Part shown: in pieces, positions 1 to 64,000 of the stretch
Layout: each line of letters begins with the position of its first letter
How positions within the stretch are numbered: position 1 is the stretch's first letter
Made by a program: the position numbers and the translations under genes
Assembly: GCA_947455605.1 (NCBI GenBank)
Contig: CANGOX010000002.1
Location: forward strand, 1 to 64,000
DNA length: 64,000 nucleotides
Origin: Chitinophagaceae bacterium
Lineage (GTDB): Bacteria; Bacteroidota; Bacteroidia; Chitinophagales; Chitinophagaceae
Reading direction: 5' to 3'
Notes under the pieces: generated by a model
Seen by the model: the letters and a program-made list of their open reading frames with translations, nothing else
Told to the model about the DNA's origin: nothing
Database searches by the model: none

Positions 1-1656
1 CAGCATAGAAGGTACGTGTTCATATCCAAAACCGCAATCCATTTTCCAGGCAGGCGATTGTTTTTCCCTTGAAGTGTGGAATGCCACAATGGTATCGTTC
101 ATGGTCTTGCCATATACAAAGCGCCCATCTGCCGAAATACCGATGGATTCCCGCACCGTTGATTCATTATTTCTCCATAGGGTAGTACCTTTTTCAAAAT
201 CGATAGCCGTAAGGTAACGGTCGGGAGCTACAATATACACCACATCATCTTTGATCACAGGGATACAGGCTGCCGGTGAAAAATTGCGCACCGCAGACCC
301 ATTATTCCATTTCCAGTTAAGCTTACCATCTAAAGTATTGAGCGAATAAAGGTTCCGGTCCCAGGCACCAAAGAGGATACTTCCTTTGTAAAGAACCGGT
401 GTGCTCACAACGGGCCCATCCAGTTCATCAAAATTCCATATTTCTTTACCTGAACCCAGATCAATTGCCCTGAAATGATGGTCGCTGCCACCTATATAAA
501 CCGTATTATGATCTATTAAAGGGCAACCCAACACGGCTGCACCTGTTTTGAATTGCCAGATCAGCTTTCCTTTATCTGCCGATAAACAATAGATATTACC
601 ATCACCAGAACCTAATACCAGTTGATTGCCACTTACGGCGGGCGAAGAATAAATAGCATTACCTGTACTGAACGACCATTGTTTCTTTCCGTCTGATAGA
701 GAAAGCGCATCAATCCTGCCAATACTATTCCCGAAAATAACCAGCTTGCCGGCTACTGCAGGTGTAGAGATCACATTGGCATCCGATGCATAGGTCCAGC
801 TATGTTTTACATTGGGGAAACTATCATTTACTGCATAAGAAGGCCTTGGATAGGTTTTGGTAAGATCATAATGCTGCTGCGCGAGTGGAATACCGGCCCA
901 TGTTTTTTTAGTAGTAATACCGGGGGTTCTTTCAGAGAAGAGCATGGAATCTGTTCGAACATCCACCAGGTTATATCCACCATAAGCCGCTTTGGCGCGT
1001 AGATTGGAGCGGCCCATTACCGCTGGGATCCCCTCAAAATTCAATGTATGGTTATTATGTCCATGCCCGCAGAGTACGGCAAGGGTATTGTGTTTTTTTA
1101 AACGATCAATGGCTTCATACCAGTTATCAAGCTCCTTATCAAGCGGGTAATGATTTAAAAAAACAATAGGTTTTTCAGGATCTATCTTTTTCAGTTCCCC
1201 ATCCAGCCAAACAACTGCATCACGTGGAATATGCCCATCACTCATCCGTACATAGGGCCCGGAAGCACAACCGAGAAATGTAATGCCATTGTACTCGAAG
1301 ATGAATTTATCGTTGCCGAATAGTTTACCAAAGCTTACACCACCACTTTCGCTCCAGCCGCTATCATGATTACCCGGAATAATATAATAGGGAACTTTCA
1401 GCTCACCCAGGATCTCTTTGGCCAGTTTGATCTCCGCATCAGTACCCAGTTCTGTAATATCGCCGGTGATCACCACAAATGCGATATCTGTCATCTGGTT
1501 GATATCAGCTACCGTTCTCCGCAGATCTTCTTCCGCTCCGCCATTGGGTGAGCCAATATGCGTATCGGAAAGGAAGGCAAAACGAAACGGTTTCCATTGG
1601 GCCCGGGTGCTGAGTACACTAAATAGCAGAAGCAATAAAAGAGAATACCGTTTCAT
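1..1656 (-). CDS. Secreted metallophosphoesterase with PQQ-like beta-propeller repeats (3' end outside window)
   Basis: Manual reverse translation from ATG at 1656: MKRYSLLLLLLFSVLSTRAQWKPFRFAFLSDTHIGSPNGGAEED...VITGDITELG...YYIIPGNHDSG; calcineurin-like SDTH/GDIT/GNHD motifs, then WKF/GS beta-propeller-like repeats. Missing from ORF track because it runs off the edge. Confidence 0.85.
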   Translation of the reverse strand, partial: MKRYSLLLLLLFSVLSTRAQWKPFRFAFLSDTHIGSPNGGAEEDLRRTVADINQMTDIAFVVITGDITELGTDAEIKLAKEILGELKVPYYIIPGNHDSGWSESGGVSFGKLFGNDKFIFEYNGITFLGCASGPYVRMSDGHIPRDAVVWLDGELKKIDPEKPIVFLNHYPLDKELDNWYEAIDRLKKHNTLAVLCGHGHNNHTLNFEGIPAVMGRSNLRAKAAYGGYNLVDVRTDSMLFSERTPGITTKKTWAGIPLAQQHYDLTKTYPRPSYAVNDSFPNVKHSWTYASDANVISTPAVAGKLVIFGNSIGRIDALSLSDGKKQWSFSTGNAIYSSPAVSGNQLVLGSGDGNIYCLSADKGKLIWQFKTGAAVLGCPLIDHNTVYIGGSDHHFRAIDLGSGKEIWNFDELDGPVVSTPVLYKGSILFGAWDRNLYSLNTLDGKLNWKWNNGSAVRNFSPAACIPVIKDDVVYIVAPDRYLTAIDFEKGTTLWRNNESTVRESIGISADGRFVYGKTMNDTIVAFHTSREKQSPAWKMDCGFGYEHVPSML

Positions 1657-1673
1657 GCAGGGAAGTTAGGGAG

Positions 1674-1742
1674 GATTAGCGGATTGCGGATTAACGAATT
1701 GGCGGATTTTATTAATCCGTTAATCCGCAATCCGCTAATTCG
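1674..1742. repeat. Inverted iterated-word repeat, family A (GGATTNGC words), site A1
   Basis: attagcggattgcggattaacg (1675-1696) is the exact reverse complement of cgttaatccgcaatccgctaat (1718-1739); 22-bp perfect stem. Confidence 0.95.
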
Positions 1743-1770
1743 TTTATGATTATTGAACTAATTTTAGGGT

Positions 1771-2130
1771 ATGAAAAAGACCGTTGTTTTAGGGGCATCA
1801 GATAATCCGGTAAGGTATAGTTATCTGGCCGTGGAAAAATTGAACCGGTATGGGCACCCGGTGGTTGCGATTGGTAAAAAAGAGGGATTGATAGGCGCTA
1901 CACATATTATTACAGAACATCCTGATGAAAAAGGAGTGGATACGGTAACCCTTTACCTGAATCCGCAATTGCAGAAGGCATATTATGATTATATCCTTTC
2001 ATTACATCCTAAACGTATTGTGTTTAATCCGGGTACTGAGAATGAAGAGTTATATGATCTGGCAAAGAAGAATGGAATAGAACCGATGGAAGCCTGTACC
2101 TTGGTTTTGTTGGGAACAGGGCAGTATTAG
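1771..2130 (+). CDS. CoA-binding domain protein
   Basis: 119 aa, KTVVLGASDNPVRYSYLAVEKLNRYGHPVVAIG, CoA-binding Rossmann fold pattern. Confidence 0.85.
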   Translation: MKKTVVLGASDNPVRYSYLAVEKLNRYGHPVVAIGKKEGLIGATHIITEHPDEKGVDTVTLYLNPQLQKAYYDYILSLHPKRIVFNPGTENEELYDLAKKNGIEPMEACTLVLLGTGQY

Positions 2131-2138
2131 TATCATGA

Positions 2139-2160
2139 TTGTTGGTCATAAGACCAACAA
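2139..2160 (+). other. Intergenic hairpin between two co-directional genes
   Basis: ttgttggtc-ataa-gaccaacaa, 9-bp perfect stem, tetraloop. Confidence 0.6.
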
Positions 2161-2176
2161 CGGCTAAAAAGTTATC

Positions 2177-2776
2177 ATGCATTTCATTTCTTACATACCG
2201 CTAATCATTGCCTGGCTGATTTTTGGATTATCGCATTCTTTCCTGGCATCGGGTTTCGTAAAGCAGGCGGCTATAAAAATAATGAATGGGTCTTATAAGT
2301 ATTACCGTTTCCTGTATTCCGTTTTTGCAACACTGTTATTGATCATAGTAGTAGATATACATGTGTCAACGGTTTCTTTACCTGTCTGGCAACCTTTGTT
2401 GGTTGAAAAGATCATTGCCATAATGCTGATCATTGCCGGTCTTGCCATCATGATCGCCTGCACTAAAAAATATTTTATGGACCTGAGCGGAATTGATGCC
2501 ATACTGGGTAAATCAGCCCCGCTTGTTTTACAAACCAAGGGCATGCATACCTATGTTCGCCATCCTTTATACACGGGCACTCTTCTTTTTGTATGGGCGG
2601 TCTATTTATATGCCCCTTACTGGAATAACCTGATCAGTTGTATTTGTATTACATTATATACTTTGATAGGAATGTATTTTGAGGAGAAGAAACTGGTGGT
2701 GGAATATGGTGATGCTTATGTGGAATACCAAAAGCAGGTGCCGGCCTTATTGCCTCTTAAGTATGGAAGGGTATAA
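2177..2776 (+). CDS. Isoprenylcysteine carboxyl methyltransferase/NnrU-like membrane protein
   Basis: Multi-TM 199 aa with GMHTYVRHPLYTGTLLF and FEEKKLVVEYGDAYVEYQKQVPALLP motifs typical of the ICMT-like family. Confidence 0.8.
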   Translation: MHFISYIPLIIAWLIFGLSHSFLASGFVKQAAIKIMNGSYKYYRFLYSVFATLLLIIVVDIHVSTVSLPVWQPLLVEKIIAIMLIIAGLAIMIACTKKYFMDLSGIDAILGKSAPLVLQTKGMHTYVRHPLYTGTLLFVWAVYLYAPYWNNLISCICITLYTLIGMYFEEKKLVVEYGDAYVEYQKQVPALLPLKYGRV

Positions 2777-2779
2777 ATA

Positions 2780-2814
2780 AAAAGTGCAGAGCATTACTGC
2801 CTAGCACTTTTTTG
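2780..2814. terminator. Putative terminator
   Basis: aaaagtgc ... gcactttttt stem followed by T-run downstream of the 2776 stop, between convergent genes. Confidence 0.6.
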
Positions 2815-2861
2815 CTTGTTTACTTTTACTATTTTTTTTCAGATACCTTATTAAGCGAATC

Positions 2862-3296
2862 TTATTTTGCAAATGTTCTGAGAAAATTGACCAGATCTCC
2901 CGGACTGCGTGTTTTTCCAAAACTACCTTCTATTACATCGTCATTATCAGGGATCCTGTTTTTAAATCCAGGCATGTCTTTATGGCCAAAATAGATTTTA
3001 TACAATAAAGCGCCATCTGTTTGTTTTTGAAATGCAGGTGAAGTAAAGTCAGATGGTATACTGTTAAGGCTAACTGATTTTTTACCGTCGCCTTTACCTT
3101 TTACTCCATGACAGTTTGTACAGTGGCTGCTGTATATCTCATTTCCATTCTTAACTGAAACGGGATCAGCAATAACCGGATTTTTCATTTTCTCATATTT
3201 CTCCGGAACTTTCCAAACATCCTGCTGAGGTAAGATAAATGCATAGGCGGTTATGGTAAATGCAACAACAGCCAGTACTACAACTATGTTTTTCAT
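2862..3296 (-). CDS. c-type cytochrome
   Basis: Signal peptide plus CTNCHG haem-binding motif and KDMPGFKNRI. Confidence 0.88.
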   Translation of the reverse strand: MKNIVVVLAVVAFTITAYAFILPQQDVWKVPEKYEKMKNPVIADPVSVKNGNEIYSSHCTNCHGVKGKGDGKKSVSLNSIPSDFTSPAFQKQTDGALLYKIYFGHKDMPGFKNRIPDNDDVIEGSFGKTRSPGDLVNFLRTFAK

Positions 3297-3543
3297 AAAA
3301 TTATATTTAATAAATAATAAATAATTATTTATGTTGACAAAAGTAAATTGAAAAGAAGCGAAGAATCTATGACTTATATCAGGATTCTGAAAGTGAGTAT
3401 AATATTATCTGCAATTAGCAGCACGAAAAAATTGGCAAGCGCATTACTGTTTAAACATCAGCGGTTCAACAATGTGTTGCAAATAAAATATTCACTCAAT
3501 CTTCAATTACGCTATTGTTTGTTGTCTGACGCATAATACGATC

Positions 3544-3592
3544 TTCCACTTCATCATTCATTATTCCTTGTTCAATATTCAATATTCTTTCA
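3544..3592. repeat. Heptamer tandem tract, family I (TTCNNTN x7)
   Basis: cttccac|ttcatca|ttcatta|ttccttg|ttcaata|ttcaata|ttctttc, seven consecutive 7-nt words. Confidence 0.85.
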
Positions 3593-4350
3593 CCTTCCAC
3601 AGTTGTTGGAAGCCTGACCAATTACCACTACCCACGAAAATGCAAAATCCTTCCAAACGTATCAAAACCGGTTTCAAAGAAACGGGCATTACGGCAATAA
3701 TATTTTTCAGGAAAATCAGTTAACCTCCATTTTTCATAGATTGTATTAATATGAACTTAATTCGTTAGTTGAAGTAATACTCTTTTAGAATAGATGTTTA
3801 TATTCTATGCATTCCATTCCTGTAACAAGTATTTTCTGTCAGATACTGTAATTTTTAAATAGTTAGGTAACGGGTCTTTATTCATTTTCAGCCTTTGATC
3901 TTTTTTTACATCATTTTCAAGTTTTCTTGATAGCTGTTTTAAGTGTTGATTTTTCAATGTTCCGTTCAATTTTTAATATCGGTAATGCTGAAAAAATAAA
4001 AAAGTAAATAATTAATTATTTTTATTGTGAGTAGCTAATTAGCTATATAAGAATCAAATAATTTCTAAAGAAAACTGTGGTTTATACTACACAAATAAGT
4101 TCCTTTTTTATTGAAATGCACACTATTATTGGATGAATCCTGTAGTTGGTTTATTACAATAGCTAAAACTCTAAAACTCAATGTATATAAGACTTGTAGC
4201 ATTTTAGCTATATTTTAATTCCTTTTTAATTTTCAAAAAATATCAAAAGAAAAAATTTTAAAAAATAATTTAAAAAGTAATATTAATGATGATAGATTTG
4301 AGATGACATATTTATAGTATCCAATTATCTAACCCTTAAAACATTTCAAA

Positions 4351-5121
4351 ATGAGTAAACGAAATTTTCTAAGATTAACAACAATTGTACTTTCTTTTGG
4401 GCTCTTGTTATTCTTAGGTTGCCGCAAAAGTTATTCTCCATCGGTGGAAGATATCAACACCAATCTAAATGTGGAGTCTTATTCAAAGTCTTTAATGAGT
4501 GATACAAACTTTTCTAAATTTGTAAATGACTTTTCTACAGCGTTAATAAATCTTAGAGGTATTAGTGCTTTTGATAATTCTTCACCAACAGGAGGTGTTT
4601 CTGTATCTGATGTTTCTTTGGCGGAATCATATAAGAAAGATATTTCAAAATCTATTGCAATATTTGCATCAAAAAATCCCCGGTTCTTTTATCTAAGTAA
4701 AGAAAATAGGGAAGCCGTTTTTGCATACATTGAATCGAATGTTACAAACTCTGACTTTCAAAATAATAATAGAGAGATTGTTACACCACTATTACTGGTG
4801 AATGATAAACTTGTTGATAGAATATACAACTCTCGAAATAGTAATATTTCAGTAAATTCATTAAATTCGAGAAGTGGTAAACAAACAGTAAACAAACTGA
4901 CCACTAACTATGTAATTGGTTGTGCTCTTGCCGCTATCGGTGGTGCTTTATTATCATATGGGGATGCTATCAATGATATTAAGTACGTTATGACACAAGG
5001 ATTTACTGGTATGGCTTTAGTTAATATGGCTATAGATATTTTAGGTGCGGCTTCTCCTTGGTGGAAAGTGGCTGGTATTGCACTTGGTTTTGGAGGTTGT
5101 CTATTAACTGCTATTGATTAA
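4351..5121 (+). CDS. Hypothetical lipoprotein with hydrophobic Gly/Ala-rich C-terminus
   Basis: Lipobox-like LLLFLGCRKS; C-terminal VIGCALAAIGGALLSYGDAI...GIALGFGGCLLTAID; AT-rich context. Confidence 0.8.
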   Translation: MSKRNFLRLTTIVLSFGLLLFLGCRKSYSPSVEDINTNLNVESYSKSLMSDTNFSKFVNDFSTALINLRGISAFDNSSPTGGVSVSDVSLAESYKKDISKSIAIFASKNPRFFYLSKENREAVFAYIESNVTNSDFQNNNREIVTPLLLVNDKLVDRIYNSRNSNISVNSLNSRSGKQTVNKLTTNYVIGCALAAIGGALLSYGDAINDIKYVMTQGFTGMALVNMAIDILGAASPWWKVAGIALGFGGCLLTAID

Positions 5122-5137
5122 ATTTGAAATTAAGATT

Positions 5138-5476
5138 ATGGAACAAACAATTAAACGAAAAAATTCTTCAAATTTATATTTCTTTATATATCTGATTGCA
5201 GGTTATGGTATTGTGTTTACAAATAATATTTATATTTTTTGTGCTCTGCTATTAGCCATCATTCTAAAATTTGGGTTCAGTATAAAGAATGGAATTTCTA
5301 TAATTCAAGAATGGAGTAGACGAAAATCAGAATTTAACACCTTGGATTTTAAAACACAACGACAATCAAGAAATGTTTTAGTATTTACATATTCTGTGAT
5401 GATTTTATCATTTCTTCTAATTGTAAGTCTATTGGCTTTTAGATACAACTTCTGGTCAAGTTACCTGGTGAAGTAA
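5138..5476 (+). CDS. Hypothetical small membrane protein
   Basis: ATG at 5138 (MEQTIKRKNSS...) preferred over TTG at 5114; about three hydrophobic segments; 16 nt downstream of the lipoprotein gene. Confidence 0.7.
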   Translation: MEQTIKRKNSSNLYFFIYLIAGYGIVFTNNIYIFCALLLAIILKFGFSIKNGISIIQEWSRRKSEFNTLDFKTQRQSRNVLVFTYSVMILSFLLIVSLLAFRYNFWSSYLVK

Positions 5477-5545
5477 TTTGATATGATATTATTTGATTTA
5501 TAGTTGGCTCCCATTTCTATTCTTTTTCTTACAAATTTAAATTTT

Positions 5546-5578
5546 ACCGCCCCATTTCTATGGGGCCGGTTTTTTATT
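5546..5578 (+). terminator. Rho-independent-type terminator
   Basis: accgccccatttctatggggccggttttttatt: GC stem plus T-run. Confidence 0.8.
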
Positions 5579-5781
5579 AATGTGAAACTAATTATTACAT
5601 TAGGTTACCAGTTTATAAATATCAATAGACTCTTGATTAATAAAACGTTTATAAACTTTAAGTGACCTTTCATCTAATTTATTATCAATGAATCTGGAGG
5701 CAGAGGCTGAACAATATTCTTCAGTTATAGCAAAAGGTGGCACTTTTTCGCTTTTGCCTTACCAACAATACCTCTGTCAAC

Positions 5782-5802
5782 TTCCTTGTTCAATATTCCC
5801 TC
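5782..5802. repeat. Heptamer tract, family I copy 2
   Basis: ttccttg|ttcaata|ttccctc; first 17 nt identical to 3565-3581, same orientation. Confidence 0.8.
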
Positions 5803-7342
5803 ATCCTGCCCAACCTTCTCGGTCAAGACTCCTGTAATGAATCGCCTCCGCCAAATGCTCTGGTTTAATATCCTCACTACCTGATAGGTCTGCAATGGTT
5901 CTGCTTACTTTCAATATTCTGTCGTAAGCTCTTGCACTTAGGTTTAATCTTTCCATTGCTTTCTTCAAAAGACTTTCGCCTGCAGAATTGATTACACAAA
6001 TTTCTTGCAATATTTTACTGCTCATTTGTGCATTCGCATAAATACCGGTTTGTTCTTTGTAACGTTCTGCCTGTATGTCACGGGCTTTGATCACACGTTC
6101 TCTGATCACTGCAGAAGCTTCTCCATTTTGCTGGGCACTTAATTCACTGAAGGCAACCGGGGTTACTTCTACATGCAGATCAATTCTGTCTAATAAAGGA
6201 CCGGATACTTTGTTCAGGTATTTCTGTACAGCACCCGGTGGACAGGTACATTCTTTTTCAGGATGATTATAATATCCGCAGGCACAGGGATTCATAGACG
6301 CGATCAACATAAAATTGGCAGGAAAATCTAAAGCCATTTTTGCCCGGGAGATGGTTACGCGTCTTTCTTCCATAGGCTGGCGCATTACTTCGAGAACGGT
6401 TCGTTTAAACTCTGGTAGTTCATCTAAAAATAAAACACCATTATGTGCTAAAGAAATTTCACCGGGTTGTGGTGTGCCGCCGCCGCCCACTAAAGCCACA
6501 TCAGAAATAGTATGGTGTGGCGATCTGAAAGGACGCTTATTGATCAAGGCACTGTTCTCAGGCATTTTACCGGCTACACTATGGATCTTTGTTGTTTCCA
6601 ATGCTTCCTGTAAACTCAATGGCGGGAGTATAGTGGGTAAACGTTTAGCCAACATGGTTTTTCCTGCACCGGGTGGTCCAATTAGTATGGCATTATGCCC
6701 CCCTGCAGCCGCGATCTCCATGGCGCGTTTTATATTTTCCTGGCCTTTTACTTCACTGAAATCAATATCAAAATCGTATTGGTTGCCGAAAAACTCTTCA
6801 CGTGTATTTACCACAACGGGTTCTAATGAAGATTCATCTGCAAAAAAAGAAACCACATCATTCAGATGTTCCACTCCATATACATCTAGGTTATTCACCA
6901 TACCTGCTTCTCTCGCATTGGCTAGGGGAACGATCAATCCCCTGAACCCTTCCTTACGTGCTTGAATGGCAATGGGTAATGCTCCTTTGATAGGTTGCAC
7001 GGTTCCATCTAAGCTTAGCTCACCCATGATCACAAAATCTTTTAACCGCTGTGGTTCTTCCAACTGTTCACTGGCACCCAGTATACCAATGGCAATAGGA
7101 AGATCAAAAGCAGAACCTGTTTTACGGATATCTGCCGGTGCCAGGTTTACCACCAGTTTGGTGCGGGGCATATAAAAGTTATTGGTCTTGATGGCACTTT
7201 CTGTGCGTTGCAGACTTTCGCGTATAGCGTTATCGGGCAGCCCAACAATGGAGTAAGACTGGCCTGCACTTACGTTTACTTCAATCGTGATAGAAATGGC
7301 TTCTACGCCATACACGGCGCTGCCAAAAGTTTTCACCAGCAT
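5801..7342 (-). CDS. comM: YifB/ComM family Mg chelatase-like AAA+ ATPase
   Basis: 513 aa; GPPGAGKTMLAKRLPTILPP, FRSPHHTISDVALVGGG, CACGYYNHPEKECTC. Confidence 0.95.
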   Translation of the reverse strand: MLVKTFGSAVYGVEAISITIEVNVSAGQSYSIVGLPDNAIRESLQRTESAIKTNNFYMPRTKLVVNLAPADIRKTGSAFDLPIAIGILGASEQLEEPQRLKDFVIMGELSLDGTVQPIKGALPIAIQARKEGFRGLIVPLANAREAGMVNNLDVYGVEHLNDVVSFFADESSLEPVVVNTREEFFGNQYDFDIDFSEVKGQENIKRAMEIAAAGGHNAILIGPPGAGKTMLAKRLPTILPPLSLQEALETTKIHSVAGKMPENSALINKRPFRSPHHTISDVALVGGGGTPQPGEISLAHNGVLFLDELPEFKRTVLEVMRQPMEERRVTISRAKMALDFPANFMLIASMNPCACGYYNHPEKECTCPPGAVQKYLNKVSGPLLDRIDLHVEVTPVAFSELSAQQNGEASAVIRERVIKARDIQAERYKEQTGIYANAQMSSKILQEICVINSAGESLLKKAMERLNLSARAYDRILKVSRTIADLSGSEDIKPEHLAEAIHYRSLDREGWAG

Positions 7343-7525
7343 ACTTACCTGTTTTCTTTACTGCAAACCATATGCGTGGTCTGTTTGCAGCTACGCTTTA
7401 TAATAGTGGCAATTTGTGTAAGGGGATTACATTCGAAAAGCTGCCAATTACAAGCGAAAGATAAGGCTATGCCGGATCTTGAAATAGCGTATTTATACCT
7501 GATTTTAGATGGGTCTTTTCAAAAA

Positions 7526-8299
7526 TCAGTTCCACTGAATCGCAAAATACAAACAAGGTGTTTTGCCTACATTGGTCAGGTTATGGGGTATCATAGAAGA
7601 TAAGTAAACCACATCACTGCCATTGGCTTTGGGATGTTCGTTGGCGATCGACATTTCTGCATTGCCATCGAGCATCAATATGATCTCTTCGTTCTTATGG
7701 GTATGGGGTGGGTGACTGTTAAACCCTTCATTCAGTTGGGTTACATGTATATCAAATCTGTTCAACATAGTGGTTTGTCTATCGAATAACTGACGGGTAC
7801 TTCCCTTGTCTGTTTTCTTAACCACCATATCATTCCAGTTCATCACAAAAGAGGCACCGGCATTTTTACCTCTCTCGGCATTGGAAGCCTGTATTGACCG
7901 GTAATTCATTTCATAATATTCTGCATCGGCATCTGTGTTATTGGTGATACTGATTTTATCGCCCGGCAAAACCACCATAATGGAGCCTCTGTCTAACAAC
8001 GATACCTGGTTGTTGAGGTTTACAGAAACCGGCCCTTTCTTAATAATAAAAAAACGTTCATATCCACTGGCATCGGCTTTGTACGTGATGGATTTTCCTT
8101 TATGTAAATTGATGCCGTTCAACTGGTGCAAAGAGAGAATAGCTCCTGACCCTGAAAACATTTTTTTAGTCTGGGATGTTTTTCCTGCAGAGCTTATCAC
8201 ACTATTATCCCAACTATATACTTTGGCAACTACAGTGTCTGATTGTGCAGCAGAAGCGAAACCAAACAGTAATCCGATAATCATTCCTTTAAACTTCAT
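7526..8299 (-). CDS. Cupin domain protein, secreted
   Basis: Signal peptide, two cupin-like halves incl. HPPHTHKNEEIILMLDG. Confidence 0.85.
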   Translation of the reverse strand: MKFKGMIIGLLFGFASAAQSDTVVAKVYSWDNSVISSAGKTSQTKKMFSGSGAILSLHQLNGINLHKGKSITYKADASGYERFFIIKKGPVSVNLNNQVSLLDRGSIMVVLPGDKISITNNTDADAEYYEMNYRSIQASNAERGKNAGASFVMNWNDMVVKKTDKGSTRQLFDRQTTMLNRFDIHVTQLNEGFNSHPPHTHKNEEIILMLDGNAEMSIANEHPKANGSDVVYLSSMIPHNLTNVGKTPCLYFAIQWN

Positions 8300-8305
8300 A
8301 CGATA

Positions 8306-9496
8306 TTATTTTTGATAAGTGATGGTGTTGGGATGAAAATTTTTCCATGAATGCCAGAACTCCTGATAGGCCTGGATGTTTGATAAATGACTGCCCTGTA
8401 AAGTGCCTGCCTTACAAACCCCATTCCGTTTCCAGCTGGAATGGGTTTGTGTATCCTCCAGTAATTCTTTAGAACTTCCCTGCACAAATTCAAGTGTTTG
8501 CCCGTTCATTGTTCTGTTCAGCACATAAAAACTCCTGCCATCTTCTTCAACGGTGATCAGCATGTGTGTTCCATTCAATGAATCGGAGATCATTTTTTGT
8601 TTTACCAGCTCATTCCAGTCGTAAGCTTTGTCTTTATCATTCAGATGAATACCCACTACCCATGATTTGGATTGCCATGAGAGCGAATCACGGTGTTCCA
8701 GTTTTCCTTTGATCGTGCCTTCATCAAACCCTTTCAGTTCGGCATATTGTTTATTATAGGTAGTGTCTGGTTGCAATATTTCTGAATCGGGATACAATGC
8801 CAGCCAGTCGCCCAGTCGCATTTGTGAAGAAGGCAGTTCCGTTAGCCGGCTGCCTTTTAATTTACCGGTTATGGCAATACCTGTTGCCTGCTGCCACCAA
8901 CTCTTCGTAGACAAATCTTCAAACATGGCATTGAAATGGTCCATACCCACTAATCTGAATTGCTCATTCTTTCCGTTTATAAAGGGGCTGAACACACGGC
9001 CGGTGCGGCATACGGTGCAATAAGTTACCAAAATAGGTTGCCCGGAAATACTATCCGGTACCTGGTGGTGATATCCGATAATTTCGATGGGGTATGCTTT
9101 GGCCTTATTGCCGCTTACGATACCAATGATGAGTTTATTCTTATTGGTGGTATCCTTGTATGCATTTACAAAAGTTTTTTGTTTGGGTTCGTAAAACATT
9201 TTATCTGCCAGAAAACGAAAATTAAAAAGATAGTAGATAAATCCATATAATAAGATCACCAACACAACAAGAGATTTTTGCCAGATCTTTCCTTTTGATA
9301 AGGAGTTGAGTAAAGGACCAACGATTACCAGTACACCCAATATCCGTAACCACCAGATATTAGTATGCAGAAAATAGGCAAATGAAATGGAATCTGATTG
9401 TTGACTGCCCGGGAATGGCATAATAAAGTACACTTTCAATATCTCCAGAGAGATCAGGAATAACAGGCCCAGGAGTAATATCAGCGGTTTCCGCAT
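8306..9496 (-). CDS. DUF3179-type membrane protein
   Basis: N-terminal TM segments; VTYCTVCRTGRVFSP and GNKAKAYPIEIIGYHHQV typical of DUF3179. Confidence 0.8.
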   Translation of the reverse strand: MRKPLILLLGLLFLISLEILKVYFIMPFPGSQQSDSISFAYFLHTNIWWLRILGVLVIVGPLLNSLSKGKIWQKSLVVLVILLYGFIYYLFNFRFLADKMFYEPKQKTFVNAYKDTTNKNKLIIGIVSGNKAKAYPIEIIGYHHQVPDSISGQPILVTYCTVCRTGRVFSPFINGKNEQFRLVGMDHFNAMFEDLSTKSWWQQATGIAITGKLKGSRLTELPSSQMRLGDWLALYPDSEILQPDTTYNKQYAELKGFDEGTIKGKLEHRDSLSWQSKSWVVGIHLNDKDKAYDWNELVKQKMISDSLNGTHMLITVEEDGRSFYVLNRTMNGQTLEFVQGSSKELLEDTQTHSSWKRNGVCKAGTLQGSHLSNIQAYQEFWHSWKNFHPNTITYQK

Positions 9497-9568
9497 GGAA
9501 GCTTATCGGTTTAGACGGGAAGTAAGATAATGATAATTCTGCGGGAAAGAAAAGAAGTCTTATTGAGG

Positions 9569-10882
9569 CTACAATTTCTCCAAAAGTTCAACAACCCCTT
9601 CTTTGCGGAGGATAATATAACCAAGACGGTCGTTACTGATACCTTCTTTTAACTGGTAACTGAAAAGCAACTGGTCGTTTTTTACTGAGGTCTCGAAATA
9701 GTGGAATTGGATATTATCATATTTCTTCAGATCATCACCAATTTCATACAGATGGGTGGAAAGAATAAATAAGGCATTCTTCATTTTGCGCAATCCTTCA
9801 ATTACGGTGGTGCTGCATTTTACGGCATCCTGCTGATTCGTTCCTTTGAACAGTTCGTCTATCAATATCAGCCAGTTCTTGCCATCACTGATCTTTTCGA
9901 TCGTGTTCTTGATCCGCTGTACTTCATTAAAGAAAAAGCTTTCGCCCTTAACAATATTATCTACTACCTGAATATTACTCAATAAGCCATCAAACAAACT
10001 CAACTGCATGTCTTTGGCCGGCACGCCAATACCCAGGTGTGCGAGATAGGCAGAGACCCCTACAGCTTTGATAAATGTACTTTTACCGGCCATGTTGGCA
10101 CCGGTTAAAAAAAGAAAGTTCTTGTCTACAGACAATTCAATATCGTAGGATACCGGAACTTCCAGTAGCATATGGTGTAAACCTGTTGCCTTGATATAGG
10201 GCTCCTTGCTTTCTTTCACTTCCGGAAAACAGTAACCGAATTTTTTGCAGGCCCAGGCAATACTCATATACGCATCAAACTTGCTATAGAGTTCTACCAG
10301 TTCAAAACATTGGTTCTTGAAATGAAAACGGATAAAGCCACCATATCTTAATATCTGAACCGGTGTTAATTCTTTTTTATTCTCCCACATCATTTCCTGG
10401 ATCATCGGCTTATTCAGCAACATAGACATACGGCTTACCCAGGCAACCAGCTGTTTACTCAGGGTTTGATCCTTCAAAAGGTTTACGATCTGCTGCAGAC
10501 CTTTGGTAAAATCAATCGCATGCTCTACCGTATAACGGATAAGTGAGTAATCAGGGCCATTGAAGGTTTTATAAATAAAAGCGTTGATCGAATTGGGATG
10601 CTGTGTAAAATCATTGATCTGCGATTCATAATATCGTTCCATTACCATGATGGTGCCATTGGTAACGGTAATGGGCCAGTCTTTGGCTACCTGCATCAAT
10701 TGCCTGATGGTTTGCTGGGTATCGAGTATGTCAGCTACAGACTGCAAAGGATGACCCAGCAGATAACGCAGGTATTCCCTGCCATCATTGGTCTGGGTAT
10801 AATTAAGGTGATGAAAAACAGACTGCTCCTCTTCATGATGAAAGATAGAAAGATCGGCGAGAGTGGTTTTGTCTACCTGCAT
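9569..10882 (-). CDS. MutS-like ATPase (core/ATPase domains only)
   Basis: FLTGANMAGKSTFIKAVG, LILIDELFKGTNQQDA, 437 aa, no mismatch-recognition N-terminus. Confidence 0.85.
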   Translation of the reverse strand: MQVDKTTLADLSIFHHEEEQSVFHHLNYTQTNDGREYLRYLLGHPLQSVADILDTQQTIRQLMQVAKDWPITVTNGTIMVMERYYESQINDFTQHPNSINAFIYKTFNGPDYSLIRYTVEHAIDFTKGLQQIVNLLKDQTLSKQLVAWVSRMSMLLNKPMIQEMMWENKKELTPVQILRYGGFIRFHFKNQCFELVELYSKFDAYMSIAWACKKFGYCFPEVKESKEPYIKATGLHHMLLEVPVSYDIELSVDKNFLFLTGANMAGKSTFIKAVGVSAYLAHLGIGVPAKDMQLSLFDGLLSNIQVVDNIVKGESFFFNEVQRIKNTIEKISDGKNWLILIDELFKGTNQQDAVKCSTTVIEGLRKMKNALFILSTHLYEIGDDLKKYDNIQFHYFETSVKNDQLLFSYQLKEGISNDRLGYIILRKEGVVELLEKL

Positions 10883-10895
10883 GGGTTATTTTAAA

Positions 10896-10998
10896 GTTTG
10901 GAGTTTGGAGTTTGGAGTCTGGAGTCTGGAGTTAGGAGTTAGGAGTCTGGATTTGTTTTTTACAAGATACTCCAGACTCCTAACTCCTAACTCCAGAC
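10896..10998. repeat. Inverted heptamer tract, family B (GTYWGGA), site B1
   Basis: Eight heptamers 10896-10951 and four inverted heptamers 10971-10998; 28-bp perfect stem 10924-10951/10971-10998. Confidence 0.97.
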
Positions 10999-11009
10999 TA
11001 TTTATTTAT

Positions 11010-12350
11010 TTATCGATCAAATTGTAATCTTGCCCCCATCTGAGATTCATCAAACACCCCATTTCCATAAACCAGGTGGCCATTTACAAAAGTATGGGTG
11101 ATGGATGCCGGAAAATGAAAGCCTTCCAGTGGGCTCCAGCCACATTTGTAAAGGATATTTTCTTTGGATACGGTGTTACCTTTGTTCATATCTACCAGTA
11201 CCAGATCGGCATGATAGCCTTCCCGGATAAAGCCGCGTTCTTTGATCTGGAAACATTTGGCCACGGCATGACTCATCTTCTCCACTACTTTTTCGAGGCT
11301 GATATTTCCTTGTTTTACGTAATGGAGCATTAACTGTATCGAATGTTGAACAAGTGGCAAACCGGCATGGGCATGTTCATAGTCTTCCTGCTTTTCTGCC
11401 CAGGTATGCGGGGCATGGTCTGTTGCGATCACATCCAGCCTGTCGTCGAGTAATCCCTTCCATAAAGCCTCTCTGTTAAAGGGTGCTTTGATAGCAGGGT
11501 TACATTTGATCTGGTTGCCCAACCTTGCATAATCATCACTGGTAAAATGTAAATGGTGCACACATACTTCGGCAGTAATGCGTTTGTCTTCCAGCGGTAT
11601 CATATTGGTAAACAACTGCAATTCCTTTTCTGTACTGATATGCAGGATATGTAAACGGCTATTGTGTTTTTTAGCAAACTGAATGGCACGAAAAGAAGAT
11701 TCAAAACAGCCTTCTTCATTGCGGATAATGGGATGATCAGCAGGTTCCAGGGTTGATTTTGTTGCTTTCAATTGCTGCAGGTTGGCTTTTATGATGGCTT
11801 CATCCTCACAATGCGTAGCAATCAATAATTCAGAACCGGCAAAGATCTTATCGAGGGTAAGCGAATTATCTACCAGTAAATTTCCGGTTGAAGAACCCAT
11901 AAAGATCTTCACCCCGCAGATATCGTTTTTTCTTTTATTGGTCTTCAATACTTCTTCAATATTATCATTGGAAGTACCCATGAAAAAAGAATAATTGGCC
12001 AGTGAGGTCTTTCTGCCTATCTCATATTTGTCTTCCAGCAAAGCATGGGTAAATGCCGGAGGCTGTGTATTGGGCATTTCCATGAAGGATGTTACCCCGC
12101 CGGCCACAGCAGCTCTGGCTTCTGTATAAATATTGGCTTTATGGGTTAAGCCCGGTTCGCGAAAATGAACCTGGTCGTCTATGGCACCCGGAATCAGGAA
12201 CTGATCCTTACCTATGATCTCTTCACAATTTTCTTTTGTGGTTACTGAGTCAGCTATCCTTTCTATCCTTCCATTTTTTACCAACACATCCCCATAGATC
12301 CTTTTCCCTTCGTTAACGATACAGGTATCCTTGATTATATACTGTTTCAT
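11010..12350 (-). CDS. pyrC: Dihydroorotase
   Basis: 446 aa; IPGAIDDQVHFREPGLTHKANIYTEARAAVAGGVTSFMEMPNT; ATDHAPHT. Confidence 0.9.
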   Translation of the reverse strand: MKQYIIKDTCIVNEGKRIYGDVLVKNGRIERIADSVTTKENCEEIIGKDQFLIPGAIDDQVHFREPGLTHKANIYTEARAAVAGGVTSFMEMPNTQPPAFTHALLEDKYEIGRKTSLANYSFFMGTSNDNIEEVLKTNKRKNDICGVKIFMGSSTGNLLVDNSLTLDKIFAGSELLIATHCEDEAIIKANLQQLKATKSTLEPADHPIIRNEEGCFESSFRAIQFAKKHNSRLHILHISTEKELQLFTNMIPLEDKRITAEVCVHHLHFTSDDYARLGNQIKCNPAIKAPFNREALWKGLLDDRLDVIATDHAPHTWAEKQEDYEHAHAGLPLVQHSIQLMLHYVKQGNISLEKVVEKMSHAVAKCFQIKERGFIREGYHADLVLVDMNKGNTVSKENILYKCGWSPLEGFHFPASITHTFVNGHLVYGNGVFDESQMGARLQFDR

Positions 12351-12425
12351 ATGTGCTGTTTATGGAAAATCGGTGTAACTGATGCAATTTATTAAATACA
12401 TCAGCAGCTTTTCCTATTACCGGCA

Positions 12426-13148
12426 TTAATCTTCGAAATGAATAGAAAAAACCACCATCCGCGAAAGGATCTGGTCCAATACATTTGAGTATTTAAGGGC
12501 AGGATCCAATTGGTGTAGATTGCTGAGCCCATTGCTGATCTTGATCTCCGGAGAAACGGTTACAAAGGGTAGATAAAAATTAAATCCCAGTCCCAGCTCA
12601 AACCCCAGATCATTGGCTTTCAGTTTAATGATATCATCCACATTTCTGGCAGCCGAATTGCTGGAGAGATCATAATCATATTTTAAACCCGCTAACAGAT
12701 AAGTACGGAAATTGCCGATCCTGTCTGAATTAAATTTGACCTGAAAAGGAAAACTTACCAGCGTAGAAGGCAATACCTGATTCTGAAACAATGATTCGCC
12801 GGGTTTGCCTTTACTCAGTGTGTACGCAATGTATTTTGATCCGCCAATGATCAGCTGTGGGTTGGCTCTTACCTGAAAATGATCGCTCAAGCGGGCCGTA
12901 GCCATCAAACCCATGGCAATACCCCCACTGGAACCCGGTTGGGCAACCATGATGGAATCACTTTGCAGAAACTGCGCCGATTTTGAAATATGTAAGGTTG
13001 AAGTATTATACCCCAGGGTTAGGCCAAAATAATAGACCAGATCGTCGTGATAACGACGATACAACTCCTTCTGTGCATGTAATTGAGATGCACAGAAAAT
13101 AGAGGCAATAATGAGCAGGACTACTTGCTTCCGCAGTAAATAGTGCAT
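12426..13148 (-). CDS. PorT-like outer membrane beta-barrel protein
   Basis: Signal peptide and beta-barrel pattern; position directly after the UbiE/MenG methyltransferase gene. Confidence 0.7.
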   Translation of the reverse strand: MHYLLRKQVVLLIIASIFCASQLHAQKELYRRYHDDLVYYFGLTLGYNTSTLHISKSAQFLQSDSIMVAQPGSSGGIAMGLMATARLSDHFQVRANPQLIIGGSKYIAYTLSKGKPGESLFQNQVLPSTLVSFPFQVKFNSDRIGNFRTYLLAGLKYDYDLSSNSAARNVDDIIKLKANDLGFELGLGFNFYLPFVTVSPEIKISNGLSNLHQLDPALKYSNVLDQILSRMVVFSIHFED

Positions 13149-13864
13149 ATTCCGAAACTAAGCTTTTTCAAATAAGTTTGGGTAAATCCTGCGTCATGCA
13201 TAATGGTTAAGAAAGTTTGTCCTTCAGGGAAGGCCTGAACACTATCGTTCAAATATTGGTATGCGTCTTTATTCTTTGAGAACAGTTTGCCGATGGCCGG
13301 AGTGATCTTGTTCATATAAAAATTGAACAGAACCGACAGAAACCCTGCATCAGCCTTTGAAAATTCGAGTACTACCAGTTTGCCACCGGGCTTTAACACT
13401 CTGAGCATTTCTCTCAATCCTTTTTCCAGGTTTTGAAAATTACGAACGCCAAATGCTACGGTGATGGCATCAAAGCTGTTATCTTCAAAACGGATCACTT
13501 CACTATCCCCTGCCAGCAGTTCAATATGCTGATTAAGTGCTAGTTTTTCGAGTTTCTTCCTGCCCAGATCCAGCATACCATCCGAAATATCGATACCCGT
13601 GATCTTATCGGGTTTCAGCATGTTATAGGTAAGAATGGCTACATCACCGGTACCCGTTGCTACATCCAGTATCTTCTTCGGCGCCAGTGCTTTTAACTGG
13701 CTGATGGCCTTCTTTCTCCACCAGATATCAATACCCACGCTGAGGAAACGGTTCAGGAAATCATAGCGGTAAGCTATGCTGTTGAACATATCAGCTACCT
13801 GTTCTTTCTTGTTCAGTTCACTATCCTGGTAAGGCACTACCTCATCGTGCGCAAATTTCGCCAT
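13121..13864 (-). CDS. ubiE: Demethylmenaquinone methyltransferase
   Basis: FNSIAYRYDFLNRFLSVGIDIWWRKKAI, DVATGTGDVAI, FGVRNFQNLEKGLREMLRVLKPGGKLVVLEFS; start ATG at 13864. Confidence 0.93.
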   Translation of the reverse strand: MAKFAHDEVVPYQDSELNKKEQVADMFNSIAYRYDFLNRFLSVGIDIWWRKKAISQLKALAPKKILDVATGTGDVAILTYNMLKPDKITGIDISDGMLDLGRKKLEKLALNQHIELLAGDSEVIRFEDNSFDAITVAFGVRNFQNLEKGLREMLRVLKPGGKLVVLEFSKADAGFLSVLFNFYMNKITPAIGKLFSKNKDAYQYLNDSVQAFPEGQTFLTIMHDAGFTQTYLKKLSFGICTIYCGSK

Positions 13865-14011
13865 AGGCTGCGAAGATATTGATTTTCTGCAGCAGAGAGC
13901 CTTAGTGTCAAGGCTTTGTGTACCGTATGGCGTTAATATTTCACAAAAATTCTTTGCCAAAGGTGGTTCTTTATGCAAAACGGTGATAACCTGCGTATTA
14001 TCTTCGTTGCA

Positions 14012-14938
14012 ATGAAGGCGCGTATTTACAGATCAACGGGTTCCTGGTATTTCGCAAAGGCGGAGGATGGTAAGGTATACCAGGCCCGGATCAAGGGTGT
14101 TTTCAAGATCGGAGATATCACGTCAACCAACCCAATCGCGGTAGGTGACGAGGTGGATATGGAAATTGAAGATATTGCGGAAGAATCTGCTATGATCGAT
14201 CATATTTACGACCGACGTAATTATGTGGCAAGGGTATCTCCGCATAACCGCAGACAGCACCATATCATTGCTTCCAACCTGGATCAAAGTATTCTGTTCG
14301 CAACATTAAAAGACCCCAAAACTTCGCAGGGCTTTATAGACAGGTTTCTGGTTTCCTGCGAATCCTATCATATTCCTGCCATTATCGTTTTTAATAAATC
14401 TGATCTGTACCGAAAAAAAGAGCTGGAAAAATTTGCACTGGTGAAAGAGATCTATGAAACGGTGGGTTACAAAGTAGTGCTGGCCAGTGTGCAGAATAAT
14501 GAAGGGGTAGATGAAGTGAAAAGCCTTTTACATAATAAGACCACTTTATTGAGCGGACATAGCGGTGTAGGTAAGTCTACTTTTATCAATGCCATTTTTC
14601 CTGATTTTGACCTGCGTACGCAGGAGGTAAGTGGATGGAGCGGAAAAGGATTACATACCACTACATTCGCAGAAATGTTCGACCTGCCAACCGGTGGCCG
14701 GATCATTGATACGCCCGGTGTGCGTGAATTTGGCTTGGTCGATATCAGCAAACAGGAACTCTCACACTATTTTCCTGAGATGAAAAGGCTGATCAACGAC
14801 TGTCAGTTCAATAACTGTATGCACATTAATGAACCGGGCTGTGCGGTAAAAGATGCAGTGAACAAAGGAACGGTATCAGTAGATAGATATGCCAGTTACC
14901 TGACCATTTTAGATACGATGGAAGATAACCTCTACTAA
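14012..14938 (+). CDS. rsgA: Ribosome small subunit-dependent GTPase A
   Basis: LLSGHSGVGKSTFINAIFP, IDTPGVREFGL, C-terminal CQFNNCMHINEPGCAVK zinc motif. Confidence 0.95.
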   Translation: MKARIYRSTGSWYFAKAEDGKVYQARIKGVFKIGDITSTNPIAVGDEVDMEIEDIAEESAMIDHIYDRRNYVARVSPHNRRQHHIIASNLDQSILFATLKDPKTSQGFIDRFLVSCESYHIPAIIVFNKSDLYRKKELEKFALVKEIYETVGYKVVLASVQNNEGVDEVKSLLHNKTTLLSGHSGVGKSTFINAIFPDFDLRTQEVSGWSGKGLHTTTFAEMFDLPTGGRIIDTPGVREFGLVDISKQELSHYFPEMKRLINDCQFNNCMHINEPGCAVKDAVNKGTVSVDRYASYLTILDTMEDNLY

Positions 14939-14955
14939 GGATCAACAATACCTGT

Positions 14956-15180
14956 TCAATAGTTGAACACTTTTCCCTGCTTATATTTTTTATTGGCTTT
15001 TTTGGCAGCTTTTATGGCAACCGGATCACCTGCCATCAGTCTTTCTGCGCCGATATTGTTGGTGGTAGGACACCCATTCTTTTCTTTACCCAAATGCAAT
15101 AGCCTGCAGGAACCAAGCAGGATGATGCATAGCGCCAATAACACAAACTTTTGTATATGCTTATTTTTTGGGAGCATCAT
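14956..15180 (-). CDS. Small hypothetical lipoprotein
   Basis: ILLGSCRLL lipobox; NGCPTTNNIGAERLMAGDPVAIKAAKKANKKYK; start near 15177-15180. Confidence 0.65.
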   Translation of the reverse strand: MMLPKNKHIQKFVLLALCIILLGSCRLLHLGKEKNGCPTTNNIGAERLMAGDPVAIKAAKKANKKYKQGKVFNY

Positions 15181-15697
15181 TTGATTCGCTGTACCAGGAC
15201 GCATATTTAATATAGTTATTGGCAATTCTGTCTATTTCACCGCTAATGAGTTCTTTAGAGATATCCTTTACTTTTTTGGCAGGAACACCAGCATAGATAC
15301 TGCCTGCTTCTACAACGGTTCCTTCCAGTAAAACAGCGCCGGCTGCGATGATCGAATTGCTGTGTACCACGCATTTATCCATTACGATCGAACCCATGCC
15401 GATCAATACATTATCGTGTAAGGTACAGCCATGTACCATGGCATTATGACCGATGGATACATTATTGCCGATCTCAGTAGGGTTCTTTTGATAGGTGCAA
15501 TGGATGATCGCACCATCCTGGATATTTACTTTATTGCCTATTTTGATATAATGTACATCACCCCTTATCACGGCATTGAACCAGATGCTGCAATCATTAC
15601 CCATCACCACATCGCCAACGATGGTGGCATTGGGGGCTACAAAACAATTTTCACCAAATTGGGGATGTTTTCCGAGAATAGGGAGGATGGTTGCCAT
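15161..15697 (-). CDS. Gamma carbonic anhydrase family (left-handed beta-helix) protein
   Basis: FVAPNATIVGDVVMGNDCSIWFNAVIRGDV, hexapeptide repeats, IGHNAMVHGC. Confidence 0.92.
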   Translation of the reverse strand: MATILPILGKHPQFGENCFVAPNATIVGDVVMGNDCSIWFNAVIRGDVHYIKIGNKVNIQDGAIIHCTYQKNPTEIGNNVSIGHNAMVHGCTLHDNVLIGMGSIVMDKCVVHSNSIIAAGAVLLEGTVVEAGSIYAGVPAKKVKDISKELISGEIDRIANNYIKYASWYSESNDAPKK

Positions 15698-15704
15698 AGA
15701 GAAA

Positions 15705-15840
15705 AGTTGACAGATGTTAGATGATAGTTGACAGATTTGCAGAATGAAGGTAACTTTATTAAAAGAATTTTACAATCACAGGTTATAAAAATCCATAACC
15801 AAGGGATTTTTCAACATCAGTTATCTAACAACTAACATCT
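15705..15840. repeat. Heptamer tracts, family F, inverted arms
   Basis: agttgac|agatgtt|agatgat|agttgac|agatttg (15705-15739) and ctaacaa|ctaacat|ct (15825-15840); agatgttag/ctaacatct complementary. Confidence 0.8.
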
Positions 15841-15843
15841 TTA

Positions 15844-17031
15844 ATGAACAACCGGCAACTTTTTTTACAACATATCGCCCAAACATCACCTGCACCCATT
15901 GGTATTGAAATGGTAAAAGCGCAGGGCATTCATTTATTTGATGCAGCAGGAAAGAAATATGTAGATATGATCTCCGGTTTCAGTGTTTGTAATATCGGCC
16001 ATTCTCATCCCAAGGTTATAAAAGCCGTGCAGGATCAGGCTGCAGAATATATGCACCTGATCGTTTATGGAGAATTTATTGAATCGCCACAGACCACATA
16101 CGCTAAATTATTAACCGATCATTTACCGGCTTCTTTAAACTGTGTGTACTTTACCAATAGTGGTGCAGAAGCAACAGAAGGTGCGATGAAGCTGGCCAAG
16201 CGTGTTACGGGCCGTTCAAAGATCATCGCTTTTAATAAAGGGTATCATGGAAGCACACAAGGTGCCTTAAGTGTGATGGGAGATGAATACTGGCGCAATG
16301 CGTTCAGACCTTTATTGCCGGATGTGCATCATTATGATTATAACAGTTGGGATGTGATAGATGCAATTGATGCACAGACAGCCTGTGTGATACTCGAAAC
16401 CGTTCAGGCAGAAAGCGGGATCATTGCCCCCGATAAAACATGGATACAGGCCATCCGAAAAAAATGTGATGACAATTGTGTGTTATTCATTCTGGATGAG
16501 ATACAGGCAGGCTTTGGCAGAACCGGCTCTCTCTGGGCATTTGAACAATTCGACATAGTGCCGGATATATTATTACTCGGTAAGGCATTGGGTGGGGGAA
16601 TGCCTTTGGGTGCATTCATTGCCAATCAAAAGATGATGAACACTTTAACCTATGATCCCGTACTTGGACATATTACTACATTTGGTGGACATCCCGTTTC
16701 GTGTGCAGCAGGCAAAGCTGCATTGGAAGTTCTGCTTGAAGGAAAATTTATTGAAGAAGTAAAACGAAAAGAAAAGATACTCCAACAAAATCTTGTTCAT
16801 CCAGCCATCCTGTCGTACCGTAGTTTTGGACTCTGGATGTCATTACAATTTGCTACTGATGAATTAACCCGTGCCATCATCCATCGATGTATTAATAATG
16901 GATTAATAACAGACTGGTTCCTCTTCGCCGGCAACAGAATGCGCATTGCCCCTCCATTAATTATTACTGATGAGCAGCTAATAGAAATGTGCAAAGTAAT
17001 TATTCAAAGTATTGATGAGGCTGAACGCTAA
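15844..17031 (+). CDS. Class III (aspartate/acetylornithine-type) aminotransferase
   Basis: YFTNSGAEATEGAMKLAKR, FNKGYHGSTQGALS, LDEIQAGFGRTGSLWAFE, LLGKALGGGMPLGAF. Confidence 0.92.
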   Translation: MNNRQLFLQHIAQTSPAPIGIEMVKAQGIHLFDAAGKKYVDMISGFSVCNIGHSHPKVIKAVQDQAAEYMHLIVYGEFIESPQTTYAKLLTDHLPASLNCVYFTNSGAEATEGAMKLAKRVTGRSKIIAFNKGYHGSTQGALSVMGDEYWRNAFRPLLPDVHHYDYNSWDVIDAIDAQTACVILETVQAESGIIAPDKTWIQAIRKKCDDNCVLFILDEIQAGFGRTGSLWAFEQFDIVPDILLLGKALGGGMPLGAFIANQKMMNTLTYDPVLGHITTFGGHPVSCAAGKAALEVLLEGKFIEEVKRKEKILQQNLVHPAILSYRSFGLWMSLQFATDELTRAIIHRCINNGLITDWFLFAGNRMRIAPPLIITDEQLIEMCKVIIQSIDEAER

Positions 17032-17050
17032 ATGCGCAACGCTTAACGCG
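17023..17050. repeat. Heptamer tract overlapping aminotransferase stop codon
   Basis: gaacgct|aaatgcg|caacgct|taacgcg. Confidence 0.6.
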
Positions 17051-17085
17051 AGGATTGTATTCTTAAGGCGGCTATAAAATGAAAT

Positions 17086-17120
17086 AATTACTAATTTCTA
17101 ATTATTAATTACTAATTATT
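17086..17120. repeat. Heptamer tract, family G (AATTNYT x5)
   Basis: aattact|aatttct|aattatt|aattact|aattatt. Confidence 0.85.
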
Positions 17121-18255
17121 TAGACGGTTCCATCCTGCAAAACCTGCTATACAATTTTTCGTAAATAGGAATGATATTGGTGATATCAAAGCGTACTGCC
17201 TGTTGATAAGCAGCTTCTTTCATTGTGGCCAGTTTTGCTTCATCTTTCAGCAGGAGAATAGCAGATTGACTCATGGCGTTCACATCTCCCACATCCGAAA
17301 GGAAACCGGTTTTTCCTTCAATATTGATCTCTGCCAAACCACCTGCATTGGTACTGATCACCACTACTCTGGCGGCCATGGCTTCCAGTGCGGCCAGACC
17401 AAAACTTTCATATTCTGATGGTAAAAGGAACACATCGCTAACGGCAAGAATATCTTCCATCTGTTCCTGCTTGCCTAAAAAACGAACATCTTCATCAACA
17501 CCCAAGGCCCTGGCCAGCTCTTCGGTTGCAGGCCTTTCGGGGCCATCACCCACCATCAATAATTTGGCAGGCATTTCTTTGCGAACTGCTGCAAAGATCT
17601 TTACCACATCATCTACCCTTTTTACTTTTCTGAAATTAGAAGCATGGATCAATACCTTTTCGCCATTGGGTGCAATCACTTTTCTGAAAGCGTCAATAGG
17701 TTTTTTATTGAACCGGGTTACATCCACAAAATTGTGGATCACTTCTATTTCTTTATGGATTGCAAAGGATTTATACGTTTCTTCTTTCAGGTTATGCGAA
17801 ACGGCTGTGATGGCATCACTCTCGTTGATAGAAAAGGTTACAACGGGTTCATAGGTCTTGTCTTTTCCAACCAAAGTAATATCCGTTCCGTGCAGCGTAG
17901 TGATCACCGGCACATTTCTTCCGTTCTTTTGCTTTACGATCTGTTTGGCCATATAAGCTGCTGAAGCATGCGGTATTGCATAATGTACATGCAGTAGATC
18001 GAGATCATGGTTCATGATCACATCCACCATGGTACTGGCCAATGCCACTTCATAAGGTGGGTAATCAAATAAAGGATAGGTAGGTACCCTAACTTCATGA
18101 TAAAAAATATTGGCATTGAACACGTTCAGTCGAACGGGTTGCTGGTATGTGATAAAATGCACCTGATGACCCTCATCGGCAAGCGCCTTCCCCAACTCTG
18201 TGGCCAATACACCGCTACCTCCAAAAGTAGGATAGCAAACAATCCCTATACGCAT
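17116..18255 (-). CDS. bshA: N-acetyl-alpha-D-glucosaminyl L-malate synthase (bacillithiol biosynthesis)
   Basis: MRIGIVCYPTFGGSGVLATELGKALADEGHQVHFITYQQPVRL; GT4 pattern; VFLLPSEYESFGLAALEAMA. Confidence 0.95.
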   Translation of the reverse strand: MRIGIVCYPTFGGSGVLATELGKALADEGHQVHFITYQQPVRLNVFNANIFYHEVRVPTYPLFDYPPYEVALASTMVDVIMNHDLDLLHVHYAIPHASAAYMAKQIVKQKNGRNVPVITTLHGTDITLVGKDKTYEPVVTFSINESDAITAVSHNLKEETYKSFAIHKEIEVIHNFVDVTRFNKKPIDAFRKVIAPNGEKVLIHASNFRKVKRVDDVVKIFAAVRKEMPAKLLMVGDGPERPATEELARALGVDEDVRFLGKQEQMEDILAVSDVFLLPSEYESFGLAALEAMAARVVVISTNAGGLAEINIEGKTGFLSDVGDVNAMSQSAILLLKDEAKLATMKEAAYQQAVRFDITNIIPIYEKLYSRFCRMEPSK

Positions 18256-18264
18256 ATAACTTCA

Positions 18265-18342
18265 GTTTGGGGTTTGGAGTTAGGGGTTTGGGGTTGATAA
18301 TTCATTTTTTGTGAAATGAACGCCAAACTCCAAACGCCAAAC
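18265..18342. repeat. Inverted heptamer tract, family B, site B2
   Basis: gtttggg|gtttgga|gttaggg|gtttggg (18265-18292) versus gccaaac|tccaaac|gccaaac (18322-18342). Confidence 0.92.
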
Positions 18343-18434
18343 CGATTTCTTTTGCAAGTAACCATTTTTTCTCCATTCCGCAGATTCCATTCATCCCTCT
18401 TGGTCAAACAGTACAAATACTTAACTTTAGCGCT

Positions 18435-19799
18435 ATGAAAAAAACACTACTCGCGCTACTATGGTTGCCCCTTGCGGCAATGGCCCAGCCGGCGGATGAT
18501 GCGGCTGCAATTAAGAAGATCTCTGATGAGATACTCCGTAATGGCAAGGCATACGACCTGCTTCGTCAGCTGACCAAACAGATCGGTGGCCGTTTAGCCG
18601 GTTCTCCACAGTTTGCCAAAGCGGTAGAATGGGGTAAAATAACCATGGAACAGAATGGGGCAGATAAAGTTTTCCTGCAGGAATGTATGGTGCCGCATTG
18701 GGTTCGGGGCGGACAAGATAAAGCCGTGATCACTGAAATAGACAAAAAGAAAACAAGCCGAACACTCGATGTACTCGCACTGGGTAATTCGTTGGGAAGC
18801 GGTACCGTTTCTGCCCAGGTGCTGGCCATTGATGATTTTGCAGAACTGGAAAGAAGAAAGGATGAAGTGAAAGGTAAGATCGTTTATTATAATCATGGTT
18901 TCGATCCTACCAATGTAAAACCCTTTGTTTCTTATGGACAAACTGGGCAGTACAGAGGCGCAGGCCCAAGCCGTGCGGCTAAATATGGTGCTGTGGGTGT
19001 GATGATCCGTTCTTTAACCGAATCAGCTGCCAACGATCCGCATACCGGTTCTACCCGTTATAATGATTCCTTTCCTAAAATACCCTGTATAGCTGTTGGG
19101 CCAAGGGATGCAGATTATGTGTGGGAAATGAGCCGGAAATCAAGTTTCAGCATGTCTATGTCTACTTATGGTCATAATCTGCCGGATACCATAGGCCATA
19201 ATGTGATCGCTGAATTAAAAGGAACCGAGTTTCCTGATCAATACATCACCATTGGAGGACACCTGGATAGCTGGGATGTAAATGAAGGTGCCAGTGATGA
19301 CGGAACCGGTGTGGTACATACCATTGAGATCATGCGTGCACTGCAGGCGATCGGTTATAAACCTAAACATACCTTGCGGTTTGTACTATTTGCCAACGAA
19401 GAGAATGGCTTACGTGGCGGCACAAAATATGCAGCAGAAGCTAAAGCCAAAAATGAAAAACATGTATTTGCCCTGGAAAGTGATGCAGGTGGTTTTACCC
19501 CCAGAGGATTTTCTTTACAGGTTAACAAAGAACAGATGGCTAAACTGAACAGCTGGATCCCATTACTGTCTCCTTATGGAACATTTGAATTTACTCCGGA
19601 TGGCGGTGGTGCCGATGTGGGCCCGCTCAACAGAACTTTTGGTATTCCGGTTGGTGAACTGATCCCAGACCCGCAACGTTATTTCGACCTTCACCACGCA
19701 AGAAGTGATGTTTTCGAAAATGTAAACAAGCGTGAGCTCTTATTAGGTGCTGTGAACATGGCTGCTTTGATCTACCTTGTAGATAAATACGGTTTATAA
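18435..19799 (+). CDS. Secreted M28-type metallopeptidase
   Basis: Signal peptide; ITIGGHLDSWDVNEGASDDGTGV, FVLFANEENGLRGG. Confidence 0.92.
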   Translation: MKKTLLALLWLPLAAMAQPADDAAAIKKISDEILRNGKAYDLLRQLTKQIGGRLAGSPQFAKAVEWGKITMEQNGADKVFLQECMVPHWVRGGQDKAVITEIDKKKTSRTLDVLALGNSLGSGTVSAQVLAIDDFAELERRKDEVKGKIVYYNHGFDPTNVKPFVSYGQTGQYRGAGPSRAAKYGAVGVMIRSLTESAANDPHTGSTRYNDSFPKIPCIAVGPRDADYVWEMSRKSSFSMSMSTYGHNLPDTIGHNVIAELKGTEFPDQYITIGGHLDSWDVNEGASDDGTGVVHTIEIMRALQAIGYKPKHTLRFVLFANEENGLRGGTKYAAEAKAKNEKHVFALESDAGGFTPRGFSLQVNKEQMAKLNSWIPLLSPYGTFEFTPDGGGADVGPLNRTFGIPVGELIPDPQRYFDLHHARSDVFENVNKRELLLGAVNMAALIYLVDKYGL

Positions 19800-20185
19800 T
19801 GAAAAAGACACTCTGGTCCATTACAGCTATTCTGGTTGTACTCTTATTGATATTCGGTTACTGGCGTTTCTATTTTATACTGGCAGAAGGTACACAGGCA
19901 GGTACGCTGAATATCTTCCAGAAAAAAGGCATTGTTTTCAAAACCTATGAAGGGAAAATTATTCTCAGTGGTTTTAAAGCCAATGTACAGAGTAATGAAT
20001 TTTCCTTTAGTGTAACCAATGAAAATGTGGCAGAACAGTTACTGAAAGTTTCCGGAAGGGAAGTGAATGTGCATTACAAACAATATTTCGGCTCTCTACC
20101 ATGGCGCGGAATGCAGAAATATATTGTGGATAGTATTTATGAAGTGCGGGGGTTACCGGGGGAGAGTATTATAAAACCAAAATAA
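19799..20185 (+). CDS. Conserved hypothetical protein, single TM
   Basis: Start overlaps the stop of the previous gene; FYFILAEGTQAGTLNIFQKKGIVFKTYEGKI. Confidence 0.75.
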   Translation: MKKTLWSITAILVVLLLIFGYWRFYFILAEGTQAGTLNIFQKKGIVFKTYEGKIILSGFKANVQSNEFSFSVTNENVAEQLLKVSGREVNVHYKQYFGSLPWRGMQKYIVDSIYEVRGLPGESIIKPK

Positions 20186-20194
20186 TATGGTGAT

Positions 20195-20272
20195 CGTGAG
20201 CCGTCAATCGTGAATCGTGTGTTGAAATTGTTGCTAATACTTTTACTCACGACTCACGATTGACGGCTCACG
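20195..20272. repeat. Inverted heptamer tract, family D (CGTNARY), site D1
   Basis: cgtgagc|cgtcaat|cgtgaat|cgtg versus reverse complement at 20248-20272 (24/25 match). Confidence 0.93.
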
Positions 20273-20277
20273 AAAAA

Positions 20278-20979
20278 CTAAGCATGCAGCAGAAAGATGG
20301 CCAGCCTTTTATGAATATCCGGCACTTCCTGTTTCCATTTTTTCACCGTTTGTGTACGGATATTTTCTGAAGAAGCGGTAATATCTACAGCAATACAAAA
20401 ACGGGTTTCTTCGCGACAGCTGTCTAACACTTCCTTGATCAGCGGATTATTTCGGTAAGGGGTTTCAATAAAAATTTGGGTGCAATTTCTTTTCTGCGAG
20501 TCGGCTTCTAATTCTTTGATCTTCTTTTTTCTTTCCAATGAGTCTATCGGCAGATAGCCGTGAAATTGAAAACACTGACCATTCATGCCACTGGCCATCA
20601 ATGCCAGCAAAATCGAACTGGGGCCTACCAATGGTTTTACTGAGATCTTGTATTGTTGGGCAGCTTCAACCAGGATCTGACCGGGGTCAGCCACACCCGG
20701 GCAACCTGCTTCACTAATAATACCGATATTCTTCCCTTCTTTGAGTAATTGCAGAAATTGCTTTTTTACTTCCTCTTCTGCTTTATGAATAATGTACCAC
20801 TGATAATCATCGATCACCATTTCTCTCCATATTTTTTTCAGAAAGCGGCGTGCGGTCTTATCATTTTCAACAAAAAAGACCTGACAGTCTTTTACTGCAT
20901 CGAGAATATAGGCAGGAATGGTTTCCAAAGCCTCTTCATGCAAAACGGTTGGAATGAGGTATAATTTTCCGGCACCCAT
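20278..20979 (-). CDS. RsmI-like SAM-dependent (tetrapyrrole methyltransferase family) protein
   Basis: GKLYLIPTVLHE, GIISEAGCPGVADPGQILVEAAQQ, VKPLVGPSSILLALMASG. Confidence 0.88.
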   Translation of the reverse strand: MGAGKLYLIPTVLHEEALETIPAYILDAVKDCQVFFVENDKTARRFLKKIWREMVIDDYQWYIIHKAEEEVKKQFLQLLKEGKNIGIISEAGCPGVADPGQILVEAAQQYKISVKPLVGPSSILLALMASGMNGQCFQFHGYLPIDSLERKKKIKELEADSQKRNCTQIFIETPYRNNPLIKEVLDSCREETRFCIAVDITASSENIRTQTVKKWKQEVPDIHKRLAIFLLHA

Positions 20980-20987
20980 ATTGAAAA

Positions 20988-21752
20988 CTATTTTTCATTG
21001 GGTTTGAGAGGATACATACTAAGTGTAGCGGCTACCACAGAATAAGCAGGTGCCAATAACCAGCCTACGATCGGAACAAGATGCATCATATAAAATACTA
21101 AACCATTTCCCACAGCAAGCCCTTTGTGGGTTCCGATAAAGAAAATACTTTCTGCCGGTGTTTTTTTATGGCGTTCCATACTGTAATCCAGCATAGAGAA
21201 TCCGTAATAGTAACATTCTACCAAAACCGCCAATACTGGGGTTAACCATCCGACAAATGGGATCAATCCCAATAATAAGATCGACAAAACATACACTGTT
21301 TGCCATAAACTGTTTCTTGCCGCAATGGCAATGCCGCGTTTGATATCTTTCAGGAACTGACTGAAATTGAAAGGGAAATTTCTCCCTTCAATTATCGCCT
21401 CCGTTCTTTCACTGAGATAGGCGAACAGGGGAGAGCCCACAATGAGAAAAAGGTATTTGAACAGAGAGAAGTAAAATAACATTAGAATCAGCCAAAGCAA
21501 TAAACTGCCCATGGTGAATAAGAATCCCAGAAAACTGCTGTTGATCTTATCCAGCCACTGTTTTAAACCTGTTTTCAGGATGATCCATTCAATAAAATCA
21601 CTGGAAGTGTTGCTGAAAAAATACATGCCTAATATGAACAGGGTGGTATAGATGATACCGGGTATGAGTATCCATTTCCACAGTTTATGTTTGATGATAA
21701 ACCGGTGAGCCTGGAAATACGCCTGTATGGCAATGATCATTTCTTTAAGCAC
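20988..21752 (-). CDS. EI24 domain-containing membrane protein
   Basis: Multi-TM; YGFSMLDYSMERHKKTPAESIFFIGTHKGLAVGNGLVFY. Confidence 0.75.
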   Translation of the reverse strand: MLKEMIIAIQAYFQAHRFIIKHKLWKWILIPGIIYTTLFILGMYFFSNTSSDFIEWIILKTGLKQWLDKINSSFLGFLFTMGSLLLWLILMLFYFSLFKYLFLIVGSPLFAYLSERTEAIIEGRNFPFNFSQFLKDIKRGIAIAARNSLWQTVYVLSILLLGLIPFVGWLTPVLAVLVECYYYGFSMLDYSMERHKKTPAESIFFIGTHKGLAVGNGLVFYMMHLVPIVGWLLAPAYSVVAATLSMYPLKPNEK

Positions 21753-21798
21753 GTATGGGGGAGTTTAGTATGGCAAAGTTAACATAATCCTTAGTTTT

Positions 21799-22431
21799 AT
21801 GGTCATGACAGCTATAACGCTCCTGCATTCCAATAAATTGCCCAATGCTTTTTACAGGCAAAAGAATGCATGCGCGGTGGCAAAAGCGCTGATAGGTAAG
21901 GTTTTGGTCACCCAATTCAAAGGTGTGTTAACCGCGGGGCGTATTGTTGAAACGGAAGCCTATAATGGCGTAGCAGACAAGGCCTCGCATGCCTGGAATG
22001 GCCGTAGAACAAATAGAACGGAGACCATGTATCTCGAAGGCGGGGTTACATATGTGTATCTCTGCTATGGTATTCACCATCTTTTTAATGTGGTTACCAA
22101 TAGGGCCGATATACCCCATGCCGTGCTTTTAAGAGCAGTAGAACCCCTGCTGGGCATTGAGGCCATGTTGAAACGGACTGGGAAAACCAAATGGGATCAT
22201 ACGCTTACCAGGGGGCCGGGTAATATGTCAAGGGCCATGGGTATTCTTGTAACACACAATGCTTTGGGTTTGCAGACTGATGAATTATGTATTGTAGATG
22301 ATGGGTTTACTATTAACCCTTCTCAGATCATTGCCACACCAAGAATTGGCGTTGATTATGCGGGTGAAGATGCATTATTGCCCTATCGCTTTATTCTCAA
22401 AGACAATCCTTATGTTAGTGGTAAGAAATAG
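21799..22431 (+). CDS. DNA-3-methyladenine glycosylase (AAG/Mpg family)
   Basis: GRIVETEAYNGVADKASHAWNGRRTNRTETMYLEGGVTYVYLCYGIHHLFNVVT. Confidence 0.95.
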   Translation: MVMTAITLLHSNKLPNAFYRQKNACAVAKALIGKVLVTQFKGVLTAGRIVETEAYNGVADKASHAWNGRRTNRTETMYLEGGVTYVYLCYGIHHLFNVVTNRADIPHAVLLRAVEPLLGIEAMLKRTGKTKWDHTLTRGPGNMSRAMGILVTHNALGLQTDELCIVDDGFTINPSQIIATPRIGVDYAGEDALLPYRFILKDNPYVSGKK

Positions 22432-22436
22432 AGAAG

Positions 22437-23306
22437 ATGAAAAAAAATTTCAGCATATTATTTGTATTCTGCTCCCTGGTTTTTTGGGGTAAAGCGCAGG
22501 AAGGAAAGATCATCCGGTTCAGCTCAGCAAATGCTATGTTTCCGGATACAGCCAGAGCCAATGGACATGATTATAACGGAAAACATTATAATGTGGCGGA
22601 TCATTATAGTGATAGTACTGTATTGATCTATGTGCCAAAACATTTTTCAGCCAAAAAGAAGATCAATTATGTATTCTGGTTTCATGGATGGGGAAACAAT
22701 ATTGATAGCGCCTGCAAACAATACGGACTGCTCAGCCAGTTTGAAGCATCCGGACGGAATGCCATTTTCATTTTCCCCGAAGGGCCAAAGAATGCACCCG
22801 ATAGTTATGGCGGGAAACTGGAACAACCGCAGGTGTTTCAGGGTTTAATGAATGAAGTGGTTGCAAAACTGGCAGAGAATAAAGTGATCAAACCCATTTC
22901 CGTTTTTCAGATCAATGATTTTGATATTTCATTGGCCGGCCATAGTGGTGCTTACCGCGTGATCAGCCGCATTATCAATAAAAGCCCCGTTAATGAAGTG
23001 ATCCTCTTTGATGCCATGTATGGACAGAATGATCTGTATATGCAATGGCTATCTGTTCCTGAACACCGCTTTATCAATATTTATACAAAAGACGGGGGTA
23101 CATATGATAACAGTCTTTTCTTCGTAACTAAATTAACAGATTCACTTCATGTGCCATTGGTTTCAGTACAGGAAGAACAAGTGGATGAAACGCTGCTGCG
23201 CAAAAACAATAAAGTTTTCATGTTCAGTAAACAGGCACACAATGATGTGATCCTGTATAACCGCAACTGGGAAAGATTTTTGCGGAATACACCCTTCAAG
23301 AAATAG
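22437..23306 (+). CDS. Secreted alpha/beta-hydrolase-like protein
   Basis: Signal peptide; VFWFHGWGNNIDS, ISLAGHSGAYRVI. Confidence 0.65.
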   Translation: MKKNFSILFVFCSLVFWGKAQEGKIIRFSSANAMFPDTARANGHDYNGKHYNVADHYSDSTVLIYVPKHFSAKKKINYVFWFHGWGNNIDSACKQYGLLSQFEASGRNAIFIFPEGPKNAPDSYGGKLEQPQVFQGLMNEVVAKLAENKVIKPISVFQINDFDISLAGHSGAYRVISRIINKSPVNEVILFDAMYGQNDLYMQWLSVPEHRFINIYTKDGGTYDNSLFFVTKLTDSLHVPLVSVQEEQVDETLLRKNNKVFMFSKQAHNDVILYNRNWERFLRNTPFKK

Positions 23307-23367
23307 GTATAAATACGCTACCACAGAAAATCCGGTTGTCATAGATTAATACCTTAAAATCTGTGAT

Positions 23368-23886
23368 ATGCGTAAATCTGAACAAGCCTATCCTGTCGAA
23401 ATAGTAGAAAGAATATTTTATATCAGAGGGCAAAAAATAATGCTCGATTTTGACCTTGCGCAAATGTATGGGGTGGAAACCCGAGCGCTTAAACAGGCAG
23501 TTAGAAGAAACAAGGATCATTTCCCCAAAGACTTTATGTTTATACTCAATCTAGCCGAGATGAAAAATATGGTATCACAAAATGTGATACCATCATTGAA
23601 AACTTTAGGTGGTGCCAGACCTATGGCATTCACTGAACAAGGCGTATCAATGCTTTCAAGCGTGCTGAAAAGTAAACGTGCAGTGAAAGTGAATATATCC
23701 ATCATGCGTGCATTTGTTCAGATGCGGCAACTACTTTCCAGTAATAAAGATCTCTCCAAAAAGATCGAAGAACTGGAAAAGAAGTACGATGGTCAATTTG
23801 GTATGGTGTTCGATGCCATCAAATCACTCATACACCAAAAGCAACAACCAAGGGAAAGGATAGGTTTTCTGAAAGACAAATTATAA
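23368..23886 (+). CDS. ORF6N domain-containing protein
   Basis: FYIRGQKIMLDFDLAQMYGVETRALKQAVRRNKDHFPKDFMF...FTEQGVSMLSSVLKSKRAVKVNISIMRAFVQMR. Confidence 0.9.
   Translation: MRKSEQAYPVEIVERIFYIRGQKIMLDFDLAQMYGVETRALKQAVRRNKDHFPKDFMFILNLAEMKNMVSQNVIPSLKTLGGARPMAFTEQGVSMLSSVLKSKRAVKVNISIMRAFVQMRQLLSSNKDLSKKIEELEKKYDGQFGMVFDAIKSLIHQKQQPRERIGFLKDKL
23569..23593. other. Palindrome inside ORF6N coding sequence
   Basis: atggtatcaca-aaa-tgtgataccat, 11-bp perfect arms. Confidence 0.85.
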
Positions 23887-23921
23887 AGAGGTTATCACAG
23901 TTTGTGATAACCTCTTTATAA
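23881..23921. other. 19-bp perfect hairpin spanning ORF6N stop codon
   Basis: ttataaagaggttatcaca-gtt-tgtgataacctctttataa; stop TAA at 23884-23886. Confidence 0.9.
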
Positions 23922-23951
23922 TCATTACAGAATAAATTCCGAAATATGCGA

Positions 23952-24971
23952 TCAGAATTTAGGACAGTTCACCGGTCTGTCTGTGGAAGGCCTTCTTGTA
24001 TAGATCAATGAGATCTCAATACCACCGCGATTTTGTGAAGCGGTCTTTAATGAAGAACTGTTATAATCATAGGTTGCCCCAAAACGGAAATCATCAAACT
24101 CCAGCCCCAGATAAGGAATAATGGCATCATTAAAACGTACCCAGGTTCCAAAATAAAAACTGGTGGATTTAGGTAGATCCGGTGTGGCATTCAGTTGTAT
24201 AGCGCCCCCCACCATGGTTTCGGAAGCACCCCCCTGGAACATTTGTAAGGCACTTACATGTAAAGTCGTTTTTTCTCCCAAAGGGAAATAACCACCGCCA
24301 TGAAAAGTCGTTCTCGGGTTCAATACATATTCCGCACCGGTAAAAGATTGTTTCGGGCGGTTGATATGATACATACTTACCCCAAAATAAAAATTATTAC
24401 GCTCACCTGTGGTTCCGTTATATAAGAGCCCGGCATTTACATCCAGGTAATTCGATTTGAGTGTGGCAGCATTGAATACTTCCGAAGTAACCCCCGTAAA
24501 ACCGGAGCCGGTTAGTTGATCTTCAAATTTCAGGTTGGCCGTATTGATAAGCATATTGGCATAGGTAACCTGAAAGCCAGCCCCTAACTGATTAAATCCA
24601 TCCTCATCCAATCCTTTATGATAAGCCGTAGACAGCGATGCATAATTAAATTGAACCGCACCATTGGCGCTGTTATCATTATAACCAACCACCCCCAGTC
24701 CCCAGGTATCATTACTGGCGATCCTGTCTTGCAGAATATGAAAATCGGCAGAAACCGTTGAAGTTGTAAATGCATTATTGATCGTGGGCCACTGGTTGCG
24801 GTAATTACCCGCTACACGATAGGTTCCATAAAACTTGCCGGTAAAAGCAGGGTTAAGGGTAAGTGGCGACGAAAAGAACTGCGAAAAATGCGGATCCTGT
24901 GCATTGGCTGTGGCCAATACCATACATAAACAGCAGAAAGTGAATAGTTTTCGCATAAACATCCGTAACAT
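23952..24971 (-). CDS. PorP/SprF family type IX secretion-associated membrane protein
   Basis: QDPHFSQFFSSPLTLNPAFTGKFYGTYRVAGNYRNQWPTINNAFTTSTVSADF. Confidence 0.93.
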   Translation of the reverse strand: MLRMFMRKLFTFCCLCMVLATANAQDPHFSQFFSSPLTLNPAFTGKFYGTYRVAGNYRNQWPTINNAFTTSTVSADFHILQDRIASNDTWGLGVVGYNDNSANGAVQFNYASLSTAYHKGLDEDGFNQLGAGFQVTYANMLINTANLKFEDQLTGSGFTGVTSEVFNAATLKSNYLDVNAGLLYNGTTGERNNFYFGVSMYHINRPKQSFTGAEYVLNPRTTFHGGGYFPLGEKTTLHVSALQMFQGGASETMVGGAIQLNATPDLPKSTSFYFGTWVRFNDAIIPYLGLEFDDFRFGATYDYNSSSLKTASQNRGGIEISLIYTRRPSTDRPVNCPKF

Positions 24972-25070
24972 CGAATTTAAGCGAATCTGCCGAAGTTGGC
25001 GGTTCGCATAACAAATATTATAGCTGTCTTAACTATTTGCCCGTTACGGGTGCGGGAAATAACCAGAGTA

Positions 25071-25724
25071 TTAAGATTGCATTTTGGTGCCAAATGCCAG
25101 GTCGCCTGCATCGCCGAGACCCGGAACAATATATCCTTTCGCGGTCAGTTCATCATCAATATCTCCACACCAGATGGTAATATTCTCGCCACATTCTCTG
25201 TGTATGTACTCTATACCCACAGTGCAGGCAATAGCTACTACAACATGTATTTCTTTAGGCGAACCCTCATCTTTCATGTACTGGATCGTCTTTACTATAG
25301 ACGCACCGGTAGCCAGCATGGGATCGCTGATGATGATGATACGATTATCGAGCGAAGGGCAGCTCATGTATTCCAAAGAAATTTCAAAAGTTCCGTCGCG
25401 GTGGTGTTTGCGGTATGCAGAGATAAAGGCGTTATCCGCTTTATCAAAATAATTGAGCATGCCATTATGTAAAGGAAGACCGGCACGTAAAATCGTAGCC
25501 AAAACCGGCTGAAACTCCAGTAATTTGCTTTCATGTATACCTAACGGAGTAGGAACTTCTACCGTTTTCCATGGCAATAATTTACTGATCTCATAGGCAG
25601 CTACCTCCCCAATACGCTCCAGATTACGGCGGAAGCGCAGGCGGTCGCCCTGAATATTTACATCTCTCAATTCAGAAACCCAGTTGCTTACCAGGCTGTG
25701 TTGCTCGCTTAAATTAATTATCAT
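25071..25724 (-). CDS. upp: Uracil phosphoribosyltransferase
   Basis: LATILRAGLPLHNGMLNYFDKAD, IIISDPMLATGASIV, GDAGDLAFGT. Confidence 0.93.
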   Translation of the reverse strand: MIINLSEQHSLVSNWVSELRDVNIQGDRLRFRRNLERIGEVAAYEISKLLPWKTVEVPTPLGIHESKLLEFQPVLATILRAGLPLHNGMLNYFDKADNAFISAYRKHHRDGTFEISLEYMSCPSLDNRIIIISDPMLATGASIVKTIQYMKDEGSPKEIHVVVAIACTVGIEYIHRECGENITIWCGDIDDELTAKGYIVPGLGDAGDLAFGTKMQS

Positions 25725-25860
25725 GGCTCCGGGGAATTTCAGTCTTTGGATGCCCCAAAACTAAATTCTATCGGTTGGAATGGAAAATTTATGTTTTTGG
25801 TTCTTTTTTGATTGATTTTTCTATTTGAAGGCTTTATAAATGTTACAACCCGATCTTCGG

Positions 25861-25997
25861 GAACCCGGGTCGCTCAGGCTCCCGGCTTAGCCGGGAGCCT
25901 CGTACCTTTTACCGGGCTGCTTTGGCCTCTGATAAGATATGCTTCGCAGTATCTTATCTATCATCGCTTCGCTTGATACCGAACCCAAAGAGGCCCG
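25861..25997. repeat. Palindromic island (nested inverted repeats)
   Basis: ggctcccggct-t-agccgggagcc (25877-25899), gataagata...tatcttatc (25931-25958), tatca...tgata (25959-25978). Confidence 0.8.
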
Positions 25998-26148
25998 TCC
26001 ACAGGTACTGATTAGGGGTCGAATAGCGGTTTTGCAGTATTTCAAAAAGTAAATAGAGAAACTGCTATTAATCAACAATCAAGCATTGAAACATTCTTAA
26101 CGAAACAAACACAAATAAATTCTTACTTTAACACCGAAACAAATCCAA

Positions 26149-26580
26149 ATGAAAAAGATACTCATCATAGTCTGCTTATCAGTAAGCATATTCGCTTGTA
26201 AAAACGAAAAGAAAGACAAAAAATTCGATAGCGAGAATTACGAAAAGGTAAAAGAAACCCTGGCTGATAAAGAGAAGAACAATCCTGTCCGGTTTTTAAC
26301 CGTAAGCAATAAAGACCATAAAAATATCATCGGCCAAACCGTAGTGAAAGGAACGATCACCAACAGTGCCACCGTATGTACGTATAAAGACGTGGAACTC
26401 CGTTTATCCTTTTACAGTAAAACTGCCACTAAACTGGATGAAGTAGTAGAAACCATTTACGAAACGGTTGCCCCGGGCAAAACAGTGAAATTCAAGACCA
26501 AATATTTTGCACCAAAGGGTACAGATAGTGTGGCGATAAAAGTGATGAAAGCTGCCGGCGATGCACCGGGTACTAAATAA
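26149..26580 (+). CDS. Hypothetical lipoprotein
   Basis: SVSIFACKNEKK lipobox; 143 aa. Confidence 0.8.
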   Translation: MKKILIIVCLSVSIFACKNEKKDKKFDSENYEKVKETLADKEKNNPVRFLTVSNKDHKNIIGQTVVKGTITNSATVCTYKDVELRLSFYSKTATKLDEVVETIYETVAPGKTVKFKTKYFAPKGTDSVAIKVMKAAGDAPGTK

Positions 26581-28227
26581 TTAAACAAAGGAAAATGTAC
26601 CTCCATCAAATAACCCTTTATCGCTCAATTTCAAATGCGGTATAACCAATAGCGCCATAAAACTCAAGGTCATAAATGGTGCTCCCAATGAAGAACCTAA
26701 ACCTTTTGCCATGGCATCTATCTCAGTATAGGCATCAGCTACTTTGTAACCATCATCCGCACTCATTAATCCTGCAACAGGCAGTCCCAATACTTTTGCA
26801 TCAGTGGCACTTACACAACTTACCCCACCTCTTTCTTTAATAACCAGATTGATGGCTTTGGCCAGGCTTTCATCATCGGCGCCAACGGCAACAATATTAT
26901 GACTGTCGTGAGCCACAGAAGAAGCAATAGCCCCCTGTTTGAATCCGAAATTTTTAATAAAACATTTGGCGATGGGTGCGGTGTGATAGCGGTTGATCAC
27001 CACCATCTTTAAAATGTCATTGTCAACATCACTTATCCATTCGCCATTATTTTCTTTACCGGTTAATTCTAAACGGTTGGTGATGAGTTGCCCGTCTAAT
27101 GCTTCTATTACGGGGATCTTTCCATCCGTGGAAGGATAATTTTCTTTTTTGATGGCTAATGCCGCAGCCGAAATTTCCTCACAATCAAATTGGTTGATAG
27201 GTGTGGTTGCTACAGATTGGATAAATGATTTGCCATCTTCCGCCACAAGTTCTCCATCAATATAGGTTTGATGAATGATAAAATTCGTCAAATCATTCGC
27301 CACAATAAAATCCGCAGGATCTCCTTTGCGGAGCATGCCGATACTCAGGTCGTAATGCAAAACAGGATTCACACAGGCGGCCCTCACCACATTAAAAATA
27401 TCATGCCCTTTGGCAATGGCCCTTGCGCATAATTGATTGAGATGCCCTGCCACTAAACTATCGGGATGTTTATCATCACTGCAGAACATGATCATCCTTG
27501 GATGGTCTTCCAGCAGTTCGATCAGTGCTTCAAAATTCTTGGCCGCACTTCCTTCGCGGATCAGAATTTTCATGCCGTGCTGCAATTTATCAACGGCTTC
27601 TTCAGCGGTAAAACATTCATGATCGGTGGAAATTCCGGCTTCAATATATTCTTTGGCTTTTTCACCACGTAAACCCGGCGCATGACCATCGATCGGTTTA
27701 CCCAGTGCATGTGCGGCCCTGATCTTTTGCATCACTTCCGGGTCCTTGAATAAAACACCGGGGAAGTTCATCATCTCACTCAGGTATTTGATCTCATCTT
27801 TCTCTAATAATTTCTTTACATCCTCGCTGTTCAAAGCTGCACCCGCTGTTTCAAAAATGGTGGCAGGAACACAACTGGGAGCACCAAAATTGAACTTGAA
27901 TGGAACCTGTTTGCCATTTGCGATCATAAATTCCACACCTTCCATTCCACAAACATTCGCTATCTCATGCGGATCACTTACCGTGCCTACCGAACCATGT
28001 ACAACCGCCAATCTTGCAAATTCACTGGGTATGAGCATGCTGCTTTCTATGTGAACATGACTATCTACAAAGCCGGGCATTATAAATTTACCGACTGGAT
28101 TTGGCCCGTCACCGATTTTCGTGATCGAGCCGATCACACCATTTTCAATACGGATCTCTGCCTGATAAATGGCTTTCTTCCAAACGTCTACGAGGTTTCC
28201 GCTTATAGTAAATGAACCTTTCTGCAT
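26581..28227 (-). CDS. ade: Adenine deaminase
   Basis: [44 protein letters not shown]-terminal ...[12 protein letters not shown]. Confidence 0.95.
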
Positions 28228-28326
28228 AGGGATCTGTTATCTTAAATGAAGTATAAAAAATGTTTCAGCTCTTGCGGCATCAGTTTAAGCCGTTAAATTT
28301 GATAAATTCAAAACGAAAGTAAGTAT

Positions 28327-29190
28327 ATGAAAAAAATATTCGCAGGATTGTTTTTACTGCTCACATCCCTGAGTGCCCAATCGCAGACGGCAGAAGAGAT
28401 CCTGGCCAAATATGAAGCCGCTGTGGGTGGCCGCGAAAAACTGGAAGCCATTCGTTACCTGGAAGTGGCCGGTACCGTTAAACTGGCGGTAATGGGTAAC
28501 AATATTGAAATGCCTCTCACCCTTGTTCGTGAAAAAGGAAAACTGTTTCGCCGCCAGATAGGTGGTATCATGGGTATGGGTGATAGTTTTACCATGCTTA
28601 CCGATACATCAGGCTGTACTTTCATTCCTGCCCCACGTAATTTTGGCGGTGGCGGCGGATTTGACAGAGGCGGTGGAGGAGGTGGTGGTTTTGGTGGTGG
28701 ACCGCAAACCAGCGGTGAACCTACCATTTCACGGATGAAACCCGAAGATATTACTGCACAGCAATACGAACTGGATTGTGCCGGCGCTTTTGGAGAGCTG
28801 GTGAATTTTGCAGCCAAAGGACATACCGCACAATTGGTAGGTACTGAAAAAGTAAGTAAAGTACCTTGTTATAAGATCAAAATGACCTTAAAAACAGGAC
28901 AGGTAGTAACCTATTTCATTGATCAACAAACTTCTCTGGTAAAACAGGTAGAAGCCACAGGCGAAATGGCACTCAACCTCACCGGCTTCGGCCCGATGAT
29001 GAAAGCCTATGGCAGCCGTATCGGCAAAGACCAGAAAGCTACCCTGCAGATCAAGGAATACAAAGAATTCAAAGGAGTTCAGTATCCCGTAAAAAGTATT
29101 CTGGCATTCGGACCTGTAGAATCAGAAGTTGACAATTATAATGTTACCATTAATGAAGGTTTGGATGAGAAATGGTATCATGTAAAATAA
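28327..29190 (+). CDS. Secreted LolA-like/outer-membrane-lipoprotein-sorting-like protein with Gly-rich insert
   Basis: EEILAKYEAAVGGREKLEAIRYLEVAG; NFGGGGGFDRGGGGGGGFGGGPQ. Confidence 0.7.
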   Translation: MKKIFAGLFLLLTSLSAQSQTAEEILAKYEAAVGGREKLEAIRYLEVAGTVKLAVMGNNIEMPLTLVREKGKLFRRQIGGIMGMGDSFTMLTDTSGCTFIPAPRNFGGGGGFDRGGGGGGGFGGGPQTSGEPTISRMKPEDITAQQYELDCAGAFGELVNFAAKGHTAQLVGTEKVSKVPCYKIKMTLKTGQVVTYFIDQQTSLVKQVEATGEMALNLTGFGPMMKAYGSRIGKDQKATLQIKEYKEFKGVQYPVKSILAFGPVESEVDNYNVTINEGLDEKWYHVK

Positions 29191-29216
29191 TCGGCATATC
29201 ATTCTGATAGCCTACG

Positions 29217-29262
29217 AATTGCCTTTATGTATTGTGTCTTTTCGCAATACATAAAGGCAATT
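29217..29262 (+). terminator. Strong intergenic hairpin (possible terminator)
   Basis: aattgcctttatgtattg (29217-29234) / caatacataaaggcaatt (29245-29262), 18-bp perfect stem, weak T-run. Confidence 0.6.
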
Positions 29263-29307
29263 TCATTTCCAGGCTGCAGCTCCTGTTAATCTGATTTTTT
29301 TTTGTCT

Positions 29308-29337
29308 GAATTGGACAGTAACTTACCTGTCCAATTC
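29308..29337 (+). promoter_or_regulatory. Hairpin/operator immediately upstream of VPS10-type gene
   Basis: gaattggacag-taacttac-ctgtccaattc, 11-bp perfect stem ending 7 nt before ATG at 29345. Confidence 0.6.
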
Positions 29338-29344
29338 TATACAC

Positions 29345-32300
29345 ATGAGAAAACTAGCCTACCTGCTGGCTGCCGCCTGTTTATCGCTGCCGGCACTTGC
29401 CCAGAAAAAAGAAAAAACAAAACCTGCCGCACCTGCTGAAGTAAAAGCAGACAACAGCGATTCCATTTTTAATGCAAAAGTTCGATATCGTTTGGTTGGC
29501 CCATTCCGCGGAGGCAGAAGTGCTGCGGTAACAGGCGCGTATAAAAGTAAAACCACTTTCTATTTTGGAGGAACGGGTGGAGGCGTATTTAAAACCACCG
29601 ATGGTGGCAGTAACTGGAAAAATATCACAGATAAATATTTTGGCGGAACCATCGGTGCCGTAGCTGTTGCGCCGAGCGATGAAACGGTTCTCTATGTTGG
29701 TGAAGGAGAGAATAGTATGCGGGGCAATGTGGCTGAAGGACTCGGCGGGATCTGGCGCAGCGATGATGCCGGCAAAAGCTGGAAGAATCTCGGTTTGAAA
29801 GAAGGCCGACATATCATCCGCATCATCATTCACCCAAAAGATCCAAATACAGTTTGGGTAGCGGTGATGGGACATTTATTCGGACCTAATGAAGAACGTG
29901 GCGTTTATAAAACTACCGACGGAGGTAAGACCTGGAAGAAAACATTATATGTGAATAACCAGACAGGCTGTTCAGACCTGGTTATGGAACCGGGCAACCC
30001 TTCTGTTATGTATGCCGGTATGTGGCATGTTCTCCGCACACCTTACAGCATGGAAAGCGGTGGTGAGGGAAGTGGATTATATAAAAGTGTGGATGGTGGA
30101 GAAACATGGACTAGCCTGGCTTCTAAAAAAGGCTTACCCAAAGGAACCTGGGGAATTGTAGGAGTGGCAGTTGCGCCTTCTAATACTGATAAAATTTATA
30201 CCATTATTGAAAATGCGGCAGGCGGTTTATTTATGAGTGCCGATGGTGGAGAAACCTGGACTTTACAAAGCGGTGATAACAATATCCGTCAGCGTGCCTG
30301 GTACTACAGTAAAGTATTTGTAGATCCTAAGAACGAGAATTTAGTTTACTGCCCTAATGTTGAATTTATGCGCAGCCGCGATGGGGGCAAAACCTTTCAA
30401 AGCGTGAATACACCACATGGCGATCACCATGATCTTTGGATAGATCCCGAAGATGGAAACCGTATGATCGTGGCAGATGATGGTGGTGCACAGATCAGTT
30501 TTGATGCAGCTAATAACTGGAGTAGTTTAAGTAACCAGCCCACTGCACAGATCTATCGGGTAACAACCGATAATTCTTTTCCGTACAGAATATTGGGGGC
30601 ACAACAGGATAATACAACGGTTCGTATCAAGAGCCGTACCTCCGGAGCAGGTATTACAGAAAGAGATTGGGATATCACTGCGGGTTCCGAAAGTGGGTAT
30701 GTTGTGGCCGATCCATTAAATCCGGATGTGGTATATGGCGGAAACTATGGTGGTTATCTCTCAAGACTCGATCACAAAACAGGAGAGAACCGCGCCATCA
30801 ATGTTTGGCCCGATAATCCGATGGGTGCAGGTGCCGATGTTTTGAAATACCGTTTCCAATGGAACTTCCCTTTCTTCTTCTCGCCCCATAACCCTAAACG
30901 TTTGTATGCCGGCGGTAATCATTTATTTGTTACTGAAAATGAAGGGCAAAGCTGGGAAACCATCAGCCCCGATCTTACCACCAATGATAAATCAAGACAG
31001 GTATCCAGTGGAGGTCCGATTACCAAAGACAATACATCGGTTGAATATTATTGTACCATTTTCACAGCAACGGAATCAACACTGGAAAAAGATCTGTTAT
31101 GGACTGGCAGTGATGATGGTTTGATCAACGTAAGTAAAGATGGTGGCAAGACCTGGGAAAATGTAACCCCGCCAGAAGCCGGTAAATGGATGATGTGGAA
31201 TGCTATTGAAACAGATCCATTCAAAAAAGGAACCGCTTATTTTGCGGGAACAAAATATAAGCTGGATGATTTTGCACCCTATCTGTTCAAAACAGAAGAT
31301 TATGGAAAAACCTGGAAGCGTATCACCAATGGGATCGACAATATGCATTTTACCCGTGTGATCCGTGCCGATCATAAACGGCCGGGTTTGTTGTATGCCG
31401 GTACAGAATATGGGATGTATATCAGCTATGATGATGGCGCCAACTGGAAAAAATTCCAATTGAATTTGCCGATAGTTCCTATTACCGATCTGACCATTAA
31501 AGAAAATGATCTGATTGTTGCCACACAGGGACGTGCTTTTTGGGTGATCGATGATCTGAGTGTGATACAACAGAAAGATGTTAGTAATCTCGACAAAAAA
31601 CTCTTTGTATTCTCTGTGAATGATGCTTATAGAACAGAAGGTGGTGGCGGCCGTGGTGGTGGCCGTCGTGGCGGTGGCGGTGCCCTGCAGAATGTGGGTG
31701 AGAACCCGGCCAATGGTGCTGTGTTCAATTACTTTCTGAAAGGAGCGGGTGATTCTGCAAAAGTTTCTATTACTGTGTTTGATAAACAGAATAAGCCAAT
31801 CAAAACCTTTAGTAAGAATGCCAAAGAACCTGCCGATAAAATTGATTTCAATGATGGTATGAATCAGTTCGTATGGGATATGAATTATCCACCTGCAGAA
31901 AGAGTAGAAGGATTGATCTTATGGACAGGTGGAGCCGGTTCTCCCAAAGCGGCACCCGGTAAATACAGTGCGCGTTTCCGTTATGGAAAAGATTCAGTAG
32001 ATGTTCCCTTTGTGATCAAAGCTGATCCAAATTATAAGATGACAGAAGCAGATTATGATGCACAGGTAAGTTTCCTGTTACAGGTACGCGATAAATTCAA
32101 TGAGGTACAACGGGCTATCAAAAATATCCGTATGTTAAGAACGCAGATCAATGATTTTACTGCCAGGATGGATACTGAAGGCACAAAGGAGATCAAGAAA
32201 ATGGCCGACAGTGTAAACAAACAAATGACCGCTGTGGAAGAAGCACTATATCAGACTAAATCAAAAAGTGGACAGGATGTATTGAATTTTCCGATCCGTT

Positions 32301-32506
32301 TAAATGATAAACTTTCCGGCTTATATGGTGTTGCTGCCAGTGGCCAGAATCCGCCCAGCAAACAATCGAGAGAAGTATTTGCTGATCTTGGTGGACAAGC
32401 TGATGTACAACTTGCCAAACTCAAAAAGATCATGGATGCAGATCTGAAAGCATTGAATAAGATGATCAACGATAAACAGCTGCCGTTGATCAGTGTAAAG
32501 AACTAA
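29345..32506 (+). CDS. VPS10/sortilin-type beta-propeller secreted glycosyl hydrolase-like protein
   Basis: 1053 aa; repeated Asp-box motifs (GGVFKTTDGGSNWKNIT, GVYKTTDGGKTWKK, LYKSVDGGETWTS). Confidence 0.9.
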   Translation: MRKLAYLLAAACLSLPALAQKKEKTKPAAPAEVKADNSDSIFNAKVRYRLVGPFRGGRSAAVTGAYKSKTTFYFGGTGGGVFKTTDGGSNWKNITDKYFGGTIGAVAVAPSDETVLYVGEGENSMRGNVAEGLGGIWRSDDAGKSWKNLGLKEGRHIIRIIIHPKDPNTVWVAVMGHLFGPNEERGVYKTTDGGKTWKKTLYVNNQTGCSDLVMEPGNPSVMYAGMWHVLRTPYSMESGGEGSGLYKSVDGGETWTSLASKKGLPKGTWGIVGVAVAPSNTDKIYTIIENAAGGLFMSADGGETWTLQSGDNNIRQRAWYYSKVFVDPKNENLVYCPNVEFMRSRDGGKTFQSVNTPHGDHHDLWIDPEDGNRMIVADDGGAQISFDAANNWSSLSNQPTAQIYRVTTDNSFPYRILGAQQDNTTVRIKSRTSGAGITERDWDITAGSESGYVVADPLNPDVVYGGNYGGYLSRLDHKTGENRAINVWPDNPMGAGADVLKYRFQWNFPFFFSPHNPKRLYAGGNHLFVTENEGQSWETISPDLTTNDKSRQVSSGGPITKDNTSVEYYCTIFTATESTLEKDLLWTGSDDGLINVSKDGGKTWENVTPPEAGKWMMWNAIETDPFKKGTAYFAGTKYKLDDFAPYLFKTEDYGKTWKRITNGIDNMHFTRVIRADHKRPGLLYAGTEYGMYISYDDGANWKKFQLNLPIVPITDLTIKENDLIVATQGRAFWVIDDLSVIQQKDVSNLDKKLFVFSVNDAYRTEGGGGRGGGRRGGGGALQNVGENPANGAVFNYFLKGAGDSAKVSITVFDKQNKPIKTFSKNAKEPADKIDFNDGMNQFVWDMNYPPAERVEGLILWTGGAGSPKAAPGKYSARFRYGKDSVDVPFVIKADPNYKMTEADYDAQVSFLLQVRDKFNEVQRAIKNIRMLRTQINDFTARMDTEGTKEIKKMADSVNKQMTAVEEALYQTKSKSGQDVLNFPIRLNDKLSGLYGVAASGQNPPSKQSREVFADLGGQADVQLAKLKKIMDADLKALNKMINDKQLPLISVKN

Positions 32507-32507
32507 G

Positions 32508-32645
32508 GATTATCGGATTAGCGGATTGCGGATTGGCGGATTTAATTCCCGCTGATTCGCGATCCGTTTTTATTTTGATAAACCCGAAAATCCCATGCTT
32601 TTTTAATTCGCTAATTCGCTAATTCGCAATCCGCTAATCCGTTAA
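32508..32645. repeat. Inverted iterated-word repeat, family A, site A2
   Basis: cggattagcggattgcg (32514-32530) exact reverse complement of cgcaatccgctaatccg (32625-32641). Confidence 0.93.
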
Positions 32646-33322
32646 TCCTCCTCAAACATATCCGGACGGCGCTCTTTCGTTCTTTGTATCGATTGCTCAT
32701 GCCGCCATTCTTCTACTTTTTTTGGGTCGCCCTGTAATAAAACATCAGGTACTTTATCACCTCTAAAATCTGCCGGTCTTGTATAAACCGGAGGTGCTAA
32801 CAAATTATCCTGGAAAGAATCGAATAAGGCAGAGGTTTCATCATTCAATACACCGGGTAATAATCTTCCTATCGCATCTACCACAACGGCTGCCGCAAGT
32901 TCTCCTCCGCTTAATACATAATCACCAATGGAAATTTCTTTGGTCACATATTTCTGACGGATACGGTCATCAATACCCTTATAATGCCCGCAGATGATCA
33001 GTATATTTTCTTTGAGTGATAATTGATTAGCAGCTTTCTGGTTAAAGAGCTCTCCATCGGGTGTCATGAAAATGATCTCGTCGTATTTTTTATCCTTCTG
33101 CAATTCATCAATGGCATTGGCCAGTGGTTCGGGCATCATTACCATACCTGCGCCACCACCAAATTGGTAGTCATCAACCTGCATATGTTTGTTGATGGCC
33201 CATTTACGTAGATTATGGGTATGCATAGAAAGCAACCCCTTATCCTTTGCTCGTTTCATGATGCTATGGTTGAATGGGCTATCCAATAATTCAGGAACAA
33301 CGGTAATGATGTCTATGTTCAT
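32642..33322 (-). CDS. trmD: tRNA (guanine-N1)-methyltransferase
   Basis: [59 protein letters not shown]; start at 33322. Confidence 0.95.
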
Positions 33323-33356
33323 ACTGCAAACATACAGAATACCTGAACAGGCAAGT

Positions 33357-33743
33357 TTAGTCGAATGTAAAACTGGAAGTTTGCTTCTTGCGGTAGATAG
33401 AAGGTTTGCCATTGAGTGTGGCCGGCGTCCAGCGGGGGCTTTCTCTTAGTACCCGGTAAATCTCATTTCGTACTGCCTGGCTCGCCTGTCCCTGTATATT
33501 GATCAAACCAATGCTGCCATCCGGCATAATACTGAAGGTGTAGAGCAGGCTCTGTGTTTTTCCAAACCGATCAAAGTCTTTCTTGGTCATCTGGCTGGCC
33601 ATAAATTCCTTATGAAATGCTGTATCCAGATAATGCCCCCACGCTGTATCACCTCCGGGGAAAATGGCAGGCGTATTATTCTCCTGAGCGCAAAGCAGGG
33701 TTACCCAAATAACAGGAAGCAGGAAAAGGAGTATTTTTTTCAT
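33357..33743 (-). CDS. TonB C-terminal-like secreted protein
   Basis: Signal peptide; [47 protein letters not shown]. Confidence 0.7.
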
Positions 33744-33753
33744 CAAAAGAAAA

Positions 33754-34143
33754 TTATTGTTCCATAAAACCACCCAGATCGCGGCGTTCCCTTTTGGTAG
33801 GGCGGCCGATCTTGCTCATACGTTTACCTGTCTGGAAACTGGCGGCATCAAATTTTATACTGTCTAATTCTTCCGGCGGCGTTATGTCTTCATAAAACAG
33901 GATGGCTTCAGAATATTGAACGCGTTTGTGCAAGAGTCCGGTTACTTTCACCACCCATTTGCGTGCCTCGGTCTTTGCCTCATATTCATCACCAATAGCC
34001 ACTACACGGGAAGCTTTTACATTAACCCCCTTGCATTTCACCTTCCCTTTATCGCATGCATCTCCTGCCTGGCTCCTCGTTTTATATAAACGGATAGCCC
34101 AGAGATATTTATCAATGCGGAGTTTTTCTTTTTCTTCTGCCAT
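33754..34143 (-). CDS. S4 domain RNA-binding protein (HslR/Hsp15-like)
   Basis: EEKEKLRIDKYLWAIRLYKTRSQAGDACDKGKVKCKGVNVKASRVV. Confidence 0.9.
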   Translation of the reverse strand: MAEEKEKLRIDKYLWAIRLYKTRSQAGDACDKGKVKCKGVNVKASRVVAIGDEYEAKTEARKWVVKVTGLLHKRVQYSEAILFYEDITPPEELDSIKFDAASFQTGKRMSKIGRPTKRERRDLGGFMEQ

Positions 34144-34155
34144 GGTAATAAACAG

Positions 34156-34208
34156 CACCACTGATGAACACAGATTTTCTTAGAAAAAATATGTGTTCAC
34201 CTGTGGTG
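34156..34208. repeat. Inverted repeat, family M (CACCACTGATGAACACAGATT type)
   Basis: caccactgatgaacaca (34156-34172) versus tgtgttcacctgtggtg (34192-34208), 14/17 complementary. Confidence 0.8.
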
Positions 34209-34213
34209 AAAAA

Positions 34214-35581
34214 TTATTTCATCTCAGTATAAAACTTATGAAAATACGGGATCGTTTCAATTCCCTTATAAAAATTGACCAGATCATATTTCTCATTCGG
34301 ACTGTGCAGGTTATCGCTATCTAATCCAAAACCCATGAATACAATTTTCAATCCCAGTTCTTTTTCAAATAAAGAACAGATCGGAATACTTCCACCACCG
34401 CGCACAGGAATCGGCTCTTTTCCAAAAGTGGCATGAATGGCTTTGGCTGCTGCTTTATACGCATCCGAATCAATAGGTGTCATATAAGGTTCACCACCAT
34501 GATGCTCTTCGGCTTTCACTGTTACACCTGCAGGAGCAATGCTCTTGAAGTAATTCAATATTTTTTCTGTGATCTTAACTGAGGATTGATTGGGAACCAA
34601 TCTGCAGGAGATCTTTGCAAAGGCTTTGGATGGCAAAACCGTTTTTGCACCTTCACCGGTATAACCACCCCAGATCCCGTTTACTTCCAGTGTTGGACGG
34701 ATACCGGTTCTTTCATTAGTGGTATATCCTTTCTCTCCCCAAAGACTGCTAACGCCGAGATCCTTCTTGTATTCTTCTTCACTAAAAGGAGCTTGCGCCA
34801 TTTTTGCTCTTTCTTCGGGTGTTGAGTCTACCACATCATCATAAAATCCGGGGATCGTGATATGGTTATTCTCATCATGACAACCCGCGATCATCTTGGC
34901 CAGCATGGTAACCGGGTTGGCCACCGCACCACCATACACACCACTGTGGAGGTCGCGGTTAGGGCCGGTTACTTCTATTTCAATATAACTCAGACCACGA
35001 ACACCGATATCGATCGATGGCGTATCCATGCTGATCATAGCCGTATCACTGATCAATATTACATCTGCTTTTAATAAGGCTTTATTGGCTTTTACAAAAG
35101 TTGCCAGATTGGGGCTACCCACTTCTTCTTCACCTTCGATCACAAACTTTACATTTGCTGGTAAAGTATTGGTGGCAACCATGATCTCCAATGCTTTTAC
35201 ATGCATATAGAATTGGCCTTTATCATCACATGATCCACGGGCGAATATTTTACCGTCAATGATCACCGGTTCAAAAGGGCCGCTTTTCCAGAGTTCCAGG
35301 GGATCGGCAGGTTGCACATCGTAGTGTCCATAAACCAATATCGTGGGTTTTGAAGGATCAATGATCTTTTCGCCATAAACAACCGGATGACCCGCTGTTG
35401 GATAAATGGTTACCGTATCTGCCCCCGCTTCCAGTAATCGCTGCTTTACTGCTTCGGCACAACGTGTCATATCGTCTTTGTTCTCAGTTCTTGCACTGAT
35501 ACTGGGTATACGTAAGAGTTCCAATAATTCGTTCAGGAAACGGTCCTTGTGTTTGTCCTGGTAATCTTTCCAAACCTGCAT
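34214..35581 (-). CDS. M20 family dipeptidase
   Basis: VYGHYDVQPADPLELWKSGPFEP, GSCDDKGQFYMHVKA, EGEEEVGSPNL; start MQVWKDYQ at 35581. Confidence 0.93.
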   Translation of the reverse strand: MQVWKDYQDKHKDRFLNELLELLRIPSISARTENKDDMTRCAEAVKQRLLEAGADTVTIYPTAGHPVVYGEKIIDPSKPTILVYGHYDVQPADPLELWKSGPFEPVIIDGKIFARGSCDDKGQFYMHVKALEIMVATNTLPANVKFVIEGEEEVGSPNLATFVKANKALLKADVILISDTAMISMDTPSIDIGVRGLSYIEIEVTGPNRDLHSGVYGGAVANPVTMLAKMIAGCHDENNHITIPGFYDDVVDSTPEERAKMAQAPFSEEEYKKDLGVSSLWGEKGYTTNERTGIRPTLEVNGIWGGYTGEGAKTVLPSKAFAKISCRLVPNQSSVKITEKILNYFKSIAPAGVTVKAEEHHGGEPYMTPIDSDAYKAAAKAIHATFGKEPIPVRGGGSIPICSLFEKELGLKIVFMGFGLDSDNLHSPNEKYDLVNFYKGIETIPYFHKFYTEMK

Positions 35582-35647
35582 GATCTTTGATTTTAGGAGG
35601 GTGATGGTTAGGTATCTGTACTGCGAAATTACGTATGAAATGGCATT

Positions 35648-35743
35648 CGTGAGCCGTGAGACGTCAATCGTGAGTGATTTTGTGAATGGTGAATTGTGAA
35701 TGGTCAATATGGATTCATTCACAATTCACCATTGCCCATTCAC
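35648..35743. repeat. Composite heptamer tract: family D (D2) followed by inverted family E
   Basis: cgtgagc|cgtgaga|cgtcaat|cgtgagt (35648-35675); E stem aatggtgaattgtgaatg (35685-35702)/cattcacaattcaccatt (35716-35733). Confidence 0.93.
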
Positions 35744-36750
35744 AACCTATGCTTCTCATTTGAAATAATATTCTTCAAAGTCCAATCCAGCCGTCCTTTC
35801 ATGGGCTGCTGGCGAACCTCACAATCTGTTTTGGTACAGATAGTGCAGCTGAAGGGAAGGCATCCATCGGTATGTACAAAAAGTTCAATGGCATCGCCAA
35901 ATTGCTGCTTGATCAATGCGGCCAATGCATCAATTTCCCGGTGGGCCTCATGTACATTCAGGTACCAGGGAACGGTAAAATGGCAATCCACATGTAACAA
36001 ACTGCCATATTTGATCACCCGTAGGTTGTGCAGGTCGATCCAGTTTTCTTTGCGGTTATCGTTCAACACTTTTACAAACTGGTTAAGCAGCTGAATATCC
36101 GCTTCATCCATGATGCCGGCCAGAGAAGTACGTACAATTTTATATCCGTTATACATGATCAGGATGCTCATGCCAAGGGCAATAATTTTATCTAACCAAT
36201 ATAACTTTGTAAAAAATATAACCAATAAGCCGGCAATGATCCCTACAGTTGAATAGGTATCTATCTGTAAATGTTTACCGCTTGCCTGCAAAGCCAGCGA
36301 GGTATTTCTTTTGCCGATCCTTATACAGATTGTGCCTGCAATATAATTGACCACAGCAGTGATGCCTATGAGAATTAAACCGGTATCTAATTTTTGTATC
36401 GGGCTTTCCTGCAGAAAATTCAAAACCGTTTCATAAACGATCATGATGCCGGCTGCCACGATCAAGCCGCCTTCAATGGCAGCAGATACAAATTCAGCTT
36501 TTCCATGACCGTAAGGATGATCCAGATCTCGGGGTTTGGCAGCTACATATAAACTATACAAACCGATAAAACCGGCCAGCACATTCACAATACTTTCCAA
36601 TGCATCCGATAGGATTGCCAGAGAATGCGTAAACTGGTAAGCTACGATCTTGGTAAGAAACAATACCACACTTAACGAAGTGATCCAGAGTTGAACGCGG
36701 AAATTTTGTTTGGAGGATTGCAGAAGATAAGATTTGCGCAAAGATAGCAA
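35740..36750 (-). CDS. Cation diffusion facilitator family transporter
   Basis: Six-TM CDF pattern; SDALESIVNVLAGFIGLYSLYVAAKPRDLDHPYGHGKAEFVSAAIEG. Confidence 0.92.
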   Translation of the reverse strand: MLSLRKSYLLQSSKQNFRVQLWITSLSVVLFLTKIVAYQFTHSLAILSDALESIVNVLAGFIGLYSLYVAAKPRDLDHPYGHGKAEFVSAAIEGGLIVAAGIMIVYETVLNFLQESPIQKLDTGLILIGITAVVNYIAGTICIRIGKRNTSLALQASGKHLQIDTYSTVGIIAGLLVIFFTKLYWLDKIIALGMSILIMYNGYKIVRTSLAGIMDEADIQLLNQFVKVLNDNRKENWIDLHNLRVIKYGSLLHVDCHFTVPWYLNVHEAHREIDALAALIKQQFGDAIELFVHTDGCLPFSCTICTKTDCEVRQQPMKGRLDWTLKNIISNEKHRL

Positions 36751-36789
36751 ATCGGCAGTTAGCCGATCGCTCTAAGCTGTTAGGCCGGA

Positions 36790-37200
36790 TTAAATTAATT
36801 CAATTGTGTAATTGATAGCACAATGCTTTGCCAGCATGGCCGAAATACCACAATATTTTTCCTGCGACATCTCAACTGCCCTTTTTACTTTATCGAGGTC
36901 CTCAGGTTTGGCATCTATCTGATACACCATATTGATGTACGTAAAAACTTTCGGATGATCCTCTGTCTGTTCTGCTTCTGCCGTTATTTCAAATTTTGTG
37001 AAAGGAACCCTCATTTTCTTCAACATATCTACCACATCCATCCCACTGCATCCGTTCAATGCACCCAATAACATTTTCTTGGGATTCATCCCGCTACCCA
37101 ATCCACCCCCTTCTACTGTTGTATCAATTCTTACGGTCTGTCCTGTATCCGCGGTTGCATCAAATGCCAAAGCGTCTACCCATTTGGTTACTGTCTTCAT
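36790..37200 (-). CDS. OsmC family protein
   Basis: NPKKMLLGALNGCSGMDVVDMLKKMRVPF; KYCGISAMLAKHCAINYTIE. Confidence 0.9.
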   Translation of the reverse strand: MKTVTKWVDALAFDATADTGQTVRIDTTVEGGGLGSGMNPKKMLLGALNGCSGMDVVDMLKKMRVPFTKFEITAEAEQTEDHPKVFTYINMVYQIDAKPEDLDKVKRAVEMSQEKYCGISAMLAKHCAINYTIELI

Positions 37201-37215
37201 AATTTCGTTTGATAG

Positions 37216-37278
37216 AAGTTAAAAAGTAAAAGTGAAAAATTAATAGCAGTTCTACTATTAACTTTTCACTTTTAACGA
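37216..37278. repeat. Inverted heptamer tract, family H (AARNTAA)
   Basis: aagttaa|aaagtaa|aagtgaa|aaattaa (37216-37243) versus ttaactt|ttcactt|ttaacga (37258-37278). Confidence 0.8.
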
Positions 37279-37290
37279 TAGACTGTTTTC

Positions 37291-38022
37291 TTACCCTTGT
37301 TCAAAACGCTTTTGCACAAACTCCCAGTTCACCACATTCCACCAGTTGGCAATATAGTCTGGCCTTTTGTTCTGGTATTTTAAATAATAAGCATGTTCCC
37401 AAACATCCAGGCCTAATAAAGGAGTTCCTTTAAGATCACTGATATCCATCAAAGGATTATCCTGGTTGGCGGTAGAGCCTACGATCAGTTTTTTATCTCC
37501 ATTTAAAACCAGCCATGCCCATCCGCTGCCGAAACGGTTCTTGCCTGCATCGGTAAACTGTGTTTTAAATGCATCAAATGAACCAAACGACAGATCAATA
37601 GCGGCTGCTAATTTTCCTTCCGGTTTGGTGGCTGTTCCTGGCTTCATACATTGCCAGAACAGTTCGTGGTTATAATGTCCGCCACCATTGTTGCGCATCT
37701 TGGGAGAGTATTTAGAGATATTATGCAATACATCTTCCAGCTTAGCGCTATTGATATCTACTTTTTCTGCAGTGCAGGCATCAGAAAGATTCTTTGCATA
37801 GGTAGCTGCATGTTTACTGTAATGGATCTCCATCGTCATTGCATCAATCACAGGTTCCAAGCCTTTATAATCATACGGTAAAGGTTGTTGGCTGAAAGGA
37901 TTGCCTGCATAGTTAGAACCTGCTTCTGCCCATGAGGGAAGAACGGTTAATGCAATACCTGCGGCAACACCTGTGCCGGTAGTTTTAATAAACCTGCGGC
38001 GGCCTGGGTTATGGTTTGACAT
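37291..38022 (-). CDS. Fe/Mn superoxide dismutase with twin-arginine signal
   Basis: RRRFIKTTGTGVAAGIALTVLPSWAEA; GGHYNHELFWQCM; LLGLDVWEHAYYLKYQNKRPDYIANWW. Confidence 0.93.
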   Translation of the reverse strand: MSNHNPGRRRFIKTTGTGVAAGIALTVLPSWAEAGSNYAGNPFSQQPLPYDYKGLEPVIDAMTMEIHYSKHAATYAKNLSDACTAEKVDINSAKLEDVLHNISKYSPKMRNNGGGHYNHELFWQCMKPGTATKPEGKLAAAIDLSFGSFDAFKTQFTDAGKNRFGSGWAWLVLNGDKKLIVGSTANQDNPLMDISDLKGTPLLGLDVWEHAYYLKYQNKRPDYIANWWNVVNWEFVQKRFEQG

Positions 38023-38034
38023 ACAATAAAGGGT

Positions 38035-39480
38035 TTAGGATGATTTGTTAGTGAACTTAAAATTAGCCAAAAAGTTCCGCATCTGTTTGAAAGATCTGTA
38101 ATAGAACTCCTGGTTAAATAACTGCGAATCGCGCATGGCCTTATATATTAGGAAAGCACTTATCGGTAACAGAATAAAAGTAGAAAGCCACATACCTTCA
38201 AAAGGGGTGACTGAATTTGATTTCACAAATTTTTCGCCAAATGTGTTAAAGAGGTGAAAGATCACAAAAAAGATAATGGCGAATACCAAAGGTGTTCCCA
38301 GCCCACCCTTGCGGATGATTGATCCCAAAGGAGCCCCAATCAGGAACAAGACAAGGCAGGCCGCTGATAAAGTAAATTTCCTGTGCCATTCAATCTCATG
38401 AAACCTGAGCGACTTGGCTCTTTCTTCATAATCCGTTGCCAGCACTTTAATATTCCCTTTGATACTGTTGATTTGGCCAATAGCCGCATCCGTTATGGCC
38501 TGTCTGGCACTATCGGGTATCAGCTTGTCGAAACGGGCAACCCGTTTAAAATCACAAATTGTATCAATACTTGCCCAACCCGTATCCAGATATCTTGAAA
38601 AACGTACATATGGTGCGATCTCTCTCTGTGATTTACGCAGATAAAAGGTGTCAATATTATGGAGCGAATCAATGGTCTCATTCAGCTGGCGTATACTCAG
38701 CATTTTAGGATCATAAAATGCACTGTCGCCGGATTCTTTCAGTTGAAAGCTTTTCAGGTCAAACACTTTTTTATATTCCTTAAAACCCATTCGGGTAAAC
38801 TGTGTGTTTGTGGTGCCTCGGCCGCCTTTTTCTTCATAGCGCCAGCCATTCTGTAAGGTAAACTCCAGAAATTTTTTATCCTTGGTCAACCGCATCACAC
38901 CCTGTTCGGCAATCATCATATTATCCTGCAGCAGATTGCCTTTTTCAAATATCACCACATTATGAATGATGCTGTCGTTCTTTTCTTTCTTACCCAGTTT
39001 GATCACATAGCCACCTATCTTATCATAAAAGATGCCTTCCTTGATATCGAAAGCCGGTTTAGCCACAATGATATCATACTTTAAAGCGGAAAGTTTTTTC
39101 TGGGTTACCGGAATAATATTATTGGCAAACAGAAAAGCCAGCCCGCTTAAAAAAAGGGTAACAATCGTAAGCGGACGCATAAAACGTAATAGCGGAATAC
39201 CGGCTGCTTTGATGGCAACCAGTTCAAAACTCTCACCCAGATTACCAAAGGTCATAATAGAAGAGAACAGCAATGCCAGTGGCAAGGCAATGGGCACCCA
39301 TGATAAGGATACCAGACCAATCAGCTTTAAGATGGTGAACAGATCCAGCCCTTTACCAACAAGGTCATCTATATATAACCAGAAGAACTGCATCACCAGC
39401 ACAAAAAGTGAAATGATAAATGCCGCGATAAAAGGCCCGATAAACGAACGGATGATGAGTATGTCGAGTTTTTTTATCAA
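38035..39480 (-). CDS. LptF/LptG family permease
   Basis: MIKKLDILIIRSFIGPFIAAFIISLFVLVMQFFWLYIDDLVGKGLD; large periplasmic loop; C-terminal TMs. Confidence 0.9.
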   Translation of the reverse strand: MIKKLDILIIRSFIGPFIAAFIISLFVLVMQFFWLYIDDLVGKGLDLFTILKLIGLVSLSWVPIALPLALLFSSIMTFGNLGESFELVAIKAAGIPLLRFMRPLTIVTLFLSGLAFLFANNIIPVTQKKLSALKYDIIVAKPAFDIKEGIFYDKIGGYVIKLGKKEKNDSIIHNVVIFEKGNLLQDNMMIAEQGVMRLTKDKKFLEFTLQNGWRYEEKGGRGTTNTQFTRMGFKEYKKVFDLKSFQLKESGDSAFYDPKMLSIRQLNETIDSLHNIDTFYLRKSQREIAPYVRFSRYLDTGWASIDTICDFKRVARFDKLIPDSARQAITDAAIGQINSIKGNIKVLATDYEERAKSLRFHEIEWHRKFTLSAACLVLFLIGAPLGSIIRKGGLGTPLVFAIIFFVIFHLFNTFGEKFVKSNSVTPFEGMWLSTFILLPISAFLIYKAMRDSQLFNQEFYYRSFKQMRNFLANFKFTNKSS

Positions 39481-39504
39481 GGTATCCTTTCTTAATATTG
39501 TTGG

Positions 39505-40122
39505 ATGAGCCCTGCAAAACTAATACTTTCTCCAAAGGAACTCGAATTGGTGAATGATCCGGGATGGATTTTAACAAAGAATGCCATCATTGAAAAAGTA
39601 TACGGGCTTTTTGGTGGGCTGAGTGGGTCATACGGAGCGTTGCTTTCGGCGGCTGATCTTTTTGGGCAAGACAATGCCGGTTTCCGTTCTCCCAAAATAG
39701 CCAAAGGCGAACAATATGAAAACCTGCCCTGGGTAATGCTTGATCATCCCCGTTGTTTTAACGGCGAAAATGTAATGGCTATCCGAAGTTTTTTCTGGTG
39801 GGGAAATTTTTGCAGTATCAGTCTCTTATTATCTGGCAGTTACCGCGAAAAATATGAATCATCCATACAAGCGTATTTTTCTGAAAACAGGATCGGCTCA
39901 AATGATCGCCATAACTGGTTCATCTGTATAAATGATGATCCCTGGCAACATCATTTCAGAGAAGATAATTATCAGCCCATGAACGAATGGGGTAATCGAT
40001 CCTTTGGTAGCCTGCCTTTTATCAAACTGGGCAAAAAGATTTCCTTACAGGAATGGGATAACCTGAATGAATTCTTTGAAGAAAATTATTCGGAGATTCT
40101 GAAAATGCTCACAGCAGGCTAG
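39505..40122 (+). CDS. Conserved hypothetical protein
   Basis: 205 aa ORF between two minus-strand genes. Confidence 0.75.
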   Translation: MSPAKLILSPKELELVNDPGWILTKNAIIEKVYGLFGGLSGSYGALLSAADLFGQDNAGFRSPKIAKGEQYENLPWVMLDHPRCFNGENVMAIRSFFWWGNFCSISLLLSGSYREKYESSIQAYFSENRIGSNDRHNWFICINDDPWQHHFREDNYQPMNEWGNRSFGSLPFIKLGKKISLQEWDNLNEFFEENYSEILKMLTAG

Positions 40123-40124
40123 TT

Positions 40125-40511
40125 CTATGCACTGCCCAATCTGTGAAAAAGATCTTTGATCTGGTATTGCCAAAGCTGGCTCTGATCTTTCACTTCATTT
40201 TTTTCTGCAAAATCCTTGATCACCAGAATGGTCTGGTTGGAGATCTCGGTTTTCTCTATCCTGAACTCGAAATATTCGTTTTTCTCAGTATGTAGCCAAT
40301 GGTAGCGGATAAATTTATCTTCTTCCTTGTCTAATACTTCTGCTTTATCGGGAGTACCACCACCCCATGAAAAACTGTACACATTTTCCCATTCATCCAC
40401 TTTATCAGCAAACCATTCCTGTAAACCTGCGGGAGTGGCTAAGAACTCGAATAAAATACCTGGCGAACAGCGAACCGGAAATTCCAACGTAAATAGTTGC
40501 TTCTTACTCAT
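40125..40511 (-). CDS. START/SRPBCC-like domain protein
   Basis: FTLEFPVRCSPGILFEFLATPAGLQEWFADKVD. Confidence 0.85.
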   Translation of the reverse strand: MSKKQLFTLEFPVRCSPGILFEFLATPAGLQEWFADKVDEWENVYSFSWGGGTPDKAEVLDKEEDKFIRYHWLHTEKNEYFEFRIEKTEISNQTILVIKDFAEKNEVKDQSQLWQYQIKDLFHRLGSA

Positions 40512-40805
40512 TACAATCTCTTTAACCTACAATCTATCGTAGGTGTGCAATAATATTAAATAATCCCTCGCTTCCAAATGTTTTTTTAGGTAAGGGGCCT
40601 GATTCAAAGCCTTTAAGCAGATTTCAATTAGCAGTCATGTCGTAAGGCATTGTTTTTCAACAATTTGCGAAAAATATTTTTTTTGATAAGTTTTGAAAAA
40701 ATGTTAAATTGCTTAACAACAGAGCAGTGACGCCCGATTTGGTTCCCCCACCACACTAACAAGGTTTCATACCAATACTAACATACAACCAAAACCTGCT
40801 TTATT

Positions 40806-41678
40806 ATGAGTATGCGTCAGCTCAAAATAACTAAGTCGATCACTAACCGTGAATCACAAAGCCTTGAAAAATATTTGCAGGAAATCGGTAAAGTGGACCT
40901 GATCAGTCCCGAAGAAGAAGTGGCATTGGCGATGCGCATTCGTCAGGGCGACCAGACATCTTTAGATCGTTTGGTGAAATCCAATCTTCGATTTGTGGTA
41001 TCTGTTGCCAAACAATACCAAAATCAAGGCCTTACCCTGCCCGACCTGATCAATGAAGGAAATTTAGGACTGATCAAAGCCGCCCTTCGATTTGATGAAA
41101 CAAGGGGGTTTAAATTTATCTCTTATGCCGTTTGGTGGATCCGCCAGAGCATACTGCAATCATTGGCCGAGCAAAGCAGAATTGTACGCTTACCCTTAAA
41201 TAAAGTAGGGCTTACCAACCGCATCAGCAAAGCCTATCAGCAACTGGAGCAGGAGTTTGAGCGCGAACCCACACCCGAAGAGCTGGCCGATGTGCTGGAT
41301 ATCAGTATTGAAGAAGTAACGGCCACCATGAGTGTTGGTTTCCGCCATGTAAGTATGGATACACCACTCTCAGAAGGGGAAGACGGCACACTGATGGACC
41401 TTATGGAAAATCCCAATGCCGAAAGTACCGATGAAAAACTCGTACATCACGAATCACTCCGCATGGAGATAGAACGCAGCCTCCGCACACTTACCGAGCG
41501 TCAGAAAGATGTGGTTTGCTATTTCTTTGGAATAGGAGTAGACCATCCCCTCAGCCTGGAAGATATTGGCGAAAGATTCCATCTTACCCGCGAAAGGGTG
41601 CGGCAGATCAAGGATAAAGCTATCACAAAGCTCAGAAGTACCAACAGAAGCAAACACCTCAAGTTTTACCTGGGATAA
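40806..41678 (+). CDS. rpoD: RNA polymerase sigma-70 factor (primary-type, short Bacteroidetes form)
   Basis: [82 protein letters not shown]. Confidence 0.95.
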
Positions 41679-41688
41679 TCGTTTTTTA

Positions 41689-41744
41689 CTGCGCCTTTGC
41701 GCCTCTGCGTGAATTTTTTTACCACGCAAAGCCGCAAAGGCGCA
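41689..41744. repeat. Inverted octamer tract, family C, site C1
   Basis: tgcgcctttgcgcctctgcgtg versus cacgcaaagccgcaaaggcgca. Confidence 0.88.
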
Positions 41745-41851
41745 ATTTGCTTCCGGGTATTCGCCCATAGAATTTATATTTGCAATCCCTTAGTGGATAT
41801 AGCTTCGGTTATATTCACTTTTTATTTGTGTATACCTGAAACCCGTGTATT

Positions 41852-43174
41852 ATGTTTAACTCGCTCAGTGAGAAGCTCGAATCGGCCTTTAAGAACCTTA
41901 AAGGCGAAGCGCGTATTAACGACCTCAATATTGCCAATACGGTAAAAGATATCCGCCGTGCATTGATCGATGCCGACGTAAATTTTAAGATCGCCAAAGA
42001 ATTTACCGATAAGGTTCGTGAGAAAGCTACCGGCGAAAAAGTACTGAATGCCATCAGTCCGGGCCAGTTAATGGTAAAGATCGTTCAGGATGAATTAACC
42101 GAACTGATGGGTGGAACAGAAGCCCAGTTCAATATCAGCGGTAATCCTGCGATTATTTTGATTGCTGGGTTACAGGGTAGTGGTAAAACCACTTTCACAG
42201 GTAAGCTTGCCAATTATCTCAAAACCAAAAAAGGTAAATCGGTTTTACTGGTTGCAGCAGATATCTATCGTCCGGCAGCGATCGACCAGTTGACCGTTCT
42301 GGCCGAACAGGTAGGAGTGGAAGTATATAGTGAAAGAGAGAACAAGAATGCAGTAGAGATCGCACAGAATGCGATAAAGGAAGCCAAATCAAAGAATAAG
42401 AATGTGATCATCATCGATACTGCGGGCCGTTTGGCAGTGGATGAAGTGATGATGACGGAAGTGGCCAATATCAAAGCAGCGGTAAACCCTGCAGAGATCC
42501 TGTTTGTAGTGGATTCCATGACAGGTCAGGATGCGGTGAACACAGCAAAAGCCTTCAACGACAGACTCGATTTTACGGGTGTTGTATTAACCAAATTAGA
42601 TGGTGATACAAGAGGTGGTGCGGCCTTATCCATCAAATACACCGTAAACAAACCCATCAAGTTTGTAAGCAGTGGCGAGAAGATGGATACACTGGATGTA
42701 TTCTATCCCGATCGTATGGCGCAGCGGATATTGGGGATGGGAGATATAACCAGTCTGGTAGAAAAAGCACAGGCCCAGTATGATGAAGTGGAAGCGAGAA
42801 AACTGGAGAAAAAGATCCGTAAGAATCAATTCGATTTTCAGGATTTTATGGACCAGCTGCAACAGATCAAAAAAATGGGTAACCTGAAAGACCTGATGGG
42901 CATGATACCCGGAGTAGGTAAAGCCATGAAAGATATTGAGATCAAGGATGATGCTTTCAAAGGCATTGAAGCGATGATCAGCTCCATGACACCTTTTGAA
43001 AGAGCGAATCCTGATTCTTTAACGCCTTCCCGTAAAGCCCGTATTGCCAAAGGGAGCGGTAAGGATATGACCGAAGTGAATGCGTTTATGAAGCAGTTCG
43101 ACCAAATGAAGTCGATGATGAAAATGATGAACAATATGCCGATGGGCGGAAGATTTCCGGGGATGAAGCGGTAG
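41852..43174 (+). CDS. ffh: Signal recognition particle protein Ffh
   Basis: AGLQGSGKTTFTGKLANYL, DTAGRLAVDE, TKLDGDTRGGAALS, M-rich C-terminus. Confidence 0.97.
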   Translation: MFNSLSEKLESAFKNLKGEARINDLNIANTVKDIRRALIDADVNFKIAKEFTDKVREKATGEKVLNAISPGQLMVKIVQDELTELMGGTEAQFNISGNPAIILIAGLQGSGKTTFTGKLANYLKTKKGKSVLLVAADIYRPAAIDQLTVLAEQVGVEVYSERENKNAVEIAQNAIKEAKSKNKNVIIIDTAGRLAVDEVMMTEVANIKAAVNPAEILFVVDSMTGQDAVNTAKAFNDRLDFTGVVLTKLDGDTRGGAALSIKYTVNKPIKFVSSGEKMDTLDVFYPDRMAQRILGMGDITSLVEKAQAQYDEVEARKLEKKIRKNQFDFQDFMDQLQQIKKMGNLKDLMGMIPGVGKAMKDIEIKDDAFKGIEAMISSMTPFERANPDSLTPSRKARIAKGSGKDMTEVNAFMKQFDQMKSMMKMMNNMPMGGRFPGMKR

Positions 43175-43271
43175 GGAATATTGAATATTGAACAAGGAAT
43201 TTTGAAGGATTCGCGAATTGGCGGATTACGGATTAGCGGATTTGGGAATTCGATAATTTGTAATCCGCTGA
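43174..43271. repeat. Long heptamer tract, family I fused to family A (site I3/A3)
   Basis: gggaata|ttgaata|ttgaaca|aggaatt|ttgaagg|attcgcg|aattggc|ggattac|ggattag|cggattt|gggaatt in one unbroken 7-nt register. Confidence 0.85.
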
Positions 43272-43319
43272 TCTTTTTTGGCAGAATAAGGCATTGGTGA
43301 TTGTTGAATAAATCTCAAT

Positions 43320-43736
43320 ATGAAAAAGGTTGCTGTTTTCTTATTTCTGATTATTTCCCTAGTGGGAAATGTGCAGTCACAAACAATGCATACGATTGAT
43401 TCATTGGCAAAGATTGAACAGTCGTGTTTGGATAAAGGGATCGGAATGATTCATTGTGTTGCAGTTTTCAGGAGGCAAATGGATAGTCTGATTATTCAAT
43501 CTTACCAAAAATTGTATGCAAAAGGAAATGCAGCAGCTAAACTGGCTCTGGAAAAAGATCAAAGGCAGTGGCTTGAAAAACAAAAAAAGAATGATCATCG
43601 AATAGATAGTATCTATGATCAGCCGAGTGTAAAGGCAGAACTGGAAGGATTGGCTACAATAATGACATTCGGCGAAAGGGCGAATTTTGTGAGAAATCGG
43701 GCAAGATATCTCGTAAAAAAGCTGAATAACCGATAG
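43320..43736 (+). CDS. Secreted LprI-like (DUF1311-type) protein
   Basis: Signal peptide; Cys pair; MDSLIIQSYQKLYAKGNAAAKLALEKDQRQWLEKQK. Confidence 0.65.
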   Translation: MKKVAVFLFLIISLVGNVQSQTMHTIDSLAKIEQSCLDKGIGMIHCVAVFRRQMDSLIIQSYQKLYAKGNAAAKLALEKDQRQWLEKQKKNDHRIDSIYDQPSVKAELEGLATIMTFGERANFVRNRARYLVKKLNNR

Positions 43737-43769
43737 GATGACCCCAAGTAATAAATTAAGGGATTAAAT

Positions 43770-43800
43770 AATTCGCTAATCCGTTAATCCGCAATCCGCC
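43770..43800. repeat. Family A single arm (site A4), inverted relative to A3
   Basis: aattcgctaatccgttaatccgcaatccgcc. Confidence 0.88.
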
Positions 43801-44004
43801 AATGCTTTTCTGCTGAAAAGCCCTCCAAAAGCACATGTGTGCGACGCGACAGGTGCTAAATAGCGGTCTAAACCCCTGTAAAACAGCATTTCTAACAATT
43901 CCTTTACATACAAACTTGGAAAAACTCATTTTTCCCATTAGTTTTGCCCTCCCGCTATTCTTAGTGGGATAAACCAAATTCCTAACGTTAAATTTCTATT
44001 TAAC

Positions 44005-44487
44005 ATGGCAGTAAAAATGCGTTTACAGCGCCACGGAAGCAAAAAACGTCCTTTCTACTTTATAGTAGTGGCCGATGCACGTGCGCCAAGAGATGGTAAG
44101 TTCATCCAGAAGGTTGGAACTTACAACCCGCTTACAGTACCAGCAACTATCCAGTTAGACCGTCAAAAGGCACTGGAGTGGCTGAACAAAGGTGCTCAAC
44201 CCACCGATACTGTACGCCGAATTCTCTCTTTCAAGGGAGTATTGTACCTGAAACACCTGTTAAGAGGTGTCAATCTGGGATTGTTTGACCAGGCCGCAGC
44301 TATGACCAAATTTCAGGCATGGCATGAAGAGCACGAAGCTAACATTACCCGTCGTTCAAGTGAGCACAGAAACACACAAAGAGCTAAGAAAGCCTATGTT
44401 CCCGTTGTTAAAAAAGTGGAACCTAAGCAGGAAGAAGTTGCTCCGGAAAGTGCATCTGATGCAGCAGCAGAACCTGCTGAAGCTTAG
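44005..44487 (+). CDS. rpsP: 30S ribosomal protein S16
   Basis: [42 protein letters not shown]. Confidence 0.97.
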
Positions 44488-44515
44488 TAGAACGGCTGAC
44501 AATATTCTGATTACA

Positions 44516-44547
44516 AATCCCGAAATGAAAGTTTCGGGATTTTTTAT
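44516..44547 (+). terminator. Rho-independent-type terminator after rpsP
   Basis: aatcccgaaa-tgaaa-gtttcgggattttttatt. Confidence 0.85.
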
Positions 44548-44571
44548 TAACTCACGAACAGGGAAAAAAAA

Positions 44572-44628
44572 CTGCGTCTTTGCGCCTCTACGTACAAAAT
44601 AATTCTCGCAAAGGCGCAAAGGCGCAAT
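44572..44628. repeat. Inverted octamer tract, family C, site C2
   Basis: tgcgtctttgcgcctctacgt versus cgcaaaggcgcaaaggcgcaa. Confidence 0.85.
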
Positions 44629-44649
44629 TAAAGCACACTAACTTGTAAT

Positions 44650-45177
44650 TTGCACCCAATGAACGAATACATACACATAGGCCGCATGGTAGCTTCCTTT
44701 GGTTTAAAAGGAGAACTGATCCTCAAACATGCATTGGGTAAGAAAACCATGCTGCAAGGAATAGAAGCCGTTTTTATAGAAATGAACAAAGGTTCCTACC
44801 TGCCTTATTTTGTTGAAAGCTCCAAGGCAAAGGATCATGAAGAAACCTATGTGAAACTGGAAGGTATCGAAACACGCGAATCGGCCAACAGGATCACCAC
44901 TAAGAATGTATGGTTACTTGATACAGACTTTCGTAAGATAGCAGATAAGACCTCACCCATTTCATTATTGGGCTATCAATTGATCAGCGAGGATGACGGC
45001 AATCTTGGTCCGATAGAAGAAGTGATCGAACAACCACACCAGGTTTTATTGCGCATAAGTCTTGATGGTAAAGAAGCCCTGATACCCCTACATTCCGAAA
45101 CCCTTGATGGAATAGATCATAAGAAGAAGGAAGTACATGTAACCCTGCCGGATGGGTTATTGGATATCTATCGATAA
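44650..45177 (+). CDS. rimM: Ribosome maturation factor RimM
   Basis: IHIGRMVASFGLKGELILKH; PRC-barrel-type C-terminus HQVLLRISLDGKEALIPL. Confidence 0.93.
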   Translation: MHPMNEYIHIGRMVASFGLKGELILKHALGKKTMLQGIEAVFIEMNKGSYLPYFVESSKAKDHEETYVKLEGIETRESANRITTKNVWLLDTDFRKIADKTSPISLLGYQLISEDDGNLGPIEEVIEQPHQVLLRISLDGKEALIPLHSETLDGIDHKKKEVHVTLPDGLLDIYR

Positions 45178-45189
45178 ACTCACTACTGC

Positions 45190-45591
45190 ATGCCCATCTC
45201 AGATAAAATATTTGAATACATTGTAAAAGTTGTGCCAGCGCATATCGATGAATTGCATCACGTGAATAATGTAGTGTATGTACAATTCATGCAGGAAGTG
45301 GCAGATAAACACTGGAAGCATTTTGTTCCCAAAGAATTGAATGATGGGGTGATATGGGTGGTGAGAAGACATGAGATCGATTATTTAAATCCCGCTTTAT
45401 TGGGCGATGAATTATTAATCCGCACCTGGACTGGCGAACATTCTACCGTAACCTGGGACAGGCATTATGAGATCATCCGTATTTCCGATCAGAAAAAGAT
45501 CATTACGGCGAAAAGTGTTTGGGTGTTACTAGATAAACATACAGGCCGGCCAAAACGGATTGACGAAACTGTGTTGGATATCTTTCATTAG
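45190..45591 (+). CDS. Acyl-CoA thioesterase (4-hydroxybenzoyl-CoA thioesterase-like)
   Basis: HIDELHHVNNVVYVQFMQEVADKHW. Confidence 0.88.
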   Translation: MPISDKIFEYIVKVVPAHIDELHHVNNVVYVQFMQEVADKHWKHFVPKELNDGVIWVVRRHEIDYLNPALLGDELLIRTWTGEHSTVTWDRHYEIIRISDQKKIITAKSVWVLLDKHTGRPKRIDETVLDIFH

Positions 45592-45629
45592 CGAATTGAT
45601 ACACACTATTGTATAGATCTCCCGTTTTA

Positions 45630-45654
45630 TTAATCCGCTAATCCGCAATCCGCT
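45630..45654. repeat. Family A single arm (site A5)
   Basis: taatccgctaatccgcaatccgctt. Confidence 0.8.
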
Positions 45655-45678
45655 TAACTTTTCTAACTTTCCAAACGG

Positions 45679-46842
45679 ATGAACGGCCCGCAACGCTATA
45701 TTGCCCATTTTGATCTCGACTCATTCTTTGTGAGTGTGGAGATGCTGCACGATCCCTCCCTTCGCGGCAAAGCAGTGATCGTGGGAGGGTCAAAAGACAG
45801 GGGAGTAGTAACCACCTGTAGTTATGAAGCAAGAAAGTTTGGCGTACACAGTGCGATGCCGATGAAAAAGGCAATGCAGTTATGCCCCCATGCCATTCTG
45901 GTTCGTGGCACACGAGGGGAATATAGTCGGTATTCACGCTGGGTAACTGATATCATTGCTGCCAAAGCCCCTTTGTTTGAAAAAGCATCTATTGATGAAT
46001 TCTATATAGACCTTACAGGGATGGATAAATTCTTTGACCCCTACCAGTGGACCATCGATCTGCGGACTGAGATCATTGAGAAAACACAGTTGCCCATCTC
46101 TTTTGGATTGGCCACAAATAAGATGGTAGCTAAAATTGCCACGGATGAAGCAAAACCCAACGGCTATCTCTTTGTTCAGCCGGGTATGGAAAAAGAATTT
46201 CTCGCACCCCTGGCTGTTAATAAATTTTCCGGTGTAGGAGAACATTTGTATCAGACCTTAAAAGCCATGGGTATTCATACGATCCGTGACCTGAGCCAAA
46301 CACCGGTAGAGCTGCTTGAAAAAAAACTCGGTAAATCAGGGGCCGATCTCTGGCAAAAATCTCAGGGTCTGCATTTTGGAGAAGTGCATGCCTACCATGA
46401 AGCCAAATCGATCTCAACCGAAAATACATTTGAAGAGAATAAATCCGACACTGAATTCTTGTTAAGTGAGCTGGTGAGAATGACAGAAAAGATAGCGTAT
46501 GAATTGCGTCAGGATCAGAAATTGACAGGTTGTATTGCGGTAAAGATCCGGTACCCCGATTTTGAGACCACCTCCAGACAGACTACCCTTGATTATACCC
46601 TTCGTGATGATGAACTGATTCCTGTAGCCATCGACCTGTTCCACAAACTTTACCGAAAGGGTCAACCGGTAAGGTTACTGGGTGTAAGGTTAAGTGAACT
46701 CACCAATCATCCGGTACAGGCCAGCTTGTTTGAAGATGCCGAAAAAAAGAATAACCTGTACAAGGCAATTGATGAGGTAAAGAATAAATATGGAAAAGCT
46801 TCATTGGCTAAGGCGAGAACAATAAAAAAGATCAAAGAATGA
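45679..46842 (+). CDS. dinB: DNA polymerase IV
   Basis: YIAHFDLDSFFVSVEMLHDPSLRGKAVIVGG; KASIDEFYIDLTGMDKF. Confidence 0.96.
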   Translation: MNGPQRYIAHFDLDSFFVSVEMLHDPSLRGKAVIVGGSKDRGVVTTCSYEARKFGVHSAMPMKKAMQLCPHAILVRGTRGEYSRYSRWVTDIIAAKAPLFEKASIDEFYIDLTGMDKFFDPYQWTIDLRTEIIEKTQLPISFGLATNKMVAKIATDEAKPNGYLFVQPGMEKEFLAPLAVNKFSGVGEHLYQTLKAMGIHTIRDLSQTPVELLEKKLGKSGADLWQKSQGLHFGEVHAYHEAKSISTENTFEENKSDTEFLLSELVRMTEKIAYELRQDQKLTGCIAVKIRYPDFETTSRQTTLDYTLRDDELIPVAIDLFHKLYRKGQPVRLLGVRLSELTNHPVQASLFEDAEKKNNLYKAIDEVKNKYGKASLAKARTIKKIKE

Positions 46843-47081
46843 AGATCATTCGTACCATGATTATCCTTTTGGTTTCACTCCTGGCTGGGTTGATTACGTT
46901 TTTACTGGGTTGTTATGTTTTTGTAAGCGTGCCAGAGGAAATAAATGGGCCCGATGCTTCCTTCGATGGGTTGGCAGGACTCATACCTGCAGCTATACTG
47001 GGTATGATGGCTATTATCTGGGTATTCATTATTGAGGAACGAAAGCGGCTCAATCTCTGGACGCATGAATCAAATGAATAA
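46839..47081 (+). CDS. Small hypothetical membrane protein
   Basis: ATGA-type overlap with dinB; two TM segments. Confidence 0.65.
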   Translation: MKIIRTMIILLVSLLAGLITFLLGCYVFVSVPEEINGPDASFDGLAGLIPAAILGMMAIIWVFIIEERKRLNLWTHESNE

Positions 47082-47111
47082 CGTTATCTATTACGAGATC
47101 GGAAAAATAAA

Positions 47112-47129
47112 AAATTAGTCTACTAATTT
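47112..47129. promoter_or_regulatory. Palindromic putative operator upstream of peroxiredoxin
   Basis: aaattagt-ct-actaattt perfect inverted repeat; followed by tatttttg (47143-47150), a match to Bacteroidetes -7 TAnnTTTG. Confidence 0.55.
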
Positions 47130-47169
47130 AATAGGAAACACTTATTTTTGACCCTCAAAACCAAAATCT

Positions 47170-47805
47170 ATGAGTTTACGTTTAGGGGATATCGCTCCCA
47201 ACTTTAAAGCCCACACTTCTGCTGGCGACATTGATTTTTATGAATATTTAGGTACCGGCTGGGGTGTATTGTTCTCCCATCCGGCTGATTATACGCCTGT
47301 TTGTACCACGGAATTAGGTAAAACCGCTGCTCTGCAGGGAGAGTTTGCCAAAAGAAATGTAAAAGTACTGGCATTAAGTGTTGATAGTCTGGAAAAACAC
47401 AAAGGCTGGATCGGAGATATCAATGAAACACAGCATGTAACGGTTAATTTCCCCATCATTGCTGATGAAGATAAAAGTATCGCGCATGCATATGGTATGA
47501 TCCATCCCAATGCATCTGAAACCTTTACCGTACGTTCTTTGTTCATCATCGGTCCGGATAAGAAAGTGAAATTGATGATCACCTACCCGGCTTCTACCGG
47601 CCGCAATTTTGTGGAAGTATTGCGTGTGATTGATTCTTTACAACTCACTTCTGGTTACAGTGTGGCTACACCTGCCGACTGGAAAGAAGGAGAAGATGTA
47701 ATTGTGGTACCGGCAGTAAGCACGGAAGATGCCATCAAAAAATTCCCTAAAGGTGTGAATGTTGTAAAACCATATCTGCGTTATACACCACAGCCTAATA
47801 AATAA
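47170..47805 (+). CDS. 1-Cys peroxiredoxin (Prx6-like)
   Basis: LGDIAPNFKAHTSAGDIDFYEYLG; FSHPADYTPVCTTELG. Confidence 0.95.
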   Translation: MSLRLGDIAPNFKAHTSAGDIDFYEYLGTGWGVLFSHPADYTPVCTTELGKTAALQGEFAKRNVKVLALSVDSLEKHKGWIGDINETQHVTVNFPIIADEDKSIAHAYGMIHPNASETFTVRSLFIIGPDKKVKLMITYPASTGRNFVEVLRVIDSLQLTSGYSVATPADWKEGEDVIVVPAVSTEDAIKKFPKGVNVVKPYLRYTPQPNK

Positions 47806-47846
47806 TTCAAAGCAGGCAATCGTTTTATTTTTTTGTACTTGTTCCG

Positions 47847-47876
47847 GCCCCGATATCTATCGGGGCTTTTTATTTT
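47847..47876 (+). terminator. Rho-independent-type terminator
   Basis: gccccgatatctatcggggctttttatttt. Confidence 0.85.
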
Positions 47877-47920
47877 ACGGGTTTTGAATGTTCTTATTAT
47901 CTTACCGTAAAATAAACTGT

Positions 47921-49198
47921 ATGAAAAAGCTATTTCTCTTTCTGCTGGCTGCGTTTTTGTTACATGTTGGGTTTGCACAGCGAACCATTCTTCATTGTGG
48001 TCAGTTGATTGATGTAAAGAACCTGCAGGTATTAAAAGAAATGTCTGTGATCATCGACGGAACTAAGATCACAGATGTTCAGAAAGGATACACGGCTGCC
48101 GCTGCCGGTGATAAGATCATTGATCTGAAGAATAAGACAGTAATGCCCGGTCTGATAGATATGCATGTACATATGGAAAGTGAGACCAACCCTAATAATT
48201 ATCTTAACGGATTTACCTGGAATCCATCCGACTATGCATTTCAATCCATCGTTTTTGCAGAACGTACATTGATGGCGGGTTTTACAACGGTACGTGACCT
48301 GGGTGGTACTGGTGCGAATATTTCCTTACGCAATGCCATTAACAAAGATTGGGTAAAAGGGCCTCGTATTTATACAGCCGGGAAATCCATTGCCACCACG
48401 GGTGGCCATGCCGATCCTACTAACAATTACCGCAAAGACCTGATGGGCGATCCCGGACCAAGAGAAGGTGTGGTGAATGGGGTGGATGATTGTGCCAAAG
48501 CCGTTCGCCAGCGTTACAAAGAAGGTTCTGACCTGATCAAAATAACGGCAACCGGTGGAGTTTTAAGTATGGCCAAAGATGGCAGTGGCGCACAGTTTAC
48601 GGAGGCCGAAGTAAAAGCCATCGTAGCTACTGCTAAAGATTATGGGTTTAAAGTGGCTGCCCATGCACATGGCGCTGAAGGAATGAAACGCGCTGTATTG
48701 GGTGGCGTGAGTTCAATTGAACACGGAACGTATATGAGTGAGGAAGTGATGGAACTGATGAAAGAAAGAGGTACTTATCTGGTACCCACCATCATTGCAG
48801 GAAAATCTTCTGCAGACTCTGCCAAGAAACCCGGCTATTATCCGGAGATCGTTCGGGCGAAAGCCTTGGTAGTTGGCAATTTTATACAAGCCACTTTCGC
48901 TAAAGCCTATAAAGCCGGTGTGAAAATTGCTTTTGGTACAGATGCCGGTGTGTATGCACATGGTAAGAACTGGATGGAATTTGTTTACATGACAGAAGCC
49001 GGAATGCCTATACTGGAAGCCATCCGCGCCGCTACATTAAGTGCTTCGGATCTGTTGGGTGATGACCGATTAGGAATGATTGCAAAAGATAAATTAGCAG
49101 ATATTGTTGCCGTTGATGGCGATCCTACCAAAGATGTGAACAGTATGGGCAAGGTGAAATTTGTGATGAAGAACGGGGTGGTGTATAAAAATGAGTAA
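47921..49198 (+). CDS. Secreted amidohydrolase (imidazolonepropionase/Xaa-Pro dipeptidase-like)
   Basis: VMPGLIDMHVHMESETNP; KVAAHAHGAEGMKRAVLGGVSSIEHGTYM; FGTDAGVYAHGKN. Confidence 0.92.
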   Translation: MKKLFLFLLAAFLLHVGFAQRTILHCGQLIDVKNLQVLKEMSVIIDGTKITDVQKGYTAAAAGDKIIDLKNKTVMPGLIDMHVHMESETNPNNYLNGFTWNPSDYAFQSIVFAERTLMAGFTTVRDLGGTGANISLRNAINKDWVKGPRIYTAGKSIATTGGHADPTNNYRKDLMGDPGPREGVVNGVDDCAKAVRQRYKEGSDLIKITATGGVLSMAKDGSGAQFTEAEVKAIVATAKDYGFKVAAHAHGAEGMKRAVLGGVSSIEHGTYMSEEVMELMKERGTYLVPTIIAGKSSADSAKKPGYYPEIVRAKALVVGNFIQATFAKAYKAGVKIAFGTDAGVYAHGKNWMEFVYMTEAGMPILEAIRAATLSASDLLGDDRLGMIAKDKLADIVAVDGDPTKDVNSMGKVKFVMKNGVVYKNE

Positions 49199-49218
49199 GT
49201 GACAGTAGTAAACTGCAT

Positions 49219-50640
49219 TTATTTCAATTGGCCCGCTGCCCATTCTGAAGCATATCTGGCTTTCTGATACTTGATGGTCAGTTCTACCTGTTTCTGCAAA
49301 GACTCTGCCAGCTTTATTTCCCGGCTGTTTACCAGGAATAATGAACTTTCTCCTTGTGAAAATTTCAATTCTTCGTTCCGTAGAAGTATTGCATAATTCT
49401 GGTATAGGTTGCGGGTGGTGATAAGCTGGTTGGCCAATTGCCTGCATTCATTACTGTATGCCGTTATTTTATTATTCGTTTCCTGCCTTTTCAACATCAT
49501 TGCCAACTCGGTCTCTTTTAATTTCAGTTTAGCTTTTTGGTAAAGCCCTCTTTCCTGCCTCAGAAATAAAGGAAGTTTCAGGGCCAGTCCCCATTTATAA
49601 TTATTCTCTATATAAACAGGATCAATACTTTTCAGCAGATCATATTCTTTATACAGCAGATTTGTTTTTACAGAGAAATAGGGTAACAGGTTTTGCGACT
49701 TTAATCTTTTATCTAATTCAAGGGCTTTCAATTTGTAGGAATAGGTTAGCAATAATGGATTGTTTTCAGATGACCGTTCTATGAGCTCTTCATGAGAAAG
49801 CCGTTCTGTTAAGGATATGGTATTCAAGGTGTCTGGTCTGTATTCTTCAGAAAGTTGGCGGGGAATATTTCCCTCCTGCCACAGGAAATTGGATAGTTCC
49901 CAATAGGCATTCGTTAATTTTATCTGGGCCTCAGTAAAGCTTTGCTGATAATTCTGTAATTGAGTAAACGCTTCAACGGTATCCATTACTGATCGGTCGC
50001 CATTTTGAAAGGAAACCCTTACCAGCCGTAATCTTTTTTCTGCCACTTCCACAAATCCCGCATAAATTCTCAAGAGTTCATAATTGCCGGCCCATTGCCA
50101 ATAACTGGTATAGGCTTCAAACAAAAGCGTATTCAGCATCTGCAAACGTTCCTGTTCACTCTGCTCTTTGTAGATCCTTGCCTGCCGTAAGAAGGTTCGG
50201 CGTTTATCTGTAACCAATCCTCTTGCAAGTGGTAATTCAATTCCCAGATAACTGCTTTTACCTTTTGAGGCTTCAGATGACAATAGATCACCTCCGTTAT
50301 TTTCAAGACCTGTTTTCAGATCCCCTACGGGTAAAGGAATGATAAGCTCAGGGTTTGTATAGTTGTAATAATTTTTCCCGTCAAAAGTTTTTCTTGAAGC
50401 ATCTATATCCAATACCGGATCAAAGCTTCCTTTGGCTGAAAGCAGCTCAGCCTCCGCCATGCTCACCAATATTCCTGCCTGTTTGGCAATGGGATGAAAT
50501 TGTTTTACCTGATCGATAAAATCCCTTACACCAAAAATTATTTTATCATTCTTTTGGGCATAGCTGTTATTCATACCAAATACTGATATGATCAAGATCC
50601 AATAAGCCGTTCTTTTCAAAAACAGATAGTGCTCCGTCAT
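49219..50640 (-). CDS. TolC-family outer membrane efflux protein
   Basis: 473 aa; FDPVLDIDASRKTFDGKNYYN, helical coiled-coil repeats, operon with HlyD and ABC genes. Confidence 0.88.
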   Translation of the reverse strand: MTEHYLFLKRTAYWILIISVFGMNNSYAQKNDKIIFGVRDFIDQVKQFHPIAKQAGILVSMAEAELLSAKGSFDPVLDIDASRKTFDGKNYYNYTNPELIIPLPVGDLKTGLENNGGDLLSSEASKGKSSYLGIELPLARGLVTDKRRTFLRQARIYKEQSEQERLQMLNTLLFEAYTSYWQWAGNYELLRIYAGFVEVAEKRLRLVRVSFQNGDRSVMDTVEAFTQLQNYQQSFTEAQIKLTNAYWELSNFLWQEGNIPRQLSEEYRPDTLNTISLTERLSHEELIERSSENNPLLLTYSYKLKALELDKRLKSQNLLPYFSVKTNLLYKEYDLLKSIDPVYIENNYKWGLALKLPLFLRQERGLYQKAKLKLKETELAMMLKRQETNNKITAYSNECRQLANQLITTRNLYQNYAILLRNEELKFSQGESSLFLVNSREIKLAESLQKQVELTIKYQKARYASEWAAGQLK

Positions 50641-51989
50641 TTTCCCTCTTTGTTTTTTGTTTCAGTTTTACCCGTATAGTAATCCGGAGGAAATCCATTG
50701 ATATTTCTCCATAACTCATAATACACAGGCACATCTTTCAGTAAGGCAATCCCGTTGGCGCCGCTGCCTAACCGTAATTGAGATGGCCATTTTCTTTCAT
50801 TCGGATCTTCGGTTACCAAAATGCGGAATTTCCCATTCGTACCTGCTGCAGATTCTATGGCCACTACTTTACCAGCAAATGTTCCATAACTGTTTTGCGG
50901 CCATCCGCTGAATATGATAGCTGGAAAGCCGTCAAATACAAAACGTACTTTCTGCCCTTTATTAACGAGTGGAAGGTCAACCGGGTCAACAAACATTTCT
51001 ACGGCATATTGCATATTATCCGGTACAATTTCTACAGCCATTTCACCTTCTTTCAACATTTCACCGATACCTGCTTTTCTTGCCCTCACAACCTGGCCAC
51101 TTTGTGGAGCCCTGATATAATAAAGCTGGTTCCGGGCATCATAGTTGGCCAGTGTGTTCTGTAATTTGGCAACATCTGCTTCGGTAGATGCTGCAGCAGA
51201 CATAGAACCCAGTTTTTCGCCCTCTGCCTTGGCAATTTTATCACGGTAATCCTGAACGGCACTGCTCTTTTCAATTTGAAGGCTGGTGAGTTCCTGTCTG
51301 GATTGCCTGTATTTATTTTCCGTTCCTGTTCTTTTGGCCAAACCATTTTGAAAATTCACTTTTCGTTTTTCAAATTCGGAAAGTGAAATTGCACCACTGT
51401 CGAGCATGATCTTTGCAGCATCTATCTGTCTTTTATAAATCAACAATTCATTATTGACGGCAATCAGGTCCATGCTGTCACTGATGATCTTTAAATATTG
51501 CTGCTGTATTTTATTTTCAACTAATGACAGTTTCAGTTTTTGAGCTTCGGTTAGTGCCAGGATCTGGGTATCACCGGTAACAGTTTTGTCGAGATAACTC
51601 TGTTTACTTTGCGCTTTGGCAGTTAACTGCTCTTTTGTTCGTTGTACCAGTTGCGGATCGAAATAATCTACTTTTACTTCCCCCAGCTGCAGAAGGGTAT
51701 CCCCTTCTTTTACCAGGTCACCTTCCTTTACATACCATTTGAGAATACGTCCGGCAATAATGGTGTTTACTTCCTGTGGCCTTTGTTCCTGCCGTAAGGC
51801 GGTAACCATTCCTTTGGCGCGGATATTCTGTGTCCAGGGTAAAAAAAGGATCAATATCAGGAAAGCAATGATTCCCAACAGCCATTTCTGTACATTGCTT
51901 TTTCTGCTGATGCGGTATACTTTCCGGAAAGATTGGAATATCTCTTTTTTTGATTCCGATTCAATATCTGTATGAATATAACTGGCCAT
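50637..51989 (-). CDS. HlyD-family periplasmic adaptor
   Basis: Single N-terminal TM; RAKGMVTALRQEQRPQEVNTIIAGRILKWYVKEGDLVKEGDTLLQL. Confidence 0.93.
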   Translation of the reverse strand: MASYIHTDIESESKKEIFQSFRKVYRISRKSNVQKWLLGIIAFLILILFLPWTQNIRAKGMVTALRQEQRPQEVNTIIAGRILKWYVKEGDLVKEGDTLLQLGEVKVDYFDPQLVQRTKEQLTAKAQSKQSYLDKTVTGDTQILALTEAQKLKLSLVENKIQQQYLKIISDSMDLIAVNNELLIYKRQIDAAKIMLDSGAISLSEFEKRKVNFQNGLAKRTGTENKYRQSRQELTSLQIEKSSAVQDYRDKIAKAEGEKLGSMSAAASTEADVAKLQNTLANYDARNQLYYIRAPQSGQVVRARKAGIGEMLKEGEMAVEIVPDNMQYAVEMFVDPVDLPLVNKGQKVRFVFDGFPAIIFSGWPQNSYGTFAGKVVAIESAAGTNGKFRILVTEDPNERKWPSQLRLGSGANGIALLKDVPVYYELWRNINGFPPDYYTGKTETKNKEGK

Positions 51990-51992
51990 AAA

Positions 51993-53660
51993 CTATTTAA
52001 CGGTTTGAAGTTCTCCGTTGTGGAGATAAAGAACGCGGTTACAAATAGCCGAAAGACCGGCATCTTCTGAAGCGATAAGAATGGTTATTTCGGATTTATT
52101 TCTGATCAATGTGTGATAGATCTCCTGTGTAGCCAGATCAAAACAACTGAAAGGATCTTCGAGCAATAATAACCGGTGCCTGCCCAATAAGGCACGCATT
52201 AAAAGTATATGTTGCTTGATCTCTCTTGGTAACCGATTGCCAAATGGATCTAAAATTCTATCTAATCCTTTTCTGTCTGACTGGATAAAATGGATAAATC
52301 CGGTTGTTTCTGCGAGTAGTAAAAGGTCAGGGATCGTTATGTCTCTGTTACCCAATGTGATATTTTCCATAAGCGTGCCATGGAAAATATCCTGGTTATT
52401 AAGTAATACGCCGGTTTGTGAACGAATGCTCTCAAGGGTATAATTACCAATCGGAATTCCATCAATGAGCAGGTTACCCGAAAAACGGTTGAATGTTCCG
52501 GTTAATAATCGCAATAAGGTTGATTTGCCCGAGCCAGATCTGCCGGTGATCTGCACGGTATCGCCGGGTTGAATGGAGTAATGGATATGTTTTAATACAT
52601 TTTTACCGTCTGGGTATGAAAAATCAAGATCATGGCATTCTATCGAAACCCCCTTATTGGTTAAGGGTAAGGCAACCGTGCCGTTTTTTTCTGTTTCGGC
52701 TTCAGTGATCATACCAAGTTTCTCAACTGATACCAGTGTGTCATAAACTTTATCAAGACTAACAATGAGTTTTTCCACTGAGCTGATAATGGCAATGATC
52801 ACAATATCGGCAGCAATGAACTGACCCACGTTGATCTGTTGGTTAACCAAAAGAAAACTTCCCAGGATGAGCATGGCAGCCGTTATGATGATCTTGAAAC
52901 TGATCAGGCTCCAGAACTGAACAAGCAGGATCTTAAAATAGGCAGTTCTTGCATCCAGGTAACCGCTCACACCCTCATCTGTTTTTTGAATATGCAGCAT
53001 GCTGTCCTTTGCATATTTAAAGGTCTTCACCAAACGGGCAGTTTCCTGCAGCCAGGCAGCTACGCTGTATTTATAACTGCTGGCTTCCATAGCAAGGTTT
53101 AATCCTTTCGGCGATGTGAGGCGTAGTATCAATACAACGATCAGCAACAATAAAATACCGAATGCGATGAATATAGGGTGATAGAAAGATAAGAGCAGTA
53201 ATCCAAACAGAATCTGAATCACAGCAGCGGGAAGATCCAGCAGGATCTTTTCAATTCCTTTCTGCAGGGTAAGGGCATCAAAAAAACGGTTACTTAATTC
53301 AGGCAAATGATGACCATCTATCTTTTCTACATTAATCCTTGGCAGAATATTGCTGAATTCGAATGCATAACGCAGAAAGATCTTTTGTTTCAGCTTTTCC
53401 GTTATTTCGAGTTGCCTAACCTGTAAAAGCCCATTAAAGAAAGTACCACATACCACAAGGGTAATCAGTATTACAATAGAAGTAGAAACAGACCCCGCCA
53501 TAACAAAGTTGATGATCGTTTGAATGCCCAGGGGTAAAGAGAGCTGGATCAAACCGGCCAGTATCGCGAACATATAGATCGCATAGATATCTTTCTTATC
53601 GGTTATGAGTACCGAATAGAGTTTTCTGAATGAATCACGTATACTTGTCCGGTTTGCCAT
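51993..53660 (-). CDS. ABC exporter (TM + ATPase fusion) with non-canonical ATPase motifs
   Basis: TM domain; Walker A ITGRSGSGKSTLLRLLTG; GNRLPREIKQ in place of LSGGQ; LLLLEDP; ILIASED. Confidence 0.92.
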   Translation of the reverse strand: MANRTSIRDSFRKLYSVLITDKKDIYAIYMFAILAGLIQLSLPLGIQTIINFVMAGSVSTSIVILITLVVCGTFFNGLLQVRQLEITEKLKQKIFLRYAFEFSNILPRINVEKIDGHHLPELSNRFFDALTLQKGIEKILLDLPAAVIQILFGLLLLSFYHPIFIAFGILLLLIVVLILRLTSPKGLNLAMEASSYKYSVAAWLQETARLVKTFKYAKDSMLHIQKTDEGVSGYLDARTAYFKILLVQFWSLISFKIIITAAMLILGSFLLVNQQINVGQFIAADIVIIAIISSVEKLIVSLDKVYDTLVSVEKLGMITEAETEKNGTVALPLTNKGVSIECHDLDFSYPDGKNVLKHIHYSIQPGDTVQITGRSGSGKSTLLRLLTGTFNRFSGNLLIDGIPIGNYTLESIRSQTGVLLNNQDIFHGTLMENITLGNRDITIPDLLLLAETTGFIHFIQSDRKGLDRILDPFGNRLPREIKQHILLMRALLGRHRLLLLEDPFSCFDLATQEIYHTLIRNKSEITILIASEDAGLSAICNRVLYLHNGELQTVK

Positions 53661-53669
53661 GGGGCCTGT

Positions 53670-53939
53670 TTATTGTCCTATTTGTGGAGGAAATTTCAAT
53701 TCAATATGTGCTTGAATATTGGTTTCCTTCCGGTTATTCTGTTTTAATTTCTCAATGGCATTCCTGAGGGTACGTTCCAGGTGGAGGATCCGGCTTTCTG
53801 AATGCTTGATATCCTCCTCTGTTTTGTCCTTTGTGTTTATTTTTTCCTCGTGAAATGCAATTTTTACTTTAACAATGGCGGTTAATAATTGTTCTGCTTC
53901 TTCTACAGAAAATCTGCCGTTGATCAGTTGTATTTCCAT
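53670..53939 (-). CDS. Small conserved-looking hypothetical protein in exporter operon
   Basis: 89 aa, MEIQLINGRFSVEEAEQLLTAIVKVKIAFHEEKI; tightly spaced between icd and ABC gene. Confidence 0.7.
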   Translation of the reverse strand: MEIQLINGRFSVEEAEQLLTAIVKVKIAFHEEKINTKDKTEEDIKHSESRILHLERTLRNAIEKLKQNNRKETNIQAHIELKFPPQIGQ

Positions 53940-53961
53940 ATTTCGTAAATTTTATAGGTGA

Positions 53962-55404
53962 TTATTGTCCCTGAGCAGCCGTAAAACCCGGCTCTCCGTC
54001 AAAATAATAGAGGTTCTCGGTTTTGATGATCTGGTGTCCTGCCTCATGTAATTTGTTCATAAGGGTTAAGACTTTATCATACGGGATTGTATCCTTTCCT
54101 TCATTTTTCTTAAAACGGCAACGCCAGTGATCGGTACAGAAAGTTTCCGGAAAACCATTGGGCCATACTTTAGTGCCACGGTTGGTTATCATTAGTAACT
54201 GTAGTTCTTCTCCCATAGAAGCTACTTGTATCATACCGGCAAGTATATTGGGAGAAATATTGGCGGCATGCAGGAAAACATCAACTCCTTTGAGTTCTTT
54301 TTTTGCCGGTTTCTGTTCCGTTACTTTAATATTGAAATTGGCAATCGATGAGGCATATTTTACAGGCTTTAATAAAGCCGGTTTTTCGCCCAGCCTTTCA
54401 ATGACGGCTTCGGCAAATTCTTTCGTACCCCTACTTTCTCTTGAAACCCCTTCTTTATAAATATCATAGGTATGTACGCCATCTTCCAGCGTTTTGAGCC
54501 AGGCGTTCTGTATTTTTTCAGCAACTTCTGTCTGGCCAATATGAACCAGCATCTGAATGGCACCCAATAATAGGCCCGAAGGGTTCGCTTTATTGGTGCC
54601 GGCTATTCTGGGAGCAGAACCATGGATGGCTTCAAACATGGCAAAACCATCGCCGATATTGGCACTCCCTGCCAGTCCTACGCTGCCTGTAATCTGTGCG
54701 GCTACATCACTTAAGATATCTCCATAAAGGTTTGGCATTACAATCACATCAAACATCTCGGGTGTATCGGCCAGTTTGGCCGCACCGATATCTACGATCC
54801 AGTGCTCCTGTTCGATCTCCGGATATTCTGCACCCACTTCATCAAACACTTTATGAAAAAGCCCATCTGTCATTTTCATGATATTGTCTTTGGTAAAGCA
54901 GGTTACTTTTTTACGTCTGTAGGCTTTGGCATATTCAAAGGCATAGCGGATGATCTTTTCTGTACCCGGGCGGGATATCAGCTTTAAGCATTGGTATACC
55001 TCGTCTGTCTGCCTGTGTTCTATACCTGCATACAGGTCTTCTTCATTTTCCCGGATGATCACCACATCCATCACAGGGTGTTTGGTTTGTACAAATGGGT
55101 GATAAGATACACAGGGCCTTACATTGGCAAATAAACCAAGCACTTTACGGGTAGTTACATTCAGACTTTTAAAGCCTCCTCCCTGTGGAGTTGTGATGGG
55201 GGCTTTAAGAAATACTTTTGTACGGCGTAAAGACTCCCACGCTTCGGGTTCAATGCCGGCACTATTTCCCTTCAGATACACTTTTTCGCCGATCTCAATT
55301 TCTTCAATATCCAGTTGAGCACCGGCTGCCTGTAAGATCTGTAAAGTGGCATCCATTATTTCTGGGCCGATGCCATCTCCTTTGGCTACTGTGATTTTTT
55401 TCAT
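53962..55404 (-). CDS. icd: Isocitrate dehydrogenase, ~480-aa type with C-terminal extension
   Basis: KITVAKGDGIGPEIMDATLQIL; VIIRENEEDLYAGIEHRQT; NLYGDILSDVAAQITGSVGLAGSANIG. Confidence 0.88.
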   Translation of the reverse strand: MKKITVAKGDGIGPEIMDATLQILQAAGAQLDIEEIEIGEKVYLKGNSAGIEPEAWESLRRTKVFLKAPITTPQGGGFKSLNVTTRKVLGLFANVRPCVSYHPFVQTKHPVMDVVIIRENEEDLYAGIEHRQTDEVYQCLKLISRPGTEKIIRYAFEYAKAYRRKKVTCFTKDNIMKMTDGLFHKVFDEVGAEYPEIEQEHWIVDIGAAKLADTPEMFDVIVMPNLYGDILSDVAAQITGSVGLAGSANIGDGFAMFEAIHGSAPRIAGTNKANPSGLLLGAIQMLVHIGQTEVAEKIQNAWLKTLEDGVHTYDIYKEGVSRESRGTKEFAEAVIERLGEKPALLKPVKYASSIANFNIKVTEQKPAKKELKGVDVFLHAANISPNILAGMIQVASMGEELQLLMITNRGTKVWPNGFPETFCTDHWRCRFKKNEGKDTIPYDKVLTLMNKLHEAGHQIIKTENLYYFDGEPGFTAAQGQ

Positions 55405-55488
55405 GGTTTTTTATTTTCATGGCAAAAATGAGGGCAATCATTAATATATTTTTATTTATATTTATTATATAATCCATAAAAAATATTT

Positions 55489-56415
55489 ATGAATTTTACT
55501 TTGCACCAATTGAAAATCTTTACGGTAGTAGTTGAAAAGGAAAGTATCACCAAGGCATCTGAAGAATTGAATATGACCCAGCCTGCTGTGTCCATACAGT
55601 TAAAAAATCTGCAGGATCAGTTTGATGTTCCGCTTACAGAAGTGATCGGAAGAAAGTTATACGTGACCGATTTTGGCAGAGAACTGTATCAGATCGCGGA
55701 TAAAATACTGGAAGATGTTTCAGGCATCACATACCGGACACAAAATTTCCGGGGTATATTATCCGGGCGTTTAAAAATATCAGTGGTATCAACCGGAAAA
55801 TATGTAATGCCGTATTACCTCAAACATTTTATCAAAGACAATCCCGAAGTTGATATCCGGATGGATGTTACCAACCGTACAAAAGTGATCGAAAGCCTGG
55901 AGAATAATGAAGTGGATTTTTCCCTCGTATCTGTTTTACCAGAGAACCTGTCTGTTGAACATGAAATACTGATGCCTAATAAACTATTTCTGGCTGCTTC
56001 ACCTGATGCAGGATTTCATTCAAAAAAGCCTTTTACCAAATCTGTATTTGATAAGATCCCTTTGATATTTAGAGAGGAGGGTTCGGGTACCCGTTATAAA
56101 ATGCAGCAGTATTTTAAAAATGTTCATGTAGTACCAAAAGTAAAACTGGAGCTTACCTCCAGTGAAGCTGTAAAACAGGCAGTGATGGCCGGATTAGGTT
56201 GCTCTGTGCTTTCCTTATTAAGCATGAAATCAGAATTGAAAGAAAAAGAATTGCAAATTATCCCTGTAAAAGGATTTCCGATCCATTCCAACTGGATGCT
56301 GATTTGGTTGAAAAAGAAAAAATTTTCACTGGTTGCAAAGGCCTATCTGGATTATATACGAAAAAACAAATCGGCTATTTATACCGAACATTTCAAGTGG
56401 ACCGAAAAGTATTGA
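55489..56415 (+). CDS. LysR-family transcriptional regulator
   Basis: FTLHQLKIFTVVVEKESITKASEELNMTQPAVSIQLKNLQDQFDVPL. Confidence 0.95.
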   Translation: MNFTLHQLKIFTVVVEKESITKASEELNMTQPAVSIQLKNLQDQFDVPLTEVIGRKLYVTDFGRELYQIADKILEDVSGITYRTQNFRGILSGRLKISVVSTGKYVMPYYLKHFIKDNPEVDIRMDVTNRTKVIESLENNEVDFSLVSVLPENLSVEHEILMPNKLFLAASPDAGFHSKKPFTKSVFDKIPLIFREEGSGTRYKMQQYFKNVHVVPKVKLELTSSEAVKQAVMAGLGCSVLSLLSMKSELKEKELQIIPVKGFPIHSNWMLIWLKKKKFSLVAKAYLDYIRKNKSAIYTEHFKWTEKY

Positions 56416-56427
56416 TCCGCTCTTTCT

Positions 56428-57138
56428 TTATTTTTTCAGTTTTCTCAATTGCTGTAATACGGCTCTCAGATCTTTTGGCAAAGGCGCTTCCAGTTCAAAA
56501 GTTTCGCCGTTCAAAGTGAATTTTAATCGGTGTGAGTGTAAAGCCAGCCTGGCAAGTATGGGCTTCTCTTCTTCAGCAGCTTTGGATAGTTTGAAATTTT
56601 TCTTCAAAGCCGATAATAACATTGGCTTGGGATCGCCATAAATTTCATCACATACGATCGAATGGCCAATATGCTGCATGTGCACACGGATCTGGTGTGT
56701 ACGGCCCGTATGGATCCGGAACTCTACCCAGGAATATAAGCGGAATGATTCCAGTACTTCATAATCTGTGGAGGATACTTTTCCTTTGGCATGTGTCATC
56801 ATCCGGGTTGTTTTACCGGGATGCTCCATGATAGGGGCGTCAATATTACCTGAAGGATTTACCATCTGTCCATAAACCAGGCCCTGGTAATATTTTTCCA
56901 TCTCACGTCCCTCAAATAACTGCGAGAGCTGTTTGTGGGCATCTTCTGTTTTGGCAAATACGATCACACCGCTGGTATCTCTGTCTAAACGGTGTACGGT
57001 ATAGATCTCGCCTCTTTTCTGTTTCAGAATATCCTTTAAAGATTCTTCCTGTCCCAGCCTGTCGGGTATACTCAATAAACCGGAAGGCTTATTTACAGCA
57101 ATAAAACTATCGTTCTCAAAAATGATATCTAAATGCAT
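56428..57138 (-). CDS. RluA-family pseudouridine synthase
   Basis: FIAVNKPSGLLSIPDR; VHRLDRDTSGVIVFAKT; HTGRTHQIRVHMQHIGHSIVCDEIYG. Confidence 0.95.
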   Translation of the reverse strand: MHLDIIFENDSFIAVNKPSGLLSIPDRLGQEESLKDILKQKRGEIYTVHRLDRDTSGVIVFAKTEDAHKQLSQLFEGREMEKYYQGLVYGQMVNPSGNIDAPIMEHPGKTTRMMTHAKGKVSSTDYEVLESFRLYSWVEFRIHTGRTHQIRVHMQHIGHSIVCDEIYGDPKPMLLSALKKNFKLSKAAEEEKPILARLALHSHRLKFTLNGETFELEAPLPKDLRAVLQQLRKLKK

Positions 57139-57170
57139 ACTGAAATTCTGTTGGTCAAGTGCCGAATGGA

Positions 57171-58373
57171 TTAGTCAGAAAAATCCTCTTTGCCATCAAC
57201 GGCCGGATTTCTTCTCGAAGTGATCGTGTTATCCTTGGTGTCCTTATTTTTTCTCAGGAAAGATTTATTCATGAACTTCAATAAGCGAACTTCTTTTTCC
57301 TGCAGTAAACGCCATTTACCTCTCTCTACATTTTTCTTGGTAAGATTGGCAAACATTACTCGATCCAGTGATTTTACATCATAACCCAGGTGCTCAAAAA
57401 TTCTGCGCACGATCCTGTTACGGCCACTATGTATTTCTATACCCACAACGGTCTTGTCTTTAGGATCGGCATAACCCACTGCATCGGCCTGAACCATGCC
57501 ATCTTCCAGCGTAATACCTGTCATGATCGCATCCAGATCTTTTTTCGAAACAGCTTTGTCGAGGGTTACTTCATAGATCTTTTTGATTTCAAAGGAAGGG
57601 TGTGTAAGTTTTTGTGCCAGTTCACCATCATTGGTCAGTAACAAAACACCGGTGGTGTTTCTGTCTAATCGCCCAACAGGATATACCCTTTCCTGGGTAG
57701 CATGTTTAACCAGATCCAATACTGTCTTTCTTCCCTGCGGATCATTGGAAGTAGTAAGAAAATCCTTTGGCTTATTCAATAAAATATACACTGAATTTTT
57801 TTGCAGGAAAACCTGTTTGCCTTTTACGATCACTTTATCATGACCCGCTACTTTATATCCCGGTTCAAATATCTTATCACCGTTAACGGTCACTTTCCCT
57901 TCTTTCACCAGTTCGGCCGCTTCACGTCTTCCGCAAACACCTGCGTGCGCGATGAACTTGTTCAATGGCATTAACTCAGTGGGAGTGGCATTTGTAGTTT
58001 GTGGCTTGAAGTCTGTGGTTGTTCTTTCTGTTTGCGGTTTTAAGGTTCTTTTGTCAAACCTTTTTTTCTTGCCGGGTACATCGGGATTAACATCAGTGGT
58101 ATCCTTAGGCTTTCTCCTTGTGTCTTGCTTCTTGTTCCTTGGCCCTTGCTCCTTGGCTCTTGCTTCCTGTTTCTTGAATCTTGGCTCTTGTGGCTTGATT
58201 TCTTCACTGGTAATACCCCTAAGTTTCTCGATCTTCTTTTTCCGCATTTCTTCACCTGCGGCACGGGCTGCTATTTTGATCTTCTTCTTTTCCTGGCGGA
58301 AAGCTTCTTTTACGGCACTGCCCCTTTTCTGGTTGGCAAACTTGTCGAAGTTGTCTGTACGTTGTTTTTTCAT
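57171..58373 (-). CDS. RluB/RsuA-family pseudouridine synthase with charged N-terminal extension
   Basis: MPLNKFIAHAGVCGRREAAELVKEGKVTVNG; YPVGRLDRNTTGVLLLTNDGELAQKLTHP. Confidence 0.95.
   Translation of the reverse strand: MKKQRTDNFDKFANQKRGSAVKEAFRQEKKKIKIAARAAGEEMRKKKIEKLRGITSEEIKPQEPRFKKQEARAKEQGPRNKKQDTRRKPKDTTDVNPDVPGKKKRFDKRTLKPQTERTTTDFKPQTTNATPTELMPLNKFIAHAGVCGRREAAELVKEGKVTVNGDKIFEPGYKVAGHDKVIVKGKQVFLQKNSVYILLNKPKDFLTTSNDPQGRKTVLDLVKHATQERVYPVGRLDRNTTGVLLLTNDGELAQKLTHPSFEIKKIYEVTLDKAVSKKDLDAIMTGITLEDGMVQADAVGYADPKDKTVVGIEIHSGRNRIVRRIFEHLGYDVKSLDRVMFANLTKKNVERGKWRLLQEKEVRLLKFMNKSFLRKNKDTKDNTITSRRNPAVDGKEDFSD
57991..58018. repeat. Heptamer tract, family K (YYTGNRG x4), inside the RluB-family gene
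   Basis: tttgtag|tttgtgg|cttgaag|tctgtgg. Confidence 0.7.
58114..58197. repeat. Heptamer tract, family J (NNNCTTG x12), inside the RluB-family gene
   Basis: ctccttg|tgtcttg|cttcttg|ttccttg|gcccttg|ctccttg|gctcttg|cttcctg|tttcttg|aatcttg|gctcttg|tggcttg. Confidence 0.95.
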
Positions 58374-58460
58374 GTTCTTTACTGATTGCTGTTTTTCAAC
58401 AGGAACCGCAAAGATAACTTAAAAAGAAAGAATGGGTTTTTGAGGGGCATTTAGCAACAA

Positions 58461-58503
58461 AACTGCGCCTTTGCGCCTCTGCGTGCAAAATTTCTCGCAA
58501 AGG
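58461..58503. repeat. Octamer tract, family C, site C3 (right arm truncated)
   Basis: aactgcgcctttgcgcctctgcgtg ... tctcgcaaagg. Confidence 0.8.
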
Positions 58504-58548
58504 TGGTTGGGTTTACCTGGAATTTGTTGGGTTAACGCAAACGATCAC

Positions 58549-58665
58549 TCATTTCCTGCCCGGAAACAGATGTTGGATCACAAAAGCGCCTAAGTTCATC
58601 ACATTAATGAACAGAATGATGAATGGGGCAGTAAGAATAAAACAGAATAAGAGCAGCTTTTTCAT
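58549..58665 (-). CDS. Very small hypothetical membrane protein
   Basis: MKKLLLFCFILTAPFIILFINVMNLGAFVIQHLFPGRK, 38 aa, start 58665; tentative. Confidence 0.35.
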   Translation of the reverse strand: MKKLLLFCFILTAPFIILFINVMNLGAFVIQHLFPGRK

Positions 58666-58773
58666 AGGCCAATATTTAATGCTTTGAAATTGGGGGCTGC
58701 ATTTATATAGACCCGGCCTGTAAAACAAATGCAGCCCATAGAGCTGCATTTGTTTGAATTATGTGAAGGAAGA

Positions 58774-59823
58774 TCATTGTTTATCCTTGTTGGCCAATTG
58801 TCCGCAGGCGGCATCAATATCCTTTCCGCGGCTTCTTCTTAAACGGGCATTTACCTTATTGGTTTCAAGTATACCCATAAAACTTTGAATACCCTCTTCC
58901 GTAGGTTTTGCAAAACGGAATGCATCGATCGGGTTGTATTCAATGATATTGATCAGATCTGCCGGAACCTGTCTGTAAATACGTGTCAGGTCCTGCGCAT
59001 CTTTTTCAGAATCATTCAGGTCTTTGAACAGGATATATTCCAGCGTGATCTCATTTCCCGTCTGTTTATAGAAATAATTCAACGCATCTATCAGCACTTT
59101 AATATTATTGCTTTCATTGATGGGCATGATCTTATTCCTTTTCTCATCCGTTGGGGCATGTAAAGACAGTGCCAGCTTGAATTTCACTTTATCATCTCCC
59201 AGCATCCGGATCTGTTTGGCAACACCGGCGGTAGACACTGTGATCCGCTTAGGACTCATAAACAGTCCATCTTCCGCCGTGATCCTTTCAATGGCACGCA
59301 TTACATTGCTGTAATTCATCAGCGGCTCTCCCATACCCATGAAAACGATATTGGTCAGTTTTTTCTGGAAGGTTTTTTCGCTCTGCTGATTGATCAATAC
59401 TACCTGGTCATAGATCTCATCATAAGTCAGGTTTCTTTTCCTGTCCATATACCCCGTTGCACAAAATTTACAACTCAGGCTGCAACCGATCTGTGAAGAA
59501 ACGCAGGCGGTTTTTCTTTCATCGGTAGGGATCAATACGCCTTCGATCATATGACCGTCAAATGTTTTAAACCGGCTTTTGATCGTACCGTCATCGCTAT
59601 GTTGGGTGGCATCTACCCGCAGGGCCGGGAAGGAGAAATTCTTGGCTAATTTGGCGCGCAGGTCTTTGCTCAGATTACTCATCTCATCAAAGCTGTGGGC
59701 ATGTTTTTGCCAGATCCATTCATGTACCTGTTTAACACGGAACTTCTTTTCGTCGATCGACAGGAAATATTCCTCCAGCTCGGGTACACTTAAATGGCGA
59801 ATGTTAGGTAAAGGGGTGCTCAT
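58774..59823 (-). CDS. rlmN: 23S rRNA/tRNA (adenine-C2)-methyltransferase
   Basis: SSQIGCSLSCKFCATGYMDRKRNLTYDEI; IVFMGMGEPLMNY; start 59823. Confidence 0.95.
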   Translation of the reverse strand: MSTPLPNIRHLSVPELEEYFLSIDEKKFRVKQVHEWIWQKHAHSFDEMSNLSKDLRAKLAKNFSFPALRVDATQHSDDGTIKSRFKTFDGHMIEGVLIPTDERKTACVSSQIGCSLSCKFCATGYMDRKRNLTYDEIYDQVVLINQQSEKTFQKKLTNIVFMGMGEPLMNYSNVMRAIERITAEDGLFMSPKRITVSTAGVAKQIRMLGDDKVKFKLALSLHAPTDEKRNKIMPINESNNIKVLIDALNYFYKQTGNEITLEYILFKDLNDSEKDAQDLTRIYRQVPADLINIIEYNPIDAFRFAKPTEEGIQSFMGILETNKVNARLRRSRGKDIDAACGQLANKDKQ

Positions 59824-59918
59824 CCGGTAAAGATACCCACTCAGCCCCTGAAGGGGCAATTTTTGTGGTACAAACTCTATCTTGCGCTACTATTTTAACT
59901 GATCTATACCAGAGATAT

Positions 59919-61112
59919 ATGAAAACCTGTTATGTAATAGATGCCGTAAGAACGCCGGTAGGGCGCTACGGCGGTAAATTAAGTTCCATCAGGCCGGATG
60001 ATCTGCTGGCTCATGCCATCAGCTCTTTGCTTCACAGAAATAATACGATCGACCCATCCGTTATCGAAGATGTGATCGCGGGTGCCGCCAACCAGGCCGG
60101 AGAAGATAACCGCGATGTAGCCCGTATGGCTGCACTCCTTGCCGGACTACCCGTAAATGTAGGCGGCAATACCGTAAACCGCCTCTGTGCCAGTGGTTTG
60201 CAGGCTGTGATGGATGCATCAAGAGCCATTATGTGTGGGGAAGGCATGTTGTATATAGCAGCTGGTGTAGAGAGTATGACAAGGGCTCCTTTTGTTACTG
60301 CCAAAAGTGATGGCGCCTGGAACAGGAAAATTGAAACCTATGATACCACGATTGGCTGGCGGTTTACCAATAAAAAACTGGCCGAAATGTATCAACCTTT
60401 CAGTATGGGTGAAACGGCAGAGAATGTGGCGCGTGAATGGAATATCAGCAGAGAAGACCAGGACGCTTTTGCCCTGGCCTCACAACAAAAATATTTTGCA
60501 GCACTGGAAGCTGGAAAATGGGAGGATGAGATCATAGCGATCGAAATGATCAACGACCGTCTCATCACCTGGTTTAACCAGGATGAACATCCCCGCCAGA
60601 CTTCTCTCGAAAAATTAGCGGGATTAAAACCTGCTTTTGCCAAAGATGGAACCGTAACTGCCGGTAATTCTTCCGGTATCAATGATGGGGCCGCCGCCAT
60701 GTTATTGGCAAGTGAAGAGGCGGTACAACAATTCGGCCTGCAACCCATCGCACGCATAGTAAGTATGGGAATTGCCGGTGTAGATCCGGCTATCATGGGA
60801 ATGGGCCCTGTTCCCGCCTCACAAAAAGCCTTGCAGCGTGCAGGTTTGAAAGTAGGCGATCTCGGCCTGATCGAATTGAATGAAGCTTTTGCATCACAAA
60901 GTCTGGCCTGTATCAAGGAACTGGATCTGGATATTCATAAAGTAAATGTAAATGGCGGTTCCATTGCTATCGGCCATCCCCTGGGTTGCAGCGGGGTAAG
61001 GATCTCCGCCACTTTATTACATGAAATGTTCAGAGAGAAAATAAAATATGGGTTGGCTACTATGTGTGTGGGAGTAGGACAGGGTGCTGCTATTGTATAT
61101 GAAGGTTTGTAA
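59919..61112 (+). CDS. Acetyl-CoA C-acyltransferase (thiolase)
   Basis: YVIDAVRTPVGRYGGKLSSIRPDDL; GGNTVNRLCASGLQAVMDASRAI; GGSIAIGHPLGCSGVRI. Confidence 0.95.
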   Translation: MKTCYVIDAVRTPVGRYGGKLSSIRPDDLLAHAISSLLHRNNTIDPSVIEDVIAGAANQAGEDNRDVARMAALLAGLPVNVGGNTVNRLCASGLQAVMDASRAIMCGEGMLYIAAGVESMTRAPFVTAKSDGAWNRKIETYDTTIGWRFTNKKLAEMYQPFSMGETAENVAREWNISREDQDAFALASQQKYFAALEAGKWEDEIIAIEMINDRLITWFNQDEHPRQTSLEKLAGLKPAFAKDGTVTAGNSSGINDGAAAMLLASEEAVQQFGLQPIARIVSMGIAGVDPAIMGMGPVPASQKALQRAGLKVGDLGLIELNEAFASQSLACIKELDLDIHKVNVNGGSIAIGHPLGCSGVRISATLLHEMFREKIKYGLATMCVGVGQGAAIVYEGL

Positions 61113-61159
61113 TAGTATTCCATGCAATTCCGATAAAGACATGAAACAAAAAATACGAT

Positions 61160-61657
61160 ATGTGGAAAGCTGATGGGTTCTTAAAAAATGGTGAAACGGA
61201 TGTTCCATTTGCTTTGAAACGATTAGCGGAACTGATCAGAACAACAACAGAAAGTTACCGGGCTTTTTCCTCAATCGAATTATTGGCACAACCCGCTCCC
61301 GGCAAATGGAGTAAACAACAGATTCTTGGGCACCTGATCGATTCGGCCATTAATAACCTGAAAAGGTTTACCGATGCACAGATTACAGAGGAACCTTATG
61401 TAATTACTTCCTACCGGCAGGATGAGTTGATGGAAGTGAACCACTACCAGAATTTGCCTGTAGAGCACCTGCTGAATTTATGGCAATCGATTAATCAACA
61501 GATCATTTTTGTGGCAGAGCGCATTCCGGAAAGTAAACTGGCCTACCCCATCGCTCCCCAATACGAAAAAACAGGTGTAAAGACCCTTGGCTGGCTGATC
61601 TGCGATTATGTAGCACATATGGAACATCATTTACATACCATTCCTATTATTCCGTAG
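61160..61657 (+). CDS. DinB-like/DUF1572-type domain protein
   Basis: PAPGKWSKQQILGHLIDSAINNLKRF; GWLICDYVAHMEHHLHTI. Confidence 0.88.
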   Translation: MWKADGFLKNGETDVPFALKRLAELIRTTTESYRAFSSIELLAQPAPGKWSKQQILGHLIDSAINNLKRFTDAQITEEPYVITSYRQDELMEVNHYQNLPVEHLLNLWQSINQQIIFVAERIPESKLAYPIAPQYEKTGVKTLGWLICDYVAHMEHHLHTIPIIP

Positions 61658-61766
61658 ACACTTTTTGGTGCTAATAGCCTGATACCTTAACAGATCCATA
61701 AATTTTCAGTCAGGATAAATGTTGATTTGTCAAATTGTAGTATTTTGGGAGACTAAAAAACGCTAT

Positions 61767-62180
61767 ATGAAAAAATGGTTATTGTTCTGTTGCTTATCTG
61801 TTTGTCTGGTATCTGTATCTCAGGCACAACAAAATCCTGCTCCTGCTCCCAAGGATACCACCTTACAGCAATATGTTGGAAAATATAAATTCCCGGATGG
61901 AAGTGTGGTTGCTGAAGTTACGGTTGCGTTGGAAGATGGTGCATTAACCATGACTTCTTCTGCCGGTACCTCAGCTTTGGAAAAGAAAGGTGATGATCTC
62001 TATGTTATTGTTCAGTTTCAGGGTACAGCCAAATTTAACAGGAATGCTGATAAGAAAATTATCGGTGTAAGCATTGATGCTATGGGCTATCAACTCGAAG
62101 GCAAAAAAGATGAAACCACACTTGCCCTTTTAAAGAATTATCCGATCAAACTTGCATTACAAAAGCAGGTTGTTCGTTAA
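61767..62180 (+). CDS. Secreted hypothetical protein (DUF3471-like)
   Basis: Signal peptide; LQQYVGKYKFPDGSVVAEVTVALEDGALTM. Confidence 0.75.
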   Translation: MKKWLLFCCLSVCLVSVSQAQQNPAPAPKDTTLQQYVGKYKFPDGSVVAEVTVALEDGALTMTSSAGTSALEKKGDDLYVIVQFQGTAKFNRNADKKIIGVSIDAMGYQLEGKKDETTLALLKNYPIKLALQKQVVR

Positions 62181-62199
62181 ACGTAAAATAACTTAAATG

Positions 62200-62229
62200 A
62201 AAGCCGGAATTGTATTCCGGCTTTTTTAT
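62200..62229 (+). terminator. Rho-independent-type terminator
   Basis: aaagccggaattgtattccggcttttttatt. Confidence 0.85.
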
Positions 62230-62699
62230 TGGTAATAGGTTTCGTCTAAATAAAAGAGTCCGTCATCTTTTCTCCAGTACCAGAATTTCTTCTTGTAAAC
62301 ACAATAATAACCACGGGCAGATTTTGAAACAAAACGGTCGGGTATCAATAATACCCTCGGCGGTAACATCTTAAAACGGAAGATCAGGTTTTGCTTTTGC
62401 GCAGGAGTGAAAGATCTTGCTATGGCATTATAATCTACTCTTGCGGCGATCTCGGAGGGCAATTTATCACGCGAACTGATGATCTGCCCTGTTCCGTCAA
62501 TTACGATCATCGGACTGGATAAGGAAACAGCGGGTGCAGGTAATACAATAGCCGGGGCAACCGTTGTTTCAGTTTTACCCGGTGTTTCTATGGGATATTC
62601 CCTGCTTTTTGTTGATCCGTCAACGGAAGGATGGGCCTTTTTACTACACGATGTTAAGACCATTAGCACTACGGATATACTCAACACAATTCTTTTCAT
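62226..62699 (-). CDS. Hypothetical lipoprotein
   Basis: VLMVLTSCSKKAHP lipobox, 157 aa. Confidence 0.75.
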   Translation of the reverse strand: MKRIVLSISVVLMVLTSCSKKAHPSVDGSTKSREYPIETPGKTETTVAPAIVLPAPAVSLSSPMIVIDGTGQIISSRDKLPSEIAARVDYNAIARSFTPAQKQNLIFRFKMLPPRVLLIPDRFVSKSARGYYCVYKKKFWYWRKDDGLFYLDETYYQ

Positions 62700-62750
62700 G
62701 ATCCCTTTTACAAAAGGTAGATGAAAATATCGTGCCGGCGGGGAAGAAGA

Positions 62751-62785
62751 ATTTTGAAATTTTGAAATTGGCGATTTTGAAATGG
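62751..62785. repeat. Iterated-word tract, family L (ATTTTGAA/ATTGGCG)
   Basis: attttgaa|attttgaa|attggcg|attttgaa|atgg. Confidence 0.7.
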
Positions 62786-62811
62786 AAGGAAAATCCCAAA
62801 ATCATCGTTCA

Positions 62812-64000
62812 TTAAAACTTAAAACCTGTTAGCTCAGTCTGTTGCAAAGTCTGCTGCTCGCTTTTGACAAGGTTTTTTACTACACAGGTACCATTTGTTA
62901 ATTCTTCGCTTCCGAGGATAATTACATAAGGGATCCCTTTTTTATCAGCGTATTTGAATTGCTTATCAAATTTTGTGGTCTCATGAAATAACTCGCAGGC
63001 TATGCCCTTTCCCCTTAATTGCTGCATTAGACCAAATGCCTGTTTACTCTCCGCCTCGCCAAGGTTAAAGAATAAAACCTGTGTGCCGGCCTGTACCTCT
63101 TCAGGAAATACTTTCAGTTCCTCCATCACATCATAGATCCTGTCTACCCCAAAGCTGATACCCACACCGGGTACATTGGGTACGCCAAATAAACCGGTCA
63201 GGTCATCGTAACGTCCGCCGCCGCCAATGCTGCCCATTTGTACACCGATCGCTTTTACTTCGAAGATGATGCCGGTGTAGTAGTTTAAACCACGCGCAAG
63301 CGTAAAGTCGGTTTGGAGTTTGGTCCCGGCTGAGCCGGGAGGGATTTGGGGTTGATAATTTAGAAGGTATGCAATCTCTTCAATTCCCTCTTTTCCTGTG
63401 GCGTTGTTGCCCAGCAATGTTTGTAAGGCTGAAAGTTTTTCTGTGTCATTGCCTTCAATCGACAAATATTTTTCAATGGTGTTGATCTGATCATCGGTTA
63501 ACCCTTTGGCAGAAAGTTCTGCTTTTACTTTTTCCAGACCGATCTTATCCAGTTTATCAATCGCCACGGTGATATCCACCATTTTATCCGCACCGCCAGA
63601 GATCTCTGCCAATGCGGCCAGAATTTTACGGCTGTTGATCTTGATCTCTACATGCACACCTAATTTTTCAAAAACAGTTGCATAGATATTGGCCAGCTCC
63701 ACTTCATTCAGCAGACTTTTGCTTCCCACAACATCTGCATCACACTGGTAAAACTCACGGTAGCGACCTTTCTGCGGCCTATCTGCGCGCCATACCGGTT
63801 GTATCTGGTAACGTTTAAAAGGAAGGGTGAGCTGTCCGTAATTCATGGCTACATACCGCGCAAAAGGGATGGTCAAATCATAGCGTAAAGCCCGTTCGGT
63901 AATGCCCTTGGTAATCTTACCTGATAATACCTTTTCAAAATCTTCCGTTGCCTGCGTATGTTTATCCGGGTTATCCAACCCGTTGTTCAATATTTTGAAG
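62812..64000 (-). CDS. hisS: Histidyl-tRNA synthetase (5' end outside window)
   Basis: LTIPFARYVAMNYGQLTLPFKRYQIQPVWRADRPQKGRYREFYQCDADVVG; TLARGLNYYTGIIFEVK; GGGGRYDDLTGLFG. Confidence 0.95.
   Translation of the reverse strand, partial: FKILNNGLDNPDKHTQATEDFEKVLSGKITKGITERALRYDLTIPFARYVAMNYGQLTLPFKRYQIQPVWRADRPQKGRYREFYQCDADVVGSKSLLNEVELANIYATVFEKLGVHVEIKINSRKILAALAEISGGADKMVDITVAIDKLDKIGLEKVKAELSAKGLTDDQINTIEKYLSIEGNDTEKLSALQTLLGNNATGKEGIEEIAYLLNYQPQIPPGSAGTKLQTDFTLARGLNYYTGIIFEVKAIGVQMGSIGGGGRYDDLTGLFGVPNVPGVGISFGVDRIYDVMEELKVFPEEVQAGTQVLFFNLGEAESKQAFGLMQQLRGKGIACELFHETTKFDKQFKYADKKGIPYVIILGSEELTNGTCVVKNLVKSEQQTLQQTELTGFKF
63311..63360. repeat. Family B tract with nested TCCCGGCT-N-AGCCGGGA palindrome inside hisS coding sequence (site B3)
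   Basis: gtttgga|gtttggt|cccggctgagccggga|gggatttggggttgataatt; 3' part near-identical to 18284-18302. Confidence 0.88.

Follow-up and report, generated by a model that had tools for sequence, protein, structure and literature searches.

The DNA analyzed here, a 64,000-nt stretch of contig CANGOX010000002.1 of a Chitinophagaceae bacterium (henceforth the window), contains between two protein-coding genes an array of eight heptamers that faces four inverted heptamers across a short loop, which raises the question of what kind of element this is and how its two arms came to mirror each other. The locus is made up of the following features:

9569-10882, - strand: gene for a MutS-like protein that carries MutS domain V but scores under the cut-offs for MutS proper; it begins approximately 13 nt from the element
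10896-10951, + strand: left array of eight heptamers, GTTTGGA x3, GTCTGGA x2, GTTAGGA x2 and GTCTGGA (the G-rich arm)
10923-10951, + strand: the 29 nt of the left array that pair in the perfect stem
10952-10970, no strand: loop of 19 nt, AT-rich, with no kinship to the loops of sibling loci
10971-10999, - strand: right array of four inverted heptamers (the C-rich arm), 29 nt paired
11010-12350, - strand: pyrC (dihydroorotase; NF006688 above cut-off), upstream in the direction of transcription, its stop 10 nt from the element

The genes were called with a simple codon-usage caller, whose distances to start codons are approximate and whose stops are exact. A rereading of 10896-10998 recovered the left-hand words, the loop and the right-hand words (TCCAGAC TCCTAAC TCCTAAC TCCAGAC at 10971-10998) exactly as in the preliminary description, which had also rightly placed the element between pyrC and a mutS-like gene; the hairpin is perfect as it stated, but its length is 29 bp (10923-10951 with 10971-10999) rather than 28 bp. 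The words share the consensus GTNNGGA and the outer four of the left arm are unpaired. The RNA fold of the element has an energy of -56 kcal/mol (z = -10.5 against shuffles). An unbiased scan for hairpins with a stem score of at least 18 returned 43 in 453 kb of this genome and none in 144 kb of shuffled control sequence; the hairpin is therefore far beyond chance. Comparison with Rfam gave no family above the gathering threshold, only sub-threshold hairpin matches. A G-quadruplex was rejected as a candidate, given that GGG tracts are absent and the words have GG only.

On the - strand pyrC is transcribed first and the mutS-like gene second, and the 127-nt gap between them is almost wholly taken up by the element. 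Such a strong stem just past the pyrC stop codon might be a bidirectional intrinsic terminator of pyrC. This is very doubtful, as the stem is followed on the transcript strand by AAACTTTAAAATAACCC rather than by the T-tract of an intrinsic terminator, the mutS-like gene begins 13 nt beyond the element, and the T content 3' of the second arm averages 0.34 across the class against a background of 0.31, with no enrichment of T-tracts. Furthermore, hairpins of the same class occupy four junctions of the nuo operon (nuoD/E, nuoF/G, nuoI/J and nuoJ/K) that have no room for promoters, so that transcription must pass them. Since some of these hairpins separate genes of one operon, the class is unlikely to consist of efficient terminators, and we rejected the terminator reading on the T-tract data and the operon position.

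The element is one among hundreds of intergenic tandem-heptamer hairpins in this bacterium and its relatives. In the host genome, which is Sediminibacterium-like (G000), its words form about 40 loci (147 matches to a relaxed word pattern), and an exact 14-mer spanning two words occurs 25 times genome-wide. Hairpins of many other 7-8-nt words are found about once per 10 kb in the same genome. Most of the long hairpins are made of 7- or 8-nt words, and many vocabularies coexist within one genome: AGTCTGG, CGTGAGT, CGGATTAG, CGCAAAGG, GGTTTACT, GGTGAAT, AACGCTTA, GAATATT, AATTTGAAAATG and GTTAAAG. In G010, a complete genome from the same genus, long hairpins number only six in 400 kb, as against the 43 in 453 kb here. 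The word sets are genome-specific: among the genomes searched, AGTYWGG arrays are frequent in G000, G063 and G061 only, and GTTTGTR arrays, rare or absent in other genomes, have 69 matches in G062, where they fill the pyrC-mutS junction. The order-level relative G048 carries GTTAGGA arrays. In the literature covered, which includes few subscription papers, no account of word hairpins from Chitinophagaceae turned up.

The window itself contains seven more intergenic word hairpins (1675-1739, 18262-18345, 20194-20273, 32506-32649, 35680-35745, 37227-37274 and 41690-41744), with the vocabularies GGATTAGC, GTTTGGGG, CGTGAAT, GGTGAAT, AGTGAAAA and GCGCCTTT. Two contigs of this genome, C7 at its start and C97 at its end, terminate inside long GTTTGGA arrays; thus, the assembly is interrupted by arrays, and the count of the longest ones is probably too low. 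The hairpin-poor G010 possesses a separate palindrome family, CGTCATCCTGAGCGAGCGAAGCGAGTCGAAGG (L194, L198 and L199).

Inverted pairs have their arm words in common but not their loops. The mean similarity of sibling loops is marginally above that of composition shuffles and the maximum lies inside the shuffle range. Transposition of whole hairpins was accordingly rejected as the origin of the same-word loci, sibling loops being unrelated.

None of the hairpins in the 453-kb scan lies inside a coding sequence; they are intergenic and tend to lie close to gene 3' ends. By gap type, 15 are convergent, 25 tandem and two divergent (one of the latter at a contig edge), and the available gap sequence amounts to 6.8 kb, 25.3 kb and 13.9 kb, respectively, which indicates that divergent gaps are avoided. 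The arms also have a fixed polarity: the G-rich arm comes first in 48/49 adjacent array pairs (26/27 in G000 and 22/22 in G063), the reverse is never seen, and the left arm has more G than C in 32 of 36 hairpins, a figure that spans all vocabularies of the scan.

The intergenic placement at 3' ends, the avoidance of divergent gaps and the occurrence within operons are reminiscent of REP/REPIN-type palindromes, which are moved by the Y1 transposase RAYT and stabilize mRNA 3' ends. We nevertheless consider it highly improbable that the element is of this type: this genome encodes one Y1 transposase, none of 20 RAYT loci examined directly adjoins a word hairpin (the nearest is several hundred nt off), two RAYT loci have their own unrelated non-heptamer palindromes at a distance of about 100 nt, G010 has RAYT yet few word hairpins, and the unrelated loops of sibling loci give no sign of whole-element transposition. 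The REP/RAYT reading was rejected on the lack of a word element flanking RAYT at those 20 loci. REP-like non-heptamer palindromes were observed within about 130 nt of RAYT genes at 6336-6421 of L256 (G068) and 5170-5253 of L253 (G010).

Examination of orthologous junctions reveals that hairpins tend to persist where their words do not. The syntenic pyrC-mutS junction of sister species contains either a hairpin made of different words or a gap of 8 nt. At 13 other junctions that have a hairpin here, hairpin-rich relatives also have one in 34/43 cases; in two unbiased neighborhoods the contrast is smaller than this figure suggests, with relatives having a hairpin at 21/37 junctions that have one here versus 12/40 that have none (p = 0.02). 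The nuoD|nuoE junction illustrates the turnover of vocabulary, with AATTTG words in G000, G033 and G064, AATTAAAA/AGTCAAA in G063, and CCCCCTAAAGGGGG in G061 and G062. Since the species tree pairs G063 with G064 as sisters (support 100), block replacement of the words in G063 is the simplest reading; the backbone of the tree is weak, and the direction of replacement is firm for this pair only. Where the words are retained the arms can be conserved, with values of 0.89-1.0 at nuoD|nuoE, at a divergence that leaves fourfold sites nearly saturated (0.41-0.61 identity). The retention of intercistronic hairpins at the same junctions while the word set changes is an unusual evolutionary mode.

The preliminary description had further proposed that one arm was recently templated from the other and that arm order should be compared in other copies and strains; the comparison was made here across relatives. 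The creation and mending of hairpins by template switching is an established mechanism (PMC8794818), and a quasi-palindrome switch of this kind would copy variant words from arm to arm. In line with this, mirrored order exceeds chance: in this genome, scored over 25-26 inverted pairs, word-order agreement within loci is 45-46 against 33 expected between loci, a value reached in 0/5000 shuffles (inner-anchored p ~0.01; outer-anchored agreement is not significant). Permuting order only within arms gives p = 0.19 for the best match and 0.008 when inner-anchored, and for the 22 pairs of G063 the comparison between loci gives p = 0.023 and the permutation of order p = 0.0018. Changes in step are seen at individual loci, namely the orthologous locus L023/L277 of G000 and G063, with perfect arms CT-CT-TG.. 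versus perfect CT-TG-TA-CT between conserved flanks, and metS, where perfect 29-bp arms in G033 correspond to other perfect 29-bp arms in G063 with the differences mirrored. An initial test on seven AGTCTGG pairs also favored concerted arms (p = 0.047). However, no general rule emerges from the 19 junctions at which at least two species share a word set: similarity is 0.67 from arm to arm and 0.68 between species for the same arm, the former being the higher in 9/19, and three species have retained one and the same arm-to-arm difference at nuoD|nuoE. General concerted evolution of the arms is thus unsupported over these junctions, and the templating of one arm by the other, a proposal that these data support in part, is episodic at best; a putative recent arm copy at 10896-10998 itself would be compatible with the data. 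There is little chance that such a copy by hairpin-primed repair is the whole story, as it would account neither for the words that unrelated loci have in common nor for the fixed polarity and the nested genes described below. Template switching is, moreover, a mutational mechanism rather than an element, and is visible here at some loci only. The G-rich-first polarity resembles a bias noted in the stems of template-switch hairpins, where G-C pairs outnumber C-G pairs (PMC8794818); this need not imply the same cause.

In two relatives the loop at a junction is 280-390 nt long and holds a gene for a four-helix-bundle protein, the 23S rRNA intervening-sequence protein (IVP or S23p, PF05635). To our knowledge this protein has no known role; its pentameric structure has been solved, and the sole solved structure with a sequence match to IVP is 2rld, itself an uncharacterized protein. 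A family search yielded 15 PF05635 copies in this genome, 13 in G064, 11 in G063, eight in G061 and six in G033, versus 0-1 in each of the other seven genomes (G010 has none). Inverted word arms with a stem of at least 16 surround the IVP gene at 27/30 loci returned by this search (30/34 if four added loci are included, three of which were already known near arrays), as compared to 9/111 small genes of this genome and 1/33 neighboring genes. The three loci without arms come from G011, G017 and G035, each of which has a single copy. The words that frame IVP genes are those of gene-less hairpins, such as CGTGAGT, GTTAAAG, AATTTGAAAAT, GGTGAATGG and GTTTGGGG. In the secA-deoC gap of this genome (L047) an IVP gene is framed by AGTTAGGAGTCTGG arms, i.e. 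by the very words of 10896-10998.

The association extends to plasmids from Nostoc, Anabaena, Dolichospermum, Euhalothece, Planktothrix, Bernardetia and Treponema, on which flanking stems of at least 22 accompany 16/18 IVP genes versus 2/82 other genes (p = 2e-14), the IVP copies being partly near-identical and the effective sample hence smaller than 18. One plasmid (L381, 27592-27670) has a gene-less hairpin with the same words as the arms of its own IVP gene. No IVP relatives were found in viral contigs, and we know of no publication that ties IVP genes to heptamer arrays.

Several further arrangements were observed. In the nuoF|nuoG junction of G064 (L305) an IVP-bearing element fills a 464-nt gap, and relatives have a gene-less hairpin there. 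On plasmids of Anabaena cylindrica (L368, 889-1236) and Nostoc TCL26-01 (L372, 889-1245) inverted AAGTAAA arrays surround an IVP gene that separates cas2 from cas1 in CRISPR loci. At 43207-43803 of the window, a 138-aa ORF (43320-43736) is enclosed by GGATTAGC/TAATCCGC arrays that face each other across about 530 nt; the ORF is not an IVP gene and is possibly other cargo of a hairpin element.

A simpler account is that slippage and occasional template switching build harmless hairpins from neutral simple-sequence repeats, in which IVP genes are present by chance. The highly variable array length, the avoidance of coding and divergent regions, and the near absence of word hairpins in G010, where the same genes are separated by short gaps, are what such repeats would produce. 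We regard this account as rather unlikely in view of the words kept across species despite near-saturated fourfold sites, the 27/30 IVP genes in arms against 9/111 controls, and the polarity fixed in 48/49 pairs.

Given that IVP genes nest in inverted word arms, in one case here with the words of the element itself, we propose that 10896-10998 is probably one of the gene-less copies of an element that resembles the intervening sequences (IVSs) of 23S rRNA but resides outside rRNA, between protein-coding genes. Its plan is a stem of two opposed heptamer-word arrays that enclose a short loop in some copies and an IVP gene in others. The hairpin would lie inside the pyrC-mutS transcript without ending it, and by analogy with the stems of 23S rRNA IVSs its 29-bp RNA stem might be cut by RNase III. 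Slippage may lengthen and shorten the arrays, and a change in one arm might occasionally be transferred to its partner through hairpin (quasi-palindrome) template switching, a process that could account for the mirrored word order. The weakest step is the suggestion that the IVP protein might spread or maintain the hairpins in trans. Against the IVS-like reading, the copy at 10896-10998 is outside rRNA and without an IVP gene; G062 has many word hairpins and one IVP gene, so that hairpin abundance and IVP copy number are not strictly coupled; and the association could also arise if IVP genes merely land or survive in hairpins formed otherwise.

Taking the observations together, a wider reading can be put forward tentatively, though it is somewhat more apt to be wrong than right: inverted heptamer arrays and PF05635 genes would constitute one widespread element class outside rRNA, in which IVP from gene-bearing copies acts in trans on gene-less ones so as to write or rewrite the word hairpins found at gene 3' ends, such that junctions keep their hairpin while the vocabulary is swapped as a block. 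The IVSs of 23S rRNA would then be those members whose insertion site was rRNA, and the class would have left its footprints as the heptamer repeats of cyanobacteria, Xanthomonas and Bacteroidota. The association of IVP genes with arrays in Bacteroidota, Cyanobacteria and Treponema ties together two puzzles, the function of S23p/IVP and the origin of intergenic heptamers, and the statistical link makes both directly testable.

Comparison with known systems places the element most likely with those that work like an IVS or a REP; it is not classed as either, because it is not in rRNA, is without an ORF and shows no RAYT link. REP/BIME/REPIN elements share 3'-end and intercistronic hairpins that are rarely divergent, but are single RAYT-tied palindromes, not word arrays. 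The IVS of Coxiella 23S rRNA has a 28-bp stem, within which RNase III cleaves, tandem heptamers in its 5' arm and an S23p ORF in its loop (PMC4990558). The resemblance lies in the stem of about 28 bp at the loop border (complementary ends are paired around the loop of 10896-10998 by the 29-bp perfect stem), in the tandem heptamers of an arm, and in the IVP ORF, which is optional in known IVSs, absent from the 19-nt loop here and present in sibling copies such as the same-word L047. The elements described here differ in residing between protein genes, 10896-10998 lying between pyrC and the mutS-like gene and not in a 23S rRNA helix, in the large number of copies and of word sets that one genome can have, and in both arms being word arrays, mostly gene-less. 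TAACTGA repeats of Beggiatoaceae, Cyanobacteria and Bacteroidetes (PMC4679880) likewise form intergenic heptamer arrays in the same phyla, but are direct, almost never inverted and mostly before start codons. The heptamers GGGAATC of Xanthomonas and GGGGA(C/T)T of Nostoc form intergenic G-rich arrays, with about 70 convergent inverted pairs in Xanthomonas near stop codons and rarely between divergent genes (PMC4692102). Tandem, G-rich, intergenic heptamers in inverted convergent pairs are equally found here, with the differences that the present words have GG runs only, that many vocabularies coexist per genome, that junction words change between species and that IVP genes lie inside.
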